Shown here piece after piece: positions 1 to 64,000 of a stretch of DNA of 64,000 nt. Every line of letters starts with the position of its first letter. The stretch's first letter is position 1. The translations under genes were made by a program, and so were the position numbers. The notes beneath the pieces were generated by a model. The model worked only from the letters and a program-made list of their open reading frames with translations, made no database searches and was not told the origin of the DNA. Source of the stretch: Streptosporangium album (lineage in GTDB: Bacteria > Actinomycetota > Actinomycetes > Streptosporangiales > Streptosporangiaceae); the NCBI RefSeq assembly GCF_014203795.1, contig NZ_JACHJU010000003.1, positions 1-64,000 on the forward strand, read 5' to 3'.

Positions 1-1
1 C

Positions 2-256
2 GCCAGGCTCTCGGCCGAGCAGGTCACCGCCGAGACTCTCGCCGGGGAGCCGATCAGGCAGGTGCTCACCTCGGCGCCCGGCAACGGAGCCGCCCTCGGC
101 GGGGTCAAGGTCAGCACCGACAGCGCGTGGTTCGCCGCCCGCCCCTCCGGCACAGAGGACGTGTACAAGATCTACGCCGAGTCCTTCAAGGGGCCCGAGC
201 ACCTCGCCGAGGTGCAGGAGGCGGCCAGGGACCTGGTCTCGGAATCGCTCAAGTGA
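2..256 (+). CDS. pgm: Phosphoglucomutase, C-terminal end (5' end outside window)
   Basis: The reading frame is already open at base 2 and ends at 256, so only the last 84 residues are visible. They match the C-terminal domain of alpha-D-phosphohexomutases. The phosphate-binding signature RPSGTED is followed by VYKIYAESF and a helical tail. The enzyme interconverts glucose-1-phosphate and glucose-6-phosphate in the cytosol, for glycogen and cell-wall precursor metabolism. Choosing phosphoglucomutase over phosphomannomutase rests on the tail sequence and is likely but not certain. Confidence 0.85.
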
Positions 257-340
257 CCGGAGGGGCACCCTCGGACGGCGCCCCCGGAAGGTGAACATCC
301 GCCAGGCGGCGGGCATGACCGTCCAGCGGCGCCGGGCCGG

Positions 341-424
341 TCAGCTCGCCGTCATGGCCGCCCTCCGGACGGCGTCGTCCGCGTTGCCCGCCCCCTCGTT
401 GTAGATCGCCAGCAACTCGGCCAT
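341..424 (-). CDS. Possible 27-residue peptide or gene remnant
   Basis: An ATG at 424 (minus) has a good ribosome-binding site (GGAGG) upstream and encodes about 27 residues starting MAELLAIYNEG before a stop. The frame next to it stays open to about 249, so this may be the start of a decayed gene. I do not recognise it. Nothing else is seen between 257 and 480. Confidence 0.25.
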   Translation of the reverse strand: MAELLAIYNEGAGNADDAVRRAAMTAS

Positions 425-486
425 TGCGCTCCTCCAACTGATCGCCTCACCGTTTCCCGCCCACGGGAAAGACGATCACGCACGGG

Positions 487-993
487 TCAGCCCCGCCGCC
501 ACCAGCGGACGCCCGCCCAGAGACCGGCTCCGCCACCGAGCACGGCGGCCAGGACGTGCACCGCGGAGATCGTCGTGTCGGTGAGGTAGCCGTTGCCGCC
601 GACGAGTATCGCCATGATGATCATGCTCAGCAGGCAGACGCCCACTCCGGCGGCGAGGCCGATCCCGGAGGCGCGCAGAGCTCTCACGGGAGCGCTGGGA
701 CGCCTGCGTGCCGAGATCAGCGCGGACACCAGCCGTTCGGCGACCAGTGCGGGATCGTCGTCGACCTGACCGGCGGCCAGCTGGGTCGGCGCCCTGCCCC
801 CGCCGGGCTCGCCCAGGCAGATCCATTGGCGGCCGTCGAGGAAGACGGTCGCCTCTCCCGATCCGGGAAAACTCATCCAGAGGAAGGGCGTGCCCTCGGG
901 GAACTCCCTGCGCCCGTGGCGGATGACGGGGGCGTGTTCGTCGAGTGCCGCGCCCAGAGCCCGCAGCGCCCGTTCCTCCTTCACATCACCCAC
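487..993 (-). CDS. Hypothetical protein with two C-terminal membrane helices
   Basis: A 168-residue protein. The first 110 residues are soluble and acidic, with segments such as EFPEGTPFLWMSFPGSGEATVFLDG that look like a small beta domain. A short basic stretch (ARRRPSAPVRALRASG) precedes two hydrophobic helices at about residues 112-132 and 141-162, and the end is basic (WWRRG). The predicted topology puts the N-terminal domain in the cytoplasm. It lies downstream of the F420-type oxidoreductase on the same strand. No family is recognised. Confidence 0.65.
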   Translation of the reverse strand: MGDVKEERALRALGAALDEHAPVIRHGRREFPEGTPFLWMSFPGSGEATVFLDGRQWICLGEPGGGRAPTQLAAGQVDDDPALVAERLVSALISARRRPSAPVRALRASGIGLAAGVGVCLLSMIIMAILVGGNGYLTDTTISAVHVLAAVLGGGAGLWAGVRWWRRG

Positions 994-1080
994 GACGACC
1001 TCCCCTTTCCTATTCGTACGGCGCCGCAGAGCGGTTGCGGCCGGGGGCGTCGCCGGGGCGGAGCGTCCTCTGCCTGGCCG

Positions 1081-2001
1081 TCAGCCCTCCCCGGGGACCG
1101 GTCCCGGCCCGCCCCCTGGCCGCACGCCCAGAGCGGATGCCAGTTCCGCGAGCTGGGCGACGCCCCCGCGCAGGTCGGGGGGGAGCGGCTGGATCGCGAC
1201 GTGGTCCGCTCCGGCGTCGAGATGGGCGTTGATCCGCCTGGCGACGGCCTCCGCGTCCCCCCACGCGACGATCGCGTCCACCAGCCGGTCGCTGCCTCCG
1301 CCGACGAAGTCGTCGTCCTCGTAGCCGAGGTGGCGCAGGTTGTTGACGTAGTTCGGCAACCTCAGGTAACCGGCCATGTGCCCGCGGGCGATCTCCCTCG
1401 CTCTGGCCGGGTCGCGCTCCAGGACGACGGCCTGCTCCGGGGCGAGGATCGGCCCCGGGCCGAGGGTCTTCCGGGCGAGCACGGTGTGCTCCAGCGGCAC
1501 GAAGTACGGGTGGGCGCCGTCGGCCTTGTCCCGGGCGAGCTCCAGCATCCGGGGCCGCAGCGCGGCGAGCAACCTGGGCGTGGGCGGGTCGTCGGTGAAC
1601 GGCAGGTCACGTGCGGCGGTGTCCATCGCGTCGAGATAGGCGCTCATCGCGGCGAGGGGACGCGTGTAGTCGTGACCGCGCTGGGAGACGAGAGGGGCGT
1701 GGCTGACCCCGATGCCCAGGGCGAACCGCCCCGGGTAGGCCTCGCCGAGTGCCCTCCCCCCGGCCGCCATGGCCGTCGCGTCCCGCACCCAGATGTTGGC
1801 GATGCCGGTCGCGACCGAGATGCGCTCCGTGGCCGCGAGCAGGATTCCCGCGGCGCTGAACGCCTCCCTGCCCCCCTGCGCCTCACCGAACCACAGCGTG
1901 TCGTAGCCGAGCTGCTCGATCTCGGCCGCGGCCTGCCGGACGGCCGGGGCCGGAGCCCTGCTCAACAGGGGATGCCATACACCGATCCGTCCGATGCCCA
2001 T
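1081..2001 (-). CDS. LLM-class F420-dependent oxidoreductase
   Basis: About 306 residues of the bacterial luciferase-like fold. Visible hallmarks are the N-terminal strand GRIGVWHPLLSRAP, ELGYDTLWFGE, the ATGIANIWVRDA segment and GRFALGIGVSHAPLV, all typical of actinobacterial TIGR03620-type F420 oxidoreductases. Such enzymes use reduced F420 or FMN for hydride transfer, but the substrate cannot be read from the sequence. Two adjacent ATGs (2004 and 2001) are possible starts; MGIGRIG at 2001 fits the family N-terminus. The gene sits next to a decayed flavin reductase at 2123-2299. Confidence 0.85.
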   Translation of the reverse strand: MGIGRIGVWHPLLSRAPAPAVRQAAAEIEQLGYDTLWFGEAQGGREAFSAAGILLAATERISVATGIANIWVRDATAMAAGGRALGEAYPGRFALGIGVSHAPLVSQRGHDYTRPLAAMSAYLDAMDTAARDLPFTDDPPTPRLLAALRPRMLELARDKADGAHPYFVPLEHTVLARKTLGPGPILAPEQAVVLERDPARAREIARGHMAGYLRLPNYVNNLRHLGYEDDDFVGGGSDRLVDAIVAWGDAEAVARRINAHLDAGADHVAIQPLPPDLRGGVAQLAELASALGVRPGGGPGPVPGEG

Positions 2002-2122
2002 CACTGTCTCCGATCAAGCTTGACCATACTGTTCGATTCCGATCGGGCGGGAGGCGTTTCCCTGCCCGTGTCGTCGCGGCGCCCGCTCTCCGGGGGCACC
2101 TGCCCCTCGGAGAGCGGGACCG

Positions 2123-2299
2123 TCACCACTGTGATCGCCGTACGGATCGCGGGCAGGCGGTCACCACCGCCACCGGCTTGCCCACGAGGACCGCGCCGCC
2201 GCGCCGGGAGGCCATCCAGTCCAGCGCGTGACCGAGCTGGGGCGGCAGGACGCTGTGCTCCCCCTGCCGAAGGCTGCCGGCCATTCCAATGATCTTCAT
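2123..2299 (-). pseudogene. NADPH-dependent FMN reductase, internally deleted remnant
   Basis: An ATG at 2299 (minus) begins MKIIGMAGSLRQG, the nucleotide-binding start of the NADPH-dependent FMN reductase family. After about 15 residues the sequence jumps to LGHALDWMASRRGGAVLVGKPVAVV. This corresponds to the segment near residue 75-100 of an intact reductase (x-KNALDWASRP...GKPVAVM). The middle is missing and the end is frameshifted after about residue 50. A normal family member has about 180 residues. This is a gene corpse, not a small protein. Confidence 0.7.
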
Positions 2300-2311
2300 C
2301 CCCGGCCCCAT

Positions 2312-2690
2312 CCCTGTCGCGACCCCGCGACACTACGAGCACGGGGGAATCTCGCCGAGCCGATCACGCGGACGCGGCCTCCGCCGGCGCGGCTCCCCCA
2401 GCTATCCGACACAACCGCCGGGCTTCACGCTCCATCACACCCGCCCCGTGCCCCACAGGACGGGGAACGAACGCGTCCGCGCACATTTTTCCCTCAAAGT
2501 TCGGCGGTCTCTCCGCCAAACGTGGCCGGGCCCATGACCTCGACCCGCGCCTCCTCTCGCTCCGGAAACGTCCGGAACGCCGCCCCCTGCCGCCCTCACG
2601 GACTCATCGAGGCGGCGGGGCCGGAGTTCCCGGAGACCGCGCCTCGCGACGGCCGGCGATTTCATGCGGCCGGCCACCGACACTGTTCCT
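2312..2690. other. Gene-poor stretch
   Basis: No credible gene is seen on either strand between the FMN reductase remnant and the promoter region of the MFS gene. The open frames here have no family resemblance and no ribosome-binding site. Composition becomes AT-richer after 2690. Confidence 0.5.
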
Positions 2691-2697
2691 TATAGAA

Positions 2698-2714
2698 GAA
2701 AGTTTCATTCATGT
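2698..2714 (+). promoter_or_regulatory. Candidate MurR/RpiR-type box upstream of the MFS gene
   Basis: The sequence GAAAGTTTCATTCATGT lies about 100 bp before the transporter start. Its core GAAAGTTTC is a near-perfect dyad (GAAA-N-TTTC). It matches 15 of 17 bases of GAAAGTGTCATTGATGT at 18941-18957, in front of the GH3 gene whose operon encodes a MurR/RpiR regulator. Control by that regulator is inference. Confidence 0.45.
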
Positions 2715-2813
2715 TTCCTCAGCGCGCTACACGAGCGGTAACGTGAGCGCACTCACACCACATGACCGGTATCGACTCCCCCGTCCGGTCAGGCGGTCAC
2801 CGAAAGGGCTTTC

Positions 2814-4024
2814 ATGAGCGTTCAAGCCACGCCCCGCCAGGCTCCGGCCGGCACCTCGTCACCGTACCGCTGGGTAATCCTCCTGCTGTGCTGGGCGTCG
2901 TTCACGATGACCTCGGTCGACCGCTCGACCTGGGGCCCGGCTTCGGCATCGGTCGGAGAGGCGCTGGGAGTCTCCCTGGCGGGGCTGGGCCTCTTCGCGA
3001 CGGCCTACTACGTCGGCTACGTCGTCTCCAACGCCGGAGGCGGTTTCCTCACCGACTGGCTGGGCGCGAGGAACATCCTGGCCGGATCGCTGTTCGTGGC
3101 CGGCGCGTTCATGGTTCTGTTCGGATCGAGCCCCTCGGCAGGCGTCGGCATCGCCTTCCAGGCACTCATCGGCCTGTTCGCCGGAGCCGACTACGCCGCC
3201 GGTGTCAAGCTCATCACGGTGTGGTTCACCTCCGAGGGCCGGGGACTGGCCATGGGCGTTTTCATGACCGCCACCTCGCTGGGCACCGTGATCGCCAACG
3301 CCGTCGTGCCCCGGCTCATCCAGTGGCAGAACTGGCAGACCTCCTACCACTTCTTCGGGGCGGTCTCGATGGTACTTGCCTCTTCCTCATCCGCAACGGC
3401 GGTGCCGGCGCCCGGAGCGAGGCCGGGCCGCAGAAGCCGGATCTGCGCCCCCTGATGGGCAACCGCGACCTGCTCCTGCTCGGCCTGGCCGGATTCGGCG
3501 GCCTCTGGGGCACCTATGGCTTCATCACCTGGTCGAACACGCTGATGGTGAAGGGCAACGGCATCGACCCGGTGACCGCCGGGACCGTCGTTGTGCTCTT
3601 CGGTATCGTGGCCGTCGTCAGCAAGCCGCTGATCGGACTGGTGACCGACCTGATCGGCAAGGGCCGCAGGATCCCCACCGTGATCGTCCTGGCGTTCTTC
3701 GTGGTCACGCTGCTGGTCTTCGGCAGCATGACCACGGCGACCCAGTTCCTCATCGTGGCGCCCTTCCTCGGACTCGGCGCCTACATCTACAGCCCGCTCA
3801 TGGTCGCGATGATCCCCGACCTGTCCGGCCGGCGGCTGGCCGGCTCCGCGGCGGGAGCGACCAACGCGGTCTGGCAGCTCGGCAGCGTCATCGTCCCCGT
3901 CGTCATCGGCGCGGTCTTCCAGACGACGGGCTCCTTCTACGCGGCCTTCGTGACCCTCGCGATCGGCCCCCTCATCGGCGCGATCCTCATGTTCTTCGTC
4001 CGCGAGCCCGGAAAGGCGGCATGA
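2814..4024 (+). pseudogene. MFS transporter, frameshifted by one base near 3376
   Basis: Together the two frames give a normal-length (about 403 residue) major facilitator transporter of the organic-anion/sugar-acid symporter type. Residues 1-187 (frame of 2814) include WVILLLCWASFTMTSVDRS, GFLTDWLGARN and about six membrane helices, ending at YHFFGAVSMVL. The rest continues in the next frame from CLFLIRNG at about 3377 through helices 7-12, ending FFVREPGKAA at 4024. One missing base at about 3375-3377 explains the break. It is either a real inactivating mutation or a sequencing error. It overlaps the flavoprotein gene by ATGA. Confidence 0.8.
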
Positions 4025-5274
4025 TCCAGATGACCGAGCACTACGACGTGATCGTCGCAGGGGGCGGATCCGGCGGGGTCGCCGCCGCGGTCGGCGCGGC
4101 CCGCGCCGGCGCACGCACGCTCCTTGTCGAGCGCGGCCCGTGCCTGGGCGGCGCCGCCACCCTTCGCAACGTCCTCACCTACTGCGGCCTGTACACACGG
4201 GCTGAGCCGTACACGCAGGTGGTGTACGGCGTGGCCGAGGAGGTCCTGGCCGGCCTGCGCGCCGAGGGGGCCGTCACCGCGCCGCAGAAGTTCACGGCCG
4301 TGGCCGTCGTCTTCGACCCCGAGACCGCCAAGCGGGTGCTCGACGACCTGTGCGTCGGCGCGGGAGCGGAGCCCCGGCTGCACAGCATGCTGCTGGGTGC
4401 CCGGCGAGAGGACGGCCGCATCGTGTCGGCTCAGATCGCCGACCATTCGGGAGTGCACGAGGTCACCGCGTCGGCCTTCGTGGACGCGACGGGCGAGGCC
4501 GACCTCGCCGCCCGCGCCGGCGCCGGGGTCCGCTACGGCAACGACGGCAAGGTCCAGAACGGGTCACTCGGCGTCCGCTTCGGCGGCATCCCCGCCGACG
4601 CCCTGGTCACCAGGGACACGGTCCGGGAGGCCGTCCGCGCCGCCAAGGCACGCGGCGACGGACCGCTCCTCGCCGAGCAGGGCCTGATCGCCCGTCTCCC
4701 GATCTCGGGCGACGTCATCGCCTACCTGGTCGACGAGGCCTACGACGCCCGCGACGCGGGCGACACCAGCCGGGCCGAGATCTCCGCGCGGGAGCAGTCC
4801 CGGGCCTACCTCGAGGTGATCCGCTCGCTTCCGGGCTGCGCGGGCGCCCATATCGTCAGCACCGGCCCGGAGCTGGGCACCAGGGAATCCCGGCACGTCG
4901 TCGCCCAGTACCGGATGTCGGAGTCCGACGTGCTGGGCGGCGGCCGGTTCGACGACGCCGTCGCGCTCGGCGCCTGGCCGGTGGAGTACCACCCGGGGCC
5001 CGGTGTGCCCTCCGAGTGGAGGTTCATCGAGGGCGACGGCTACTACGAGATCCCCTTCGGCGCGATATGCAGCGCCGACACCGGAAACCTCTTCGCCGCG
5101 GGCCGCACCATCGACGGCGACAGGGCGGCCGGCGGCTCCCTGAGGGTCATGGGCACCGCGTTCGCGACGGGTCACGCCGCGGGGGTCGCCGCCGCCGGAG
5201 TCGCCGACCAGGGCAAGACCGACGCGCACGCCGTACGGACCGAGCTGTCCCGGCAGGACGCCTTTCTTCCCTGA
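4021..5274 (+). CDS. FAD-dependent oxidoreductase (PF12831-like)
   Basis: A 417-residue flavoprotein. The N-terminal dinucleotide-binding motif is GGGSGGVAAAVGAARAG (glycines 14-19), followed by LLVERGPCLGGAATLRN. The C-terminal FAD contact is NLFAAGRTIDGDRAAGGSLRVMGTAFATGHAAG. This layout is typical of FAD_oxidored proteins, which are often found next to carbohydrate or organic-acid transporters. The start ATG at 4021 overlaps the transporter stop and has an AAAGG ribosome-binding site, so the pair is translationally coupled. The substrate is unknown; oxidation of the solute imported by the MFS partner is the obvious guess. Confidence 0.8.
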   Translation: MIQMTEHYDVIVAGGGSGGVAAAVGAARAGARTLLVERGPCLGGAATLRNVLTYCGLYTRAEPYTQVVYGVAEEVLAGLRAEGAVTAPQKFTAVAVVFDPETAKRVLDDLCVGAGAEPRLHSMLLGARREDGRIVSAQIADHSGVHEVTASAFVDATGEADLAARAGAGVRYGNDGKVQNGSLGVRFGGIPADALVTRDTVREAVRAAKARGDGPLLAEQGLIARLPISGDVIAYLVDEAYDARDAGDTSRAEISAREQSRAYLEVIRSLPGCAGAHIVSTGPELGTRESRHVVAQYRMSESDVLGGGRFDDAVALGAWPVEYHPGPGVPSEWRFIEGDGYYEIPFGAICSADTGNLFAAGRTIDGDRAAGGSLRVMGTAFATGHAAGVAAAGVADQGKTDAHAVRTELSRQDAFLP

Positions 5275-5340
5275 CGTGGATCTCTCACACAACGGGCCCC
5301 GGCCCCTGACGCGGATCTCCGCACAGGGAACCCCGGACAC

Positions 5341-5378
5341 GACCGGGCGCGACCACCGGAAGGTGACCGCGCCCGGTC
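5341..5378. terminator. Bidirectional hairpin terminator
   Basis: GACCGGGCGCG (5341-5351) pairs perfectly with CGCGCCCGGTC (5368-5378), and the inner bases pair partly as well. It lies exactly between the convergent flavoprotein gene (ends 5274) and the gentisate operon (ends 5401). There is no T-tract, which is usual in high-GC actinomycetes. Confidence 0.75.
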
Positions 5379-5400
5379 TCCGCTCTCTCCTGTCGTGCGT

Positions 5401-6522
5401 TCAGACCCCGTAGAGCCAGTCGGTGTACTTGTGGCTCGACAGGTCGCGGGTCCGCATCAGCTCGTTCCGCATGGTCCTGCCCAGGCCGTCGACATGCCAG
5501 ATGTCGCCCCAGATCCGGGCGGTGGCCTGCACCCGCGCGGTACGCGGAACGCGGATCTCCTGGTAGCCGGCGAGAGCGTCGTCCCACGAGCCGGCGTGCT
5601 TGACGGACTGCTCGGCCAGCACCTGGGCGTCCTCCAGGGCCTGGCAGGCGCCCTGGGCGAGATACTGCAGCATCGGGTGGGCGGCGTCGCCGACCAGCGC
5701 GAGCCGCCCGTCGACCCACGAGGTGGCCGGCGCCCTGTCGAGCATGTTCCAGTGACGGTCGCGCCACAGGTGCGACAGGGCAGCCTGGACCTGGTCGCAG
5801 CACCGCTCGAAGGCGGCGTCCAGGTCCCCGGGCCCGCGGAAGACGGCGACCTGGTTGAGCATCTCCCCCTGCCGCAACGGGTACTGCACGAGATGACAGT
5901 CCGGGCCGAGCCAGGCGACGACCTCGTCAGGGTTGATGTCGACCCCTCCGGCGGGGAACGTTCCCCTGTGGGCGACGAATCCTGATTCCACTGGACTGTC
6001 GGTGACGATCTTCGCCCGCAGGCGGGACTGCAGCCCGTCGGCGCCCAGCACCACGTCGCCCTCGTGCACCGAACCGTCGGCGCAGAAGGCGCGCGCGCCC
6101 GATCCCGCGGTCTCCACCCGTTCGACGCTGACACCCTTGACCAGTTCCACGCCCTCGCGCTCGCAGGCCCGGAGCAGGATCCGGTGCAGGTCGCTGCGGT
6201 GGGCGACGACGTAGGGGCCGTGATACCGCCGCTGGAACTCCCCGCCCAGGTCCAGATGGGTGAGCTCCTCGGCGCTGACCGCGTCGCGGAAGACCAGCCT
6301 CCTGGGCAGCACCCCCGTCGCGACGACCTCGTCCAGCAGGCCCCACCCGGCGAGCACGCGGGTGGCGTTGGGGCCGAGCTGCAGCCCGGCCCCCACCTCG
6401 CCGAACTCCTCGGCCCGTTCGAGCAGGCGGACGCCACGGCCGGCTCTGGCCTGGGTGTACGCCGCGGCCAGCCCGCCGATCCCGCCCCCGGCGACGAGCA
6501 CCTCGACACGCTTCATGTTCAT
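5401..6522 (-). CDS. 3-hydroxybenzoate 6-hydroxylase (FAD monooxygenase)
   Basis: A 373-residue class A flavin monooxygenase. Visible motifs are the Rossmann GGGIGGLAAA (residues 12-21), the internal DG motif VVLGADGLQSRLRAKI, and the FAD-ribityl GD motif LALVGDAAHPMLQYLAQGACQALEDA. Enzymes with this architecture next to gentisate genes hydroxylate 3-hydroxybenzoate (or salicylate) to gentisate using NADH and O2. It is the last gene of a minus-strand operon with gentisate dioxygenase, hydrolase and isomerase, which supports 3-hydroxybenzoate as substrate. Salicylate 5-hydroxylation by a single-component enzyme is a less likely alternative. Confidence 0.88.
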   Translation of the reverse strand: MNMKRVEVLVAGGGIGGLAAAYTQARAGRGVRLLERAEEFGEVGAGLQLGPNATRVLAGWGLLDEVVATGVLPRRLVFRDAVSAEELTHLDLGGEFQRRYHGPYVVAHRSDLHRILLRACEREGVELVKGVSVERVETAGSGARAFCADGSVHEGDVVLGADGLQSRLRAKIVTDSPVESGFVAHRGTFPAGGVDINPDEVVAWLGPDCHLVQYPLRQGEMLNQVAVFRGPGDLDAAFERCCDQVQAALSHLWRDRHWNMLDRAPATSWVDGRLALVGDAAHPMLQYLAQGACQALEDAQVLAEQSVKHAGSWDDALAGYQEIRVPRTARVQATARIWGDIWHVDGLGRTMRNELMRTRDLSSHKYTDWLYGV

Positions 6523-6534
6523 CCTTTCAGGGCC

Positions 6535-7203
6535 CTAGAGCCAGCGGCCGGGTGCGGGCAGCGACGCCTCGGGGGCCTCGCCGCGCCCGGTCATCCACGC
6601 CGCGATCCGGGCGGCCGGTCCGGTGACGTGCGGCCCGGACGCGTCCGCGCCCCAGGTCCGGTCCCGGTCGTGGGGCGCGAGGGTGAACGACGGCTCCTGC
6701 CCGCGCCGCAGCCGGCTCTGTGTCACGTCGGTCAGCAGCGCGTCCACGAGGTCGGGTGGGAAATCGTCGAAGCGCGCGCCCGCGCCGAGGTCGACGGCGT
6801 GCACCCACACCTCGCGGACACGCATCCACGGGATCTCCGTTGCGGGGACGGTCCGCCCCTGCGCGGTGACGACCTGCGCCCGCCACTGGAGGTCCGACAG
6901 CCCCTCCAGCGCCGACCTCAGCTCCTCCGCCGTCTCGGCGACCAGTCCGCGCAGTACGGCGGGCCCGAGCGCGGCCCCCGCCTCGATCTCGGCGTCGCGT
7001 GCCTCCGCTCCCGCGTACATCGGGGTCTCCTCCCCCGTCCGCGCCCAGTGCACGAGCCGGGTCAGGGCCTTGGCGTTGTAGGCGACGTGGGCGGCCAGGT
7101 GGCGGCCGGTCCAGCCCGGCAGCCGGGACGGCGCGTCCAGATCGGCGGCGTCGAGGCAGGCGGTGAACAGTGCCGTGCCCTCTTCCAGCCAGGCGTCAGC
7201 CAT
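6535..7203 (-). CDS. Mycothiol-dependent maleylpyruvate isomerase
   Basis: A 222-residue DinB-like protein. The start (EEGTALFTACLDAADLDAPSRLPGWTGRHLAAHVAYNAKAL) contains the conserved LPGW-x-R-HL-x-AHVA motif with a metal-ligand histidine. WMRVREVWVHAVDLGAG supplies the second conserved motif, with E and H ligands. It isomerises maleylpyruvate to fumarylpyruvate using mycothiol, the actinobacterial thiol. The gene follows the hydrolase gene with a small overlap (its start at 7203 lies 8 nt inside that gene), consistent with one transcript. Confidence 0.9.
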   Translation of the reverse strand: MADAWLEEGTALFTACLDAADLDAPSRLPGWTGRHLAAHVAYNAKALTRLVHWARTGEETPMYAGAEARDAEIEAGAALGPAVLRGLVAETAEELRSALEGLSDLQWRAQVVTAQGRTVPATEIPWMRVREVWVHAVDLGAGARFDDFPPDLVDALLTDVTQSRLRRGQEPSFTLAPHDRDRTWGADASGPHVTGPAARIAAWMTGRGEAPEASLPAPGRWL

Positions 7204-8017
7204 CGCCGCGCGCCGTGTTGGCCAGCTCGCCGATCCCGGCGATGCGCGTCACCAGCCTGCTCCCGTCGCCCAGATACCGCTGCGGCGTGCGGGCATGGCC
7301 CACCCCGCCGGGGGTGCCCGTGGCGATCACGTCGCCGGGGCGCAGGGTGAGGATCTCCGACAGATAGGCGATCAGCTCCGCGGGCCCGAAGACCAGATCG
7401 GCGGTGTCGGCCCGCTGCACGGTCTCCCCGTCGACCTCACAGGAGAGCGCGAGGCCCTCGCCCAGCTCGTCCGGCGTGACCAGGACCGGACCGAACGGCG
7501 TCGTGGCCTCGAAGGTCTTGCCCTGCAGCCACTGGAGGGTGCGGTACTGGTAGTCGCGGGCCGTCACGTCGTTGAGGATCGAGTAGCCGGCGATCGCGGC
7601 CCGCGCCTGGTCGGGGCTCGCGTGCCGGACGGTGTCTCCGATCACGACGGCCAGCTCGGCCTCCCAGTCCACGGCCTGGGAGACGGCGGGGAGCACGATG
7701 TCGTCGTAGGGGCCGATCAGCGCCTCGGGGAACTTGGCGAAGATCGTTGGGTGCTGCGGGAGTTCGCGGCCCATCTCCAGGATGTGCGCCCGGTAGTTCA
7801 GCCCGACGCACAGGATCTTGCCCGGGCGCGGGACGACCGGCGCGTAGTCCGCCGAGGCCGTCGGGTGCGAGGCGCCCGCGCCGGAGGCGGCCAGCTCCCG
7901 CCAGCCGGGCAGGGCGAGCAGCTCGCCGACGTCGGCGGCGTCCAGCTCCACGGCGTGGTCACCCTCGACGCGCACCGCCGCCGTGCGGCCGGGCAGGCGC
8001 AGTGTTGCGAGCTTCAC
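7196..8017 (-). CDS. Fumarylpyruvate hydrolase (FAH family)
   Basis: About 273 residues of the fumarylacetoacetate hydrolase fold. Metal and active-site segments are DWEAELAVVIGDTVRHA, GYSILNDVTARDYQ, KTFEATTPFGPVLVTPDEL and LRPGDVIATGTPGGVGHAR. In gentisate operons this family cleaves fumarylpyruvate to fumarate and pyruvate. The start is a GTG at 8017 that overlaps the gentisate dioxygenase stop (GTGA arrangement). The longer open frame upstream would run into the dioxygenase gene and is rejected. Expression is presumably coupled. Confidence 0.9.
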   Translation of the reverse strand: MKLATLRLPGRTAAVRVEGDHAVELDAADVGELLALPGWRELAASGAGASHPTASADYAPVVPRPGKILCVGLNYRAHILEMGRELPQHPTIFAKFPEALIGPYDDIVLPAVSQAVDWEAELAVVIGDTVRHASPDQARAAIAGYSILNDVTARDYQYRTLQWLQGKTFEATTPFGPVLVTPDELGEGLALSCEVDGETVQRADTADLVFGPAELIAYLSEILTLRPGDVIATGTPGGVGHARTPQRYLGDGSRLVTRIAGIGELANTARGDG

Positions 8018-9069
8018 TCGGTCTCCTCCTTGAACTGGTGCAGTGCCTCGAAGATGGGGGTGTCGCTGAACCGGAACAGGTCGAACCGCGAATCGGCCTG
8101 GACCGTCAGCGTGGACCACGACGGCACCACGGCGAGGTCGCCGCGGGTGAGCCGCCGCTCGACGCCGTCCAGCGTGAACACGCCGTCGCCGTCGAACACC
8201 TGGTAGACCGAGGAGCCGACCTCGCGCCGGGTCCGGGTCCGCGTGCCGGGCCGGAGCCGGTGGAACTCGGCCCGGATGGTCGGCATGACGTCGCCCCCGG
8301 TGGTGGGGTTGGTGTAGCGGACGGCGGCGTGCCCGGGCTCGACGGTCGCGGCGTGGCCCTCGTCCTCCAGTGCCAGTTGCTCGTCCAGCGCGCGGTCGGT
8401 GTGCTCCCAGCGGTAGGCGGCGATCGGCGAGTGCGCCCTGGCCCCCAGCCCCGACAGCGGCCGCAGGCCCGGGTGCGCCCAGAGCCGCTCGGACCGGGAC
8501 ACCGACGGTGTGCCGGTGTCGGTGACCTGCTCCGGCCCGAACTCGAAGAACGAACTGTCGGTGTAGTGGACGAACGGGATGTCGAGCCCGTCGATCCAGG
8601 CCATCGGGGTGTCGGTGGTGTTGTGGTGACCGTGGAAGTGCCAGCCCGGGGTCAGCAGGAAGTCACCGCGCCGCATGGCCACGGGATCGCCGTCCACGAC
8701 CGTCCAGACCCCTTCGCCCTCGACGACGAAGCGGAAGGCGTTCTGGGTGTGCCGATGCTCGGGAGCGACCTCGCGCGGGCCGAGATACTGGATCGCCGCC
8801 CACAGCGTCGGAGTCGCGTACGGCCGGCCCTCCAGGCCCGGATTGGCCAGCGCGATCGCCCGGCGCTCTCCTCCACGGCCCACGGGCACCAGGTCGCCGG
8901 CGCGCCGGGCGAGCGGGTAGAGCCGTTTCCACTCCCACACGTGCGGCCTCGCCTGGGGCCGGGGATGCGCCGGCATGAGGTCGCCCACCTGGGTCCAGAG
9001 CGGGAGCAGATGCTCGGCGTCGAAGTCGGCGTACAGCCGCTGGAGCGCCGCCTCTTCAGTTGGGTTCAT
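8014..9069 (-). CDS. Gentisate 1,2-dioxygenase
   Basis: A 351-residue bicupin enzyme. The first cupin has APEHRHTQNAFRFVVEGEGVWTVVDGDPVAMRRGDFLLTPGWHFHGHHN split over its two motifs, with iron ligands HRH and the later H. The second cupin is GSSVYQVFDGDGVFTLDGVERRLTRGDLAVVPSW. Gentisate dioxygenases open the ring of gentisate with Fe(II) and O2 to give maleylpyruvate. It is the first gene of the operon and is divergent from the IclR gene with only about 47 bp between start codons, which leaves the dyads at 9079-9107 to control both directions. Confidence 0.93.
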   Translation of the reverse strand: MNPTEEAALQRLYADFDAEHLLPLWTQVGDLMPAHPRPQARPHVWEWKRLYPLARRAGDLVPVGRGGERRAIALANPGLEGRPYATPTLWAAIQYLGPREVAPEHRHTQNAFRFVVEGEGVWTVVDGDPVAMRRGDFLLTPGWHFHGHHNTTDTPMAWIDGLDIPFVHYTDSSFFEFGPEQVTDTGTPSVSRSERLWAHPGLRPLSGLGARAHSPIAAYRWEHTDRALDEQLALEDEGHAATVEPGHAAVRYTNPTTGGDVMPTIRAEFHRLRPGTRTRTRREVGSSVYQVFDGDGVFTLDGVERRLTRGDLAVVPSWSTLTVQADSRFDLFRFSDTPIFEALHQFKEETE

Positions 9070-9078
9070 GGCGCCAAG

Positions 9079-9107
9079 CTATAAACAGATTCTTTATAGT
9101 GCACTAT
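9079..9107. promoter_or_regulatory. IclR operator: two overlapping dyads
   Basis: CTATAAA-N7-TTTATAG (9079-9099) is a perfect 7-bp inverted repeat. ATAGTGCACTAT (9096-9107) is a perfect 12-bp palindrome overlapping its right arm. They fill the short gap between the gentisate operon and the divergent IclR gene and probably overlap both promoters. The site is a strong candidate for autoregulation and gentisate- or hydroxybenzoate-responsive control. Confidence 0.7.
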
Positions 9108-9116
9108 TATTCTTCT

Positions 9117-9872
9117 ATGAAGAACAAGCCGGCGTATGCCCTCGGCTCCGTCGACAACGTGCTGCTCCTGCTGCACATGCTGCGCGACCAGGGGAAGCTC
9201 AAGGTCACCGATGTCGCCAGAGAGCTGGGCATCGCCCGGTCCACCGCCCACCGGTTGCTCGCCATGCTGGTCTACCGGGACTTCGCCGTACAGGACGACA
9301 ACCACATCTACCTTCCGGGGCCGTTCCTGTCCTCGGGAGGGGGCGACATCGGGGGCTCCACCCTCCGGAAGCTGCGCGAGCTCGCCCGGCCGCACATGGA
9401 GACGCTGTGCGGAAGGGTTCACGAGACCGTCAACCTCATGGTCCGCGTGGGCACGGAGGTCCGTTTCCTGTCCAGCGTGGAGTCGTCGCAGATCCTCCAT
9501 GTCGGCGACCGGCGGGGCACGATCCTGCCCGCCCATCGGGCGTCCGGCGGCAAGGTCCTGCTCGCCGAACTGTCCGACGAGCGGATCCGGGAGCTGTACC
9601 CGGACCTTCCGGACGCCGAACGGGCCGGGCTGACGCGTGACCTCGGCGACATCCGCGCCCGCGGATACGGCCTCAACATCGAGGAGACCGAGCAGGGGGT
9701 GTCGGCGATCGGCGCCGCCGTGCACAACAGGCAGGGTGGCGCGATCGCCGCGCTGTCGATCGCGATCCCCTCCGCCAGGTTCGGTCCCGACCGGATCGGC
9801 CCCTTCGCCCGCGAGCTCCACCGCGCCATCCTGGAGACCGAGCACACCCTCGCGGACCTCCCCGATCTCTGA
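9117..9872 (+). CDS. IclR-family regulator of gentisate genes
   Basis: About 251 residues. The winged HTH (SVDNVLLLLHMLRDQGKLKVTDVARELGIARSTAHRLLAMLVYRDF) is followed by the IclR effector domain, with motifs GGKVLLAELSDERI and GYGLNIEETEQGVSAIGAAV. The ATG at 9117 gives the family N-terminus. There is no Shine-Dalgarno sequence before it, and the palindromes lie immediately upstream, so translation may be leaderless. Divergent orientation to the gentisate dioxygenase gene identifies the target operon. Whether it activates or represses cannot be seen. Confidence 0.88.
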   Translation: MKNKPAYALGSVDNVLLLLHMLRDQGKLKVTDVARELGIARSTAHRLLAMLVYRDFAVQDDNHIYLPGPFLSSGGGDIGGSTLRKLRELARPHMETLCGRVHETVNLMVRVGTEVRFLSSVESSQILHVGDRRGTILPAHRASGGKVLLAELSDERIRELYPDLPDAERAGLTRDLGDIRARGYGLNIEETEQGVSAIGAAVHNRQGGAIAALSIAIPSARFGPDRIGPFARELHRAILETEHTLADLPDL

Positions 9873-9938
9873 GATCCCAGCCGGCCCGCCGAGCGCGTCC
9901 GCTCCGGTGCTCCGACGGAGCACCTGACCGCCCCCCGC

Positions 9939-11036
9939 TCAGAGGCCGAGCACCTCCCGCTCGACGTGGTCCAGCGCCAGGCGCACCCCGCCCAGCGCCA
10001 CGCTCTCATCGCCGAAGGTGGAGAGCGCCACCTCCGGAGCCCTGAGACAGAGCTCGTCAAGGTAGCGCCGGAGCGGCACCAGCAGGACGTCACCGGCTCT
10101 CGAGCAGCCGCCGCCGACCACCACGAGGTCGGGGTCGACCGCCAGGACGAGCGCCGAGGCACCGATCGCGAGGTTCCAGGCGAACCGGTCGACCGCCTTC
10201 AGCGCCTCGGGGTCGCCCGCCCGCGCCGCCACGAACACCTGGTCGGCGTCGGCGTCCTTCGTCAGCTCGGCGGAGCCGTCCTCCCAGCCCACCTGTCGCA
10301 GGGCGCCGATCTCGCCGGCGCCCCCACCCCGGCCACGGTGCAGCCGGCCGGCGATGAGGATGCCCGCTCCCGTCCGGTGCCCGACGAGCAGGTAGACCAC
10401 GTCGGCGGCGTGCTGCGCGCTGCCCCGCCAGTGCTCGGCGAGCATGGCCAGGTTGGCGTCGTTCTCGGCGAATCCCGGGCAGCCGAGCCACCGCCCGGCG
10501 ATGCTCGCCAGGTCCACCCCGGTCCAGCCCGGCAGCACGGTGGACAGCGACACCCGTCCGGACCGGTCGACGATGCCGGAGGTGCCGGCGGTGACCGCCC
10601 AGACCCGCGTCCGTGGCACACCGGCACGGTCGACGCAGGCCAGTGCGGTCCGCTCCGCCCGTTCCAGCCGCTCCGGCGCCAGGGCGTCGCCGGACACCGT
10701 GGCGCGCTCCGTGGCGACGACCTCCCCGTTGAGGTCGGCGAGCGTCGCGAGGATCTTGTTGGCGCCGACGTCCACGCCGAGCACGTGGCCGGCGTCCGCG
10801 CGGAAACGGAACCGCCGCGCGGGACGGCCCATCGCGCCCCCGTCAGGCGGGGACTCCTGCACCCAGCCGCGCTCCCCCAGCTCCTCCAGCACCGCCTCGA
10901 CCGTCTGGCGGGAGAGCCCGGTGATCCGGCCGAGCCGGGTGAGCGTGGTCACCCCCTCACGCCGCAGCGCGCGCAGCGTGGCCTGGGTGTTGACCCGGCG
11001 CAGCAGCGAAGGGTCCCCCGGGCGGATCTCAGCCAC
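9939..11036 (-). CDS. ROK-family transcriptional regulator
   Basis: A 365-residue protein with an N-terminal winged HTH (NTQATLRALRREGVTTLTRLGRITGLSRQTVEAVLEELGERGWV) and a C-terminal sugar-kinase-like ROK domain. The domain shows VLGVDVGANKILATLADLNG and an acidic GIVDRSGRV motif. The usual ROK zinc-binding CxCGxxGC motif is not evident; the GGAGEIGAL stretch is followed by RQVGWEDGS instead. It probably senses the sugar or sugar derivative handled by the divergent dehydrogenase/ABC operon. The loss of the zinc motif resembles other ROK repressors that no longer phosphorylate. Confidence 0.85.
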   Translation of the reverse strand: MAEIRPGDPSLLRRVNTQATLRALRREGVTTLTRLGRITGLSRQTVEAVLEELGERGWVQESPPDGGAMGRPARRFRFRADAGHVLGVDVGANKILATLADLNGEVVATERATVSGDALAPERLERAERTALACVDRAGVPRTRVWAVTAGTSGIVDRSGRVSLSTVLPGWTGVDLASIAGRWLGCPGFAENDANLAMLAEHWRGSAQHAADVVYLLVGHRTGAGILIAGRLHRGRGGGAGEIGALRQVGWEDGSAELTKDADADQVFVAARAGDPEALKAVDRFAWNLAIGASALVLAVDPDLVVVGGGCSRAGDVLLVPLRRYLDELCLRAPEVALSTFGDESVALGGVRLALDHVEREVLGL

Positions 11037-11076
11037 TTACGAGACCTCGTTTCATAACTGTTACCGGCTCCCCCTA

Positions 11077-11105
11077 TTGACCCCAACAGGTGCTGATCCT
11101 AGCAT
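11077..11105 (+). promoter_or_regulatory. Candidate sigma-70-type promoter for the sugar operon
   Basis: TTGACC (11077-11082) and TAGCAT (11100-11105) are separated by 17 bp, the optimal spacing, about 40 bp ahead of the dehydrogenase start. It lies between the divergent ROK gene and the operon. Confidence 0.5.
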
Positions 11106-11114
11106 CGGCCGACA

Positions 11115-11133
11115 TATGTTACCTAGTTACATA
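11115..11133. promoter_or_regulatory. Candidate ROK operator
   Basis: TATGTTACCTAGTTACATA is a 19-bp imperfect palindrome (7 of 9 arm positions pair). It sits between the promoter-like element and the ribosome-binding site (GGAGG) of the dehydrogenase gene. A related half (ATAACTGTTAC) lies near 11054, close to the ROK start. Position and symmetry suggest repressor binding. Confidence 0.5.
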
Positions 11134-11145
11134 AGTGGAGGACTG

Positions 11146-12411
11146 ATGGCGCGAGCGGTGACCCTTGCCCTTGTCGGGGCGGGTTCTCGGGGGACCTCCT
11201 ACGCGCGTCACGCCATCCGGGACGCGTCGGCCGAGGTCGTGGCGGTGGCCGAGCCCCTGGCCGCCCGGCGTTCACGGGCCGCGGCCGAACACCCCGGTGC
11301 CACGCTGTACGAGGACTGGCGGGAGCTCGCCCGGCTCCCCCGGCAGGCGGACGCGGTGATCATCGCCACCCAGGACACCGACCACGTCGAGCCCGCGACC
11401 AGGTTCGCCGAGCTCGGTTACGACATCCTCCTGGAGAAGCCGATGGCCGTCTCCGAGGAGGACTGCCGCCGGATCGTGGCGACGGCCGAGCGCTCGAAGG
11501 TGATCTTCGCGGTCTGCCATGTGATGAGGTACATGCCCTATACCAGGGCGCTGAAGGAGATCATCGACTCCGGGCGGATCGGTGAGATCGTCAGCATCCA
11601 GCACCTGGAGCCGGTCGGCTGGTGGCACCAGGCCCACTCCTACGTCCGCGGCAACTGGCGGCGGACCGACGAGTCGACGTTCATGCTGCTCGCCAAGTCA
11701 TGCCACGACCTCGACTGGCTGGTCCATCTGACCGGCAGGCAGGTCAGCCGGGTGTCCTCTTTCGGCGGGCTCGCGCACTTCCGCGCGGCCGGCCGCCCCG
11801 AGGGTGCGACCGACCGCTGCCTCGACTGTCCGGTCGAGGCGGGATGCCCGTACTCGGCCAAGCGCATCTACCTGCCCATGCTCGGTGATCCCGCCGCGGA
11901 GGCGTGGCCGCTGTCGGTGCTCACCGACGACGTCACCGAGGCGGGCCTGCTGGAGGCGCTGCGCAACGGCCCCTACGGCCGCTGCGTCTACGGCTGCGAC
12001 AACGACGTGGTCGACCACCAGGTCGTGAACATGGAGTTCGAGGGAGGCATGACCGCCTCGTTCACCATGACCGCCTTCACCCCCCTGGACTTCCGGCAGA
12101 CCCGGATCTTCGGGACCCACGGCTCGATCGAGGGAGACGGGGTCCGGCTCATCGTCCACGACTTCGTCGGCGGCGGCACCGAGACGATCGACACCACGGC
12201 GGCGGGCGGCGCGTCGGCTGCGGACGGACACGGCGGCGGCGACCGGGGGCTCGTCGAGGCGTTCCTCTCCGCGGTCAGGACCCGCGACCCCCACCAGGTG
12301 CTGTCCTCGCCCGGCGAGAGCCTGCACAGCCACCTCATCGCCTGGGCGGCCGAACGCTCACGGCTCAACGGCGAAACCGTCACTCTGGAAGGAAGCCCCC
12401 ATGAAAGGTAA
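11146..12411 (+). CDS. Gfo/Idh/MocA-family dehydrogenase
   Basis: A 421-residue NAD(P)-dependent oxidoreductase. The Rossmann start is TLALVGAGSRGTSYARHA, with the family's LLEKPMAVSEEDCRRI catalytic-lysine motif. An internal Cys cluster (C-x2-C-x5-C in DRCLDCPVEAGCPYSAKRIY) marks a well-known metal-binding-like insertion subgroup. The ATG at 11146 follows GTGGAGG; upstream in-frame starts would reach into the operator. It is the first gene of an operon with a sugar ABC importer, whose first gene overlaps by 11 nt, and probably oxidises or epimerises the imported sugar derivative. Confidence 0.85.
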   Translation: MARAVTLALVGAGSRGTSYARHAIRDASAEVVAVAEPLAARRSRAAAEHPGATLYEDWRELARLPRQADAVIIATQDTDHVEPATRFAELGYDILLEKPMAVSEEDCRRIVATAERSKVIFAVCHVMRYMPYTRALKEIIDSGRIGEIVSIQHLEPVGWWHQAHSYVRGNWRRTDESTFMLLAKSCHDLDWLVHLTGRQVSRVSSFGGLAHFRAAGRPEGATDRCLDCPVEAGCPYSAKRIYLPMLGDPAAEAWPLSVLTDDVTEAGLLEALRNGPYGRCVYGCDNDVVDHQVVNMEFEGGMTASFTMTAFTPLDFRQTRIFGTHGSIEGDGVRLIVHDFVGGGTETIDTTAAGGASAADGHGGGDRGLVEAFLSAVRTRDPHQVLSSPGESLHSHLIAWAAERSRLNGETVTLEGSPHER

Positions 12412-13681
12412 GAAACTGGCGCTCGGCCTGGCTCTGAGCGTCGCGCTCGGCGGCATGGCCGCCTGCGGTTCCGGCACAGGGACCGGAACCGCGGGCACAG
12501 CGGCACCCTCGGCGTCCGGCGGCGGACGCGGGCCGCTCACCTTCGCCAGCGGCAAGTTCGAGGCCGAGGCCACCCAGAAGATCGTCGACGCCTGGAACGC
12601 CAAGCACCCCGACGAGAAGGTGACCTCCACCGTGCTTCCGGAGAGCGCCGACGAGCAGCGCCGCAAGCTGATCCAGAACGCCCAGACCAAGTCCGACGCG
12701 CTCGACGTCATCCTGATCGACGCGGTGTGGACCAGCGAGTTCGCCGCCAACCGGTGGGCCGACGAGCTGCCCGCCGACACGTTCGACGCCTCCGGCTTCC
12801 TGCCGCCCGCGATCGACACCGGCAAGTATCGCGACAAGCTGTATGCGATGCCGCTGTTCACCGGCACCGGCCTGCTCTACTACCGCAAGGATCTCGTCGA
12901 GAAGCCCCCGACGACCTGGGCGGAGATGACGGCCGCCTGCGACAGAGTCCTGCCCAAGCAGAAGGGGATGAGCTGCTACGGCGGCCAGTTCGACAAGTAC
13001 GAGGGCCTCACCGTCAACTTCTCCGAAGCGATCAACTCCGCGGGCGGCGAGTTCGTCGACGCGTCCGGCAGGCCCGCGCTCACCAGCGAGGGTGCCAAGG
13101 CCGGTGCCGCCTTCCTGGCCGACGGCTTCAAGAGCGGGATGATCCCCAAGGAGGCGATCACGTACAAGGAGGAGGAGGGCCGGAACGCCTTCCAGGAGGG
13201 CAAGCTGCTCTTCTACCGCAACTGGGCCTACATGTACGAGTCGTCCAACAAGACCGACGGTTCCAGCAAGGTCGCCGGGAAGTTCGACGTGGCACCGCTG
13301 CCCGGCCGCAGCGGTATCGGCGCGGGCACCCTCGGCGGAAACAACCTCGCGGTCTCGTCCTTCTCCAAGCACAAGGAGACCGCCAGGGACTTCATCGCCT
13401 TCGTCACCTCGGCCGAGCAGGAGAAGGCGTTCGCGCTGATCAACTCCACCCCGCTGGCCCGCGCCTCGCTCTACGACGACCCCGAGCTGGTGAAGAAGTA
13501 CCCCTACCTGCCCGCGCTCAAGGAGGGCATCCTCGCCGCCAAGCCGCGCCCCAAGGCGGTCAAGTACGGCGACGTCACCGCCGCCATCCAGGAGTCGGCC
13601 TACGCCGTGGTCTCCGGCGCCAAGCCGGCCGACCAGGCGCTGACCGAACTGCAGGCCGCACTGACCCCCCTGCTCCAGTAA
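12401..13681 (+). CDS. Sugar ABC transporter substrate-binding lipoprotein
   Basis: A 426-residue extracellular solute-binding protein of family 1. The signal peptide ends in a lipobox, LGGMAAC (Cys22). The mature part begins with a Gly/Thr/Ser linker and then GPLTFASGKFEAEATQKIVDAWNAKHP, followed by DVILIDAVWTSEFAA and YAMPLFTGTGLLYYRKDLVEKPPTTWAEM, typical of maltose/trehalose-type binders. It overlaps the dehydrogenase gene by 11 nt and is followed by two permeases. The ligand is unknown; the presence of a Gfo/Idh/MocA enzyme suggests a sugar, inositol or uronate-type solute. Confidence 0.9.
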   Translation: MKGKKLALGLALSVALGGMAACGSGTGTGTAGTAAPSASGGGRGPLTFASGKFEAEATQKIVDAWNAKHPDEKVTSTVLPESADEQRRKLIQNAQTKSDALDVILIDAVWTSEFAANRWADELPADTFDASGFLPPAIDTGKYRDKLYAMPLFTGTGLLYYRKDLVEKPPTTWAEMTAACDRVLPKQKGMSCYGGQFDKYEGLTVNFSEAINSAGGEFVDASGRPALTSEGAKAGAAFLADGFKSGMIPKEAITYKEEEGRNAFQEGKLLFYRNWAYMYESSNKTDGSSKVAGKFDVAPLPGRSGIGAGTLGGNNLAVSSFSKHKETARDFIAFVTSAEQEKAFALINSTPLARASLYDDPELVKKYPYLPALKEGILAAKPRPKAVKYGDVTAAIQESAYAVVSGAKPADQALTELQAALTPLLQ

Positions 13682-13757
13682 CCCTCTACCACCGGTACGG
13701 CGCGCCGCCCCATGAGGCCGCGGCCGTACCGGGTCCGTCCATCGAAGGAGGTGAACG

Positions 13758-14717
13758 GTGGCCACGGTCACCACAGATCGGCCCGGACCCGCCATGCGGC
13801 CCCCGCGCCGGCCGGGACGCCGGGCCGGGCGCGGCCGGTCGTGGCCCGCGGTCCTGATGCTGTCGCCCACCCTGATCGTGCTGGCCCTGGTGGTGCTCTA
13901 CCCGCTGGTCGCGGCCGCGCGTGAGTCGTTCTACACCAGCGGCGAGACGCTGGACGCCGACGGTTTCGTGGTCGAGGGCGAGCGGTTCGCCGGACTGGCC
14001 AACTACGCGGGCGTGCTGGGCGAGCGTTTCCTGAACGCGATGTTCAACACGACGCTCCTCACCGTCGTCACCGTCTCCATCGAGGTCGTCCTCGGTTTCG
14101 CCATGGCCCTGGTGATGAACCGGGCGATGCGCGGGCGGGCGTTCCTGCGGGCCAGCATCCTCGTCCCCTGGGCGGTGCCCACGGCGGTCTCCGGCCTCAT
14201 GTGGAAGTGGATCTTCCAGGCGGACGGCGTCGCGAACGCGGTCCTCGGCACCGACATCCTGTGGACCGCCGAGGGGGTCTACGCCAAGTTCGCCGTGATC
14301 ATCGCCGACACCTGGAAGACCGCCCCCTTCGTCGGCCTGCTCGTCCTGGCGGGGCTGCAGATCATCCCCGGCGAGGTCTACGAGGCGGCCCGGGTGGACG
14401 GGGCCTCGGCCAGGCAGACGTTCTGGCGGATCACACTGCCCCTGGTCAGGCCGGCCCTGCTGGTGGCGGTGCTGTTCCGCCTGATGGACGCGTTGCGCAT
14501 CTTCGACCTGCCGTACGTCCTGATCGGGCCGCGCAAGCACTCCGTCGAGACGCTGTCGGGGCTGATCTGGGACGAGGCGACCCGCGTGCACTACGGTCCC
14601 GCGTCGGCGTACGGCACGGTCCTGTTCCTCTACATCGCGCTGATCGCGTACGTCTTCGTCCGGCTGCTCGGCGCCGACCTGCTGAGCGACGTGCGAACAC
14701 GCAAGAAGGAGGCCTGA
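13758..14717 (+). CDS. Sugar ABC transporter permease (MalF type)
   Basis: A 319-residue inner-membrane permease. A basic, proline-rich cytoplasmic N-terminus precedes six membrane helices, the first being VLMLSPTLIVLALVVLYPLVAA. The EAA loop that docks the ATPase is visible as YEAARVDGASARQTFWRITLPLVRPALLVAV. A GTG start at 13758 with GAAGGAGG just upstream fits. No ATPase gene is present in the operon, so a shared MsiK-type ATPase encoded elsewhere must energise it, as is common in actinomycetes. Confidence 0.9.
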   Translation: MATVTTDRPGPAMRPPRRPGRRAGRGRSWPAVLMLSPTLIVLALVVLYPLVAAARESFYTSGETLDADGFVVEGERFAGLANYAGVLGERFLNAMFNTTLLTVVTVSIEVVLGFAMALVMNRAMRGRAFLRASILVPWAVPTAVSGLMWKWIFQADGVANAVLGTDILWTAEGVYAKFAVIIADTWKTAPFVGLLVLAGLQIIPGEVYEAARVDGASARQTFWRITLPLVRPALLVAVLFRLMDALRIFDLPYVLIGPRKHSVETLSGLIWDEATRVHYGPASAYGTVLFLYIALIAYVFVRLLGADLLSDVRTRKKEA

Positions 14718-14718
14718 C

Positions 14719-15534
14719 GTGCGCGCTGCGCTGCGCAACGGCGGTGTGATCGGCATCGCGCTCTACTGCCTGGTGCCGTTCTACTGGATGGTCGTCTCCA
14801 GCTTCCGCAGGACCAGTGACATATACGATAAATCGCCTCTCCCTACTCCATGGTCGATGGAGAGTTACGCCGCCGTCTTCGACGAGGGCATCGGCTTCGG
14901 CCAGTCTCTGGTCAACAGCCTCATCGTGGCCGGAGTGACCACAGCGGCCACGATGCTCATCGGCACCATGGCCGCCTACGCGCTGGCCCGGCTGACCTTC
15001 CGCGGCAAGAACGTCATCCTGGCACTCGTCATCGCGGTGTCGATGTTCCCCGGCGCGCTGCTGATCGTGCCGCTGCTCAAGCTGTTCACCTCGATCGGCT
15101 GGATCAACAGCTACCAGGCGATGATCGTCCCGAGCATGTCCTTCGCGCTGCCGCTGACCGTGTGGAACCTGACCTCCTTCTTCCGGCAGCTGCCCTACGA
15201 GCTGGAACAGTCCGCGATGATCGACGGGTGCACGCCCCTGGCCGCGTTCCGCCGGATCATGCTGCCGCTGGCCGCCCCGGGCATCTTCACCACGGCGATC
15301 CTGGCGTTCATCGCGACCTGGAACGAGTTCATCATCGCCGTGACCATGGTCAACGATCAGTCCCGGCAGACCGCGACCGTCCGGATCGCCCAGTTCACCG
15401 GTGCCGCCAAGTTCGACACCCCGTTCGGCACCCAGATGGCCGCCAGCGTGCTCGTCACCGTGCCCCTGGTCATCCTGGTGCTCTTCTGCCAGCGCCGTAT
15501 CGTCGCGGGGCTGACGGCCGGGGCGTTGAAATGA
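14719..15534 (+). CDS. Sugar ABC transporter permease (MalG type)
   Basis: A 271-residue partner permease. Six predicted helices surround the EAA loop LEQSAMIDGCTPLAAFRRIMLPLAAPG. The first helix (GVIGIALYCLVPFYWMVVSSF) and the WNEFIIAV motif are typical of MalG-like proteins. The GTG start is one base after the stop of the MalF-type gene and has AAGGAGG upstream, so the two are coupled. It ends the operon; a short perfect dyad follows at 15564-15578. Confidence 0.9.
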   Translation: MRAALRNGGVIGIALYCLVPFYWMVVSSFRRTSDIYDKSPLPTPWSMESYAAVFDEGIGFGQSLVNSLIVAGVTTAATMLIGTMAAYALARLTFRGKNVILALVIAVSMFPGALLIVPLLKLFTSIGWINSYQAMIVPSMSFALPLTVWNLTSFFRQLPYELEQSAMIDGCTPLAAFRRIMLPLAAPGIFTTAILAFIATWNEFIIAVTMVNDQSRQTATVRIAQFTGAAKFDTPFGTQMAASVLVTVPLVILVLFCQRRIVAGLTAGALK

Positions 15535-15563
15535 CCGACGGACGCGCGGGCGGCCGCACCGCT

Positions 15564-15578
15564 CGGTCACGGTGACCG
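15564..15578. promoter_or_regulatory. Short perfect dyad after the ABC operon
   Basis: CGGTCAC-G-GTGACCG is a perfect 7-bp inverted repeat with one central base, 30 bp after the permease stop. The loop is too short for a good terminator hairpin, so it may be a protein-binding site. Confidence 0.3.
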
Positions 15579-15612
15579 CAAAGTGATTCGTTGAAGAGGG
15601 ATGGCCGGTCGG

Positions 15613-15687
15613 TGACCCATCCGGCATCGGCGGGATAGGGAAATGGGCGAACATATCCCTTATGCCCGCATGACCCATCCAGCATCG
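15613..15687. repeat. 17-bp direct repeats in a 350-bp intergenic region
   Basis: TGACCCATCCGGCATCG (15613-15629) recurs as TGACCCATCCAGCATCG (15671-15687), one mismatch, with starts 58 bp apart. Between them lie GGGATA and TATCCC as an inverted pair. The region 15535-15884 holds no gene and leads to the formaldehyde dehydrogenase, so these are probably regulator sites for it. Confidence 0.5.
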
Positions 15688-15884
15688 TGACAAGCTGGGT
15701 AGGAAGGGTTTTCGCCCGCGTCTCTATACGACCGTGCGGGCCGGACCCGAGAGGGACCCACAGCCGGAACGCTTTTTCACCGATGTCATCGGGGACGGCG
15801 CGGCTGCTCAGGACGACGACATGCCGGGGTCCGCGCGAAGTCGCCGCCCGCCGATGTTCCGCGGGAACGCAAGGGGGAAAGACC

Positions 15885-17036
15885 GTGAAAGCTCTCGTCT
15901 ATGACGGGCCGATGGACGTCAAGGTCAAGGACGTCCCCGACGCGAGAATCGAAAAGCCGACCGACGTCCTGGTAAGGATCACCACCACCAACATCTGCGG
16001 ATCCGACCTGCACATGTACGAAGGCCGGACCGACATGGAGACCGGCCGGGTGCTCGGTCACGAGAACCTCGGCGAGGTCATCGAGGTGGGTCAGGCCGTC
16101 GACCGCGTGAAGGTGGGAGACCTGGTGTGCCTGCCGTTCAACATCTCGTGCGGCTTCTGCGAGAACTGCGAGCGCGGTCTCTTCTCTTACTGCACGACCA
16201 CCAACCCCGAGCCGCGGATGGCCGGCGCCGCGTACGGCTTCGCCGACATGGGCCCCTACAGCGGCGGGCAGGCCGAACTGCTCCGCGTGCCCTACGGCGA
16301 CCACAACTGCCTCATCCTGCCGCCCGAGGCCCGCGACAACCAGGTCGACTACGTCATGCTCTCCGACATCTTCCCCACCGGCTGGCACTCCACCGAGCTC
16401 GCCGGCCTGCTGCCCGGCGAGACCATCGCCATCTACGGCGCCGGCCCGGTCGGGCTCATGGCGACCCTCTCGGCGACCATCAAGGGCGCGAGCAAGATCA
16501 TGGTCGTGGACCGCCATCCCGACCGGCTCGCACTCGTCGAGAAGCTCGGCGGGATCCCCATCGACGACTCCAAGGGGTCGCCGGTCGATCAGATCCTGGA
16601 GCACACCGACGGGCTGGGCGCTCACCGGGGAGCCGAGTGCGTGGGCTACCAGGCCCACGACCCGCAGGGTCACGAGCACCCGAACATGACCCTGAACAAC
16701 CTCGTGAACTCCGTACGCTTCGCCGGCTCCATGGGAGTCGTCGGAGTCTTCATCCCGCAGGACCCCGGCAGTCCCGACGACCTGTACAAGCGGGGCGAGG
16801 TCGCCTTCGACTACGGCATGTTCTGGTTCAAGGGCCAGAGCATGGGCACCGGGCAGTGCCCCGTCAAGCGGTACAACCGCAAGCTGCTCAACCTCATCAG
16901 GGAGGGGAAGGCCAAGCCGTCGCAGATCGTCTCGCACGAGCTCTCGCTCGATCAGGCCCCCGAGGGCTATGCGCACTTCGACAAGCGCGACATGGGCTGG
17001 ACGAAGGTCGTGCTGCACCCCAACGGGCGTCGCTGA
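15885..17036 (+). CDS. Glutathione-independent-type formaldehyde dehydrogenase
   Basis: A 383-residue zinc-dependent alcohol dehydrogenase family protein. Catalytic zinc ligands lie in TTNICGSDLHMYEG (Cys) and VLGHENLGEV (His). Structural zinc Cys occur in CGFCENCERGLFSYC. The cofactor loop is IYGAGPVGLMATLSA. The long insert ECVGYQAHDPQGHEHPNMTLNNLV is characteristic of PFDH-like dismutating formaldehyde dehydrogenases. The GTG at 15885 has AAGGGGG upstream and gives the normal N-terminus (KALVYDGPMDVKV). It is a single gene with a strong terminator after it. Broader aldehyde substrates are possible. Confidence 0.87.
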   Translation: MKALVYDGPMDVKVKDVPDARIEKPTDVLVRITTTNICGSDLHMYEGRTDMETGRVLGHENLGEVIEVGQAVDRVKVGDLVCLPFNISCGFCENCERGLFSYCTTTNPEPRMAGAAYGFADMGPYSGGQAELLRVPYGDHNCLILPPEARDNQVDYVMLSDIFPTGWHSTELAGLLPGETIAIYGAGPVGLMATLSATIKGASKIMVVDRHPDRLALVEKLGGIPIDDSKGSPVDQILEHTDGLGAHRGAECVGYQAHDPQGHEHPNMTLNNLVNSVRFAGSMGVVGVFIPQDPGSPDDLYKRGEVAFDYGMFWFKGQSMGTGQCPVKRYNRKLLNLIREGKAKPSQIVSHELSLDQAPEGYAHFDKRDMGWTKVVLHPNGRR

Positions 17037-17135
17037 CCCAAGGCCCGCAACACCGGCGGCTGATCACCCCGGAACGCTGAGGCGTCCCGTCTCCTGCGGG
17101 TTCACGCCTCCGACGCGGATCTGGACCGGAACAGG

Positions 17136-17181
17136 CGGACGGGTCCGTGGCGCCGATCGATCGGCGCCACGGACCCGTCCG
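17136..17181. terminator. 46-bp perfect palindrome, bidirectional terminator
   Basis: Bases 17136-17158 and 17159-17181 are exact reverse complements (23 bp per arm, no loop mismatch, centre GATC|GATC). The element lies between the convergent formaldehyde dehydrogenase and GH10-like genes. In RNA it would form a very stable hairpin with a small loop at the centre. Confidence 0.8.
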
Positions 17182-17217
17182 GGCGGGGTCATCCCCTGTG
17201 GATCTCCGGCGTGCGGG

Positions 17218-18768
17218 TCACCAGTGCACGCGGCGGCCCTGGCTCGGCGGGCTCTGCCGGTTGGCCCGGTCGACGGCCGTCACGTAGTAGTGCGCACCCT
17301 TGGTGCCCGCCGGGTCGACCCAGCGCACGTTCCGGTCGGCGGGGACGACCGCGACCAGGTTGCGGGCGTCGGTGAAGTCCTCGGGCCTGGCGGGCTTGTC
17401 GAGCCGGTAGATCGCGTACTGGAACGGCGTGTCCCTGCCGGTGGCGATGATGTGCAGCTCGGTGCCTCCGTTCACCCGGTGCGCCGAGGCGAGCGCCGGG
17501 CGGCGCGGCGCGCGTCCGCCGGCGAGCCTGGGCAGCAGCGGGCCGAGGGCCGGGCGGGTGTAGTGGTCGGTCACGGTGGTGGTGACCGAGCCGAGCCGGT
17601 CGTCGCGGACGTCGGCGGAGTTGTACCAGATGTCGCCGCCGACCTCGGGGTGGTTCCGGTTCAGGGTCAGGTGGTCGGTGAGCTCGCTCGGCCGGAGCCA
17701 CTCGGCGGACTGCCCGGCGGCCCCCGCCTTGTAGGCGGCCTGACCGATCCAGAGCTGCGTGCCGGTGCCCGCCGCCACGTCGGACCACCAGGGGACCAGC
17801 TTGGCGTAGTCGGCGTTCGACTGGCCGATGTACCAGTAGATCTGCGGCGCGATGTAGTCCAGCCAGCCCTTCTTGACCCAGCCCCGGGTGTCGGCGTGCA
17901 GGCTGTCATAGGACTGGCCGCCGCTCGTCTCCGAGCCGAGGGGGTCGGTGGCCTTGTTGCGCCAGATGCCGGAGGGGCTGATGCCCCAGGCGATCTCGGG
18001 CTTGGCCTGCCGTACCCGCTGCTGCATCTCCTGTACGAGCAGGTCCACGTTGTTACGCCGCCAGGCCGCGAGGCCGGGGAAGCCCTGACCGTACTGGGCG
18101 AAGGCCGCGCTGTCGTCGAAGGCGGTGGTGTTGACCGGGTAGAAGTAGTCGTCGAAGTGCAGGCCGTCGATGTCGTACCTGCTCACCGCGTCCATCATCG
18201 CGTCCTGCACGAACGCGCGCACCTCGGGCATGCCCGGGTTGTAGTAGAGCTTGCCGCCGTAAGGGATGATCCAGTCGGGGTGCTTGCGTCCCGGGTGGTC
18301 CGGGTGCAGCTTGGCCGGGTCGGGCTGCATCGACACGCGGTAGGGGTTGAACCACGCGTGGAAGGCCAGCCCGCGCTTGTGCGTCTCCTCGACCAGGAAG
18401 GCCAGCGGGTCGTAGCCGGGGTCCTGCCCCTGGGTTCCGGTCAGATACTGCGACCAGGGCTCGAACGGCGAGGGCCAGAAGGCGTCGGCGGTCGGCCGGA
18501 TCTGCACGAACACCGCGTTCAGCTTGCGGGCCTGTGCCAGGTCGAGCCAGGCGAGGTACTCGGCCTTCTGCTGGTCGGCGGTCAGCCCCGTCTTCGACGG
18601 CCAGTTGATGTTGACGACCGAGGCGATCCACATGCCGCGCATCTGGCGCAGCGACGGTGCGTATCCGGCGGGGGCCAGGGAGGAGGCGAAGGCCGGCAGG
18701 GGTACCGCAGTCGCCGCGGCGGCGAGGGCGAGGCCGCGCAGGACGGTGCGTCGAGTGGGTGAGCTCAT
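17218..18768 (-). CDS. Tat-exported GH10-like glycosyl hydrolase (DUF187/DigH type)
   Basis: A 516-residue secreted enzyme. The twin-arginine signal MSSPTRRTVLRGLALAAAATAVPLPAFAS is cleaved near residue 29. The catalytic barrel shows MRGMWIASVVNINWPSK, LNAVFVQIRPTADAFWPS, HAWFNPYRVS, DGLHFDDYFYP and APQIYWYIGQS, all typical of glycosyl-hydrolase-like 10 proteins (PF02638). The E. coli relative DigH cleaves denuded peptidoglycan glycan strands. The last 90 residues look like a beta-sandwich domain. It is divergent from a GH3 hexosaminidase, which supports cell-wall sugar turnover. Confidence 0.85.
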   Translation of the reverse strand: MSSPTRRTVLRGLALAAAATAVPLPAFASSLAPAGYAPSLRQMRGMWIASVVNINWPSKTGLTADQQKAEYLAWLDLAQARKLNAVFVQIRPTADAFWPSPFEPWSQYLTGTQGQDPGYDPLAFLVEETHKRGLAFHAWFNPYRVSMQPDPAKLHPDHPGRKHPDWIIPYGGKLYYNPGMPEVRAFVQDAMMDAVSRYDIDGLHFDDYFYPVNTTAFDDSAAFAQYGQGFPGLAAWRRNNVDLLVQEMQQRVRQAKPEIAWGISPSGIWRNKATDPLGSETSGGQSYDSLHADTRGWVKKGWLDYIAPQIYWYIGQSNADYAKLVPWWSDVAAGTGTQLWIGQAAYKAGAAGQSAEWLRPSELTDHLTLNRNHPEVGGDIWYNSADVRDDRLGSVTTTVTDHYTRPALGPLLPRLAGGRAPRRPALASAHRVNGGTELHIIATGRDTPFQYAIYRLDKPARPEDFTDARNLVAVVPADRNVRWVDPAGTKGAHYYVTAVDRANRQSPPSQGRRVHW

Positions 18769-18940
18769 ACGGACTCCAAGGGGGGTGTTGCACCTCTGAC
18801 CGTTTCCGGCCGCTTGGGGCCGCGGGGCGACGGAGCCGCGGGCCGGATGCCGTCAAGCGCATGGAGCCGGTCAGGAGAGGTCACGGGGGTCTCGACGGCG
18901 AGAATGGCAGAAATTTACTTTCGAAGCAATGATGATGAAA

Positions 18941-18957
18941 GAAAGTGTCATTGATGT
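18941..18957 (+). promoter_or_regulatory. Candidate MurR/RpiR box upstream of the GH3 gene
   Basis: GAAAGTGTCATTGATGT matches the box at 2698-2714 in 15 of 17 bases. Its GAAAGT also forms an inverted repeat with ACTTTC at 18917-18922. It lies 42 bp before the GH3 start, in the divergent region shared with the GH10-like gene. The regulator two genes downstream is of the MurR/RpiR family. Confidence 0.5.
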
Positions 18958-18998
18958 GTAACCTGCCCGAAGACGTCCCCGGCGAGAAGGTGCCACCC

Positions 18999-20546
18999 AT
19001 GTCCCACAGCAGCCCTCATCTGGCCCGGCTGGCCATGACCGTGCTTCAGCCCGGATTCGACGGCACCGCGCCGCCCGACTGGCTGCGCCGGGCACTGGCC
19101 GACGGCCTCGGCGGCGCCGTGCTGTTCGCCCGCAACCTCACGGACCGGGCGCAGACGGCCGAGCTCGTCGCCGGGCTGCGGCGGGAGAACCCCGCCGTGG
19201 TGGTCGCGGTGGACGAGGAGGGCGGGGCGGTCACCCGGCTGGAGGCCAGGACCGGTAGTTCCTGGCCGGGCAACCGGGCGCTCGGCGTGGCCGACGACAC
19301 CGGCCGGACCGAGCGGGTCGCCCGCGAGATCGGTCTTCTCCTCGCCGCCGCCGACATCACCCTGGACTACGCCCCCGTGGTGGACGTCAACGCCAACCCG
19401 GCCAACCCGGTGATCGGCATCCGCTCCTTCGGCCCCGGCCCCGAGCTCGTCTCCCGGCAGAGCGTGGCCTGGATCGCGGGCCTGCAGAGCACCGGGGTGG
19501 CGGCCTGCGCCAAGCACTTCCCCGGCCACGGCGACACCGTCACCGACTCCCATCACGCCCTGCCGACCGTGCACGCCTCCCTGGACCTCCTCCGGGAGCG
19601 CGACCTGCCGCCGTTCCACGCGGCGGTGCGGGCCGGCGTCCAGGCCGTGATGTGCGGCCACCTGCTGGTGCCCTCGCTCGATCCCGGCAACCCGGCCACG
19701 CTGAGCAGGCGGATCCTGACCGGCCTGCTCCGCGAGGAGATGGGTTTCGACGGGCTGCTGGTCACCGACGCGATCGAGATGGGCGCCGTCGCCGCGCTGC
19801 ACCCGCCGGGCGAGATCGCCGTCCGCGCGCTGGCCGCGGGGGTGGACGCGATCTGCGTCGGCACGTCCTCCCCGGACGGGGGGAGCGTCTACGCGCTGCG
19901 CGACGCGATCGTGGCGGCCGTGCGGGAGGGGAGGCTGTCCGAGGAACGCCTCGCCCAGGCGGCGGCACGCGTGCTCGCCCTGGCCGCCTGGCACGCGGAG
20001 AACCCCGCGCGGAGGGCGGAGGCACCGCGGGACACCGTCGAGGGCGCGGATCTCGGCATGGAGGCCGCCCGCGCCGCCATGCGCGTGGTCGTCGCGGCCG
20101 ATCGCACGGCGTCCCCTTCCGGGCAGGAGCAGGACACCCGGCCCGTGGGGAACGCCCCGCACACCCCCGCGGTCTCGCGGCCGCCACTGGTCGTCGACAT
20201 CGCCCCGCGACTGAACCTGGCGATCGATCCCGGCGTCCCCACCGGTCTGATCGGCGCCCTGACCGAGCTGCTGCCGGGCACCGTCGGGCAGACCGTCACC
20301 GCCGAGACGGCCAAGCTTCCCGACATCCCCGAGGACGGACGTCCGCTCGTCCTGGTGGTGCACGACGCCCCCCGCCACCCGTGGGTCCAGGACCTGCTGG
20401 CACAGGCCGTACGGCTGCGCCCCGACGCGATCGTGGTCGAGACCGGACTGCCGGGCGAGCCCACCGGGGCGGTCTACATCGCCACACACGGTATTTCACG
20501 GGTTTCGGCCCGCGCTGCCGCACTATGGCTGGTCGGCGGCCAATAG
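18999..20546 (+). CDS. GH3 beta-N-acetylhexosaminidase (NagZ-like)
   Basis: A 515-residue cytosolic-type glycoside hydrolase of family 3. The N-terminal barrel has VVVAVDEEGGAVTRLEA, the substrate-loop signature AKHFPGHGDTVTDSHHALP (with the catalytic His of the NagZ-type loop) and GFDGLLVTDAIEMGAVAAL carrying the nucleophile Asp. A C-terminal extension of about 150 residues resembles the second GH3 domain. No signal peptide is seen at the chosen ATG (18999, GAGAAGG upstream). It should remove GlcNAc from muropeptides or chitobiose. It is followed closely by the MurR/RpiR gene. Confidence 0.88.
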   Translation: MSHSSPHLARLAMTVLQPGFDGTAPPDWLRRALADGLGGAVLFARNLTDRAQTAELVAGLRRENPAVVVAVDEEGGAVTRLEARTGSSWPGNRALGVADDTGRTERVAREIGLLLAAADITLDYAPVVDVNANPANPVIGIRSFGPGPELVSRQSVAWIAGLQSTGVAACAKHFPGHGDTVTDSHHALPTVHASLDLLRERDLPPFHAAVRAGVQAVMCGHLLVPSLDPGNPATLSRRILTGLLREEMGFDGLLVTDAIEMGAVAALHPPGEIAVRALAAGVDAICVGTSSPDGGSVYALRDAIVAAVREGRLSEERLAQAAARVLALAAWHAENPARRAEAPRDTVEGADLGMEAARAAMRVVVAADRTASPSGQEQDTRPVGNAPHTPAVSRPPLVVDIAPRLNLAIDPGVPTGLIGALTELLPGTVGQTVTAETAKLPDIPEDGRPLVLVVHDAPRHPWVQDLLAQAVRLRPDAIVVETGLPGEPTGAVYIATHGISRVSARAAALWLVGGQ

Positions 20547-20572
20547 GCTTTCTCACGACAGAAGAGGTACGC

Positions 20573-21466
20573 ATGAACGATCACGATGGCCCCACCCCCG
20601 TGAACCTGGTGGCCACGGTGAGGGCGGTCCTGCCCTCGCTCACCCCCGCAGCGCAGGCCATCGCCCGCCTCATCCTCGACGACCCGGCGATGGTGGCCCG
20701 CAGCACCATCACCGATTTCAGCGCGGTCTCCGGGACGAGCGAGGCCACGATCGTGCGCACCGCCAGGGCGCTGGGCTTCGCCGGTTACTCCCAGCTGCGG
20801 TTCGCCCTGGCCGCGGCGGTGGCCCGGGAGGAGCCCGAGCGGCTCGTCCCCGGCGACCTGGGACCCGACGACCCGCTCACCGACGTGATCGCGAAGGTGA
20901 CCCGGGCCGAGTCCGAGGCGCTGGCCGACACCGCGGCCCAGCTCAACCCCGACCGGCTGGGCGCCGTGGTGGAGGCCATGACCGCCGCCCGCCGGGTGGA
21001 CGTCTACGGGGTCGGCGCCTCCGGCCTCGTGGCGGTCGACATGGCGCAGAAGCTGATGCGGATCGGCCGGTCCAGCCACGCCTTCACCGACGCGCACATG
21101 GCGCTGACCAGCGCGGCGCTGGCCGCTCAGGGCGACGTCACGGTCGGGGTGAGCTGCACCGGCGAGACCCCCGACGTGCTCGCGCCCATGCACCTCGCGC
21201 GTGAGGGGGGCGCGACCACGGTGGCGATCACCAACAATCCGCGCTCCTCGCTGGCCGAGCTCGCCGACCACGTCCTGGTCTCGGCCGGCCGGGAGACCGC
21301 GTTCCGCCCCGGCGCGCTGGCCAGCCGGATCAGTCAGCTCCTGATCGTGGACTGCATCTTCGTCGGCATCGCCCAACGCACGTTCGAGACCTCGGACGCG
21401 GCGCTGCGGGCCACCCGGGGCGCGCTCGACGCGTTCATGGCCGACACCCGCCGCCGGAACAAGTAA
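20573..21466 (+). CDS. MurR/RpiR-family regulator with SIS domain
   Basis: A 297-residue regulator. The N-terminal RpiR-type HTH (SLTPAAQAIARLILDDPAMVARSTITDFSAVSGTSEATIVRTARALGF) precedes a SIS sugar-phosphate domain (RRVDVYGVGASGLVAVDMAQKLMRIG, GVSCTGETPDVL, VAITNNPRSSLAELAD). It likely senses an amino-sugar phosphate such as MurNAc-6-P or GlcN-6-P. It lies 26 nt after the GH3 gene, with GAAGAGG before its ATG. It is expected to bind the GAAAG-TCATT boxes at 18941 and perhaps 2698. Confidence 0.88.
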   Translation: MNDHDGPTPVNLVATVRAVLPSLTPAAQAIARLILDDPAMVARSTITDFSAVSGTSEATIVRTARALGFAGYSQLRFALAAAVAREEPERLVPGDLGPDDPLTDVIAKVTRAESEALADTAAQLNPDRLGAVVEAMTAARRVDVYGVGASGLVAVDMAQKLMRIGRSSHAFTDAHMALTSAALAAQGDVTVGVSCTGETPDVLAPMHLAREGGATTVAITNNPRSSLAELADHVLVSAGRETAFRPGALASRISQLLIVDCIFVGIAQRTFETSDAALRATRGALDAFMADTRRRNK

Positions 21467-21586
21467 CCACCTCGGAGTAAGGCCCTGGACGGAACCCCAG
21501 GCCCGTCAGGGGCGGGCCCGGGCCGGTCGAAGAGCAGGGCTGCCGTCCCGTCGTTCATGCCGTGGCTCCGCCCCCGAACGTCCGTC

Positions 21587-21642
21587 ACCCGATATCGAAC
21601 CTCCGTCCGGAGACATACATGACGGGGCATGAGATATCGGGT
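21587..21642. promoter_or_regulatory. 10-bp inverted repeat in the 21467-21966 intergenic region
   Basis: ACCCGATATC (21587-21596) is repeated inverted as GATATCGGGT (21633-21642) with 36 bp between. The spacing suits two bound dimers or a weak hairpin. The preceding 21481-21525 bases are G/C-rich hairpin material that may end the MurR/RpiR transcript. Confidence 0.35.
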
Positions 21643-21842
21643 TCTCGCCTCTGTTGCTCCTGGCCACCGTCTTCTACCGGCGGGGACAACCAGGCACCAG
21701 GAGGCGTGAAGCGTTGCCGGTTAACGAGATCTTCACGCGCCGTTCGACGCGATCCGGCCCGGCACTCCGCCGCCCCCCGCGCAATCATCCCAGCTCACCA
21801 GGTGCCTGCCGGGGGCAGCGACAAGATCCACCAAAGCGGATC

Positions 21843-21880
21843 TGACAAATCGACAACCCTTTACATTTCCCTATTTGTCA
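21843..21880. promoter_or_regulatory. TGACAAAT / ATTTGTCA inverted repeat before the secreted-protein gene
   Basis: TGACAAAT (21843-21850) and ATTTGTCA (21873-21880) are perfect inverted copies flanking an AT-rich 22-bp stretch (containing TTACATTT) that looks like a promoter core. The element lies 87 bp ahead of the secreted protein start. Confidence 0.45.
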
Positions 21881-21966
21881 GGAGTTGCCACTCTCCATCT
21901 GTCTCGCCACCCCGTCCGCGACCAGGACATCCCTGGCCGGAGCCCCGAGATAGAAGGAGAAGGCTC

Positions 21967-23103
21967 GTGACCCGAGTCCTCAACGCCGCCCTCGCCACGG
22001 TAGCCGCACTCGCCTTATCACTCACCTTCACCACCGGCACCGCCGAGGCCACCCCGGCCGGCACCCCCTCCTCGGCCACGCCCCCGTCCCAGGCCGGGCC
22101 CACCGCGGCGGCCCCGAGCAAGGTGTTCGCCATCACCGACCGCCTCGCCGGCCAGGTCGCCGCCGCTCTGGCCGATCGGGCCGTCCGGGACCGCACCGTG
22201 TCGGCGACCGCGTCCGGGCCGGCCGACGTGCTGACGCTTGAGCCCGGCACAGGTCTCGGTAAGGCCGCGCGCACCGCCAACCTGGCCGCGCTGGCGGCCA
22301 AGGGACTCCCCGCGACCGGCGGCTCGGTGCTGCAGGTGCGGCTGGCGCACCCGGACATGCGCGCGGCTCTGGCGCGTGGCGAGGTGCCCCTGGTCGCGGC
22401 GGCACCCAGCGACGACGAACCGACCGCGGTAACCGCATACGACCCGCTCGGCGGGAAGGTCCTGCTTGACCCGGTCAAGGTGCCCCGGAGGCCCGTTCTC
22501 GTGGTGGAGGTCGACGTCGCCAAGGCCCTGCCGATGGGACTGAAGGTCATGCGGGACGCACTGGCCGCCCGCGGCGTCGTGGACGCGGAGCCCGCCACGA
22601 CCCTGGCGGCCGGCGGGTACTGGGCCACCAAGGTCAACGCCATCCGGCTGTCCGACGACAAGGAGCCCTGGGTCAAGGGCGCCGCCGAGATTTACAGCGT
22701 CGTCGGCGGCTTCGGCCTCGACGGCACACCCACCGTCAACATCGTGCAGATGCCCTACCTCGACGACGACGGCACCACCTACTACCCCAACCAACTCCTC
22801 GTGCACTTCTCGGCCTACAAGTACAACCTGGCCGACGTCGTCATGATGGAGGACGACGGCGACACCAACTACCAGCAACTTGCCCAGGCCATCGCCACCG
22901 CGCTGCTCACGATCGTGGACGGCGGCGCCTACACCCCGCTGGTCAGCGCGATCATCTCCGCCATCCCGACCTCATGGTGGACCGACGACCCGGACTACGT
23001 CGACTCCTGGTACACGCTGTCCACCACCAGCAGTGGTCGCCTCTACGGTGCCGCCGCCAATGGCTGGATCGACGTGGCTCCCTACTGGGTGTCCGCGCTC
23101 TAA
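21967..23103 (+). CDS. Secreted protein, possibly DUF3103-like
   Basis: A 378-residue exported protein. A Sec signal (RVLNAALATVAALALSLTFTTGTAEA) is followed by a Pro/Ala/Thr-rich linker to about residue 58. The globular part contains VLTLEPGTGLGKAARTANLAALAAKG, RPVLVVEVDVAKALP, a WVKGAAEIYSVVGGFGLDGTP motif and an acidic aromatic segment (YLDDDGTTYYPNQLL) that may bind calcium. The overall plan recalls DUF3103 secreted proteins, but I hold this loosely. The GTG at 21967 has GAAGGAGAAGG upstream. The longer frame to 21562 has no signal peptide at its N-terminus and is rejected. Confidence 0.7.
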   Translation: MTRVLNAALATVAALALSLTFTTGTAEATPAGTPSSATPPSQAGPTAAAPSKVFAITDRLAGQVAAALADRAVRDRTVSATASGPADVLTLEPGTGLGKAARTANLAALAAKGLPATGGSVLQVRLAHPDMRAALARGEVPLVAAAPSDDEPTAVTAYDPLGGKVLLDPVKVPRRPVLVVEVDVAKALPMGLKVMRDALAARGVVDAEPATTLAAGGYWATKVNAIRLSDDKEPWVKGAAEIYSVVGGFGLDGTPTVNIVQMPYLDDDGTTYYPNQLLVHFSAYKYNLADVVMMEDDGDTNYQQLAQAIATALLTIVDGGAYTPLVSAIISAIPTSWWTDDPDYVDSWYTLSTTSSGRLYGAAANGWIDVAPYWVSAL

Positions 23104-23146
23104 CCGACGGCCGCTTCTTCCGGACGCACCGGGACGGGCAGCCGGC

Positions 23147-23195
23147 GATCAGTCCCTGTCTCTCCCGGAGCTTCCAGGAGAGACAGGGACTGATC
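23147..23195. terminator. 19-bp perfect stem terminator
   Basis: Bases 23147-23165 pair perfectly with 23177-23195 around an 11-base loop, 43 bp after the secreted-protein stop. The stem starts GATCAGTCCCTG and is followed by an AT-richer stretch. Confidence 0.8.
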
Positions 23196-23505
23196 ATTAC
23201 AAGACCCGCGTAACTACACGATCGGGGATGTGAAGGCCGGACGGCAGGTGCGAACTTGGCGGATCCGACCGCCGGCCGCGGTCACCTGAGCAGGTACCGG
23301 AGTCCAGCTACCGCCCCAAGGACCGGCTCGCTGCCGTCGATACCCACGCCACCGCGCGACTCCGGACGACTGGTCGAGCGGCCGGCTCATCTCGCCGCTT
23401 GACTGCGGCGGTCAATGATCGTTGTCACCGCGATCTCGAATCCAGAACCGGCGGTCAACCCCAGAAGCTATACTCCGCCAGTTGCCGACTGAGGAGCGGG
23501 AAAAG
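23196..23505. other. Gene-poor stretch
   Basis: Nothing recognisable is seen between the terminator and the alpha/beta hydrolase start. The frame of the hydrolase is open back to 23422, but that part has no ribosome-binding site and no family similarity. Confidence 0.4.
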
Positions 23506-24258
23506 ATGCGGGACGCGGTAGTTGGCCCTGATGGTTCGCGGATCCGATGGGTAGAAATCGCCGGCTCCGGACCGGTCCGGGTGTGCGTCCACGGAGCTGG
23601 GGCGCAGGCGGCGGCGTACTTCACCCACACGATGACCCTGCCGCCCCTGGCGGGTCGACGCACATTGATGATGGACCTGCTGGGCTTCGGGCTCAGTGAC
23701 CGTCCGGCGAACTTCAGCTACCGACTTGACGATCACGCCGACGCGCTTGCCCGGGCGCTGGACAGCGCCGGCATCAGCGACGCCGAGGTCATCGGCCACA
23801 GCATGGGCGGCGCCGTCACGATCGCACTGGCAAGCCGACGACCGGACCTGGTGTCCCGGCTGATCCTGGCCGAGGCCACCCTCGACCCAGTGCCCCCACC
23901 TGCGCCGGGTAACGTCGGTATCACCAGCTTCACCGAGGCCGAGTTCACCACCGGCGGGATGGCCCAGATCCTGGACCAGGTCGGACCATTGTGGGCCGCG
24001 ACTATGCGCCTTGCCGATCCCACAGCGCTGCACCGCAGCGCGTTCGGACTACGCGCCGGAACCAGCCCGACCGCCCGGAAGCTACTGATGGCGCTGCCAA
24101 TCCCGCGGACGTTCCTGGTTGGGGCGCTGTCCCAGCCGCTAACCGGAAGATCGGAACTGGAAGCCGCCGGTGTACGGGTCGTAACCATCCCGGATGCCGG
24201 TCACAACATCATGCTCGACAACCCACAGGCATTCGCAGAACAAGTCGCCCACCGCTGA
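23506..24258 (+). CDS. Alpha/beta hydrolase
   Basis: A 250-residue hydrolase with the full catalytic set. The oxyanion region is VRVCVHGAGAQAAAYFTHT. The nucleophile elbow is VIGHSMGGAVTIAL (Ser99). The terminal IPDAGHNIMLDNPQ carries the catalytic His, and the acid should lie near the LTGRSELEAAGV segment. Substrate class cannot be told; esterase or C-C hydrolase are both possible. The start ATG at 23506 follows GGAGCGGGA. It lies beside a decayed TetR gene, which may once have controlled it. Confidence 0.82.
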   Translation: MRDAVVGPDGSRIRWVEIAGSGPVRVCVHGAGAQAAAYFTHTMTLPPLAGRRTLMMDLLGFGLSDRPANFSYRLDDHADALARALDSAGISDAEVIGHSMGGAVTIALASRRPDLVSRLILAEATLDPVPPPAPGNVGITSFTEAEFTTGGMAQILDQVGPLWAATMRLADPTALHRSAFGLRAGTSPTARKLLMALPIPRTFLVGALSQPLTGRSELEAAGVRVVTIPDAGHNIMLDNPQAFAEQVAHR

Positions 24259-24288
24259 CTCGAACATGGTGACAACACACACCGGGAA

Positions 24289-24579
24289 GGTCCCAAACAG
24301 CGGGTCAGACTGCGCGACGCCGTCGTATCGGCGAACGTGGAACTACGGGAACGCGAGCTGACCAAACTCGCCGCGCTGGCCGCGGCGATGGCGGAGGCGC
24401 TGCGCGGCCGCGGGGTCTCCGAGCCGGCCGCGAGCCTGACGGCCGAAACGGGAATCGCCGTGTTCAAGGTCGCCTTCGCGCGCCGGGTCGGGGAGCCGGG
24501 GCAGCCGGACCTGCCCGGGATCCTCCATACGCTGACGGAGGAGCTGAGGAACGTGTTCACCGAACGCGCACCCGTCTGA
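24289..24579 (+). pseudogene. TetR-family regulator, C-terminal remnant
   Basis: The frame reads QRVRLRDAVVSANVELREREL followed by TKLAALAAAMAEALRGRGV and EPAASLTAETGIAVFKVAFARRVG. This is the C-terminal ligand-binding half of a TetR regulator, ending normally at 24579. The N-terminal HTH is absent; the preceding bases belong to the hydrolase tail. It is a truncated gene left at a recombination point. Confidence 0.65.
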
Positions 24580-24952
24580 CCACGACCTTTGAACCCTCAC
24601 CGCACCGCGGCGACAGGCTCCGCCAGCTACGGCCAGCCCCGACACGGGCGGCAGCCGGGCAGGACGTCGGCTATGTCAACGGCACCTGACCACTGCCGAG
24701 CGCGAGAGGTTCCCGCGGCCTTCGGCTTCACCAGCGTCAGCATCACCCCTACCGCCGACGCTGGCGGCGGCGTGAGCCGGCCTCCGAGAATGATCGGTCC
24801 GGGTTCTGGCGCTAGAGGCGATCTCGACGACGGTTCGGTGACAGCGGCTGCCGGCGTTGGTTGAGGGCCTTAGAGGGGTCGGCGCGGGACTCCCGAGGCC
24901 TGACAATCACCGACCGCGGGCAAGATCTTCGCGGCTCTTGGGCTCCACAACC
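24580..24952. other. Gene-poor stretch with one short inverted repeat
   Basis: No convincing gene is seen. CCAGCGTC near 24731 and GACGCTGG near 24757 form an 8-bp inverted pair. The frame of the downstream regulator is open back to 24857 but lacks an ATG. Confidence 0.4.
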
Positions 24953-26989
24953 TTGGCCCGTAAGCTCGGAGCTGCCTCCACCAGGGGCGCGGAGAAGGAG
25001 CGGTCCATCATCACCCCAACCAGCTTCGCGGAATCGCTGCGTCAGTATCGGCACGCGGCACGTCTCACGCTGGAACAGCTCGCCGAAGCATCCGGGGTCA
25101 GTGCCCGGACCTTGTCGGACATGGAGCGCGGACGCAGCACAGGACCTCAGCACCGGACCGTCACCGCTTTGGCGCAGGCGCTCTCGCTTGGGGAGGACGA
25201 CCGTAAGCAGTTCATCGACCTGGCCAGAGACGGTCGGCTGCGGGATCACTGGACGCGTCCGACCGGTCTGTGTGAGCTGCCGCGATCGGTTGACGACTTC
25301 ACCGGCCGTGCCACCGAGCTGGCCTGGACCGACGACTTCGTGCGCGCCGGCGATGCGCCGGGTGCCGCCGGCGTCGCGCTCATCACCGGCGCGGCGGGTC
25401 TGGGCAAGACCACGTTCGCCGTGCGCGCCGCCCATGTCCTGCGGCCGAGCTTCCCGGACGGGGTGCTCTTCGTCGACCTGTTCGGCATGTCCCCCCGGCC
25501 CCTCACCGTCGATGACGCCCTGATGCACCTGCTGCGCGCGCTCGGCACCGCAGATCGGCTGATGCCCCACGACCTGCTGGAGCGCGCGTCGTTATACCGG
25601 TCGCTGTTACGGCAGCGGCGGGTCCTGGTCGTGCTCGACAACGCCGGGTCGGAAGAGCAGATACGCCCGATCCTCCCCGGTGGCGGCCCCAGCAGAGCAC
25701 TCGTGACCAGCCGGCGGCTGCTGGCCGGTCTGGAGGGGGTGCACAGGCTGAGTCTCGGCCCGCTGCCGCCGGTGGAAGCGGCTGAGCTGCTGACCGGGAT
25801 TGTGGCGAAGCGTGGTTCCTCGGACGGCGGAGCGGCGATCAGCGAGCTTGCCCAGTTCTGTAGCGGTCTACCCCTAGCCTTGCGGATCGTCGGGAATCGG
25901 CTGGTTAGCCGGCCTGCCTGGCCAGCCGCCGAATTCGCCGACCGGCTGGCGGACAAGGAGCGGCGCCTCGATCAGCTCAGAGCCGGCGACCTCAAGGTCG
26001 CGACCGCGTTTGGGATGTCCTATGAGCAGCTCGCGGTGCTCGCGCGGCGGGTCTTCCGCAGGCTTTCCCTCGTGCCCGGCCGGGACTTCGACGCCGACCT
26101 CGCCGACCTGTCCTCCCCGGAGGAGGCCGGCCACTGGCTGCGCGTGAATGTGGACAACTGGCTGGGTGCGTTGCGGACGGCAGCGAGCGGCGGCCGGCAC
26201 TCCGCCGTCCTCGACTGCGCCGAGTCGATGTACTGGTTCTCCGACCGGTGGATGCACGCGCCGCACTGGCACGAGGTCTTCACCCTCGGTGCCGAGGCCG
26301 CCGCTGCCCTGGGCGATCCGGCCCGGCAGGCCACGCAGCTGAACTCGCTGGCCTGGGTCCATCTGGTGCCGCGAGACGACCCGGAGACCACACTGCGGTA
26401 CACAGCCCAGGCGATGGACCTCGCCACCCGCAGTGGCGCCACGGCGCAGATTGCCTGGGCCCACCACAACACGGGAGGCGCGCTTCGAAGGCTCGGACGG
26501 CTCGATGAGGCCACTGCGTCGGAAACCCAGGCCGCGGAGATGTTCAAGGCCAACGGCGACATCGATGCGTACTGCCAGTGTCTCGGCGCCCTCGGCACCT
26601 GCCTTCGCGACGCCGGACACTACGCCGAGGCACTGGAGCAGTACCTCGACTTGTGGGCCCTGCTGAACGACGACCGGTCGGGGATGACGCCGAGCATCGC
26701 GGCGTTCACCCGCCCGATCGCGCTTGCTCGCGTCGGCGAATGTCTGGGATTGCTCGGCCACCGGACCGAAGCGATCATCAAGCTCACCGAGGCGATCAGC
26801 CTCATGGAGCAGGCTCAGTTGCCCGTCCCGCAGGCCCGCTCCCTGGAGACACTGGCGGCCTTGCTAGCCGACGAGGGCCGGACCGGCGAAAGCCGCCAAG
26901 CCTACGCACGTGCGGCCGAGGTGTTCGAGGCGATCGGCGACACGGAGGCGGCCGGCCGCTGCCGCGACCTGGCGACCGCTCCGCACTGA
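24953..26989 (+). CDS. XRE-HTH / NB-ARC ATPase / TPR regulator
   Basis: About 679 residues in the AfsR-like STAND style. An XRE HTH (FAESLRQYRHAARLTLEQLAEASGVSARTLSDMERGRS) comes first. An NB-ARC ATPase follows, with Walker A GAAGLGKTT, Walker B VLVVLDNAG and SGLPLALRIVGNRL. The C-terminus is TPR repeats (LNSLAWVHL, HHNTGGALRRLGRLDEA, LGTCLRDAGHYAEAL). The start is unclear: in-frame TTGs lie at 24857, 24938 and 24953. The best ribosome-binding site (GGAGAAGGAG, 24991-25000) points to an ATC at 25007, just before the conserved HTH. It may control the hydrolase genes next to it. Confidence 0.8.
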   Translation: MARKLGAASTRGAEKERSIITPTSFAESLRQYRHAARLTLEQLAEASGVSARTLSDMERGRSTGPQHRTVTALAQALSLGEDDRKQFIDLARDGRLRDHWTRPTGLCELPRSVDDFTGRATELAWTDDFVRAGDAPGAAGVALITGAAGLGKTTFAVRAAHVLRPSFPDGVLFVDLFGMSPRPLTVDDALMHLLRALGTADRLMPHDLLERASLYRSLLRQRRVLVVLDNAGSEEQIRPILPGGGPSRALVTSRRLLAGLEGVHRLSLGPLPPVEAAELLTGIVAKRGSSDGGAAISELAQFCSGLPLALRIVGNRLVSRPAWPAAEFADRLADKERRLDQLRAGDLKVATAFGMSYEQLAVLARRVFRRLSLVPGRDFDADLADLSSPEEAGHWLRVNVDNWLGALRTAASGGRHSAVLDCAESMYWFSDRWMHAPHWHEVFTLGAEAAAALGDPARQATQLNSLAWVHLVPRDDPETTLRYTAQAMDLATRSGATAQIAWAHHNTGGALRRLGRLDEATASETQAAEMFKANGDIDAYCQCLGALGTCLRDAGHYAEALEQYLDLWALLNDDRSGMTPSIAAFTRPIALARVGECLGLLGHRTEAIIKLTEAISLMEQAQLPVPQARSLETLAALLADEGRTGESRQAYARAAEVFEAIGDTEAAGRCRDLATAPH

Positions 26990-27116
26990 GCTGCCGAGTG
27001 CCGGTTTCCGCAGTACTTCTGCGTGCTGTTCTGCATGGTTCGTGATCTTCCACGCGACTTGAATGGGGGCACATCGGACAGGCATCGGGCCTGTCCAATC
27101 CGGGTAAGGAGCGACC

Positions 27117-27797
27117 ATGACGACCATCCGGAACATCGTGCTGGTGCACGGCGGCTTCGTGGACGGGTCCGGCTGGCAGGGCATCTACGACGACCTGGCC
27201 AAGGACGGCTTCCACGTCCGGATCGTGCAGAACCCGACGCTGTCGCTGGAGGGTGACGTCGCCGCGACCCGCCAGGTCCTGGATGCGCTCGACGGCCCGG
27301 CCGTCCTCGTCGGCCACTCCTACGGCGGGGCCGTCATCAGTGAGGCCGGCACCCACCCCAACGTGGCCGCGCTCGCGTACATCGCCGCGTTCGCCCCCGA
27401 CAAGGGCGAGTCGGTCAGCACGCTCATCGCCGACCCGCCGCCCGGGGCGCCGGTACCGCCGATCCTGCCCCCGCGCGACGGCTTCCTGTTCCTCGACCGT
27501 GACAGGTTCCACGGCGCGTTCGCCGCCGACCTGCCCGCGCGGCTGGCCGCGTTCATGGCCGACGCGCAGGTCCCCTGGGGCGTGGACGCCCTCGGCGGGG
27601 CGGTCACCGAGCCGGCCTGGCGGCACAAGCCCAGCTGGTACCTCGTGGCCACCGAGGATCACATGATCCCGCCGCCCGCCCAGCGCGCCATGGCCGAACG
27701 CGCCGGAGCGTTCGTCGTCGAAGCCGTCGGCAGCCACGCCGTCTACGTCTCCCAGCCCGCCACGGTCGCCAACCTCATCCGCCAGGCCGCAGCCTGA
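27117..27797 (+). CDS. Alpha/beta hydrolase, copy 1 of a duplicated pair
   Basis: A 226-residue soluble hydrolase. The start NIVLVHGGFVDGSGWQ is the oxyanion region. GPAVLVGHSYGGAVISEAG has the nucleophile Ser68. A late His occurs in GSHAVYVSQP, and the Asp is probably in VATEDHMIPP. Relatives in actinomycetes and rhizobia act as small esterases or salicylate-ester/lactone hydrolases. It shares nearly the whole sequence with the protein at 30695-31369, on the other side of a LAL regulator. GTAAGGAGCGACC provides the ribosome-binding site. Confidence 0.85.
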   Translation: MTTIRNIVLVHGGFVDGSGWQGIYDDLAKDGFHVRIVQNPTLSLEGDVAATRQVLDALDGPAVLVGHSYGGAVISEAGTHPNVAALAYIAAFAPDKGESVSTLIADPPPGAPVPPILPPRDGFLFLDRDRFHGAFAADLPARLAAFMADAQVPWGVDALGGAVTEPAWRHKPSWYLVATEDHMIPPPAQRAMAERAGAFVVEAVGSHAVYVSQPATVANLIRQAAA

Positions 27798-27906
27798 TGG
27801 CAGCTGTCACGAGCGAGGTGCTCGCGCAGGTCGCGGCGGGACCGTCCAACCGCGGCCGGCGAGGCCCGGCTGACGATCACCGGCCGGACATTACAAGGGG
27901 TGCGGT

Positions 27907-30618
27907 GTGAGCATCGTTCTCGTGGCAATGCCCGCCCTCATAGGACGAGACTCCGAACTGCGCGACCTGTTGACGCTGCTGGATGGCGCGAAGGACGGTG
28001 GCGGCGCGCTCGTGTTGAGCGGCGCGGCGGGCGTCGGCAAGTCAGCGTTGCTCGAGGCCGCCATGGCCGAGGCCACGGCCAGGGGCGCGCGCGTGCTGAC
28101 CGTGACCGGCGTATCCGCCGAAGGCCAGGTCCCCTACGAGGGTCTGCGCAGGCTGCTCGCGGGAACCGGGCTCGTGCCCGGCGACCTCGACGGCGGGCCA
28201 CTGCGCGCCGCGATGTCCGTGCTGCATCGGTTGTCCGCGCTGGCGGGAGACTCGCCTGTGATACTCGCCGTCGAGGACGCGCACTGGCTGGACGAGCCGA
28301 GCTGGGAGGCGCTCGCGTTCGTCGGCCGCCGGTTGCGCTCGGACGCTGTCATATTCCTGACGACCCTGCGCGACGACGCCGACGCGCAGGCCAGGCTCGC
28401 CGCGTCGGGCCTGCCCGCGCTGACGGTGCCGCCGCTGACCGATCAAGCGGCGGCGGAACTGCTGGCGCGGGTCGCGCCAGACCTGGGCATCGCGCTGCGC
28501 GCCCGCGTGCTGGCGGAGGCGGCGGGCAACCCGCTCGCACTGATGGAGTTCGCCGCGATGGCGTCCCGGCACGACCAGGAGATGCTCGCGTCGAGCAGGC
28601 TGCCTCTGACTGAGCGGCTGGAGCGCGCGTTCGCCCAGGCGCTTGCCGCGCTACCCGCCGACACCAGAACCCTGGCGCTCGTCGCCGCCCTCAACGAGGA
28701 CGACGCGATCGAGGAGAACACGCGGGCCGCGTCCCTGCTGGCGGGCACGCCGATCGGGGCGTCCGCGCTGGCCCCCGCTACCCGGGCAGGGCTGGTCGTG
28801 ACCGACGCCGCGCGCGTCAGGTTCCGGCACCCGCTGATCAGGTCGGCGATCGTCCAGGCGGCCGGGGCCGACCTGTTACGCGAGGCACACGCCGCGCTCG
28901 CCGCCGCCCTGCCCGATGACGACGACCGCAGGATCTGGCACCGAGCGGCCGCCGCGGCGTCCTATGACGACAACGTCGCCGCCGGGCTCGCCGCCGCCGC
29001 GCTGCGCGCCGAAGGCAGGGGCGCGTCGGGGCGTGCGCTGGAAGCTCAGGAGCGCGCCGCCTACCTCACCGCGGACCCGGCCCTCCGGGGTGCGCGGCTG
29101 GTCGACGCGGCCATCATGGCCTTCGGCCTCGGCGACCGCGCCGCCCTGGAGCGCCTCGTCGGCCGCGCGGAGGACGCCGATCTCGCTCCGATCGACCGGT
29201 CAAGGCTCACCTACTTCCGCGACCTCGCCCTGCATTTCGTGTGGACCGGCGTGGACCGGCTGTCCGATCTCGGCGAGTTCCTCGACGAGATGCGCGCACG
29301 TGACGGCTCGGCGTTCGCGCTGCGCTGGCTGGCCGGGGTCAGTATGCGCTGGTACTTTTCCAACCCGACGCGGGAGAGCCGCGCGCCTGTACTCGCCGCG
29401 ATCGAACGGCTGGCCGTACCCCAGGACGACCCGCAGGTCGTCTCGTCGCTCGCGATGATCACCCCCGTCGAGCGTGGCAGGCAGATACTCGTCCAGCTCG
29501 ATGCGCTGAGCAGGGCGAGCTGGGTCAGCCCGCACAACCTGCAACTGCTGGGCGGGGCGGCGAACGCGGTCGGGGCGTTCCCGCTGGGCGCCCGGCTGTA
29601 CGCGGAGGCGAGCGCGGGGATGCGGGCGCGGGGGCCGTTCGGGTCGCTCGCGCATTCGCTCGTCGGGCAGGCGACGTCAGCGGCACGGCTCGGCGACACC
29701 CGGCTCGGGAGCATCGCCGCCGCCGAGGCCAGGGCGCTGGCCTCGGAGACCAGGCAGCCGCAGTGGGTGCTCACCGTGGACGCCGCATCGGCCGAGATCC
29801 ACGCGTTGCGCGGCGCGACGGACGTCGCGCGCGATCTCGCCGGGCAGGTAGAACGGGCGTTCCTGTCGGCGGGCGCGTACCCGATGCTGTCCCTGGTGCA
29901 GCTCGCGCGGGGGGCCGCCGGGCTGGCGGACGGGACCTTCGACGCGGCCTGGGACGCGCTGCGCCCGATCTTCAACCCGAGCGAGGTCAGCTACCACCAG
30001 TACGTGCGGCTGTGGGCGCTGCCGCATCTGGCGGAGGCGGCGCTACTCAGCGGACGGCAAGCGGAGCTGCGCGGGGTCGCCGACGAGTTGGCCCCGCTGA
30101 TCGAGGAGAGCGGGTCACCGGTCGGGCAGGTCGCCCTCGCCTACGTCAGAGCCGTCACCGCGCCCGACGAGAGCGCCGAGGAGCTGTTCACGCAGGCGCT
30201 CCGTGACGACCTGGTCGGCTGGCCGTTCGAACGGGCGCGACTGCGGTACGCGTGGGGCGCGTGGCTGCGCCGCCAGCGTCGCGCCGCCGAGGCCAGGGCG
30301 CCGCTGCGCGCGGCGGCCGAGGCGTTCGACGCCCTCGGTGCGGTGCCCTGGTCGGAGCGTGCGCTGCGCGAGCTGCGCGCGAGCGGCGAGCGAATCCGCC
30401 GCAAGCACGACACCCGCGACCGGCTCACCGCCCAAGAGCTCCAGATCGCGCAACTCGTCGCGGACGGCCTGACCAACCGCGACATCGGCCAGCGGCTGTT
30501 CGTCTCGCCCCGCACGGTCAGCACGCACCTGTCGCGCATCTTCCCCAAGCTCGGCATCACCACGCGCGGCGAGCTGAGCCGTCTCATGACCGCGCGGGAG
30601 GGCGATTACATCATTTGA
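27907..30618 (+). CDS. LAL-type LuxR regulator (AAA ATPase + C-terminal HTH)
   Basis: A 903-residue large ATP-binding LuxR protein. The N-terminal AAA region reads LIGRDSELRDLLTLLDGAKDGGGALVLSGAAGVGKSALLEAA (Walker A, residues 39-46), with Walker B VILAVEDAHWLDEPSW. A long helical, TPR-like middle follows. The LuxR HTH is at the end: LTAQELQIAQLVADGLTNRDIGQRLFVSPRTVSTHLSRIFPKLGI. The GTG at 27907 has AAGGGG upstream. It sits between two near-duplicate hydrolase genes on the same strand and is the natural candidate to activate them. Its ligand is unknown. Confidence 0.9.
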   Translation: MSIVLVAMPALIGRDSELRDLLTLLDGAKDGGGALVLSGAAGVGKSALLEAAMAEATARGARVLTVTGVSAEGQVPYEGLRRLLAGTGLVPGDLDGGPLRAAMSVLHRLSALAGDSPVILAVEDAHWLDEPSWEALAFVGRRLRSDAVIFLTTLRDDADAQARLAASGLPALTVPPLTDQAAAELLARVAPDLGIALRARVLAEAAGNPLALMEFAAMASRHDQEMLASSRLPLTERLERAFAQALAALPADTRTLALVAALNEDDAIEENTRAASLLAGTPIGASALAPATRAGLVVTDAARVRFRHPLIRSAIVQAAGADLLREAHAALAAALPDDDDRRIWHRAAAAASYDDNVAAGLAAAALRAEGRGASGRALEAQERAAYLTADPALRGARLVDAAIMAFGLGDRAALERLVGRAEDADLAPIDRSRLTYFRDLALHFVWTGVDRLSDLGEFLDEMRARDGSAFALRWLAGVSMRWYFSNPTRESRAPVLAAIERLAVPQDDPQVVSSLAMITPVERGRQILVQLDALSRASWVSPHNLQLLGGAANAVGAFPLGARLYAEASAGMRARGPFGSLAHSLVGQATSAARLGDTRLGSIAAAEARALASETRQPQWVLTVDAASAEIHALRGATDVARDLAGQVERAFLSAGAYPMLSLVQLARGAAGLADGTFDAAWDALRPIFNPSEVSYHQYVRLWALPHLAEAALLSGRQAELRGVADELAPLIEESGSPVGQVALAYVRAVTAPDESAEELFTQALRDDLVGWPFERARLRYAWGAWLRRQRRAAEARAPLRAAAEAFDALGAVPWSERALRELRASGERIRRKHDTRDRLTAQELQIAQLVADGLTNRDIGQRLFVSPRTVSTHLSRIFPKLGITTRGELSRLMTAREGDYII

Positions 30619-30694
30619 CGTACGCGAAGCCAGGCGCCCGATTCCTACCGTGAGAAGCGCTCCACCATCCCTTCTCCCTTCGCAGAGGAGCGAC

Positions 30695-31369
30695 ATGATC
30701 CGCAACATCGTGCTCGTCCACGGCGGCTTCGTCGACGGCTCCGGCTGGCAGGCCGTCTACGACCTGCTCGTCGCCGACGGCTTCCGAGTGTCGGTCGTGC
30801 AGAACCCGACGCTGTCGCTCGACGGTGACGTCGCCGCGACCCGCCAGGTCCTGGACTCGCTCGACGGCCCCGCCGTACTCGTGGGCCACTCCTACGGCGG
30901 CGTCGTCATCAGCGAGGCCGGCACCCACCCCAACGTCGCGGCACTCGCGTACATCGCCGCGTTCGCCCCCGACAAGGGCGAGTCGGTCAACACGCTCATC
31001 GCCGACCCGCCGCCCGGGGCGCCCGTCCCGCCGATCCTGCCCCCGGTGAACGGATTCCTCCTCCTCGACCGGGACAAGTTCGCCACGTCGTTCGCGGGGG
31101 ACCTGCCCGCCGACCAGGCGGCGTTCATGGCCGACTCGCAGGTCCCCTGGGGCGTGGACGCCCTCGGCGGCGCGGTCACCGAACCCGCGTGGCGCACCAA
31201 GCCGTCCTGGTACCTGGTGGCGACCGACGACCGGATGATCCCGCCGCCCGCCCAGCACGCCATGGCACAGCGCGCCGGGGCGACCGTCGCGGAGACGCCG
31301 GGCAGCCACTCGGTCTACCTGTCGCAGCCCGCCGCGGCCGCCGACCTCATCCGCCAGGCCGCCGCCTGA
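30695..31369 (+). CDS. Alpha/beta hydrolase, copy 2 of the pair
   Basis: A 224-residue hydrolase with the same motifs as copy 1: IVLVHGGFVDGSGWQ, AVLVGHSYGGVVISEAG and GSHSVYLSQP. Long identical peptides, such as HPNVAALAYIAAFAPDKGES and IADPPPGAPVPPILPP, show recent duplication, while third codon positions have drifted. The ATG at 30695 has CAGAGGAG upstream; an earlier in-frame start (30650) lacks one. A terminator hairpin follows at 31394-31434. Confidence 0.85.
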   Translation: MIRNIVLVHGGFVDGSGWQAVYDLLVADGFRVSVVQNPTLSLDGDVAATRQVLDSLDGPAVLVGHSYGGVVISEAGTHPNVAALAYIAAFAPDKGESVNTLIADPPPGAPVPPILPPVNGFLLLDRDKFATSFAGDLPADQAAFMADSQVPWGVDALGGAVTEPAWRTKPSWYLVATDDRMIPPPAQHAMAQRAGATVAETPGSHSVYLSQPAAAADLIRQAAA

Positions 31370-31393
31370 CGACCCGCCTGGCGCACCAATGGC

Positions 31394-31434
31394 GGCGCTC
31401 GACCTGCGAGGCCGTGTCGTACAGGTCGAGCGCC
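31394..31434. terminator. 13-bp stem terminator
   Basis: GGCGCTCGACCTG (31394-31406) pairs perfectly with CAGGTCGAGCGCC (31422-31434) around a 15-base loop, just after hydrolase copy 2. Confidence 0.75.
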
Positions 31435-31482
31435 GTTACCGGGGTCCACAGCTTTCCCCACCGACTCCCACTGGAGACAGAC

Positions 31483-32319
31483 ATGCACGCTCGTTCCGCC
31501 TTGCCGCGCCGTATGGTGCTCGCCGTCGCTGCCGGCGGCCTGGCCGCCGCGCTCCTCACCGTGCCGTCCGCGTCCGCGGCCGCCGCGCACGATGAGGCCT
31601 CCGCTACGGCCAAGCCCACGATCGTCTTGGTGCACGGCGGGTTCGCCGACGCCTCCGGCTGGAACGGCGTGATCCCCAGGCTCCAGGAGAAGGGCTATCC
31701 GGTCGTGGCGCCGGCCAACCCGCTGCGCGGCCTGCCGACCGACGCGCCGTACATCGCCAGCGTCCTGAAGTCGATCGAAGGGCCGATCGTGCTGGTCGGT
31801 CATTCGTACGGCGGAGCCGTGATCACGAACGCCGCCGTCGGGATCTCCAACGTCAAGGCGCTGGTCTACGTCGCCGGCATGGTGCCCGACGAGGGCGAGA
31901 CCCTCGCCGAGCTGTTCGCGAAGTACCCCACCAGCCAGATCCCCGACAGCATCCGGGAGGTGCCTTTCACCAACGCGGACGGCAGCACCGGCATCGATCT
32001 GTACCTCAAGCCGGACAAGTTCCGCAGCACCTTCGCCGCCGACCTGCCCGCCTCCACCACCCGTCTCATGCAGGCCGGCCAGCGTCCGTTCGCCGCCTCT
32101 TCCTACACCGACAAGACCAAGGGCGCCGCCTGGCGCACCATCCCCTCCTGGGCAGTGATGTCCACCCAGGACAAGGCCATCCCGCCCGCGCTCCAGCGCT
32201 TCTTCTTCAAGCGCGCCCGCGCTCGCATCACCGAGGTGGCCACCTCGCACGTCCCGATGATCAGCCAGCCGAGCGTGGTGACCCGCGTCATCCAAGAGGC
32301 TGCTCGTGCCGTCGACTGA
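31483..32319 (+). CDS. Secreted alpha/beta hydrolase, third paralogue
   Basis: A 278-residue hydrolase related to the two copies upstream but exported. The signal (LPRRMVLAVAAGGLAAALLTVPSASA) contains no twin arginine followed by a typical Tat motif, so Sec is likelier. Catalytic elements are TIVLVHGGFADASGWNG, IVLVGHSYGGAVITNAA and the His in ATSHVPMISQPS. Compared with the cytosolic pair it differs through most of the lid region. Its last 14 nt overlap the GTG of the lactonase-like gene, so the two are coupled. Confidence 0.85.
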   Translation: MHARSALPRRMVLAVAAGGLAAALLTVPSASAAAAHDEASATAKPTIVLVHGGFADASGWNGVIPRLQEKGYPVVAPANPLRGLPTDAPYIASVLKSIEGPIVLVGHSYGGAVITNAAVGISNVKALVYVAGMVPDEGETLAELFAKYPTSQIPDSIREVPFTNADGSTGIDLYLKPDKFRSTFAADLPASTTRLMQAGQRPFAASSYTDKTKGAAWRTIPSWAVMSTQDKAIPPALQRFFFKRARARITEVATSHVPMISQPSVVTRVIQEAARAVD

Positions 32320-33277
32320 ATGGGTGGAGACCGTGCGCGGACGGGTGCCCGTCGCCGAACTGAAGACGGTCCTGATGCACGAGCACGTGTTCGTGACGAC
32401 GCCGGAGATCCAGCTCAACTACCCGCACCTGTGGCAGGAGGACGAGCGGATCGCCGAGGCGGTGAGCAAGCTCACGGCGTTGAAGCAGGTCGGTGTGGAC
32501 ACGATCGCCGACCCGACGGTGATCGGCCTGGGCCGCGACGTCGCCCGCATCGCCAAGGTCAACGCCCTGGTCGACATCAACATCATCGTAGCCACCGGGA
32601 TCTACACCTACGGCGACGTCCCGCACTTCTTCCAGTACCACGGCCCGGGAACGCTGCTCGGCGGTGATGAGCAGATGGTGTCGATGTTCGTCCAGGATCT
32701 GACCGAGGGCATCGCCGGAACGCAGGTCAAGGCCGCCTTCCTCAAATGCGCACTGGAAGGGGACCTGACTCCCGGAGTCGAACGCGTACTCCGGGCGGTG
32801 GCCGAAACCCACAAACGCACCGGAGCGCCGATCACCGTGCACACCAACCCGGCCAGGCGCACCGGACTGCTGGCGCAGCAGGTCCTGATGGAGGAAGGGG
32901 CCGACCTCGGCGCAGTGGTGATCGGGCACAGCGGGGACACCGCAGACCTGGACTACCTGCAGGAACTGATCGACAACGGCTCGTACGTGGGAATGGACCG
33001 GTTCGGCCTGGACATCCTGCTGCCCGAGGACAAGCGCGTGGCCACCGTCGCCACGCTCGCCGAGCGGGGGTTGTCCGAGCGGATGATGCTCTCGCACGAC
33101 GCCTCGTGTCACATCGACTGGTTCCCGCCCGGCGTGCGGGAACAGATCGCACCGAACTGGCACTACACCCACATCCACGGCACCGTTCTCCCCGCACTGC
33201 GCCAGGCCGGGGTCACCGACCAGCAGATCGACGTGATGCTGATCGACAACCCGCGCCGCTACCTCACCGCCATCTGA
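32306..33277 (+). CDS. Phosphotriesterase-family metal hydrolase (lactonase-like)
   Basis: A 323-residue amidohydrolase-superfamily barrel. All binuclear-metal ligands are present: His25 and His27 (VLMHEH), Lys147 for carboxylation (AAFLKCAL), His179 (ITVHTN), His208 (IGHSGD) and Asp265 (LSHDAS). Family members with this plan hydrolyse lactones or esters; true phosphotriesterase activity is usually weak. The GTG at 32306 overlaps the secreted hydrolase. A strong hairpin follows its stop. The grouping with four hydrolases suggests successive hydrolysis of an ester/lactone compound. Confidence 0.87.
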   Translation: MPSTEWVETVRGRVPVAELKTVLMHEHVFVTTPEIQLNYPHLWQEDERIAEAVSKLTALKQVGVDTIADPTVIGLGRDVARIAKVNALVDINIIVATGIYTYGDVPHFFQYHGPGTLLGGDEQMVSMFVQDLTEGIAGTQVKAAFLKCALEGDLTPGVERVLRAVAETHKRTGAPITVHTNPARRTGLLAQQVLMEEGADLGAVVIGHSGDTADLDYLQELIDNGSYVGMDRFGLDILLPEDKRVATVATLAERGLSERMMLSHDASCHIDWFPPGVREQIAPNWHYTHIHGTVLPALRQAGVTDQQIDVMLIDNPRRYLTAI

Positions 33278-33307
33278 GTGCTGCCCCGGGAATCCCCGGG
33301 GCAGCAC
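33278..33307. terminator. 13-bp stem terminator after the lactonase gene
   Basis: GTGCTGCCCCGGG (33278-33290) pairs with CCCGGGGCAGCAC (33295-33307) around the 4-base loop AATC, immediately after the stop codon. It also separates the following hydrolase gene from the operon. Confidence 0.8.
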
Positions 33308-33330
33308 TGCCTACTTCCAGGAGCACCCTT

Positions 33331-34125
33331 GTGAGCCTCGCCTCGCCCGGCGCCCACACTGTGAGCATTCAGGGTGTCCTGCAGCGTTACCACGTCGCGG
33401 GCTCAGGCCCGCTCTGCCTCGTCCACCCGGGCGGCCCCGGGCTGGGCTGGGAGTACCTGCGTATGCCGGACCTGGAGCAGCATCTGACACTGGTCTACCT
33501 GGAGCCGATCGGCACCGGCGGATTCGTCACCCAGCGCTACGCGCTGAACCACCCCACCGCCCTGGCAGGCCTGATCTTGTACGACACCTCGCCGCTCACG
33601 GGAGAGGAGTTCTGGAACCAGGCACTCGGCAACCTCGACCGCCTCCCGGAGCGTCACCCCGACCAGCCCGAGGCCGCCAGCATCCCGCAGGCCTTCCGGC
33701 AGATTTTGGCCGCCACCGACAACGAATCCTGCACCCGGGGTCTGCGTGCCGTACTGCCTGCTTACTTCGCCGACTACTGGGCCCGCGAGGCCGGCCTGGC
33801 CTCCCTGCGGGCTGCCATGCGTGCGTGGGTCGACCCGATGCGGGCGGGAGAGGCACCTTTCGACCACCGCGACCGGCTCCGCGACATCACCGCACCCACC
33901 CTGGTCATCAGCGGAGAGCACGACTTCATCTGCGGGCCCGCGTGGGGGCGGATGCTGCACCAGGGAATCACCCACTCCCGGTTCGTCGCCCTGGAAGGCA
34001 GCGGCCATCTGGGGCATCTCGAAGAACCCGAGGCTTTCACCTCCGCGATCGTCACCTTCACCCTCGATGCCGGCCAAGCGGCAGACTCCCGCACGTCGAC
34101 CCCACCTCCGGCGGAGCCGACGTGA
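33331..34125 (+). pseudogene. Alpha/beta hydrolase lacking its catalytic serine (internal deletion)
   Basis: The 264-residue product starts as a proline-iminopeptidase-like hydrolase (YHVAGSGPLCLVHPGGPGLGWEYLRMPDLEQHLTLVYLEPIGTG). It then jumps straight into GFVTQRYALNHPTALAGLILYDT. Family members have about 40 residues between these two, ending in the nucleophile elbow GHSxGGF. Here only the final GGF remains, so the catalytic Ser is gone while the frame is kept. The acid (SGEHDFICGP) and His (GSGHLGHLEEP) are intact. Either an inactivated gene or a non-catalytic protein. GTG start at 33331 with CAGGAG upstream. Confidence 0.7.
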
Positions 34126-34222
34126 TCAGGCACGCGCCGCGCGGCTGAGCCCAGGGCCTGGGCGGTCTCGGTGAGGGCGTGGCCGTGTCGGCGCCGTCTC
34201 CGGCGATCGCGACCTTGCCGCT

Positions 34223-34366
34223 GACGGCTCCGCCGGTTTCTTCACCGAGCTGTTCGGGCGCAACGTCCGTTACACCGGCCTGTCCATCGCCTACCAGGGG
34301 TCGGCCGTGGTGGGCGGGCTCACGCCGCTCATCGCCGCCTTCCACCTGTCGTCAGCCGGGGCTGAG
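34223..34366 (+). pseudogene. MFS (metabolite:H+ symporter) C-terminal remnant
   Basis: The frame reads GSAGFFTELFGRNVRYTGLSI then AYQGSAVVGGLTPLIAAFHL, clearly the helix 10-11 region of an MHS-type symporter. It is cut off on both sides and ends by running into the promoter region of the P450 gene, about 100 bp ahead of its start. No other part of the transporter is present. Confidence 0.6.
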
Positions 34367-34471
34367 AGAGCCGCGCCGTCGAAGCCCCGGAGATCACTTG
34401 CTCCTGAGCGATCGCTTGTTATCGTTCTGTGTCGAAACGGTCCGAACGGCGAGCTACCCGGAAGAGGTTGC

Positions 34472-35668
34472 ATGAGCGAGTCTCCGACCCTGCCGTTGCA
34501 CATGAGGCGAGCGGGGTTCGATCCCGATCCGGAGCTGGCGGTGCTGCGCGACGAGGAGGGGGTCAGGCGCGTCAGCACGCCGTTCGGCGTCGACGCCTGG
34601 CTGGTCACCCGCTTCGCGGACGTGCGCGCGGTGCTGAGTGACGCGGAACGGTTCAGCAACGCCCGGCAGGGCGCCTTCCGCCTGCCGGGCGCGCCGGAGA
34701 TGAGCGAGGAGGAGATCGCCGTGATGCGCGCGGGCAACCTGCTCGCGTTCGACCCTCCCGAGCACACCCGGCTGCGCCGGCTGCTGACGCCGGAGTTCAC
34801 CATCCGCCGGATGCGACGGCTGGAACCGCGGATCAGGCACATCGTCGAGGAGCATCTGGACGCCATGGAGGACGCGGGCTCACCGGCCGACCTGGTGTCG
34901 TCGTTCGCGCTGCCGGTCCCGTCGCTGGTGATCTGCGAGCTGCTGGGCGTGCCGTACGCCGACAGGGAGGACTTCCAGCGCAGGACCAGCCGGCTGCTCG
35001 ACGTGTCGGCGCCCATCGAGGATCGCCTGGCCGTGCAGAAGGAGTCGCGCGCGTACATGCGCGAGCTGGTCTCCCGCATCCAGGCCGACCCGGGCGAGGA
35101 ACTGCTCGGGATGCTGGTGCGCGAACACGGCGACGACCTGACGACGGACGAGCTCACCGGCATCGGCAGCCTGCTCCTGCTGGCCGGGCACGAGACCACC
35201 TCCAACATGCTCGGGCTGGGCACACTGGCCCTGCTGCGCAACCCCGACCAGCTGGAGCTGCTCAGGAAGGAGCCCGAGCGCATCGACGCCGCGGTGGAGG
35301 AGCTGCTGCGCTGGCTCAGCATCGTCCACTCCGGCACGGCCAAGCTGACCACCACGGAGGTCGAGCTGGCAGGCCATACCATCGGGCCCGGAGAGCTGGT
35401 GATGTGCGCGCTGCCCACCGCCAACCGCGACCCCGCGCTCATGCCCGACCCGGACGCGTTCGACATCACGCGGGGCGCCCCCGGTCACGTGGCCTTCGGC
35501 CACGGCGTGCACCACTGCCTGGGCGCGCCGCTGGCGCGCATGGAGATGCGGATCGCCTTCCCCGCCCTGCTCCAGCGTTTCCCCGAGCTGCGCGCGGTCT
35601 CCCCCGAGGCGCACTTCCGCTCCTTCCACGTCGTGTACGGCCTGACGACCCTGGAGGTGGCGTGGTAG
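34472..35668 (+). CDS. Cytochrome P450
   Basis: A 398-residue soluble bacterial P450. The I-helix oxygen-binding motif is LLLLAGHETTSNML. The ExxR motif is EELLRWL (EELLR). The heme-binding loop is FGHGVHHCLGAPLARMEMRIAF with the axial Cys. Sequence style resembles CYP105/CYP107-type actinomycete enzymes, but no substrate can be inferred. No ferredoxin or reductase gene is adjacent. The ATG at 34472 follows GGAAGAGG. Truncated genes abut both ends (34223-34366 and 35730-35958), which suggests insertion by recombination. Confidence 0.9.
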   Translation: MSESPTLPLHMRRAGFDPDPELAVLRDEEGVRRVSTPFGVDAWLVTRFADVRAVLSDAERFSNARQGAFRLPGAPEMSEEEIAVMRAGNLLAFDPPEHTRLRRLLTPEFTIRRMRRLEPRIRHIVEEHLDAMEDAGSPADLVSSFALPVPSLVICELLGVPYADREDFQRRTSRLLDVSAPIEDRLAVQKESRAYMRELVSRIQADPGEELLGMLVREHGDDLTTDELTGIGSLLLLAGHETTSNMLGLGTLALLRNPDQLELLRKEPERIDAAVEELLRWLSIVHSGTAKLTTTEVELAGHTIGPGELVMCALPTANRDPALMPDPDAFDITRGAPGHVAFGHGVHHCLGAPLARMEMRIAFPALLQRFPELRAVSPEAHFRSFHVVYGLTTLEVAW

Positions 35669-35729
35669 CCGGGGGCGGCCGTCCCACGGAGTGACCGCGT
35701 GGACGCCGCAGACATTCGGCACGCGCGGA

Positions 35730-35958
35730 AGCGGGCGGCTCCGTCATCACCGAAGTGAGTTCCCGGGGAGGACACCGAGAGCATCGCGGTGCCCACGCCC
35801 CACTGGTCCATCAGCTCCAGGTGGGTGGCGGCGTCCCAGCTCGGCCAGCCGCTCATCCCGTCCGGCAGCAGGTGACCGGCGGCCTTCGCCGCGGTGAGGT
35901 AGAAGTCGGTCACGAAGTGCGCGTGGACGTCCACCAGGGGTGCCAGTTCGCCGATCAT
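35730..35958 (-). pseudogene. Amidohydrolase (ACMSD-like), N-terminal fragment
   Basis: On the minus strand an ATG at 35958 starts MIGELAPLVDVHAHFVTDFYL, with the metal-binding DVHAHF motif of amidohydrolase-2 proteins. DAATHLELMDQWGVGTAMLSVSSPGTHFGDD follows. After about 75 residues similarity stops near 35735, close to the end of the P450 gene, so roughly three quarters of the enzyme is missing. Its own start with AAGGAA upstream is preserved. Confidence 0.65.
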
Positions 35959-36279
35959 GGAATTCCTTCCCTCGTGCCGCGGCTTGGCGGAGGACAGGCG
36001 GGGCCGGCCGGGGTCGCGGACGAGTTGAGGCTACGGGTCGGCCTGCCGGACACGAGGCCGCCGCGATGTCGCGGGCGCGCGCACCAGGCCGAAGGCGTAC
36101 GGCGACCGCCACAGGCACCGGGGAAGCAGAACGGAAGGGATCGCGTGGGCGGTGACGACCGCCCATCTCGGAACGGGACGTTCGACCCACCCTCGCAACT
36201 TCGATGAAAAAATAGTAGATCACAGCTTGATTGCCATGGAACCCAGGCATTGAAGCCTGAATATGCGAAGGTATGGTGA
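35959..36279. other. Intergenic region with promoter-like AT-rich end
   Basis: No gene is seen. GGGCGG/CCGCCC around 36145-36162 form a small hairpin. From 36204 on the sequence is AT-rich, and CAGGC-N6-GCCTG near 36243 is a short dyad just ahead of the HTH-TOBE gene. It may be that protein's operator. Confidence 0.4.
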
Positions 36280-36696
36280 ATGTTCGTGACGACGTTTCGG
36301 ATCAGCGAGGCCGCCGCGCTGCTCGGGGTCAGCCCCGACACCGTCCGCCGATGGGTCGACGTCGGCCGACTTCCGGCTCGCCGGGATGAACACGGCCACC
36401 GGATGGTGGCCGGTGCGGATCTGGCCGCGTTCGCGCGCTCCCAGATCGAGGCCGAGAACGGCTCGGGGCATTCTTCGGCGCGTAACCGCTTCCGCGGGAT
36501 CGTGACCGAAGTGATCAAGGATGCGGTGATGGCCCAGGTGGAGATCGCCGCAGGGCCGTACCGGGTGGTGTCGCTGATGAGCCGTCAGGCAGCCGATGAG
36601 CTGGGCCTGGAGGTGGGGGTGGTGGCGGTCGCCGTGATCAAGTCCACCAACGTCGTCGTGGAGATCCCCGACCACGCTCGCACGGTGAGTCAGTAA
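36280..36696 (+). CDS. HTH-TOBE molybdate-responsive regulator (ModE-like fusion)
   Basis: A 138-residue protein. The N-terminal 55 residues are a MerR/excisionase-type HTH (FRISEAAALLGVSPDTVRRWVDVGRLPARRDEHGHRMVAGADL). Residues 70-132 form a molybdate-binding TOBE/Mop domain (NRFRGIVTEVIKDAVMAQVEIAAGPYRVVSLMSRQAADELGL, then VAVIKSTNVVVE). This pairs DNA binding with molybdate sensing in one short chain, a known actinobacterial alternative to ModE. It is the first gene of the mod operon, 7 bp ahead of modA, and presumably represses it when molybdate is plentiful. Confidence 0.85.
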   Translation: MFVTTFRISEAAALLGVSPDTVRRWVDVGRLPARRDEHGHRMVAGADLAAFARSQIEAENGSGHSSARNRFRGIVTEVIKDAVMAQVEIAAGPYRVVSLMSRQAADELGLEVGVVAVAVIKSTNVVVEIPDHARTVSQ

Positions 36697-36703
36697 GGAG
36701 CCC

Positions 36704-37504
36704 TTGTTGTTCAGGCGTCTTTCCCGGTGGGCCGTCACGGTCCCGCTCGCCCTCACGCTGGCCGTCGGCCTGTCCGGTTGCGGATCCGGCGACTCGGCCG
36801 CCCCCGCGGCCGCCGCTTCTCCGGGCGGTGGGGACACGACGTTGACGGTGTTCGCCGCCGCGTCGTTGACCGGCACGTTCACCGAGCTCGGCAAGGCCTT
36901 CGAGGCAACCCACCCGGGCACATCGGTGAAGTTCAACTTCGGTTCCAGTGCCACGCTGGCCCAGCAGATCGTCCAGGGCGCCCCGGCGGACGTGTTCGCC
37001 GCCGCCAGCCCCGCCACCATGAAGACCGTCGCCGACGCCTCGCTGGCCTCCGGCCCGGTCACGTTCGTCCGTAACAAGCTGCAGATCGCCGTCCCGGCCG
37101 ACAACCCGGCGAAGGTGGACGGGCTGAGGGATCTGGCCGATCCGAAGGTCAAGGTCGCCCTGTGCGCCGAGCAGGTGCCGTGCGGAGCTGCGGCGGTCAA
37201 GGCACTGGACGCGGCCGGGCTGAAGGTCACCCCGGTCACCTTGGAGCAGGATGTCAAGGCCACGCTGACCAAGGTCGAGCTCGGTGAGGTCGACGCGGCC
37301 CTGGTCTACAAGACCGACGTGCTGGCCGCCGCGGGCAAGGTGAAGGGGATCGACTTCCCCGAGGCCGACAAGGCGATCAACGACTATCCGATCGCGGCCC
37401 TGTCCGGAGCGCCCGCGCCGGAGCCGGCCAAGCAGTTCGTCGACCTGGTCCTCTCCCCTCAGGGCAGGGACGTGCTGACCAAGGCCGGCTTCGAGGCTCC
37501 CTGA
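36704..37504 (+). CDS. modA: Molybdate ABC transporter substrate-binding lipoprotein
   Basis: A 266-residue periplasmic-binding protein. The signal ends in lipobox LAVGLSGC. The mature protein starts TLTVFAAASLTGTFTELGKAFE, with KFNFGSSATLAQQIVQGAPADVFAAASPATM, and EVDAALVYKTDVLAA, the classical oxyanion-binding ModA motifs. Two consecutive TTG codons (36704, 36707) are the only starts. AAGGAG at 36695-36700 is 6 nt from the second, which is therefore the better initiation site. TTG initiation may limit expression. Confidence 0.92.
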   Translation: MLFRRLSRWAVTVPLALTLAVGLSGCGSGDSAAPAAAASPGGGDTTLTVFAAASLTGTFTELGKAFEATHPGTSVKFNFGSSATLAQQIVQGAPADVFAAASPATMKTVADASLASGPVTFVRNKLQIAVPADNPAKVDGLRDLADPKVKVALCAEQVPCGAAAVKALDAAGLKVTPVTLEQDVKATLTKVELGEVDAALVYKTDVLAAAGKVKGIDFPEADKAINDYPIAALSGAPAPEPAKQFVDLVLSPQGRDVLTKAGFEAP

Positions 37505-37508
37505 TCGC

Positions 37509-38357
37509 ATGACACCGTCTTCGGCATCGACCGGCCGGGGCCGCGCCCAGCGCGGCCCCGGCTCGGCGGGCAGGGTCGCGGGCCGCATCCCCTGGGTCCT
37601 GGTCCTGCCCGCCCTGCTCGGCATGGCCTTCCTGGTGCTGCCACTGGCCGGGCTGCTGATCCGCGCCCCGTGGCCCACCTTGCTCGAAAGGCTGAGCGAG
37701 CCGCAGGTGCTGGAAGCGCTACGGCTGTCGCTGGTGACCGCGACCCTGGCCACGCTGGTCTGCCTGCTCCTCGGCGTGCCGCTGGCCTGGCTGCTGGCCC
37801 GCGCCGCCTTCCCCGGCCGGCGCCTGGTGCGCGCCCTGATCACCGTCCCTCTGGTACTGCCTCCGGTGGTGGGCGGCGTCGCGCTCCTGCTCGTGCTGGG
37901 ACGGCGTGGCCTGATCGGTCAGTGGCTGGATGCCACCTTCGGCGTCACGTTGCCGTTCACCACCGCCGGGGTCGTGATCGCCGAGGCCTTCGTCGCCATG
38001 CCGTTCCTGGTCATCAGCGTGGAGGGCGCGCTGCGCGCGGCCGACCTGCGCTTCGAGGAGGCCGCCGCCACTCTGGGGGCCTCCCGCTGGATCATCTTCC
38101 GCCGCGTCACCCTGCCCCTGGTCGCCCCGGGCATCATGGCCGGAGCCGTGCTGTGCTGGGCCCGCGCACTGGGCGAGTTCGGCGCCACCATCACCTTCGC
38201 CGGCAATTTCCCCGGCCAGACCCAGACCATGCCGCTGGCGGTCTACCTCGCGCTGGAGACCGAACCCGAGGCGGCCATCGTGCTCAGCCTCGTGTTGCTG
38301 GCCGTCTCCGTCATCATCCTGGCCAGCCTGCGCGACAGATGGACGAAGAGCCCATGA
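37509..38357 (+). CDS. modB: Molybdate ABC transporter permease
   Basis: A 282-residue membrane protein with about six helices. It carries VPLVLPPVVGGVALLLVLGRRGLIG, the ATPase-docking EAA loop FEEAAATLGASRWIIFRRVTLPLVAPGI and ARALGEFGATITFAGNFPGQTQTMPLAVYLALE, which are diagnostic of ModB. A long basic N-terminus (to residue 27) precedes helix 1. The stop overlaps the modC start (ATGA). Confidence 0.93.
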   Translation: MTPSSASTGRGRAQRGPGSAGRVAGRIPWVLVLPALLGMAFLVLPLAGLLIRAPWPTLLERLSEPQVLEALRLSLVTATLATLVCLLLGVPLAWLLARAAFPGRRLVRALITVPLVLPPVVGGVALLLVLGRRGLIGQWLDATFGVTLPFTTAGVVIAEAFVAMPFLVISVEGALRAADLRFEEAAATLGASRWIIFRRVTLPLVAPGIMAGAVLCWARALGEFGATITFAGNFPGQTQTMPLAVYLALETEPEAAIVLSLVLLAVSVIILASLRDRWTKSP

Positions 38358-39385
38358 CCCTGCACGCCCACCTCGTCGTCACCCGGCCCGGTTTCCGCCT
38401 GGACGTCGACCTCGAAGTCCCCGCGGGACAGGTCGTCGCGCTGCTCGGCCCCAACGGCGCGGGCAAGACCACCGCGCTGCGCGCCCTGGCCGGCCTCACC
38501 GCCCTGTCGGGCGGCCACATCACCCTGGACGGCGACCCGCTGCACGCACTCGCCACCGAGCGCCGCCCGATCGGCATGGTCTTCCAGGAATACCTGCTGT
38601 TTCCGCATCTGTCGGCCATGGAGAACGTCGCCTTCGGACCCCGCTGCCACGGTGCGTCCAGGCCCGACGCGCGCCGTACGGCCACCGCGTGGCTGCAACG
38701 CGTCGGCCTGGCCGACCACATGGCCTCCAGGCCCCGGCAGCTGTCGGGTGGCCAGGCCCAGCGTGTCGCCCTGGCCCGGGCGCTGGCCGTGGAGCCACGG
38801 CTGCTGCTGCTGGACGAGCCCCTGGCCGCCCTGGACGCCCATACCCGCTTGGAGATCCGTTCCCAGCTCCGCCGCCACCTCGCCGACTTCGACGGCGCCA
38901 CCGTCCTGGTCACCCACGACCCGCTGGACGCCATGGTGCTCGCCGACCGGCTGGTGGTCATCGAGGACGGCGCCGTCGTCCAGCAGGGCACCCCGGCCGA
39001 AGTGGCCCGCCGCCCGCGTACCGACTACGTCGCCCGCCTGGTCGGCCTCAACCTCTACCGCGGCATCGCCACCGGCCGGCGGGTGGCCGTCGGCGACGTG
39101 GTCTTCAGCGTCGCCGACCATCTCGACGGCCCCGCGTTCGTCGCCTTCTCACCCGCCGCGGTCGCCCTGTATCGCACCCGCCCGGACGGCACCCCGCGCA
39201 ACCTGTGGCGGGCCAGGATCGAGGGCATCGAACGGCATGGCGACAACGTCCGCATCCATCTGAACGGGCCGATCACCGCCTCGGCCGATGTCACCCCCGC
39301 GGCCGTGGCCGACCTCGACCTGACCTCCGGCCAGCAGGTCTGGGCGGCGGTCAAGGCCACCGAGACCCACGCCTACCCCGCGTGA
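38354..39385 (+). CDS. modC: Molybdate ABC transporter ATPase
   Basis: A 343-residue ATPase. Walker A is LLGPNGAGKTTALRALAGL, the Q-loop GMVFQEYLLFPHLSAMENVAFG, the signature LSGGQAQRVALARALA, Walker B LLLLDEPLAALDAHTR, and the switch His is in VLVTHDPLDAM. A C-terminal Mop/TOBE domain (residues about 275-340) follows, consistent with molybdate regulation of transport. The ATG at 38354 overlaps modB, and its stop overlaps the next small gene (GTGA), giving one continuous transcript. Confidence 0.93.
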   Translation: MTLHAHLVVTRPGFRLDVDLEVPAGQVVALLGPNGAGKTTALRALAGLTALSGGHITLDGDPLHALATERRPIGMVFQEYLLFPHLSAMENVAFGPRCHGASRPDARRTATAWLQRVGLADHMASRPRQLSGGQAQRVALARALAVEPRLLLLDEPLAALDAHTRLEIRSQLRRHLADFDGATVLVTHDPLDAMVLADRLVVIEDGAVVQQGTPAEVARRPRTDYVARLVGLNLYRGIATGRRVAVGDVVFSVADHLDGPAFVAFSPAAVALYRTRPDGTPRNLWRARIEGIERHGDNVRIHLNGPITASADVTPAAVADLDLTSGQQVWAAVKATETHAYPA

Positions 39386-39657
39386 GCGGCCACCCGCCCC
39401 GCAACGCCATCTGCCTTGGCGGCCCCTGCCACGGCATGCTCACCCACATCGACCAGGACATCGGCACCCTCACCGTGCCGGTCCCCCGCCGCTCACCCGG
39501 AGAGCCCGAGGTCGGCGCCCGCTACCGCGTCACCCGCGAACGCGTGCACCATCCCTGCCACGCCGAGCCGTTCATCGCTCTGCACTGGGCTGACTCGCCC
39601 GGCCCGGCCTGCCTCTGTGGCTGCGGGCCCTACGAGGGTGTGTTTCCAGAGGCCTGA
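39382..39657 (+). CDS. Cys-rich 91-residue protein in the mod operon
   Basis: A GTG at 39382 overlaps the modC stop, so the gene is translationally coupled to molybdate uptake. The product has six Cys (11, 16, 59, 77, 79, 81) in CLGGPCHGM, HHPCHAEPF and ACLCGCGPYEG, and several His, with a central basic segment. The first CLGGPC-HGML part is reminiscent of HypC-type maturation proteins but too short to assign. Metal or cluster binding is likely. The position suggests a role in molybdenum or Mo-enzyme handling. The family is not recognised. Confidence 0.65.
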   Translation: MSGHPPRNAICLGGPCHGMLTHIDQDIGTLTVPVPRRSPGEPEVGARYRVTRERVHHPCHAEPFIALHWADSPGPACLCGCGPYEGVFPEA

Positions 39658-39689
39658 GATGGACTCGCCGGGGGGACTCGTGGACCGCA

Positions 39690-39948
39690 GCGCCGGCGCC
39701 CCCGCAGCTTGGGGATCGCGAGCTCCGCGGTGCCGTCGTGGGTGTCCCAGTCGCGGATGCGGTAGCCGTTGCGCCGGTTGGTGCGTTCCTCGGTCCGTGT
39801 CCCGTAGTCGGCGCCGCACAGGCCGTCGGCCTCGGCCGACATCAATGTCTCGGCCATGGTCTTCACCATGGATCGCAACAGATCCGGGTCCCCGTGCTGA
39901 ATCTGCTCCGCCAGCCAGCTTGCGGGGTCCACACTGTTGGTCACGGCC
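39690..39948 (-). pseudogene. IS256-family transposase, N-terminal fragment
   Basis: On the minus strand the frame reads MAVTNSVDPASWLAEQIQHG then DPDLLRSMVKTMAETLMSAEADGLCGADYGTRTEERTNRRNGYR and IRDWDTHDGTAELAIPKLR. That is the unmistakable start of an IS256-type transposase. It stops near 39690, where the frame enters unrelated sequence beside the mod operon end. Only about 85 of about 410 residues remain. No inverted repeats were found. Confidence 0.8.
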
Positions 39949-40164
39949 ATCGCTTTCTTCTCCTTCGATCTTGGTTTCGCAACCTGAAGGATCACGCGAT
40001 GGCCGTCCTCATTTCACGACGCCACGCCTACTACCAGCGGAAACTCATACACACCACGTCCGTGGACGCAACCCCTGTGAGCCGAGCGCGCACATGGGAA
40101 GTCCTCGCGACCTGCACACGGCAAGGTCTGGCGGCAGTCGAGAATCCGAAAAGGAGCAACACCC

Positions 40165-40785
40165 ATGTTCATCAACCGACCAGCCACCCGCAGGCTCGCA
40201 CTGACCGTCACGACGGGAGCCGGCGCGCTCGCGTTGCTCACCGCCTGCGGAAACACCAACGACATGGCGACCGGTCTCATCAACGGGACCAGTGCTCCAG
40301 CGGCTTCCCCGAGCCAGCGGTCGAGCGCGCCCTTCAACAACACGGATGTCATGTTCGCGCAGATGATGATCGAGCATCACAAGCAGGCAGTGGACATGGC
40401 CAATCTGGCCGAGACCCGTGCCAAGAACCCGGAGGTCAAGGATCTGGCGGCCAGGATAAAGGCCGCTCAGGAGCCGGAGATCGCCACCATGACAGGCTGG
40501 TTGTCGGAGTGGGGCAAGCCTGCGGCCCCCTCTGGAGGAGAGGAGCACAGCATGCCCGGGATGATGACCGGTGAGGACATGAAGAAACTCCAGGCAGCCG
40601 AGGGCACGGAGTTCGACCGCATGTTCCTGGAGATGATGACCGCCCACCACAGAGGCGCGATCAAGATGGCGAAGATGGAACAGGCGCGGGGGGTCAACCC
40701 TCAGACCAAGGAACTCGTCAAGACCATCGAGACCACTCAGCAGACGGAGATCGAGGAAATGCAGAAGCTGCTCGACCAACTATGA
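40165..40785 (+). CDS. DUF305 lipoprotein, copy 1
   Basis: A 206-residue secreted lipoprotein. The lipobox ALALLTAC (Cys28) is followed by a Ser/Pro linker. Two DUF305 motifs follow: MFAQMMIEHHKQAVDMANLA and MFLEMMTAHHRGAIKMAKME. Between them is a His/Met-rich GGEEHSMPGMM segment. DUF305 proteins are ferritin-like helical bundles often co-located with copper resistance; His and Met content suggests metal binding outside the cell. It is a clear paralogue of 50267-50890. GGAGC is upstream of the ATG. Confidence 0.88.
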   Translation: MFINRPATRRLALTVTTGAGALALLTACGNTNDMATGLINGTSAPAASPSQRSSAPFNNTDVMFAQMMIEHHKQAVDMANLAETRAKNPEVKDLAARIKAAQEPEIATMTGWLSEWGKPAAPSGGEEHSMPGMMTGEDMKKLQAAEGTEFDRMFLEMMTAHHRGAIKMAKMEQARGVNPQTKELVKTIETTQQTEIEEMQKLLDQL

Positions 40786-41299
40786 TCCAGGGTTTCATGG
40801 ACCGTCAGACGGGCCCACCCCGCCGCCGGACCCATCGGGGAAGATCCGTATACGGCGCCATCGTCCCTCTCAAGCCCTCCACGCTGGCGGCATGAGGCCG
40901 GCCAAATGCTGGTCCATTGAGGAGCAGGTCAGCCTGTCTTGCTGCTGTGAGGAATGAGCGACCGCTGCTTCCCCGTCCATCTCATCGATCGACTCACTGC
41001 GCGTTCACCGGTAGTCGAGTCTCATGGCCTCCCAGGCTTTGGGCACTCACTGCACGATGGCTGCTCCCAGGAGACGTACACGCCGCTGTCCCCCTCCATG
41101 GCTCGGAGGTCGGCGCAACGCGCACAATCTGTGTCGTGCCAGGTCGCGGACGCGCATGGACGACTCGGGTGCCCATCAGGACCTTTCTCCGAACCGCCGG
41201 ATGGCTGAAACGGTGCCGCGCGCACCCGCTCTGATCACCTGTGCCGAATCGCCTGAGCCCTACTCGTCTGTGAAATCAAGGCCCGCTTCGGGAAATTTA
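40786..41299. other. Gene-poor stretch ahead of the copper operon
   Basis: About 510 bp without a credible gene. The open frames on both strands are short and lack ribosome-binding sites. It may be decayed insertion-sequence DNA, but no fragment could be named. Confidence 0.4.
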
Positions 41300-41312
41300 A
41301 CCCCCAGGGGGT
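41300..41312. promoter_or_regulatory. CsoR-type operator, site 1
   Basis: ACCCCCAGGGGGT is a perfect dyad (6-bp arms, central A) embedded in AT-rich flanks (TTTAA / TATGTTAA), about 57 bp before the copZ-like start. The C-run/G-run with TA flanks matches actinobacterial CsoR operators. Confidence 0.65.
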
Positions 41313-41334
41313 ATGTTAAAGTCACAGACCGAGA

Positions 41335-41349
41335 TACCCCACCGGGGTA
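41335..41349. promoter_or_regulatory. CsoR-type operator, site 2
   Basis: TACCCC-ACC-GGGGTA is a second perfect dyad, with its centre 36 bp from site 1 and 20 bp before the ATG. Two sites in tandem fit tight copper-responsive repression by the CsoR encoded at 43360. Confidence 0.7.
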
Positions 41350-41368
41350 CATGCGATAGGAGAACCTC

Positions 41369-41650
41369 ATGTGCACGGCATGTGCGTGCGGCACCGCGGA
41401 CACCACCTCCGCGCAGGTTGAGACCAGCGGCGGGACCGCATACCAGGTCAGCGGGATGACCTGCGGCCACTGCGTCTCCTCGGTCTCCACCGAGGTCGGC
41501 AAGGTCAGCGGCGTCACCGGCGTCCAGGTCGACCTGGCCAGTGGCGCGGTCACCGTCAGCGGAGCCGGCTTCTCCGACGAGGAGATCCGTGCGGCGGTGG
41601 AGCAGGCAGGCTACACACTGGTCGACGCCTCGTCGGTCAGCGTCTCCTAG
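41369..41650 (+). CDS. copZ: Copper chaperone (HMA domain) with Cys-rich N-terminus
   Basis: A 93-residue protein. An N-terminal Cys cluster MCTACACG (Cys2, 5, 7) precedes a heavy-metal-associated domain YQVSGMTCGHCVSSVSTEVGKVSGVTGVQVDL, with the copper ligands Cys32 and Cys35. The additional CxxCxC tail is unusual and could bind further Cu(I). It is the first gene after two CsoR-type dyads and carries GGAGAACC before its ATG. It should pass Cu(I) to the ATPase at 44933 or to CsoR. Confidence 0.9.
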   Translation: MCTACACGTADTTSAQVETSGGTAYQVSGMTCGHCVSSVSTEVGKVSGVTGVQVDLASGAVTVSGAGFSDEEIRAAVEQAGYTLVDASSVSVS

Positions 41651-41791
41651 ACAGACGTCGCCCGAGAAAACAGACGGTGGGCGTGCATTGGCGTGCACGC
41701 CCACCTGCGGGGCCGGTCCGACTCGAATCACACCCAACCCCACAACGCATCCTGCCATCCCGGCGAGGATGCGAGGAATCAGGAGCGCGGC

Positions 41792-43222
41792 ATGAACGCC
41801 GTCAATCCACGCAGGTGGCAGGCACTCATCGTGCTCGCCGCCGCACAGTTCATGGTCATCATGGACACCTCCATCATCGGCGTCGCCCTGCCGGACATGC
41901 AGCGCGACCTCGGCTTCTCCCAAGGCGACCTGCAGTGGGTCTTCAACGCCTACGTCATCGCCTTCGGCGGCCTGCTGCTGCTCGGCGGCCGGCTGTCGGA
42001 CCTGTTCGGCGCCCGCAAGGTCTTCGTCACCGGCTGGATCATCCTGATCGCCGGTTCCGTCGTCGCCGCCGCGGCGGGCAACGCCTGGGTCGAGATCCTC
42101 GGCCGCGGCGTCCAGGGCGTCGGCGGCGCGCTCATCGCTCCCGCCTCGATGACCCTGCTCATGATGCTCTTCAGCCACAACCCGCGCGAACTGGGCAAGG
42201 CCATGGCCCTGTACGGCGCCGCCGCACCCGCCGGCGGCACCGCCGGAGTGTTCCTCGGCGGTGTCATCACGCAGTACCTGAGCTGGCCGTGGGTCTTCAT
42301 CGTCTACATCCCGATCGGCCTGGCCACCCTGGCCGCGGTCCCGGCTCTCCTGCCCGCCGTTCAGGGCAGGCGCGGCTCGGTCGACGTACTCGGCGCGGTC
42401 TCGGTCACCGCCGGCATCGCCCTGGCGGTCTATGCCATCGTCCAGGCCCCCGAGCAGGGCTGGGGTTCGGCCACGACGCTGCTGGAGTTGGCCGGAGCGG
42501 TTGCGTTGCTGGCGCTATTCCTGGTGATCCAGCGCACCGTCCGCGAACCCCTCATGCCGCTGGGTATCTGGCACACTCCCGGCCTGGCCACTGCCAACCT
42601 GGCGATGGCGCTGCTGGGGGCGGCCTGGATCCCGATGTGGTACTTCCTCAACCTCTATCTGCAGCAGGTCCTGGGCTACGGCGCCTTCCCCAGCGGGGCG
42701 GCGCTGCTGCCGATGACCATCGCCATCATGATCTTCATGATCGGCGTCACCGCCCGGCTGCTCGGCCGTTTCGGCGCCAAGCCGCTCATCGTCATCGGCC
42801 TGGTGGTCCTGGCGGCCGGGGTGGCGGGGCTGTCCTTGGTCCGGCCGGACGGGGCATTCGCCACCGACGTGCTGCCCGCGTCACTGATCGCGGCGGTCGG
42901 CATGTCGCTGGCCTACATCCCGGCGATGATGACGGCCATGTCCGGAGTGCGGCCCGAGGAGAGCGGTCTGGCCTCGGGCATCGTCAACACCACCTACCAG
43001 GTCGGCTCGGCCCTCGGCCTGGCCGTGATGACCGCGATCGCCACCTCCCAGGGTGCCGCCGAGCTGGGCAACCTGCCCCGCCTCACCGACGGCTTCCAGG
43101 GAGCCTTCATCGGCGCCGGTGCGGTGGCGGCCCTGGGCGCCGTGCTCACTTTGCTGCTGATGCGCGGGCCGAAAAAGGTGGTCACCGACACCGGCACGCC
43201 GCAGGAAGCGGCGCGCGCGTAA
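41792..43222 (+). CDS. MFS drug/metal efflux transporter (DHA2 type)
   Basis: A 476-residue, 14-helix transporter. Helix 1 is ALIVLAAAQFMVIMDTSIIGVALPDMQRDLGFS, with the family's D-T-S motif. Motif A is GRLSDLFGARKVFVTG and motif C lies in GGTAGVFLGGVITQYLSWPWVF. It is an EmrB/QacA-like exporter. Its place between the copper chaperone and csoR suggests the copper regulon, but no metal-specific residues are visible and the substrate may be a drug or a copper complex. The ATG at 41792 follows AGGAGC. Confidence 0.88.
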   Translation: MNAVNPRRWQALIVLAAAQFMVIMDTSIIGVALPDMQRDLGFSQGDLQWVFNAYVIAFGGLLLLGGRLSDLFGARKVFVTGWIILIAGSVVAAAAGNAWVEILGRGVQGVGGALIAPASMTLLMMLFSHNPRELGKAMALYGAAAPAGGTAGVFLGGVITQYLSWPWVFIVYIPIGLATLAAVPALLPAVQGRRGSVDVLGAVSVTAGIALAVYAIVQAPEQGWGSATTLLELAGAVALLALFLVIQRTVREPLMPLGIWHTPGLATANLAMALLGAAWIPMWYFLNLYLQQVLGYGAFPSGAALLPMTIAIMIFMIGVTARLLGRFGAKPLIVIGLVVLAAGVAGLSLVRPDGAFATDVLPASLIAAVGMSLAYIPAMMTAMSGVRPEESGLASGIVNTTYQVGSALGLAVMTAIATSQGAAELGNLPRLTDGFQGAFIGAGAVAALGAVLTLLLMRGPKKVVTDTGTPQEAARA

Positions 43223-43303
43223 CTCGGTTTGGTTCGGGGGCGTGCCCCAGCACGCCCCCTCCGCTCTCCTTGCCGGCACGTCCGATTCCCCAAATCATTG
43301 CGA

Positions 43304-43320
43304 ATACCATAGGGGGGTAC
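43304..43320. promoter_or_regulatory. CsoR-type operator upstream of csoR
   Basis: ATACCATAGGGGGGTAC resembles the TACCCC-N-GGGGTA dyads at 41335, with one degenerate arm (TACCAT). It lies 40 bp ahead of csoR and would allow autoregulation. Confidence 0.55.
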
Positions 43321-43359
43321 GGTGTCAGAATAGATGTGAAGCTGATCATCGGGGGAGAA

Positions 43360-43641
43360 ATGGCCGGATATACCGAAACCAAGCAGGACCACCTCCGGCG
43401 GCTACGCCGGATCGAGGGTCAGGCGCGCGGGCTGCAGCGCATGGTCGAAGAGGACAAGTACTGCATCGACATCCTCACCCAGGTCTCGGCGGCCAACCGG
43501 GCTCTGCAGTCCTTCGCCCTCACCCTCCTGGAAGAGCACCTGGCGCACTGTGTCGCCGACGCCACCGCCAAAGGCGGCCCCGAGGCCGAGGCCAAGGTCA
43601 AGGAAGCCTCCGACGCCATCGCCCGCCTCGTCCGTTCCTGA
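43360..43641 (+). CDS. csoR: Copper-sensing repressor CsoR
   Basis: A 93-residue all-helical metalloregulator. DHLRRLRRIEGQARGLQRMVEEDKYCIDILTQVSAANRALQSFALTLLEEHLAHCV shows the family fold and the complete copper site Cys35, His60 and Cys64. It represses copper genes until Cu(I) binds. The ATG at 43360 follows GGGGGAG; an in-frame GTG 24 nt earlier is possible. Targets are expected at 41300, 41335, 43304 and 55782. Confidence 0.93.
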   Translation: MAGYTETKQDHLRRLRRIEGQARGLQRMVEEDKYCIDILTQVSAANRALQSFALTLLEEHLAHCVADATAKGGPEAEAKVKEASDAIARLVRS

Positions 43642-43650
43642 CCAGCCCGT

Positions 43651-43684
43651 AGATCCACACACATAACCAGATCCACACACATAA
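43651..43684. repeat. Two 16-bp direct repeats before the second copper chaperone
   Basis: AGATCCACACACATAA occurs at 43651-43666 and 43669-43684, offset by 18 bp. They sit between csoR and the chaperone, with the second copy running into the ribosome-binding site (AAGGAG). This may be a replication-slippage product or a translational control element. Confidence 0.6.
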
Positions 43685-43696
43685 GGAGTGACCGTC

Positions 43697-43909
43697 ATGG
43701 CCACCAGCACATACACCGTCAAGGGCATGACCTGTGGCCACTGCGTCAGCTCGGTCACCGAAGAGGTCAGCGAGGTTTCCGGCGTCACCGGCGTCGAGGC
43801 GGACCTGGCCACCGGACTGGTCACCGTTGACAGCGACGGCCCCGTCGACGCCGCCGCGATCGCAGCCGCGGTCGTAGAAGCCGGCTACGAAGTGGTGGCC
43901 CAGTCATGA
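43697..43909 (+). CDS. copZ: Copper chaperone (HMA domain), second copy
   Basis: A 70-residue classical CopZ. TYTVKGMTCGHCVSSVTEEVSEVSGVTGVEADLATG has the CxxC copper site, and the fold ends [14 protein letters not shown]. It lacks the Cys-rich extension of the protein at 41369. The ATG at 43697 has AAGGAGTG upstream; a GTG at 43688 is less well placed. Its stop overlaps the start of the next gene (ATGA). Confidence 0.9.
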   Translation: MATSTYTVKGMTCGHCVSSVTEEVSEVSGVTGVEADLATGLVTVDSDGPVDAAAIAAAVVEAGYEVVAQS

Positions 43910-44901
43910 ACACCCCCGCCAAGCTCGGGGCCTACGCCCTCGGACTCGCTGTGATCTTCGGCGGAGCTCTCGGCGCCGGCAACGCGGTCGGCTTCACCGG
44001 TACCCCGGCCGCCACGGACGGCCACCTGCTCCACGCGACCGCGTCCCCCGGCCAAGCGGCCGACAGTCACGGAGCCCACGCACAGCCGGCTCCCAGCCGG
44101 GCAGCGGCTGGGGCATCCATCCCCGGAGGGCTTCAAGTGTCCCAGGACGGCTACACCCTGACCCCCGAGACCACGACGATCACACCGGGCGAGGCGACCG
44201 ACTTCCGCTTCACCGTCACCGGCCCCGACGGCCGGCCCGTCACCGGCTACCAGGTGCAACACGACAAGAAACTGCACTTCATCGTGGTCTCCCGCGATCT
44301 GGGCAGCTTCCAGCACCTGCACCCGGAAGAGGCCGGGGACGGCGTCTGGTCGGTGAAGCTGACACTGCCAGAAGCAGGCGCCTACCGGGCGTTCGCCGAC
44401 TTCACCCCCGAGGGCGGCACCGGGCTGACCCTCGGCACCGACCTGCACGCCTCCGGCGACTACGAGCCCAAGGCGCTGCCGACGGCCGGCCGTACCGCGA
44501 ACGTGGACGGATACACCGTAGAGCTGGACGGGACCTTGGTCCCCGGTGCCTCCAGCAAGCTCACTCTCAAGGTGAGCAAGGACGGCAGGCCGGTCACCGA
44601 CCTGCAGCCTTACCTGGGCGCTTACGGCCACCTGGTCGCGCTGCGCGCCGGAGATCTGGCCTACCTGCACGTGCACCCCGACGGAGAGCCGGGCGACGGC
44701 AGGACCCCGTCCGGCCCGGAGATCACCTTCTACGCTGAGGTGCCCAGCCGGGGCGACTACCGCCTCTTCCTGGACTTCCAGCACAACGGAACCGTGCGCA
44801 CCGCGGACTTCACCGCCCCCGCGGGCCCGGCCACGACCTCGGGTCCGACGCCGGCGGCCACGCCATCCATCTCCGCCTCGCACGGCGACCACAACCACTG
44901 A
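43906..44901 (+). CDS. Secreted His-rich metal-binding protein of the copper operon
   Basis: A 331-residue protein with an N-terminal signal or anchor ([22 protein letters not shown]). Two beta-sandwich repeats follow: [38 protein letters not shown]...[18 protein letters not shown] and a second with [23 protein letters not shown]. The paired H-x-H/HLHP motifs and the tail SHGDHNH look like copper ligands. Such proteins commonly lie between copZ and copA in actinobacteria. It probably binds copper at the cell surface. It overlaps copZ by ATGA. Confidence 0.82.
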
Positions 44902-44932
44902 CACCTGGCATGACAAGCGAAAGGAGCAGGTG

Positions 44933-47182
44933 ATGTCCTCCCTCACCGACGACAGACCCCAAGGCGCTGTCGAACTCTCGATCGGCGGCATGACCTGCGC
45001 GTCCTGCGCCAACCGGATCGAACGCAAACTCAACAAGCTCGACGGTGTCACCGCGACCGTGAACTACGCCACCGAGAAGGCCAAGGTCACCTTCGCCGAG
45101 GGCATCGACCCGCACGACCTCATCGCCGAGGTGGAGAAGACCGGCTACACCGCCGCGCTCCCCCCGGAGCCGAAGAGCAGCACGACACAGGACGATTCCC
45201 CGGGCGAACCGGCCGACGAACTGGCTCCGCTGCGCAACCGGTTGATCACCGCCGTGGTGCTCGCCGTACCGGTGATCGCGATGGCGATGATCCCGCCCCT
45301 GCAGTTCACCTACTGGCAGTGGCTGTCGCTCACCCTCGCCGCCCCCGTCGTGATCTACGCGGGCTGGCCGTTCCACAGGGCGACCTGGACCAACCTGCGC
45401 CACGGCGCCGCCACCATGGACACCCTGATCTCGCTCGGCACGATCGCCGCGCTGGGCTGGTCGCTGTGGGCGCTGTTCCTCGGCAGCGCGGGCACTCCCG
45501 GCATGACCCACCCGTTCACGTTCACCATCGAGCGCACCGACGGCTCGGGCAACATCTACCTGGAGGCCGCCGCCGGGGTCACGGCGTTCATCCTGGCAGG
45601 ACGCTACTTCGAGGCCCGCTCCAAGCGCCGCGCCGGCGCCGCACTGCGCGCCCTGCTGGAACTCGGCGCCAAAGACGTCGCCGTACTGCGCGGCGGCAAG
45701 GAGATCCGCATCCCCAGTGATCGACTCGCGGCCGGGGACCGGTTCGTGGTCCGGCCGGGCGAGAAGATCGCCACCGACGGCGTGATCGAGGAAGGGACCT
45801 CCGCGGTCGACGCCTCCATGCTCACCGGCGAGTCCGTCCCGGTCGAGGTGCGACCCGGCGACGCGGTGACCGGCGCGACCGTGAACGCCGGAGGCCGCCT
45901 GGTCGTCCGCGCCACCCGCGTCGGCGCCGACACCCAGCTCGCCCAGATGGCCAGGCTGGTCGAAGACGCCCAGACCGGCAAGGCGCAGGTGCAGCGCCTC
46001 GCCGACCGCATCTCCGGGATCTTCGTCCCCATCGTCATCGCGCTGGCCGTCGGCACGCTCGGCTTCTGGCTCGGCACCGGCGGCGGCGCCGGCGCGGCCT
46101 TCACCGCGGCGGTGGCCGTGCTGATCATCGCCTGCCCCTGCGCCCTGGGCCTGGCCACACCGACCGCGCTGCTGGTGGGCACCGGCCGAGGCGCCCAGCT
46201 CGGCATCCTGATCAAGGGCCCCGAGGTGCTGGAGTCCACCCGCAGGATCGACACCGTGGTGCTCGACAAGACCGGCACCGTCACCGAGGGCAAGATGACG
46301 CTGGTCGAGACGCACGTGGCCGACGGCGAGGACACCGACGAGGTTCTCCGCCTGGCCGGTGCGCTGGAACACGCCTCCGAGCACCCCATCGCCCAGGCGA
46401 TCGCCCGGGGCGCGGCCGAGCGGGTCGGCGAACCGCCCACGCCGGAGGACTTCGCCAACGTCGAAGGACTCGGCGTCCAGGGCGTCGTCGACGGGCACGC
46501 CGTGCTGGTGGGCCGCCCCCGGCTGCTGGCCGACTGGTCGCAGCACCTGCCCGCCGATCTCGAGCGGGCGCTCACCGAGGCTCAGGCGGCCGGCCGTACG
46601 GCTGTCGCGGTCGGCTGGGACGGCAAAGCGCGCGCGGTCCTGGTCGTGGCGGATGTGGTCAAGCCCACCTCCGCCGAGGCCATCGCTCAGCTACGTGCGC
46701 TGGGCTTGACCCCGGTGCTGCTCACCGGCGACAACGAGGCCGTCGCCCGGTCGGTCGCCGCCGAGCTGGGGATCGACGAGGTCATCGCCGAGGTACTGCC
46801 CGCGGACAAGGTCGACGTCGTCAAGCGCCTGCAGGCCGAGGGCAGGTCGGTGGCCATGGTCGGCGACGGCGTCAACGACGCCGCCGCGCTCGCCCAGGCC
46901 GATCTGGGCCTGGCCATGGGCACCGGCACCGACGCGGCCATCGAGGCCTCCGACCTCACCCTGGTCCGCGGCGACCTGCGGGTGGCCGCCGACGCCATCC
47001 GCCTGTCCCGCCGCACCCTGGCCACCATCAAGGGCAACCTGTTCTGGGCCTTCGCCTACAACGTGGCCGCTCTGCCACTGGCCGCGCTCGGCCTGCTCAA
47101 CCCGATGATCGCCGGAGCCGCCATGGCGTTCTCCTCGGTCTTCGTGGTCACCAACAGCCTGCGCCTGCGCGGCTTCAAGTAA
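44933..47182 (+). CDS. copA: Cu(I)-exporting P1B-type ATPase
   Basis: A 749-residue ATPase. One N-terminal HMA domain ([18 protein letters not shown], Cys22/25) is followed by eight membrane helices. It has the ion-path motif [16 protein letters not shown], phosphorylation site [12 protein letters not shown], the HP motif ([12 protein letters not shown]) and hinge [18 protein letters not shown]. The C-terminal helices end [24 protein letters not shown], the MSS motif of Cu(I) exporters. The ATG at 44933 is 6 nt after AAGGAG; a GTG three bases earlier is less likely. A terminator follows. Confidence 0.94.
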
Positions 47183-47196
47183 CGTCGATCAACGAC

Positions 47197-47248
47197 AAGC
47201 ACCGGCGTGGCCGGAGGCGGCACATCGCCTCCGGCCACGCCGGTGCTT
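47197..47248. terminator. 23-bp perfect stem, bidirectional terminator
   Basis: Bases 47197-47219 pair perfectly with 47226-47248 around a 6-base loop (GCACAT). It lies between the convergent copA and MerR-type genes and will serve both. Confidence 0.85.
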
Positions 47249-47250
47249 CG

Positions 47251-47682
47251 TCACACCCGGACACCCGCAGGTGAGTCGAATCCGATCCGCTCAGCCGCCA
47301 TGGTCTGGAAATGGGGGCAACCGGTGAAGTCCTCGTGGTCGCAGTCCAGGGCGCATTCGATCAGTTCGAGGGAGGCCTGCGCCTCGGCGATACGCCGTGT
47401 CAACTCCGCGTGCCGGCGCAGCAGGATGTCGTGCCGTGCGGCCGGGTCCTCGGTGGCGATCATCTCCCGGATGTCGTCGAGGGCGAACCCGGCCTCCTTT
47501 GCACGCAGGATCACCGCGATACGATAAAGATCATCGTGACCGTAACGGCGGCGGTCGCCCTCCACCCTGGCCGGTGTCAGCAGTCCCATGGACTCCCAGT
47601 GCCGCAGCACATGCGTCGCCAGGCCGAAGCGTTCCGCGATCTCACCGATGGTCATCAACGTAGGGTTCCCGTTTGACTTCAT
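47251..47682 (-). CDS. MerR-family regulator with Cys-rich C-terminus
   Basis: About 143 residues. The winged HTH (MTIGEIAERFGLATHVLRHWESMGLLTPARVEGDRRRYGHDDLYRIAVI) is followed by a dimerisation coil and a Cys/His tail (ECALDCDHEDFTGCPHFQ). The tail's Cys and His spacing could bind metal. The best start is the ATG at 47682 (MKSNGNPTLMTIGE), which lies inside a near-perfect dyad; an ATG at 47655 is the alternative. No Shine-Dalgarno is seen at 47682, so the mRNA may be leaderless. Its targets are not obvious; autoregulation is likely. Confidence 0.8.
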   Translation of the reverse strand: MKSNGNPTLMTIGEIAERFGLATHVLRHWESMGLLTPARVEGDRRRYGHDDLYRIAVILRAKEAGFALDDIREMIATEDPAARHDILLRRHAELTRRIAEAQASLELIECALDCDHEDFTGCPHFQTMAAERIGFDSPAGVRV

Positions 47683-47696
47683 GTCGACATTAAGTC
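47675..47696. promoter_or_regulatory. 22-bp dyad over the MerR gene start
   Basis: The 22 bases read GACTTCATGT-CG-ACATTAAGTC on the plus strand; only one arm position fails to pair. The dyad overlaps the start codon of the MerR-type gene, as expected for an autoregulatory MerR operator between promoter elements. Confidence 0.6.
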
Positions 47697-47885
47697 GCAT
47701 CCTCGACCGCACGTCGAACAACACCGTCACAGACCACACCGCAGACCAGACAGACGTCACCGGCGAAGTGCGCACCGGCGTGTTCACCGACGCGCTGATG
47801 CCGCCCGCCAGCCGTCCGGCCAAGAGGCACGGTTGTCATCGCCCTACACAGCACCACGAGTCGGGCGAGGATCGCGCGAAGCACC

Positions 47886-48077
47886 TCACTTCCCGAAGTC
47901 AAGCTCGATCAGATCGGCAGCGGTCTTCAGCAGGGCTTCCCAAAGGTCGGTCTGAGGTGCCGAGATCATTCCGGACAGCTTCTTTGCGGCCAATTCATGC
48001 TGCGAGCTGTCGATCCAGATACTCTTGATCACCTCATCCTTGAACTCAGGTGAAAACTTTCTGCGATTCTGCAGCAC
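47886..48077 (-). CDS. Small protein with transposase-like N-terminus
   Basis: A 63-residue product. MLQNRRKFSPEFKDEVIK is the typical N-terminus of IS3-family OrfA or related helix-turn-helix transposase subunits. The remainder (SSQHELAAKKLSGMISAPQTDLWEALLKTAADLIEL) is unrelated. GGGAAGG lies a few bases upstream. It may be a chimera of a transposase start with foreign sequence, or a small HTH protein. It adjoins other mobile remnants. Confidence 0.4.
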   Translation of the reverse strand: MLQNRRKFSPEFKDEVIKSIWIDSSQHELAAKKLSGMISAPQTDLWEALLKTAADLIELDFGK

Positions 48078-48117
48078 GTACCTTCCCTTTCCCGATGGCC
48101 CAATTTTAGTGGGGCCA

Positions 48118-48483
48118 ATGTCCGGAAGGTTCGGGGCACCTCACCGGCGTCTCGATGACGCCGGGGACACCATCACGGTCGCCGCGGTCGTCCGCGCCTC
48201 CGGCGCCTCACGCGCCTTCCTCTACCGGGTTCCCGAACTGATCGAGGAGATCCAGCGGCTACGAAACCTACAACAGCGCTCCGGCCAGCGGCATCCCGCC
48301 CGCCAGCGCATGACGGATCCCTCCAAGGAAGCCCGCATTCGCCAGCTCACCGTCACCAACGGCGAGCTCAGGGCCGAACTCCAACGTCTTCGGGCGCAAA
48401 ATGCGCTACTTCTGGGCCGACTTCGAGAACACGCGGCCACCCGGCGCGTCGACCACGATCACCCGCCGGAGCAGGTGAGCTGA
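48118..48483 (+). pseudogene. DUF6262 / Tn554 TnpC-like protein, N-truncated
   Basis: About 121 residues. RLDDAGDTITVAAVVRASGASRAFLYRVPELIEEIQRLRN and the coiled tail (ARIRQLTVTNGELRAELQRLRAQNALLLGRLREH) match the small third protein of Tn554-type site-specific recombinase sets. The usual N-terminal helix before the HTH is missing. The partner recombinases TnpA and TnpB are absent. This marks a decayed integrative element. Confidence 0.6.
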
Positions 48484-48568
48484 CATGCCCAACCTCCCCC
48501 CGCTCAGAGGGTGGCTTCGGATCCCCTCCAACAATTTCGGGCATACGATCTTAGCGCGAGATCCGCGT

Positions 48569-49207
48569 TTACTGCCGGCGCATCAGCAGGCGGCCCTGGC
48601 GGAACCGCTCCCCCGCGTGAGGCTCGCGCAGCACCCGGCCCACTTCGACGAAGTCAGCGGCGCGTGCCAGCGCGGCCAGTTCGTCGATCGGCCACCGATA
48701 CGCCAGCGTCACCTTGTGGTCGAAGGGTGTCACCGGCTCTCCTTCGGACTCGAAGAAGCCGAGCAGGAGATGACCGCCCGGGGCCAGAACGCGGCGGAAC
48801 TCCCTGAAGTACGTCGGCAGATCCTGCGGGGGCGTATGGATGACGGAGTACCAGGACACGATCCCCCGCAGCCCTCCATCGGCCAGGTCCAGGGCGTCCA
48901 TCGAACCGACCTCGAAGCGCAGGTCCGGATACGCCTCACGGGCAAGATCGATCATCACCGGCGACAGGTCAAGGCCGAAAATGTCCAGTCCCAGCTTCCG
49001 CAGGTACGCCGTCACATATCCAGGGCCGCATCCGAGCTCGGCGACCGGCCCGCCACCGGCAGTCCGTACGACCTCGGCGAACACGTCCAGCGCCGCGCGA
49101 TCCAGCGGCTGGTCATTGAGCGCGCCTTGGAAGAGGTCAGCGTAAAGAGCGGCGACGGCGTCGTAGGCATTCGCTGTGGCAGTGAGATAGGAGGGGTGTT
49201 CGGTCAT
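48569..49207 (-). CDS. SAM-dependent methyltransferase
   Basis: A 212-residue class I methyltransferase. Motif I is VAELGCGPGYVTAYLRKLGLDIFGLDLSP, post-I is GLDLSPVMIDLAREAYPDLRFEVGSMDALDLADG, and motif III is PGGHLLLGFFESEG. The acceptor is unknown. The ATG at 49207 gives MTEHPSYLTATANAYDAVAALYADLF. It is surrounded by transposase and Tn554 fragments on both sides and looks like cargo. Confidence 0.85.
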   Translation of the reverse strand: MTEHPSYLTATANAYDAVAALYADLFQGALNDQPLDRAALDVFAEVVRTAGGGPVAELGCGPGYVTAYLRKLGLDIFGLDLSPVMIDLAREAYPDLRFEVGSMDALDLADGGLRGIVSWYSVIHTPPQDLPTYFREFRRVLAPGGHLLLGFFESEGEPVTPFDHKVTLAYRWPIDELAALARAADFVEVGRVLREPHAGERFRQGRLLMRRQ

Positions 49208-49365
49208 GACGGGCCACCCTACCCGATTCGCCCCAAGATCCATGAAGGGTTCGAAGAGACCCTCTCACTCTCGCCGACGAGATCAACATCCAGCTCCGAG
49301 ACATGTCTCTACCGCAACCCTGCTGGTCAAGACGTATAGCACGCATCAAGGTGCAGGGAACGTCG

Positions 49366-49510
49366 GACCAGTAAAGGCCGGCGCCGTTGGGGTCCGGGGG
49401 CGGAGATTCGGTCGATGCAGATCAGTGTGCCGTCCAGGTTGAGATGCGTCAGCCCGGCCTTGGCGGCGCTCTCCGGCGCGGTCTTCGGGTCCGGGCCAGG
49501 AGCCGAGAGC
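49366..49510 (-). pseudogene. IS5-type DDE transposase fragment
   Basis: On the minus strand the frame gives ESAAKAGLTHLNLDGTLICI then DRISAPGP. After a one-base shift it continues NGAGLYWSDVPC. This is the first catalytic Asp region (x-LNLDGTLI-x-DR, then YWS) of an IS5-group transposase. Both sides are missing. The rest of 49208-49731 shows no gene. Confidence 0.6.
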
Positions 49511-49665
49511 GCTCAGGGGCTACGCAGTGTGATCGGCGATCACCGAGAAATACATACTATCCAAGGCAGTAAAGTCCGCTCGATGATCCACAAGTCTTTC
49601 GGCGTTGATCAGTCAGGGCTGGTCGGCTCTTATGCGCTTTGCCGCCATGCGCGCGTGCGCCCCAA

Positions 49666-49690
49666 TCTACTATTGCTAGTCGTAGACTAG
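49666..49690. promoter_or_regulatory. Candidate BlaI-type box / dyads before the DUF6153 gene
   Basis: TCTACTATTG at 49666 is identical over 10 bases to the left part of the dyad at 54072. It is nested in TCTAC-N11-GTAGA, overlaps the perfect CTAGTC-GTA-GACTAG (49676-49690), and is flanked by CCAATC/GATTGG. This symmetrical cluster 40-65 bp before a start codon is a probable promoter-operator. Confidence 0.45.
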
Positions 49691-49731
49691 ACCGATTGGA
49701 GCGGTCAGGGCTCAGGCAGGCAAGGGGGAAG

Positions 49732-50178
49732 ATGGGCAGCTCGACTCACCAGTCTGTCTTGCGGGTGCCTCGCTGGCTTCTGTCCGTCGCACTGATCCTG
49801 GGCGTTGCCGGGATGCATACGCTGGGGCATCTAGGCCATGAGCGGAGACACGGCTCCGTACCTTACGTCTCCGGGCACGTCTTTGCCGCTGATCGTGGAG
49901 GGCCGGAAGCGCGGCCCATGTCCCATCCCGCCCTCATCTCCCACGTCGAGCAGTGGGTTTCGGGGCCTGACGACACGTTCCCCAGCCCTGATCCGGCCTC
50001 GGTCTGCCTGGCTGTGCTCACTTCGTTTTTCCTTCTCCTCATGGGTGCGGCGTCGCGGCGGGCGCGGCGGATCCCGGAAGCCCGGGCCGCCGGCGCCTCG
50101 CCCACACTGCTCGTCGCCCGACCGCCCCAACAGAGCACGGCTCTACGCCTGGCGCGTCTCTCGGTCCTGCGCATATAG
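49732..50178 (+). CDS. DUF6153-like membrane/secreted protein
   Basis: A 148-residue protein. Helix 1 (VPRWLLSVALILGVAGMHTLGHLGH) ends in a His-rich motif (HTLGHLGHERRHG), and helix 2 lies at about residues 91-107 (VCLAVLTSFFLLLMGAA). A hydrophilic stretch between them carries more His (MSHPALISHVEQW). The small actinobacterial family usually lies directly upstream of DUF305 genes, as here (50267). Paired TM helices and His suggest metal contact at the membrane. The ATG at 49732 follows AAGGGGGA. Confidence 0.7.
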   Translation: MGSSTHQSVLRVPRWLLSVALILGVAGMHTLGHLGHERRHGSVPYVSGHVFAADRGGPEARPMSHPALISHVEQWVSGPDDTFPSPDPASVCLAVLTSFFLLLMGAASRRARRIPEARAAGASPTLLVARPPQQSTALRLARLSVLRI

Positions 50179-50266
50179 GCCACTCGCCTTGGCGGGCGGC
50201 ATTGGAGACCTGCCCGCAGACGATCGGCACGTGGGTACAACGAAACCGGAAAGAGACCAGGCAACC

Positions 50267-50890
50267 ATGTCCACCAACCGATCCGCTATCCACAGGCTCG
50301 CTCTGATCACCACGGCAGGAGCCGGAGCCCTCGCGCTGCTTACCGCCTGCGGAGGCGGCAACGACTCGATGGCCGGGCACACCGGCATGACCAGCGGCGC
50401 TCCCTCCGCCACCGCGAGTCAGCAGCCGGCAGCTTCTTTCAACGACGTCGACGTCACCTTCGCACAGACGATGATCCCGCACCACGAACAGGCCGTGGAG
50501 ATGGCCAAGCTCGCCAAGACGCATGCCGGCGATACCGAGGTCAAGGAGCTCGCAGCTAAGATCAAGTCCGCTCAGGAGCCGGAGATCACCACTCTGACCG
50601 GCTGGTTGTCGGCCTGGAAGGCCTCACCTCCAGAAGGAGGTCATGGCGGCCATGTCATGCCGGGGATGATGACCGAGACGGACATGGTCAAGCTCCAGGC
50701 GGCGAAGGGAACGAAGTTCGACCGGATGTTCTCCGAATTCATGATCGGACATCACGAGGGGGCGATCATGATGGCCAAGACCGAGCAGGAGCAGGGGGCC
50801 AACCCCGAAGCCAAGAAGCTCGCCAAGACCATCGAGACCGCGCAGCAGGCCGAGATCGCACAGATGCAGAAACTCCTCGACCGGCTCTAA
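50267..50890 (+). CDS. DUF305 lipoprotein, copy 2
   Basis: A 207-residue lipoprotein. It has lipobox ALALLTAC (Cys28), a SMAGHTGMTSG segment, and two DUF305 motifs: TFAQTMIPHHEQAVEMAKLA and MFSEFMIGHHEGAIMMAKTE. Between them the His/Met-rich GGHGGHVMPGMMTETDM is a likely copper ligand patch. It is closely related to 40165-40785, including the signal peptide. It follows the DUF6153 gene by 88 bp and probably shares its transcript. Confidence 0.88.
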   Translation: MSTNRSAIHRLALITTAGAGALALLTACGGGNDSMAGHTGMTSGAPSATASQQPAASFNDVDVTFAQTMIPHHEQAVEMAKLAKTHAGDTEVKELAAKIKSAQEPEITTLTGWLSAWKASPPEGGHGGHVMPGMMTETDMVKLQAAKGTKFDRMFSEFMIGHHEGAIMMAKTEQEQGANPEAKKLAKTIETAQQAEIAQMQKLLDRL

Positions 50891-51073
50891 GTCACATAAC
50901 GGCCGGTGGCGCTCAGGCGTAACTCGCGCCTGGGCGCCATCGGCTTCAGTACTTGTGTCGCATGTCCACACTTGTGAGAAGCGACGCCTTGGAGGGCTCC
51001 GCTGTTCAATCGGCCCCGTGACAGGCGCGGCCAGGCTGAAGCCGGCCCAGCCGGCCTCTCTGGAGCTTCGAAC

Positions 51074-51727
51074 TCATCGGCGGGCCGCGCCGAGAACGCA
51101 GAAGGACATCGGCGTGCGGACGTGAGGAAGCATGAATCGCTCCAGCCGCTCAAGTGTGAATCCGGCCCGCTCGATCGCCGCTACGCTGTCGCGGCCGGTG
51201 TGACAGCCGCCGAACAGGCGGGGCCACACCGTGGCGTCCAGCAAACGCTGAACGAGGGCCAGACCGGGCGAATCGGCGCGGACGTGTTCGAGGAAACGCA
51301 GTTGTCCGCCGGGCTTGAGCACCCGGTACATCTCTCGCAACGCCGATGCCTGGTCAGGTAGTGAGCACAGCACCAATGAGACAACGGCGGCGTCGAAGCT
51401 CGCGTCCCCCGCCGGCAGCCGGTCGGCGAGGCCGTCGACGACTTCGATGAAGACAGAAGCCTTATCGGCGTTTGCCTGTGCGAGCCGACGCAGACGTGGC
51501 TCCGGTTCGACCGCGAGCACCCTGGTGACGGCTGGTGGGTAATGAGCGAAGGTCAGCCCGTTACCGGCACCCACCTCGATCACCTCTCCGGAGAGTCCCG
51601 CCAGTAGCGCCTCGCGACGCTCTGCCAGACCTCTACGTTCTATCGCCTGGCTGATGCAGGCGTAGAACCGCGCGAAGATCGGATGGCTCACTCCTGTCTT
51701 CGTCATCGTCTTCTCCACATTCATCAT
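51074..51727 (-). CDS. UbiE/ArsM-like SAM methyltransferase
   Basis: A 217-residue class I methyltransferase. Motif I is EVIEVGAGNGLTFAHYP, post-I is VLAVEPEPRLRRLAQANA, motif II is FDAAVVSLVLCSLPDQASALREMYRVLKPGG, and LRFLEHVRADSPGLALVQRLLDATVWPRLFGGCHTGRD follows, typical of phospholipid or small-molecule methyltransferases. Conserved arsenite-binding Cys of ArsM are not obvious. It is convergent with the DUF305 gene and of unknown role here. Confidence 0.82.
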   Translation of the reverse strand: MMNVEKTMTKTGVSHPIFARFYACISQAIERRGLAERREALLAGLSGEVIEVGAGNGLTFAHYPPAVTRVLAVEPEPRLRRLAQANADKASVFIEVVDGLADRLPAGDASFDAAVVSLVLCSLPDQASALREMYRVLKPGGQLRFLEHVRADSPGLALVQRLLDATVWPRLFGGCHTGRDSVAAIERAGFTLERLERFMLPHVRTPMSFCVLGAARR

Positions 51728-52061
51728 CGGTTACCCGGTCAGAGGCGCAACGGCGAAGACGCAGACCAGCGAGACGGTCACCGAGTGCGACGTCCTGATC
51801 CACAGGTAACCCTGATCAACTGGGAGCGTCGATCGCGGGGTAGTAGGGCGCCTGCCAGGTTGATCGAAGGCCTCCGACGCTACGACCACTCCTAGCCGGG
51901 CAACGCGGTTAGGAAGACATCAGGAGGCATCGGACAAAATAAATCTTTTATCCTTTATATGAATTTTTATTCAGTTTCTCAAGGCCTAACTACTAGATTC
52001 CATCGTACTAGTCGGCGCCCCGCCTTCACCCCGAGGACGGCCAGCCTGCCGCCGAATCCCA
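51728..52061. other. Intergenic, AT-rich patch
   Basis: No gene seen. Bases 51935-51980 are unusually AT-rich for the window, with the hairpin TGAAT-TTTT-ATTCA (51959-51972 region). A promoter for the riboswitch transcript could lie here. Confidence 0.35.
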
Positions 52062-52225
52062 CCCGCGACGGAGACGACTTCGTCGCGGGAACCGGGGACC
52101 CAACTATGCGAGACCGAAGCTCGCCCTGGTCTCGCCTGGGGTGAATCCGCCGCACACGCGGCGGTAGGGCGGCTCTCCGAAAACACGACGCCTGGAGCGA
52201 CGAGCCCAAGCCCGTCGGCATCGTG
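52062..52225 (+). promoter_or_regulatory. c-di-AMP (ydaO-type) riboswitch candidate
   Basis: A string of stems carries the conserved ydaO-class joins in the right order: GGGGACCCAA (52094-52103), TGGGGTGAATCC (52137-52148), and GGGCGGCTCTCCGA (52167-52180). Stems: CCCGCGACG/CGTCGCGGG (52062-52070/52081-52089), GCGAGACC/GGTCTCGC (52108-52115/52128-52135) and CCGCCGC/GCGGCGG (52147-52153/52158-52164). The last conserved piece (CCCGTCAGCT-like) is weak at 52211. In actinomycetes this riboswitch normally precedes cell-wall hydrolase genes; here a FhuF-like gene follows. Confidence 0.6.
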
Positions 52226-52362
52226 GAAAAGGTCGAAGGCGGAAGGGGCGTATCGGGCCGGTGTCCGGATGCGCCCTGCGGCCGCCTCGATCGGCCCAAG
52301 CGGCGCGATAGCGCAGAATCGTTCGCGGCCACCGCCGTTTGTTACCCAAGGAGCTACAGATC

Positions 52363-53156
52363 GTGACTCATCCGTCCGCTGACCTCATCGCCGTGCTTGG
52401 GACCCTTGCGGCTACGGCGAGCGCTATCGACTGGAGGTCGGCCTGGATCCGGAGGACTGGATCACCGCAGACAGATTGCTGGACCCTACTTCAACGGAGC
52501 TGACCCAGGTTCTCGAAGCCGAGCGCGTGGGCAGTGGGCAGGTTTCCGCGCACGCGGTGGCTCTGACGGTCATGGCGGTCTACGCCGGCACAGTGACTGC
52601 TCCTGCGCTGTTGGCCTGGGCGTTGTACGGCGTGGTGCTGGACGTCCGGCCGGAGAATGTGGCGCTCCGGCTCGGTGATCACGGATTCAAAGCCGTCGCG
52701 CTGCGCAGGCCGCAGTTGGTCGACGTCTCGGGCATGACTGAGAGCGAGCGGCTGGGGCTGCTGGTGAACCAGGTGCTCGACGATCACTTGTTTCCGCTCG
52801 CCGACGCGATGCGCGTGCGTAGCCGGGCGAGCAAGCGCCAGCTCAACGGCGGAATCGCCCAGGGATGTGCCGCGGCGTTCGGGGCCGCGAGCCGACTGCC
52901 GGGCGCCGATGTCGATGTGCTGCAGCGTGCCCATGATGAGTTCCTTGCGGCCTGTCCGCAGGAGTTGGGCAGGCTCGGCGAGATGGTCCGGCTCGCCGAG
53001 GGCGATCGGGAGGGGTTGTTCTATCTGCGCCGGACGTGCTGCCTTTTCTACACCGCGGACCACGGTGAGAAGTGTGCCAGCTGCTGTCTCGACAGCGTGG
53101 AGGACCGCGTGGCCAACTACCGCCGGATCCTCGCAGGCGGCGCTATCCCCCACTGA
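52363..53156 (+). pseudogene. FhuF-like ferric-siderophore reductase, frameshifted near 52412
   Basis: Start GTG 52363 with AAGGAG (52348-52353) gives VTHPSADLIAVLGTLA. After a one-base loss near 52412 the frame continues YGERYRLEVGLDPEDWITAD and runs to 53156. The C-terminal [2Fe-2S] motif RRTCCLFYTADHGEKCASCCLD (CC-x9-C-x2-C) is that of the FhuF family, which reduces ferric siderophores in the cytosol. Total length is normal (about 264 residues). Frameshift may be genuine or a sequencing error. A TTG at 52476 could give a shortened product. Confidence 0.75.
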
Positions 53157-53225
53157 TTCCCTCACGGGCTTCCAAGGTCCTACTGGCAGGTCGGCTGCCC
53201 GCGTCCAGAGACTCGATCTGAGCTT

Positions 53226-54053
53226 TCAGGATGACGGGCCGTGCCATTGTCTCGATCGTTCCACGATCCACCGCCGGTTAACGACGGTGAAAGCAACGGC
53301 CTGGCCGGGCAGGCGGCCCGACGCCTGCCAGGTCTTGCCGCTGTCTTCACTGGCCTGCACCTGGCCGTCGGCGCCGACTCCAACCAACTCGTCCTTGCTG
53401 AGGGAGTCCACGTGGGAGAGGAACGGGGCACCGGTGAGCGCGGTGAAGTTCATACCGCCGTCATGGCTGACCTGGAGCCCGTCCGGTGTGGTCGCGTACA
53501 CGCGGTTCGGCTTCTCTCCGTGACCGGCGAGGTCGATCACCTGTGCCTTCGCTCCCGACACCCAGGTCTGGCCCTCATTGCCGTTGCGCCTTACCCTCCC
53601 CGTCTGGCTGTCGTAGGCGTAGAGGGACGTCCCCGCCGGCTGGATCGAGTGGAAGTCGGCGCTGCCCGCCTCCGACACCGGGGTCCAGGTGGCGCCGGCG
53701 TCCATCGTGCGGATCAGGCCCAGGTGAGGTGATCCGCCAGACGCGACGTCGGATGCCCCGGGGTGTCCGCTTGCGAGGAACGTCTTCGGACCGATCACGG
53801 TGAGGCCCATGTGGTCCTGGATGCGGTCGGCGACGCGCCGGGCGGTGTCGGTAGACCGGACCTGGAACAGTCCGTAGTGCCCCGCGATGTAGACCGTGCC
53901 GTCGGCAGGATCGACGCCAAGGCCGTGGACGTGACCGATCCCAGGATCAGTGGTCTCCTGGGACGACTCTCCGGCGCACGCCGTACCCAGAAGGGCCAGG
54001 AGTGTCAGGACGGCGCCTGCGCGCAGGCGGAGACGCTGATCGATGGAGACCAT
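53226..54053 (-). CDS. F510_1955-type beta-propeller lipoprotein
   Basis: A 275-residue lipoprotein (lipobox LLGTAC, Cys26). Repeats typical of a BNR/PSII-stability-type propeller are visible: HVHGLGVDPADGTVYIAGHYGLF, GLIRTMDAGATWTPVSE, GRVRRNGNEGQTWVSG, GLQVSHDGGMNFTAL and GQVQASEDSGKTWQAS. The last blade is short and ends in an off-family tail, suggesting slight truncation. In actinobacteria the family is found beside copper and DUF305 genes. A perfect dyad at 54072 sits 19 bp upstream of its start. Confidence 0.8.
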   Translation of the reverse strand: MVSIDQRLRLRAGAVLTLLALLGTACAGESSQETTDPGIGHVHGLGVDPADGTVYIAGHYGLFQVRSTDTARRVADRIQDHMGLTVIGPKTFLASGHPGASDVASGGSPHLGLIRTMDAGATWTPVSEAGSADFHSIQPAGTSLYAYDSQTGRVRRNGNEGQTWVSGAKAQVIDLAGHGEKPNRVYATTPDGLQVSHDGGMNFTALTGAPFLSHVDSLSKDELVGVGADGQVQASEDSGKTWQASGRLPGQAVAFTVVNRRWIVERSRQWHGPSS

Positions 54054-54071
54054 GCCATGAGCTTAGCCCGT

Positions 54072-54092
54072 TCTACTATTGACTTTAGTAGA
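54072..54092. promoter_or_regulatory. BlaI-type dyad before the beta-propeller gene
   Basis: TCTACTA-N7-TAGTAGA is a perfect 7-bp inverted repeat, between the M56 gene end and the propeller gene start. It resembles the TAC/GTA-rich operators of actinobacterial BlaI repressors; a BlaI gene lies 1 kb away. Confidence 0.6.
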
Positions 54093-54103
54093 TCTTTCGG
54101 CGG

Positions 54104-55054
54104 CTAGAAGATCGAGATGTTGTGGCAGTGGTGAGCCAGGAACGAGTTCAAGCCGGGAATAGCTGCCACGGCCGCAGGACCGGCGAGGAGAAGGACGACG
54201 GCGGAGAGCCCCGCGACGCGTTCCCGGCAGCCGAGGGGAGCGGCCGGGTTGAGCATGCGCTTGACGCGGGTGAGGGCGGTCTCGCCGCCCGCGCCCAGAG
54301 TGAAGGCCGGTGCTCGACCGGTGGCGAGCCGGACCAGCGCGGCGGCGATGTGGATGCGGGAGTGGCGGCGGGCCGCGACGTCGTCGGCGAGGAGCTCGAC
54401 CAGCCGCGCGATCTCGCGTCTTGCCCGAGTGAACAGCGGCAGGTGGGGGAAGGCCCGGGGGAACGCTTCGGCGGCGGCCAGCACCAGGTGGTGCCGCCCT
54501 CGCAGGTGGGCCTGCTCGTGAGCGAGGACCGCGGCCACCTGTTCGGGAGCGAGGGATTGGAGGGCCGCGGTTGTGATGACCGCCCTGCCCTTCCGGCCGG
54601 GCAGGCAGTAGGCGGCGGCCTCGTCGTGATCCAGCACGACCGCGTCCAGCTCGCCGTCGTGGCGGCCGAGGATGTTCAGCATGCCGGCGTGCTGTCGCCG
54701 TTCCCGCCGGGCCCTGACCAGGATGGCCGTTCCGCAGTAGGTGATTCTGGCCGCGATCAGAGCGGCACCGAGCAGGGCGGCCCGGGCGCTCGGGGAGTCG
54801 AAGGTGGCACGATCGGAGAGCATGTCCGCGCACGCCTTGAAGAACTCCGCCAGCCCGTGTCCGACCATGTTGGCGGGGATCGCGGCGGCGAGTGCCGAGA
54901 AAAGCACGGACGCGACCACGGATATGCACCCGGCCAGCCACACGGCGATCGCCAGGCGTGGCGCGCGCTCCGCCCATTCGCCCCGGGTCAGCAGCCGGGG
55001 CAGCGCGACCACCGCGACGACGGCGTACAGCGCCAGGATGGCGGCGGCCATCAT
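54104..55054 (-). CDS. M56-family membrane metallopeptidase (BlaR1-like)
   Basis: A 316-residue membrane protease. N-terminal helices (MMAAAILALYAVVAVVALP and AIAVWLAGCISVVASVLFSAL) are followed by a third helix (LLGAALIAARITYCGTAI). The zinc motif is HEQAHLRGRHH (HExxH) with a downstream E-x-x-A-D (ELLADDVAA). A final helix (ERVAGLSAVVLLLAGPAAVAAIPG) ends it. There is no extracellular penicillin-binding domain, so the signal is unknown. The ATG at 55054 overlaps the BlaI stop. It should cleave BlaI or another repressor on an envelope signal. Confidence 0.87.
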   Translation of the reverse strand: MMAAAILALYAVVAVVALPRLLTRGEWAERAPRLAIAVWLAGCISVVASVLFSALAAAIPANMVGHGLAEFFKACADMLSDRATFDSPSARAALLGAALIAARITYCGTAILVRARRERRQHAGMLNILGRHDGELDAVVLDHDEAAAYCLPGRKGRAVITTAALQSLAPEQVAAVLAHEQAHLRGRHHLVLAAAEAFPRAFPHLPLFTRARREIARLVELLADDVAARRHSRIHIAAALVRLATGRAPAFTLGAGGETALTRVKRMLNPAAPLGCRERVAGLSAVVLLLAGPAAVAAIPGLNSFLAHHCHNISIF

Positions 55055-55419
55055 GAGCGGCCTCGAGGTGGATACACCTTGAGCGCGGCCTCGAGAGCGG
55101 CCGACTCCTCCGGAGTCAGCCGTTCCAGGAAGTGCACCAGGGTGGCCGCCTGATTGCCGCTTGAGGCGAGGGTGTCGCGCATGAGATCGGCGGTGTAGGC
55201 CTCCTTGGTGGCCACCGTCTCGTAGACGTACGCCCGGCCGACCGCCTTCCTGCGGAGCAGGCCCTTGGTGTGCAGCTTGTCCATCACCGTCATGACGGTG
55301 GTGTAGGCGATCTCCCGCTCGCGGCGGAGATCCTCGAGCACGTCCCTGACCGAGGCGGGCCGGTGGTAGGCCCACAGCCGGTTCATGATTGCGGACTCCA
55401 GGTCTCCCAGACCACGCAT
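55051..55419 (-). CDS. BlaI/MecI/CopY-family repressor
   Basis: A 122-residue winged-helix repressor. LESAIMNRLWAYHRPASVRDVLEDLRREREIAYTTVMTVMDKLHTKGLLRRKAVGRAYVYETVATKEAYTADLMRDTL covers the HTH and the site where M56 proteases cut. The helical dimerisation tail follows. It forms a two-gene unit with the M56 protease by ATGA overlap. Candidate targets with TCTACT/AGTAGA symmetry lie at 54072, 55666 and perhaps 49666. No such dyad was seen directly before its own start. Confidence 0.87.
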   Translation of the reverse strand: MRGLGDLESAIMNRLWAYHRPASVRDVLEDLRREREIAYTTVMTVMDKLHTKGLLRRKAVGRAYVYETVATKEAYTADLMRDTLASSGNQAATLVHFLERLTPEESAALEAALKVYPPRGRS

Positions 55420-55665
55420 CGTGTGAGACTCCCGTCTACCTGCGAATCATTTAATGCTACCGGCGGTCGTAGATGCCTGGCCATGTGTCGTTCCCGCCGT
55501 CGGCCTGGAAATCACCGAGGCCGCGGTGCCCGGCGTCATTGCGTGACCAGAGAGGCAGTGTGGCTGCACCGGGCCGAGAACGGCCTGTCGCTCCATCGGA
55601 CGCGGATCTCGCGAAGGCGTGATGCGCTCGCCTTCGCGACGTGGTGACCGCGGAGGCTCATCGGT
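55420..55665. other. Gene-poor stretch
   Basis: No gene is supported between the BlaI start and the dyad at 55666. Short open frames on both strands have no family resemblance. Confidence 0.4.
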
Positions 55666-55689
55666 TCTACTCCGATCGCCCATAGTAGA
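55666..55689. promoter_or_regulatory. BlaI-type dyad upstream of the DUF4396 gene
   Basis: TCTACT-N12-AGTAGA is a perfect 6-bp inverted repeat in the same orientation and composition as the site at 54072, with a longer spacer. It lies about 155 bp before the DUF4396 start. Confidence 0.5.
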
Positions 55690-55781
55690 GTCACGCCTTA
55701 CCGGAATGCCCTTGGGGTGAAGTAGGTCCGTTCGTGGAGACATGACACCTTTGGGGCTTTTCGGCAAAAAAATCATCGATA

Positions 55782-55800
55782 TATACCCCTAATAGGTATA
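55782..55800. promoter_or_regulatory. CsoR-type operator before the DUF4396 gene
   Basis: TATACC-N7-GGTATA (with an inner CCCC on the left) is a perfect 6-bp dyad in AT-rich surroundings, 43 bp ahead of the ATG. It resembles CsoR-family sites and would link this gene to the copper regulon. Confidence 0.6.
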
Positions 55801-55842
55801 ACGTGGCCGAGGTCAGGGCGGCGTGCGAGTCAGGAGATTGCG

Positions 55843-56382
55843 ATGTCGGAACCGATGCACCACATGGATCACGCCGGACACGTAGGGCACCATGGCCATG
55901 ATCCACATGCGCAGGCGGGTCACTCTCACGCCGGTCACTCCGGGAAGGTGACGTGGCGGACGGCCGCGTCGGCGACCCTGCACTGCCTCACCGGTTGCGC
56001 CATCGGCGAGGTGCTCGGCATGGTGATCGGAACGACCCTGGGCTGGTCGAACGGGCCGACCGTCGTCCTGGCCATCGTCCTGGCCTTCTTCTTCGGTTAC
56101 GCACTCACCACCGTGGGTCTGCGGAAGGCCGATCTCGGCTGGCGCGAGGTCGTACGGCTGGCGCTCGCCGCCGACACCGTGTCGATCATCGTCATGGAGA
56201 TCATCGACAACGGCGTGATGCTCGTCATCCCGGGCGCCATGGACGCCGGGCTCGCCTCCGGCCTGTTCTGGGGTGCTCTCGCGTTCGCCCTGCTGGTGGC
56301 CTTCCTCATCACTACCCCGATCAACAAGTGGATCATCGGCAAGGGCAAGGGGCACGCGGTGGTTCACGCCTACCACCACTGA
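55843..56382 (+). CDS. DUF4396 membrane protein with His-rich N-terminus
   Basis: A 179-residue protein. The first 34 residues contain twelve His and two Met (HHMDHAGHVGHHGHDPHAQ and onward), a probable Cu/Ni/Zn-binding arm. A DUF4396 core of about four helices follows: TLHCLTGCAIGEVLGMVIGTTLG, TVVLAIVLAFFFGYALTTVGL, IIVMEIIDNGVMLVIPGAM and FWGALAFALLVAFLITTPINKWIIGKGK. It carries HCLTGCAIGE and a conserved ME-x2-DN motif. The tail again has His (HAVVHAYHH). Both a CsoR-type and a BlaI-type dyad lie upstream. Confidence 0.82.
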   Translation: MSEPMHHMDHAGHVGHHGHDPHAQAGHSHAGHSGKVTWRTAASATLHCLTGCAIGEVLGMVIGTTLGWSNGPTVVLAIVLAFFFGYALTTVGLRKADLGWREVVRLALAADTVSIIVMEIIDNGVMLVIPGAMDAGLASGLFWGALAFALLVAFLITTPINKWIIGKGKGHAVVHAYHH

Positions 56383-56439
56383 GAACCGCCTCACAGGCCA
56401 GAGACGAAGGTCTCTCCCGGACCGGCTCGATCGCCGGGT

Positions 56440-56560
56440 GAGCCGCACCCGGCGGGGCGTGCAGCAGCCTTGGTGGACTTGATCCTGGAGGACGGCCACG
56501 ACGCGGTCACGGTCACCGGCCTGATCCACCGCGCCGACGTCGGCCGCTCGGCCTCCTACT
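56440..56560 (+). pseudogene. TetR-family regulator, N-terminal HTH remnant
   Basis: The frame gives RAALVDLILEDGHDAVTVTG then LIHRADVGRSASYS, the typical start of a TetR HTH (x-VTV-x2-I-x-RADVGRS-x-Y). Similarity stops at 56560, where sequence belonging to a minus-strand transporter fragment begins. No start codon is conserved. Confidence 0.6.
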
Positions 56561-56564
56561 CCCC

Positions 56565-56845
56565 GTGCCGGTGCCGCCGCCGGGAGCGGCGGCGGCCAGC
56601 ACGATCCCGTAGGCGAGCGGCCCGTCCAGTCCCAGCCCGTTCACCAGTGCCACCGCGACAGCCGGTACGATCACGATGTCCGCCGCTGCGGCCGCTACCA
56701 GCGCCCGCGGACGGCGCCGCAGGACGGTGAACCCCTCCAGGGTGAGCGCGGTACCGATGGTGAGCATGGTCGCCACCAGGAGCAGGACGAGCCCTAATGT
56801 GACCGGTGCGGAGCCCATGTCACAGGCCGTAGGCGGACAGGACAC
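56565..56845 (-). pseudogene. Bile-acid:sodium-symporter-like transporter, N-terminal fragment
   Basis: From an ATG at 56845 (minus): GSAPVTLGLVLLLVATMLTIGTALTLEGFTVLRRRPRALVAAAAADIVIVPAVAVALVNGLGLDGPLAYGIVLAAAAPGG. This matches the first three helices of BASS/SBF-type transporters, including the AAAPGG motif. It breaks off near 56565 at the junction with the TetR fragment. Confidence 0.6.
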
Positions 56846-56995
56846 CGCCTGCGGCTGAGTTCCGGCCGGCGGGGCGAGCCATACCGCGGGGCGGATGGCG
56901 CCGCCGGAATCCAGTTCGGCCCACGGGGCGCCTCCGGCGTTCCGGCATTCGCTTGATTTGACATCTCTCTAATCAGCGAGGCACGCTACCTACTA

Positions 56996-57013
56996 CTTAG
57001 ATAATCTTCTAAG
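56996..57013. promoter_or_regulatory. ArsR/SmtB-type operator, site 1
   Basis: CTTAGA-N6-TCTAAG (6-bp perfect dyad) lies 14 bp ahead of the small Cys protein gene. It shares TTAGATA and the following T/C-rich arm with the sequence at 59548-59566, in front of the arsR-like gene. Confidence 0.6.
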
Positions 57014-57026
57014 CAAGAGGTGTGTG

Positions 57027-57164
57027 ATGCGTGCTCTGTTCCGCCGGTTCCGCTCCGCTACGGACGTCACCTTCGATGAGGTCCGCGGCGAGGCCTGTGA
57101 CACGAGCTGCCGCGTGAGCGCCGCCGTGGACCGCGCCCGCATCGCCACCCTGCTGTTTCGCTAA
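57027..57164 (+). CDS. 45-residue small protein with CDTSC motif
   Basis: ATG 57027 with AGAGG upstream encodes MRALFRRFRSATDVTF-DEVRGEACDTSCRVSAAVDR and a short tail to 57164. The N-terminus is strongly basic, and the CxxxC (CDTSC) could bind a metal or thiol. Similar tiny basic proteins with a CD-x2-C motif are common in actinomycetes. It is the first gene after the ArsR-type dyad and precedes the flavoprotein by 29 bp, so is probably co-transcribed with it. Confidence 0.6.
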   Translation: MRALFRRFRSATDVTFDEVRGEACDTSCRVSAAVDRARIATLLFR

Positions 57165-57193
57165 GCCGCGACGAAATCTCTGGAGAGATAATC

Positions 57194-58600
57194 ATGAGTG
57201 ACGGATGCTGCGGTCCCACGGGCCCCACGACAGTCGAGATCGAGCAGATCGCCTCGCACCCCGAGGTGAGTGCGTTGCCCGTGGTGGTGATCGGCGCGGG
57301 CCCGGCCGGGCTGGCCGCAGCCGCGCACCTGACCGAGCGTGGCCTGGACTTCGTGGTGGTCGAGGCCGGGCACCAGGTCGGCGCGTCGGTGGCGCAGTGG
57401 GGCCACGTGCGGGTCTTCAGCCCGTGGCGCTACAACATCGACGGTGCCGCCCGCCGCCTGCTGGAGGCCGACGGCTGGAGCGCCCCCGACGCCGATTGGC
57501 TGCCCACCGGCGCCGAACTGATCGGCGACTACCTCGCCCCGCTGGCCAAGCTGTTCGGTGACAAGGTCCGCCTGGGGGCGAAGGTGACGGCGATCAGCCG
57601 CCTCGGCCTCGACCGGGTCCGCACCACCGGCCGTGAGGAGGTCCCGTTCCTGCTGCGCCTGTCCGACGGCCAGGAACTCCAGGCGCGGGCGATCATCGAT
57701 GCCTCCGGTACCTACACCACCCCCAGCGTCCTGGGCGCCGACGGCCTGCCCGCCTACGGCGAAGAGCAGGCAGCCCGGTTCGTCGATCACGCGCTGCCCG
57801 ACGTCCTGGGGGCCGATCGCGAGGTCTACGCCGGCAAGCACACCCTCGTCATCGGCGCCGGACACTCGGCGGCCACCACCCTGCTTGCCTTGGCCGAGCT
57901 GGAGGACACGCAGATCACCTGGGCGGTCCGCGCCACCAATGCCGGCCGCACCTACGGCGGTGGCGGAGCGGACGCCCTCCCGGCTCGCGGTGCGATCGGC
58001 ACCCGGCTGCGGGCGCACGTCGAGTCCGGTCGCATCACCCTGGTCACCGGTTTCTACACTCACACCGTCACCGAGTCCGGCGGCCGGGTGAGCGTGGTCA
58101 GCCGTGACCCGTCCGGCGGCGGGCAGTCGGTGACCGCCGACCGGATCGTGGCCGCGACCGGCTACCGGCCTGATCACTCCATCGCCTCCGAGTTGCGCCT
58201 GGACCTGGATCCGATTCTCGGCTCCACCCGCGCCCTGGCACCGCTGATCGACCCCAACCAGCACTCCTGCGGCACCGTACCCGCTCACGGCGTCGACGAG
58301 CTCGCGCATCCCGAGAACGGTTACTACGCGGTCGGCGTCAAGAGCTACGGCCGCGCCCCGACGTTCCTGATGGCCACCGGATATGAGCAGGTCCGCTCGG
58401 TGGTCGCCGCCCTGGCCGGGGACTGGGAGGCGGCCCGTGACGTCCAGCTCGACCTGCCCGAGACCGGCGTGTGCTCCTCCAACCTGGCCGAAGCTCAGGA
58501 ACAGCGCCTCGGCCTGGCCACCGGCATCAGCGGCGGCCTGCTGGCCACCCCGCTTCCCCTGGTCACCGTCGCCTCCGACGGTGGCGGCTGCTGCGGCTGA
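57194..58600 (+). CDS. FAD/NAD(P)-binding flavoprotein with Cys-Cys at both termini
   Basis: A 468-residue flavoprotein. The N-terminus is SDGCCGPTG (Cys5-Cys6) and the C-terminus is DGGGCCG (Cys466-Cys467). FAD site: VVVIGAGPAGLAAAAHLTERG (glycines 34-39). Second dinucleotide site: KHTLVIGAGHSAATTLLAL. The ATGY motif is IVAATGYRPD. It resembles flavin-containing monooxygenase/thioredoxin-reductase-like enzymes found in arsenic clusters. The vicinal Cys pairs are unusual and could bind As(III) or relay electrons. It is co-directional with the arsR-like and second FMO genes. The reaction is unknown. Confidence 0.82.
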   Translation: MSDGCCGPTGPTTVEIEQIASHPEVSALPVVVIGAGPAGLAAAAHLTERGLDFVVVEAGHQVGASVAQWGHVRVFSPWRYNIDGAARRLLEADGWSAPDADWLPTGAELIGDYLAPLAKLFGDKVRLGAKVTAISRLGLDRVRTTGREEVPFLLRLSDGQELQARAIIDASGTYTTPSVLGADGLPAYGEEQAARFVDHALPDVLGADREVYAGKHTLVIGAGHSAATTLLALAELEDTQITWAVRATNAGRTYGGGGADALPARGAIGTRLRAHVESGRITLVTGFYTHTVTESGGRVSVVSRDPSGGGQSVTADRIVAATGYRPDHSIASELRLDLDPILGSTRALAPLIDPNQHSCGTVPAHGVDELAHPENGYYAVGVKSYGRAPTFLMATGYEQVRSVVAALAGDWEAARDVQLDLPETGVCSSNLAEAQEQRLGLATGISGGLLATPLPLVTVASDGGGCCG

Positions 58601-58614
58601 GAAAGGGAACCGAC

Positions 58615-58890
58615 ATGTCAGAGGGACACCCCACCGCGGCACAGAAAGAGGCCCTGCGCCTCATCTGCGACCATGGCCACCTGGACACCCACCAACTGGG
58701 CCGTCACCTGCTCAGCGCCCGACGATCGAGCACCAACCCGGGATTCGCCCCGGCGATCACCCGCATGGCCGGCACCCTGACCTGGCGCCTGAAAGCCCAA
58801 GGCTTCATCACCGACGCCGACACCGAGGGCGCCTGGAGGACCACGGCGGACGGCCGCGCCCTGATCTCCTGCGGCAGGACGCGCGAGTGA
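58615..58890 (+). CDS. Small HTH-like hypothetical protein
   Basis: A 91-residue protein (MSEGHPTAAQKEALRLICDHGHLD and onward). The first 80 residues read like a winged helix: a helix AAQKEALRLI, a turn, THQLGRHLLSARR, MAGTLTWRLKAQGFI and a wing TDADTEGAWRTTADGRALI. It may regulate or respond to DNA, but no family was recognised. It starts 14 bp after the flavoprotein, with GAAAGGG upstream, and overlaps the next gene (GTGA). Confidence 0.6.
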   Translation: MSEGHPTAAQKEALRLICDHGHLDTHQLGRHLLSARRSSTNPGFAPAITRMAGTLTWRLKAQGFITDADTEGAWRTTADGRALISCGRTRE

Positions 58891-59547
58891 ACTCCACCGC
58901 AGAGAGCGCCGCCCCTGCCACAGGAGGCGGCGCTCCGTCACGTTCCCCTCATGGCCGGCGGATCGTCGCCGCGCTGGCCGTCACCCAGACCATCGGCTAC
59001 GGCGTGCTCTACTACGCCTTCTCCGTCTTCCTCACCCCCATGGCCCGCGACCTGAATGCGAGCGGCACCCAGATCGCCGCCGCACTCACCGGCTCAATCC
59101 TGATCGCCGCGCTGCGCGCCCCGCTGGTCGGCCGTGATGGCGGTCCTGCTCATCACCTACCTCATCCACCTCGGGCACTCACCCGTCCTGGCCGCCACGC
59201 TGGCCGGGCTGCTGGGCGTGCTGTCGGTGACCGGACGCCTGCTCACCACCGGCCTGCAACGCCGTATGCCCGCCGCGCTCATCGCGGCGTCGATCTTCAC
59301 CCTCCAGGGCGTCGCCGCCGCGCTGCTGCCGCTGGCCGGGCGGACGGTGCCGGGCGCCATCGGCTGCGTGCTGGGATTCGGGCTCGGATTCGGCATCGCC
59401 TCCATCACCCTGCCGCATCTGCTGGTCGAGAGGTACGGCACGGCGGCGTATGCCTCGTTGTCGGGCCGCATCGCCGCCTTTTCCGTCACCGACAAGGCCT
59501 TGGCTCCGCTGGGAGCGGTCGCGCTGCTGGCCTACCATCGCGTATGA
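58887..59547 (+). pseudogene. MFS transporter with internal deletion
   Basis: The N-terminal part (GTG 58887) reads RRIVAALAVTQTIGYGVLYYAFSVFLTPMARDLNASGTQIAAALTGSILIAALRAPLVGR, helices 1-2 of a 12-helix MFS protein. At about 59130 the frame shifts, and sequence resumes far into the protein (AVLLITYLIHLGHSPVLAATLAGLLGVLSVTGRLL) to the end at 59547. Roughly 150 residues are missing. It overlaps the preceding stop, so it was once translationally coupled. Inactive as a transporter. Confidence 0.75.
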
Positions 59548-59566
59548 TTTAGATAGATTTCGAAGT
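59548..59566. promoter_or_regulatory. ArsR/SmtB-type operator, site 2
   Basis: TTTAGATAGATTTCGAAGT lies between the broken MFS gene and the arsR-like gene and shares TTAGATA with the dyad at 56996. TAAGGAG follows at 59566-59572. Autoregulation is likely. Confidence 0.55.
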
Positions 59567-59579
59567 AAGGAGTGCCGTC

Positions 59580-59927
59580 TTGACCGCCATCACCACCTCG
59601 TGCTGCGCGCCGATCGCGCGCGCGCCACTGAGCGAGCCCGACGCGGCCGAGCTGGCGGTACTGCTCAAGGCGGCCGCCGACCCGGTCAGGCTGCGCCTGC
59701 TGTCGATGATCGGCTCGCATGCCGGAGGTGAGGCGTGCGTGTGTGACCTGACCGCCGCCTTCGATCTGACCGCGCCGACCATCTCCCACCACCTGAAAGT
59801 GCTGCGCACCGCCGGGCTGATCGACAGCGAGCGGCGCGGCACCTGGGTCTACTACTGGATTGTCCCGGCCGCCGTCGCCCGGCTGGGCGCGCTGTTCACC
59901 CCGCTGGCCGAGCCCTCGAGCGTGTGA
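59580..59927 (+). CDS. arsR: ArsR-family metalloregulator
   Basis: A 115-residue winged-helix repressor. It has N-terminal Cys8-Cys9 (TSCCAP), the helix-3 metal motif ACVCDLTAAF (Cys53, Cys55; ELCVCDL-type arsenite sensor), the HTH LTAPTISHHLKVLRTAGLI and the wing SERRGTWVYYWI. The CxC in helix 3 is the classical As(III)/Sb(III) site; the extra Cys pair may complete it. TTG start with AAGGAG upstream. The stop overlaps the next GTG. Confidence 0.9.
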   Translation: MTAITTSCCAPIARAPLSEPDAAELAVLLKAAADPVRLRLLSMIGSHAGGEACVCDLTAAFDLTAPTISHHLKVLRTAGLIDSERRGTWVYYWIVPAAVARLGALFTPLAEPSSV

Positions 59928-61009
59928 GCAGCTCCCCGACCGCCACCGCGCGGGCGGTCGACGTCCTGGTCATCGGTGGAGGGCAGGCCGGCCTGGCCGC
60001 CGGGTACCACCTGCGCCGCGCGGGAGCCGACTTCGCCGTCCTGGACGCGCAAGAACAGCCCGGTGGCGCGTGGCGGCACGCGTGGCCGTCCCTTCGCCTG
60101 TTCTCCCCCGCTCAGTACAGCTCGCTGCCCGGGTGGATGATGCCGCCCCCGCCGGCAGGCGGTTACCCCAGCGCCGCCGACACCGTCGCCTACCTGACCG
60201 ACTACGAACAGCGCTACCAGCTGCCCGTGATCCGGCCGGTGAGCGTGCGGGCCGTACGGCGCAGCGGCGCCTCCCTGCAGGTGGAGACCGACGCGGGCGT
60301 CTGGCGCGCCCGGATCGTGATCAGCGCGACGGGCGCCTGGTGGCGCCCCTACGTGCCGTACTACCCCGGCATCGGTGACTTCGCCGGCCGGCAGTTGCAC
60401 ACCGCCGACTACGATGGCCCCGCCTCCTTCGACGGTCGGAACGTGGTGATCGTCGGTGGCGGCAACTCGGCCGCGCAGATCCTCGCCGAGCTCTCTGCCG
60501 TCGCGGCGACCACCTGGGTCACCTCGCGCCCGCCCCGGCTGCTGCCTGATGAGGTGGATGGTAGGGCGCTGTTCGATCTGGCGACCCGCCGCCACCAAGC
60601 CGCCCTGGTGGGCGAGAGCGCGACCGGGATCGGCGCCCTGGGCGACATCGTCTCTGTGCCCCCGGTCCGAGAAGCACGTGACCGAGGTGTGCTCAAGGCC
60701 GAGCCGATGTTCACCCGCATCACCTCTGAGGGCGTGGCGTGGAGCGACGGCACCACCTTGGCCTGCAACACCATCGTGTGGTGCACCGGATTCCGCCCTG
60801 CCCTCGGGCACCTGGCCCCGCTGCGCCTGCGCGGCGCGGACGGGCTCATCCCCACCGACGGCACCCGCGCCCTGGGCGAGCCTCGCCTGCACCTGCTCGG
60901 CTACGGCGACTGGACCGGACCCGCCTCGGCCACCCTGATCGGTGCCGCCCGCACGGCCCGCACGGCCGTGGCCGAGGTGATGCAGCAGTTGGTGGCTGAC
61001 GCCCGCTGA
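59924..61009 (+). CDS. ArsO-like flavin-dependent monooxygenase
   Basis: A 361-residue FMO. The FAD site is VLVIGGGQAGLAAGYHLRRAG, followed by EQPGGAWRHAWPSLRLFSPAQYSSLPGW, the NADP site is NVVIVGGGNSAAQILAEL, and the final ATG-like WCTGFRPALGHL is present. It closely follows the plan of ArsO proteins found with arsR in streptomycete arsenic clusters, where the function is still unsettled (possible oxidation of arsenicals). The GTG at 59924 overlaps the arsR stop. Regulation by ArsR is therefore direct. Confidence 0.87.
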   Translation: MSSSPTATARAVDVLVIGGGQAGLAAGYHLRRAGADFAVLDAQEQPGGAWRHAWPSLRLFSPAQYSSLPGWMMPPPPAGGYPSAADTVAYLTDYEQRYQLPVIRPVSVRAVRRSGASLQVETDAGVWRARIVISATGAWWRPYVPYYPGIGDFAGRQLHTADYDGPASFDGRNVVIVGGGNSAAQILAELSAVAATTWVTSRPPRLLPDEVDGRALFDLATRRHQAALVGESATGIGALGDIVSVPPVREARDRGVLKAEPMFTRITSEGVAWSDGTTLACNTIVWCTGFRPALGHLAPLRLRGADGLIPTDGTRALGEPRLHLLGYGDWTGPASATLIGAARTARTAVAEVMQQLVADAR

Positions 61010-61323
61010 CGACTCCGTCACCGGCCTTTGCGGCTGCCTACTGCCCGCTCACTTGTTGGTCCAGCGGCGGATCTGCCGGTTTTTGGGAACTCCGTAGGTC
61101 TGGAAGAGATCGCCGACGATCTGGGGCGTGGCCCGGGCCAGCGGCCGGCCGTCATCGGCCAGGTCATCCAGCCAGGCCATCGACTCCGTAGGCCAGGCGA
61201 CAGCGGCGGTGGGCGACGGTGATCTCTGATTCGGCCAGCCACCTTGTCGACCAGGGCAGTGCTCTGCACGGTGTGAGCAGCAGGCCCACTGGCGGGATGA
61301 TCCAGTCTGATTAGGCGCCCCTC
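61010..61323. other. Gene-poor stretch with a possible remnant
   Basis: The only reasonable frame is on the minus strand, ending at 61049 (MAWLDDLADDGRPLARATPQIV and onward to RRWTNK). It looks like the C-terminal tail of a small helical protein, but no family is recognised and the upstream part is not conserved. Confidence 0.3.
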
Positions 61324-61363
61324 TATCTTGACACCAGCTCCCGTATCTTGACACCAGCTCCCG
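61324..61363. repeat. Perfect 20-bp tandem duplication containing TTGACA
   Basis: TATCTTGACACCAGCTCCCG at 61324-61343 is repeated exactly at 61344-61363. Each copy has TTGACA, a -35-like element. Bases 61364-61528 hold no gene. Confidence 0.75.
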
Positions 61364-61528
61364 CGCTGACACCGCCCGCGTGAACCCCAGCAGTCTAACG
61401 ACCGATGATCAAGAGCGCGGCCGGTTCGGCACCCGCAACGTTGACCAGCCGTAACAACCTCGCGGGCGTGTGTTGGGCTGCTCCTTTACCAGTTCCGCAG
61501 GCCGAGCTGGCAGCAGGGCGAGCACTCC

Positions 61529-62806
61529 TCATTCCACCCCGAGCCCGCTCCCGAGGCCGCCTCCGGTGTCGCCCGCTAGGCCGACCCGGCCTCCTGATGC
61601 GGTGGGCGACGGCGGGTAGTCGTCGACGGTCATGGAGTTGTACAGGCGTGCGCTCTTGGTGGTGAGGCGGAGGAGGGCGCGGCTGGGTCCCGCGGGCAGG
61701 GCGGAGATCAGGCGGGCGCCCTGGGCCAGTCCCGAGACGCCGAGGCGGGACGTGGGGATCAGGGTCTTCGCCGCGCTGAGCGCGGCCGCGCGGCTGCCGC
61801 GCACGTGTTCCGCCATCGCGCGCTCGTAGGCGGGGAAGGCGCGCTCGTGGTCGCCGCCCGCCCGCGCCAGTTCCCCGGCGAGGACGTAGGCGCCGACGAC
61901 GGCCAGGCTGGTGCTGCCGCCGACGGCCGGGCCGGGGCAGTAGCCTGCGTCGCCGACGAGCGTCACCCTCCCCCGCGACCAGGTGTCCATGCGGAGCTGG
62001 GTGATCGAGTCGAAGTAGAACGCCGGGGTGCGGTCGAGCTCGTCCAGCCAGCGGTCCACGTCGGCGTGAAGGCCGTCGAACGCGCCGCGCAGCAGCTCCT
62101 TCTGCCGGGGCACGTCGCGGTGGTGGTAGTCGAGCTCGCGCTCGCTCCGGAACAGGAACAACGCCCGCGCGTCGCCGAGGTGCCGCGCACCGTACATGCC
62201 GGCAGTGCGGCCGACGCCGACGTGGATGAGGAGCTCGCCGTCGAGGCCGGAGGTGTTGGGCAGGGTCAGCACCCCGAGGTAGGCCCCGACGAAGGCGCTG
62301 AAGCGGGACTCGTCGCCGAAGACGAGGCGGCGCACGTTGGAGTGCAGCCCGTCCGCGCCGACGACGAGGTCGAAGTGGCGCGGCGCGGCGTTCTCGAACC
62401 GCACCTCGCCGTCGGGCGACATCGCGGTGATCGAGTCGCCGAAGACGTACTCGACGTCGTCACACGTGGCGTCGTAGTAGATCTCGCTCAGGTCGTCGCG
62501 CATGATCTCGACGTGCCGGTCGGAGGTGGCGCTGAAGATCTTGGAGAGGTCCACCCGGACGGGACGCCGCGCGCCCTCCCGGCAGAGGGTCATCCGGTTC
62601 GTGCCGGTGGCCCGCTCCTCGACGCGCGGGAGCACGCCCATCTTCTCCGAGATGTTCATCGCGGGCCGGAACAGGTCGACCGCGTGGCCGCCGGTCTTAC
62701 GCAGAGCCGGCGCGCGCTCGACGACGGTGACGGAGAAGCCGTGCCTGGTGAGCCAGTACGCCAGCACCGGACCGGCGACGCTGGCGCCGGAGATGAGAAT
62801 CTGCAT
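61529..62806 (-). CDS. FAD-dependent aromatic monooxygenase (TetX/PHBH type)
   Basis: A 425-residue class A flavoprotein monooxygenase. Rossmann: MQILISGASVAGPVLAYWLTRHG (GxSxAG variant). DG motif: FDLVVGADGLHSNVRRLVFG. GD motif: RVTLVGDAGYCPGPAVGGSTSLAVVGAYVLAGEL. This subgroup with ASVAGP is typical of actinomycete polyketide or antibiotic-modifying oxygenases. The ATG at 62806 lies 8 nt after AAGGAG; the ATG at 62812 is only 2 nt away. It is divergent from a TetR gene with a shared dyad. Confidence 0.87.
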   Translation of the reverse strand: MQILISGASVAGPVLAYWLTRHGFSVTVVERAPALRKTGGHAVDLFRPAMNISEKMGVLPRVEERATGTNRMTLCREGARRPVRVDLSKIFSATSDRHVEIMRDDLSEIYYDATCDDVEYVFGDSITAMSPDGEVRFENAAPRHFDLVVGADGLHSNVRRLVFGDESRFSAFVGAYLGVLTLPNTSGLDGELLIHVGVGRTAGMYGARHLGDARALFLFRSERELDYHHRDVPRQKELLRGAFDGLHADVDRWLDELDRTPAFYFDSITQLRMDTWSRGRVTLVGDAGYCPGPAVGGSTSLAVVGAYVLAGELARAGGDHERAFPAYERAMAEHVRGSRAAALSAAKTLIPTSRLGVSGLAQGARLISALPAGPSRALLRLTTKSARLYNSMTVDDYPPSPTASGGRVGLAGDTGGGLGSGLGVE

Positions 62807-62820
62807 GAACATGTCTCCTT

Positions 62821-62863
62821 ACTTAATGATCGGTAAGCACACCCCGGATACCTATCGTTAAGT
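62821..62863. promoter_or_regulatory. TetR operator between the monooxygenase and tetR genes
   Basis: ACTTAATGATCGG (62821-62833) and CCTATCGTTAAGT (62851-62863) are inverted copies with 11 of 13 positions pairing, 17 bp apart. The dyad fills the divergent promoter region. Confidence 0.65.
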
Positions 62864-62879
62864 CAGATAGGCTGCCGGG

Positions 62880-63443
62880 ATACCTCGTCCCTCTGGCACC
62901 AAGCGGCGGATCCAGGTGATCGCCCGCGAGCTCTTCGCCCAGCAGGGTGTGCAGCGGACCAGCCTGCAGGAGATCGCCGACCGGCTGGGCATCACCAAGC
63001 CGGCGCTCTACTACCACTTCTCCTCACGCGAGGAACTGGTCCGCAGCATCGTGCAGCCGATCATCGACGAGGAAGAGGCGTTCCTGGTGGGTCAGGAGGC
63101 GTTGGGCGAGGTCGAGCCCCGCGCCCTGCTGGAGGGCTGCTTCGGCTTCCACTACCGCCACCGCGAAGAGATCGTCCTCATGCTCAGCGAGCTGACCACG
63201 CTCGCCGACCTGGGCCTGATCGACCTCGTGCTGAACTGGCGCGGGCGGCTGGTGAAGCTGCTGCACGGCCCCGAACCCACGCTGGAGCAGGCCACCCGGG
63301 CCGTGATCGCCTTCGGCGGCCTCCATGACTGCACGATCCAGTTCACCGACGTGCCAAAGGACGAGCTCCGCCGGGTGGCCGTGGACGGCGCCTGCGCGGC
63401 CCTGGGCATCGAGCCGCAGCGCGAGACCTGGCGAAGGGCGTAA
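62880..63443 (+). CDS. TetR-family repressor (non-ATG start)
   Basis: About 187 residues. The HTH is IARELFAQQGVQRTSLQEIADRLGITKPALYYHFSSREELV, followed by a TetR_C-type helical core. The frame is open from a stop at 62868. It gives IPRPSGTKRRIQVIARELF, the usual N-terminus with ATA at 62880 where ATG (MPRPSGTKRR) would be expected. The only GTG (62916) would cut off part of the first helix. It is divergent from the flavin monooxygenase and surely represses it by way of the 62821-62863 dyad. Confidence 0.8.
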   Translation: MPRPSGTKRRIQVIARELFAQQGVQRTSLQEIADRLGITKPALYYHFSSREELVRSIVQPIIDEEEAFLVGQEALGEVEPRALLEGCFGFHYRHREEIVLMLSELTTLADLGLIDLVLNWRGRLVKLLHGPEPTLEQATRAVIAFGGLHDCTIQFTDVPKDELRRVAVDGACAALGIEPQRETWRRA

Positions 63444-63551
63444 TCATGCCTCGTCCCCGGTGTGCCGCTCGTCGATCCGCAGGTCACCGAGGCCGCTTCC
63501 GCCGAGGACGATGCCGGGTGGCTGGTGTTTCTGTCGGCCCCATTGTCTCAT

Positions 63552-64000
63552 TCAGTCCGTCTGCGCGGCGTGGATCGCGGCGAAGGCCAGGAGGGGTGCG
63601 GCGGTCCGCGGCGGATCCTCCAGCATGGGCGAGTGTCCAAGGCCGGGCAGCAACTCGACTCTCGCGCCCGGAACGGTGCGGTATCCGGCGGCGGATGAAG
63701 ATTGCCATCTCCGGTCTTCCTCGCCGAAGATCACCAGCAGCGGCTTGCCGAGGGGCGTCAGCCGATCCGGGAGCGCCTGCTGCTCCAGGTAGTCGCGGGA
63801 CGCCTTCATGGTCATGGTGAGCGTGTGGTAGGTCATACTGCGCACTTCGTCCAGGAGCTCTTGTGGAATCTGGTAGCCCGCGAGGCTGAAACCGGTGCTC
63901 GCAAACTGGCGGATCTGCTCGTCGGTCGGAGGCCACTGCGACGGTCCGATGGCGGCGGACTCCGGTGCGATGAAGGCGTCCAGGCTGGGTCCGGTGTTGA
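63552..64000 (-). CDS. Alpha/beta hydrolase, C-terminal part (runs off the window)
   Basis: The minus-strand frame is open from 64000 to 63552. It gives NTGPSLDAFIAPESAAIGPS, then TDEQIRQFASTGFSLAGYQIPQELLDEVRSMTYHT, PLLVIFGEEDRRWQSSSAAGYRTVPGARVELLPGLGHSPMLEDP and a short tail. The FGEEDRR acid and GLGHSP histidine are classical alpha/beta hydrolase elements. The nucleophile lies outside the window. It is convergent with the tetR gene. Confidence 0.8.
   Translation of the reverse strand, partial: NTGPSLDAFIAPESAAIGPSQWPPTDEQIRQFASTGFSLAGYQIPQELLDEVRSMTYHTLTMTMKASRDYLEQQALPDRLTPLGKPLLVIFGEEDRRWQSSSAAGYRTVPGARVELLPGLGHSPMLEDPPRTAAPLLAFAAIHAAQTD

Follow-up and report, generated by a model that had tools for sequence, protein, structure and literature searches.

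A flavoprotein with cysteine-pair tails in an ArsR-linked gene unit of Streptosporangium album

Results

The window analysed here is a stretch of 64,000 nucleotides of Streptosporangium album DNA (contig NZ_JACHJU010000003.1, positions 1 to 64,000); the host is a soil actinomycete. The unit under study is read from the plus strand throughout. It opens with a mini-protein gene (57027–57164; 45 aa, with the CDxxC motif CDTSC), which is followed by the gene of a 468-aa FAD/NAD(P) flavoprotein (57194–58600), a gene for a 91-aa protein without family match (58615–58890), a broken MFS transporter gene (58887–59547), an ArsR repressor gene (59580–59927) and, overlapping arsR by 4 nt, the gene of an ArsO family flavin monooxygenase (59924–61009). 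Re-reading the window coordinates bore out all gene positions of the first-pass annotation of this DNA, including that of the CDTSC mini-protein. That annotation was silent on the interval 58887–59547, and comparison of its frames with those of a related locus, L008, shows that the broken MFS gene occupies it.

The same operator-like motif, TTHGA-N6-TCDAA, lies 5′ of both operons of the unit, in the window and in its relatives. Upstream of the mini-protein gene, TTTGACATCTCTCTAA (56957–56972, plus strand) matches with 0 mismatches and overlaps a TTGACA –35-like hexamer, and TTAGATAATCTTCTAA (56997–57012, plus strand) follows 40 nt downstream; TTAGATAGATTTCGAA (59549–59564, plus strand) lies 5′ of arsR. 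All 42 of the 42 near loci have at least one such site (≤1 mismatch) in the 300 nt that precede the flavoprotein gene. The number of sites in the window is not significant (3 with ≤1 mismatch versus 1.91 expected, with 29 of 100 shuffles as high), and inverted repeats of any kind were only slightly in excess in the upstream regions (mean 5.56 versus 4.69 shuffled). The case for a putative operator rests on the position of the motif and on the relatives, not on the window count.

As had been noted previously, the ArsR carries both a CxC sensor (C53-V-C55, a cysteine site of the E. coli ArsR type) and an N-terminal cysteine pair (C8-C9). At E ≤ 1e-10 it matches a single PDB entry, 6j0e (an arsenic responsive repressor ArsR), which we take to be CgArsR. 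C8-C9 align with C15-C16 of 6j0e; a Gly stands at the position aligned with the third ligand, Cys55, and Cys53 and Cys55 of the window protein lie 4 and 6 residues further on. The protein is not a member of the Rv2640c ArsR family NF041413 (104.4 bits, cut-off 155).

The two flavoproteins of the unit belong to different families. The product of 59924–61009 scores 541.5 bits against the curated ArsO model NCBIfam NF040505 (cut-off 425) and is therefore more than ‘ArsO-like’, as it had first been described. The 468-aa flavoprotein reaches 55.8 bits against the same model and is not a member; none of the best 25 of its 78 matched NCBIfam families accepts it at the family cut-off, and its fold match is to Pyr_redox_3, a broad FAD/NAD(P) type. 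Class B flavin monooxygenases (FMO/BVMO) are marked by the motif FxGxxxHx(3-4)[FWY]. All three ArsO proteins examined (window, L086 and L096; FAGRQLHTADY in the window) carry this motif, as does the OX protein of L086; it is found in 0/99 relatives of the 468-aa flavoprotein, which makes the label ‘monooxygenase’ doubtful for the latter.

Relatives of the 468-aa flavoprotein are common in bacterial arsenic operons. Ars-type genes (annotated ArsR/SmtB, ArsC, Acr3, ArsH, arsK or ArsN1) are found in 18 of 19 annotated plasmid regions carrying such a relative, from Actinomycetota, Pseudomonadota and Bacillota; the sole exception, which weakens the arsenic context, is Roseomonas L102, where the stretch covered shows no ars gene. 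The order arsR–flavoprotein–MFS/arsK occurs in annotated plasmids of Rhizobium, Ensifer, Shinella, Hydrogenophaga, Nitrobacter and Afipia, with an annotated arsK directly after the flavoprotein gene in Ensifer and Rhizobium. In Ensifer and Nitrobacter the flavoprotein gene lies 3–4 kb from one annotated ‘arsenate reductase (azurin) large subunit’ (AioA), and the ars island of the Streptomyces FR-008 plasmid contains another relative. The relatives in plasmid regions are mostly annotated ‘FAD-dependent oxidoreductase’ or ‘NAD(P)-binding domain-containing protein’.

A flavoprotein match at E ≤ 1e-60 was obtained in 88 of 296 genomes of the class. Within ~1.5 kb on each side of the 29 best class-wide loci, we found ArsR at 23, ArsN1-like genes at 13, MFS genes at 12 and ArsC at 10. 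Nearer to the window, an ArsR that shares ≥77% identity with its own lies 3′ of the flavoprotein gene in 38/42 near loci, the window included. The first-pass annotation had suggested a flavin-based metalloid redox unit and a tabulation of its neighbours; the near loci and the plasmid regions of three phyla support that suggestion and reveal the expected co-occurrence with ArsR and metalloid genes. An arsenic role of the unit is near certain.

The whole 468-aa flavoprotein contains six cysteines, C5-C6, C359, C427 and C466-C467, and no others. The terminal pairs had been recognized at once, at those residues; C359 and C427 had been overlooked, and these are the invariant ones, kept in 99/99 relatives of the aligned set and in 30/30 proteins when the 29 best class-wide loci are taken with the window. 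(The 99-protein set excludes L061 and L075, whose frames overrun the family's usual end, and L094, whose start is unsure; another comparison of relatives excluded L061, L075, L076 and L094, and alignment A2 excludes L023, whose protein is identical to that of L022.) A cysteine pair in the tail after C427 is present in 98/99 relatives, spanning three phyla, and at 28 of the 29 best class-wide loci; the flavoproteins of L101 and L142 have none. Across the 99 proteins the tails differ widely in length and sequence, and they also vary in how many cysteine pairs they carry and where these stand. A pair within the final 12 residues occurs in the flavoprotein at 77 of 80 loci versus 0 of 196 neighbouring gene products from the same loci (ArsO, 42; OX, 43; Acr3, 21; ArsC, 47; GNAT, 43), more than expected by chance.

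Of the paired cysteines initially proposed for both ends, then, the C-terminal one is conserved and the N-terminal one does not characterize the family. The latter is present in 40/99 relatives, 36/42 in the window's own clade, and beyond that clade in Amorphoplanes, Roseomonas, Cytobacillus and Paenibacillus. Homologues lacking the pairs in identical contexts, which the annotation had named as evidence against its reading, therefore exist for the N-terminal arm; the C-terminal pair is kept. Raw counts (mid-tail plus C-end, 41; N-terminal plus C-end, 38; of 99) had raised the idea that N-terminal and mid-tail pairs exclude each other. A sign test over 6 independent pairs on the tree gave p = 1, and the pattern is therefore treated as a clade difference rather than compensation. 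A tblastn search with one Ensifer tail, as a possible mobile module, returned two Ensifer records only, in a search weakened by the low-complexity filter.

Small cysteine-bearing proteins accompany the flavoprotein in the window's relatives. The mini-gene lies 5′ of the flavoprotein gene in 18/42 near loci (ATG-start search, an unrelated ORF of L033 being excluded), and C24, D25 and C28 are invariant in 17/17 aligned mini-proteins. Matches at E ≤ 0.01 were found in 15/296 genomes. In all 7 with E ≤ 1e-5, which belong to the window's family and include the window, the match shares the strand of the flavoprotein match and lies no more than 250 nt 5′ of it; the matches in the other 8 (E 3.3e-5 to 0.0096) are taken as chance. 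The pN/pS of 0.81 (136 pairs, 105 with pN < pS, uncorrected) is only a weak sign of selection. Conservation and position 5′ of the flavoprotein gene lead us to reject a chance ORF; the product might act as a regulatory leader peptide. The 91-aa protein has tblastn matches at 22 loci, counting the window, and C18 and C86 are invariant in the 17 of these that were aligned. It had been called ‘winged-helix-like’, a description that was not confirmed: searches of Pfam (to E 0.1) and NCBIfam (to E 0.01) gave no match. A separate peptide of CCG modules, in which no enzyme domain was found, is encoded in the window genome and in ten near relatives; a search with the L009 peptide, weakened by the low-complexity filter, returned no plasmid record.

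The MFS gene of the window carries an internal deletion. Its remnant matches residues 13–112 and 279–411 of the 441-residue stop-to-stop frame of L008, in two different frames, and at the DNA level the spacing of the two blocks is shifted by ~508 nt relative to L008. A full-length MFS match is present at 28/42 near loci (for L011, L016 and L019 the state was scored from a single full-length tblastn match). It had been stated earlier that no arsenate reductase, ArsB/Acr3 pump or ArsM is intact here; the full-length MFS genes of the near loci show that the unit is not pump-free by design, the copy in the window having suffered a deletion. Elsewhere in the window genome, ~75–78 kb from the unit, we found Acr3, ArsC and a further ArsC match of partial length.

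Discussion

We marginally favour a reading of the unit as ArsR-controlled metalloid detoxification in which the 468-aa protein would be an NAD(P)H flavoenzyme of the ArsV type whose substrates are trivalent arsenicals or antimonite and whose cysteine arms feed C359/C427. The ArsR, with its own N-terminal cysteine pair, would repress both promoters until metalloid comes. The flavoprotein would then change the redox state of trivalent arsenicals or antimonials, most probably oxidising them to the pentavalent form with the help of NADPH and oxygen. Its probably flexible ends may capture the thiophilic trivalent substrate through their cysteine pairs, which look suited to binding toxic arsenic, and hand it, as the arms of MerA do with mercury, to the core cysteines C359 and C427, which would keep it close to the flavin. 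The product would normally be exported by the neighbouring MFS pump; because that gene is broken in the window, we propose that another exporter serves there. Several observations weigh against parts of this scheme. The absent FMO motif (0/99) and the lack of any NCBIfam assignment among the best 25 of 78 do not favour an ArsV-type enzyme, and capture by arms is harder to reconcile with the 59/99 relatives that lack the N-terminal pair and with L101 and L142, which lack the tail pair.

The C-terminal pair could instead be a redox-active dithiol that relays flavin electrons onward, whether to ArsC, to the mini-protein, to a thiol or to a pentavalent arsenical, and the enzyme would then be a reductase. 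A C-terminal dithiol shuttle of this kind is known from high-molecular-weight thioredoxin reductases, and the best PDB match of the flavoprotein profile, 7a76, is an entry named thioredoxin reductase, although no single stretch passes alone. There is also a weak match of the flavoprotein to the YpdA disulfide-reductase model (52.4 bits against a cut-off of 339.9), GCCG, GCCGS or GCCS forms the end of many tails, the mini-protein has its CDxxC, and ArsC genes lie near 10 of the 29 class-wide loci. However, a CxxC or CxxxxC in the core, the mark of disulfide oxidoreductases and thioredoxin reductases, was found in 0/99 relatives, and the usual flavin-to-dithiol relay is therefore missing. Tails of such variable length, with pairs that differ in count and position, would suit the capture of a ligand more than they would a fixed relay of electrons, and we consider a reductase unlikely.

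An organoarsenical antibiotic, as methylarsenite or a trivalent form of arsinothricin, might be the substrate, inactivated by the flavoprotein alongside an ArsN1-type acetyltransferase. Annotated ArsN1 lies near the flavoprotein in four plasmids (Pseudomonas, Cytobacillus, Paenibacillus and Niallia), an ArsN1-like GNAT is present in 13/29 class-wide and 30/34 Micromonospora loci, and arsinothricin is acetylated by ArsN1, according to passages of PMC6465285. The same passages describe arsinothricin as pentavalent, however, and five actinobacterial GNATs scanned at 112–134 bits, under the ArsN1a cut-off of 170. No ArsN1-like gene lies at the window's unit, the genome's copy being ~75 kb away, and this substrate seems improbable to us. 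That the cysteine pairs are a mere metalloid sink or stability tag without part in catalysis would accord with the N-terminal pair changing state at least 6 times on the tree and with the separate CCG peptide, in which no enzyme domain was found, but is unlikely given a tail pair kept in 98/99 proteins over three phyla despite widely differing tails.

Among known systems, ArsO has the broad Pyr_redox_3 fold and its operons in common with the 468-aa flavoprotein. Unlike the latter, it carries the FMO motif and has no cysteine tail (0/42 in the last 60 residues), and the two stand far apart on NF040505. The MFS partner resembles ArsK (NF033733): the intact L008 protein matches it nearly end to end, and arsK stands 3′ of the flavoprotein gene in Ensifer and Rhizobium. 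Yet L008 (185.8 bits) and L086 both fall below the cut-off of 400, and the C-terminal piece of the broken window gene reaches 27.6 bits. The window ArsR shares its N-terminal CC with 6j0e, whereas its extra CVC at 53–55 and its lack of a cysteine at the aligned third-ligand place set it apart; extracts of PMC4287715 give Cys15, Cys16 and Cys55 as the As(III) ligands of CgArsR from Corynebacterium glutamicum.

ArsV, of Paracoccus sp. SY and relatives, is likewise an arsenic-resistance flavoenzyme that oxidises methylarsenite (as summarised in parts of PMC10080717), and is named both methylarsenite oxidase and flavin monooxygenase in excerpts of PMC10080717 and PMC11719878. An ars operon with an MFS export partner, an ArsV trait, is seen in the annotated plasmids and at the 28 near loci, with the partner broken in the window; relatives of our flavoprotein lie in arsR–flavoprotein–MFS/arsK units, some of them 3–4 kb from an aio large subunit gene. 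Compared by description and operon context rather than by sequence, the 468-aa protein is probably of the ArsV kind.

MerA offers a parallel for the arms. In the sections of PMC4500099 that we draw on, its C-terminal cysteines pass metal to active-site cysteines of a CxxxxC motif, and it has an N-terminal metal-binding domain, NmerA. Our family similarly has C-terminal cysteines, here a pair in the last 12 residues at 77 of 80 loci, from which a thiophilic metal could reach core cysteines. It differs in having a core CxxxxC in 0/99 members and short tails in place of NmerA, and MerA is not among the PDB matches listed for the flavoprotein. A bolder view, which we hold only tentatively and think rather doubtful, is that the family is a metalloid counterpart of MerA, a class apart from FMO-type monooxygenases and disulfide reductases, with invariant core thiols and interchangeable cysteine-pair arms, joined in Streptosporangiaceae relatives by co-regulated cysteine modules (the CDxxC mini-protein, the two-cysteine 91-residue protein, the CC-bearing ArsR and a metalloid-carrying CCG peptide). 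The family is common in the class, yet the window protein is accepted by none of the best 25 of 78 NCBIfam families. With its six cysteines the window protein lends itself to a clean test, since either pair can be removed and the other cysteines left as they are. Should the arms act in the way suggested here, this would be a second flavoenzyme family with MerA's capture-arm design, for arsenic or antimony rather than mercury.

Organization of the flavoprotein unit

From left to right, the unit comprises two operator-like sites, then the genes for a 45-residue mini-protein, a 468-residue flavoprotein (57194–58600, forward strand) and a protein of 91 residues, followed by an MFS transporter gene that is broken and, behind a third operator-like site, the ArsR and ArsO genes. 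The coordinates and cysteine positions reported in the first-pass annotation were correct on re-check. The flavoprotein has two dinucleotide-binding motifs (at 34 and 221) and only six cysteines (5, 6, 359, 427, 466 and 467). None of its 25 best NCBIfam families (of 78 matched) reaches its own cut-off. Identity with ArsO was rejected, as the flavoprotein scores 55.8 bits against a cut-off of 425, compared to 541.5 bits for the ArsO of the window. The MFS gene consists of two matching parts in different frames, offset by ∼508 nt relative to the intact 441-residue frame of a relative (L008).

Upstream of the unit lies a gene (55843–56382) for a DUF4396 protein whose start is rich in His; in Nonomuraea indica, a 66% identical match (L030, 5242–5808) immediately precedes the flavoprotein. 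A short ORF on the reverse strand (56513–56845) resembles, by eye, the N-terminal portion of a symporter of the bile-acid/Acr3 type, and is possibly a remnant pump.

Cysteine pairs of the flavoprotein family

A scan of genome contigs yielded at least 558 relatives of the flavoprotein, the best 80 of which are 61–84% identical and come nearly all from Streptosporangiaceae and Micromonosporaceae. In a plasmid collection, 140 records match; those listed with ≥80% query coverage are 42–78% identical and include Pseudomonadota and Bacillota. We read 21 plasmid regions, two of them (L093, L094) without usable annotation. In a class-wide sample, 88 of 296 genomes (32 of 115 genera) have a match at E ≤ 1e-60, and from these 88 genomes we examined the 29 best-scoring loci besides that of the window (one, L136, repeats locus L036). 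For alignment, we used 99 proteins: 91 collected (the window and L006–L095), minus three, plus 11 annotated (L096–L106), with starts set by a simple rule or by annotation.

C359 and C427 are invariant in all 99 proteins, and in 30/30 class-wide loci counting the window. Beyond C427, at least one CC or CxC is present in 98/99, the exception being the Staphylococcus plasmid copy L101, and in 28 of the 29 class-wide loci. When pairs were classed as N-terminal, mid-tail or within the last 12 residues (C-end), the 99 proteins fell into mid plus C-end (41), N plus C-end (38), C-end only (9), mid only (8), all three (1), N plus mid (1) and none (1). A pair in the last 12 residues is found in 77/80 flavoproteins, compared to none in control families from the same loci (ArsO, 0/42; the neighbouring flavoprotein family OX, 0/43; Acr3, 0/21; ArsC, 0/47; GNAT acetyltransferases, 0/43; MFS, 0/50; ArsR, 0/76). 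Within the last 60 residues, pairs do occur in 10 of 50 MFS and 12 of 76 ArsR proteins.

The first-pass annotation had proposed Cys-paired arms at both termini. The C-terminal arm holds up as a real hallmark of the family, while the N-terminal pair, present in 40/99 proteins and in 36/42 rows of the window's clade, is a lineage feature. On a quick tree with several long branches, the N-terminal pair changes nine times, at least six of these forced by supported branches. Beyond the window's clade, an N-terminal CC occurs in Amorphoplanes, Roseomonas, Cytobacillus and Paenibacillus. Mutual exclusivity of N-terminal and mid-tail pairs was also considered and rejected, having no support once relatedness was counted. 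The N-terminal extension of the Amorphoplanes nipponensis protein (L085, 5827–6100) carries four CC pairs (eight cysteines), more than any other protein listed.

None of the 99 family members has the FMO-type motif FxGxxxHx(3-4)[FWY], which all three tested ArsO proteins and the tested OX protein contain; likewise, no family member (0/99) has CxxC or CxxxxC in the core. With both features missing throughout, the flavoprotein does not qualify by motif as a textbook class B monooxygenase or as a disulfide oxidoreductase. The invariant core thiols C359 and C427 are the obvious candidates to bind a trivalent metalloid.

Operator sites and ArsR

We derived the motif TTHGA-N6-TCDAA from the promoters of the flavoprotein genes together with the ArsR promoter of the window. 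Allowing up to one mismatch, the window contains three matches, a count that is not significant taken alone; all are exact and inside the unit, a pair spaced by 40 nt ahead of the mini-protein and a single one before ArsR. In the near loci (the window, L006–L044, L046 and L093), the 300 nt preceding the flavoprotein contain a site in 42/42, window counted, and its density in relatives is 8.97 per kb upstream of the flavoprotein versus 0.19 per kb elsewhere, both figures being partly circular. Less circular is the exact site 29–58 nt 5′ of the ArsR match in 38/38 loci with a near-identical ArsR.

The sole PDB match of the window's ArsR at E ≤ 1e-10 is 6j0e, named arsenic responsive repressor ArsR, whose C15-C16 align with the N-terminal CC of the window protein. 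We take 6j0e to be CgArsR. As described in an excerpt of PMC4287715, CgArsR binds As(III) via Cys15 and Cys16, joined by Cys55 from the other subunit.

Gene neighbourhood

An ArsR ≥77% identical to that of the window lies 3′ of the flavoprotein on the same strand in 38/42 near loci. An MFS match spanning at least residues 62–441 of the L008 frame is present in 28/42; five, the window among them, have only fragments and nine have no MFS. The near-identical ArsR is kept in 10 of the 14 loci without full MFS (loci counted, not separate losses). Beyond ArsR, an ArsO match was seen in 18/41 relatives, two in pieces.

Farther afield, the annotated order arsR–flavoprotein–MFS or arsK recurs in Shinella, Ensifer, Hydrogenophaga, Rhizobium, Nitrobacter and Afipia. 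ArsC and/or Acr3 adjoin the flavoprotein in Paenarthrobacter and Dietzia, ArsN1-annotated genes are nearby in Pseudomonas, Cytobacillus, Paenibacillus and Niallia, and in Streptomyces FR-008 the gene is close to acr3, arsO, arsC and trxB. In Ensifer and Nitrobacter, a gene with the annotation 'arsenate reductase (azurin) large subunit', presumably arsenite oxidase AioA, lies 3–4 kb away from the flavoprotein. The arsenic context is weakest in Staphylococcus arlettae and Roseomonas. On plasmid pSA-01 of the former (L101, 4827–8715), the flavoprotein is followed by one small gene and then merR/merA, with ArsR beyond; in the latter it sits beside a PadR regulator, an MFS protein and transporters for chromate and nickel, and the stretch around it contains no ars gene. 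The 29 class-wide loci, which span only 3.5–4.5 kb, contain ArsR (23), ArsN1-like (13), MFS (12), ArsC (10) and Acr3 (2) genes. Five actinobacterial 'ArsN1-like' GNATs scored 112–134 bits, under the ArsN1a cut-off of 170.

The unit had initially been read as a flavin-based metalloid redox system. Its ars-type neighbours uphold the arsenic role, which we regard as near certain; the enzyme's direction and a thiol relay are parts that we infer.

Small cysteine-containing proteins

The mini-gene is present in at least 18/42 near loci (ATG-start search; GTG starts left out), separated from the downstream flavoprotein gene by 24–48 nt in relatives and by 29 nt in the window. Residues C24, D25 and C28 are invariant in 17/17 aligned mini-proteins. 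Among the 296 class genomes searched, all seven with strong hits carry the mini-gene at most 250 nt 5′ of a match to the flavoprotein. The 91-residue protein has no family match; 22 loci have a match to it, and C18 and C86 are invariant in the 17 aligned.

A third promoter in relatives, which in 9/10 cases shares the triple operator of the flavoprotein with its 16- and 40-nt spacing, precedes a CCG-module peptide of 60–97 residues and 6–8 Cys (GGFIGDLxEAFxPPxAGGCCG...CCG...GCCG). Like the flavoprotein, it ends in GCCG. The gene was found at L009 10546–10836 (forward strand) and in L012, L016, L017, L019 (reverse strand), L020, L021, L023, L024 and L093. Three peptides scanned had no Pfam family above cut-off; a role as metalloid carrier is possible. 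By Pfam, an M28 peptidase gene follows the peptide in L023, and in L014 one lies 3′ of the same kind of operator site.

The window's own genome has an intact copy ∼79 kb from the unit (L117, gene start at 9478, reverse strand). Close to it lie Acr3, ArsR, an ArsN1-like gene, one ArsC plus a further, partial ArsC match, and an M28-like frame that is shortened; the operator motif was not found at this copy. The second ars locus there (L117, 3966–8370; contig C3, about 132–136 kb) holds an ArsM-like C-terminal part (label assigned by eye) and an ArsN1-like GNAT in one open frame, followed by ArsC matches, ArsR and Acr3.

Comparison with known systems

ArsV was reportedly discovered near aioA, a setting that the Ensifer and Nitrobacter loci would match. 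The flavoprotein probably belongs to the ArsV family. According to excerpts of PMC10080717, ArsV of Paracoccus sp. SY is a methylarsenite oxidase, ArsW extrudes methylarsenate, and in Ensifer adhaerens ST2 ArsK serves in methylarsenite efflux; ArsV and ArsW are also listed among organoarsenical resistance genes (PMC9144182, in part). Broader searches of open-licence literature listed no paper dealing with the family's Cys tails. A parallel in design is MerA (as portrayed in part of PMC4500099): the flavoprotein is not a member of MerA, but its thiol arms would work alike.
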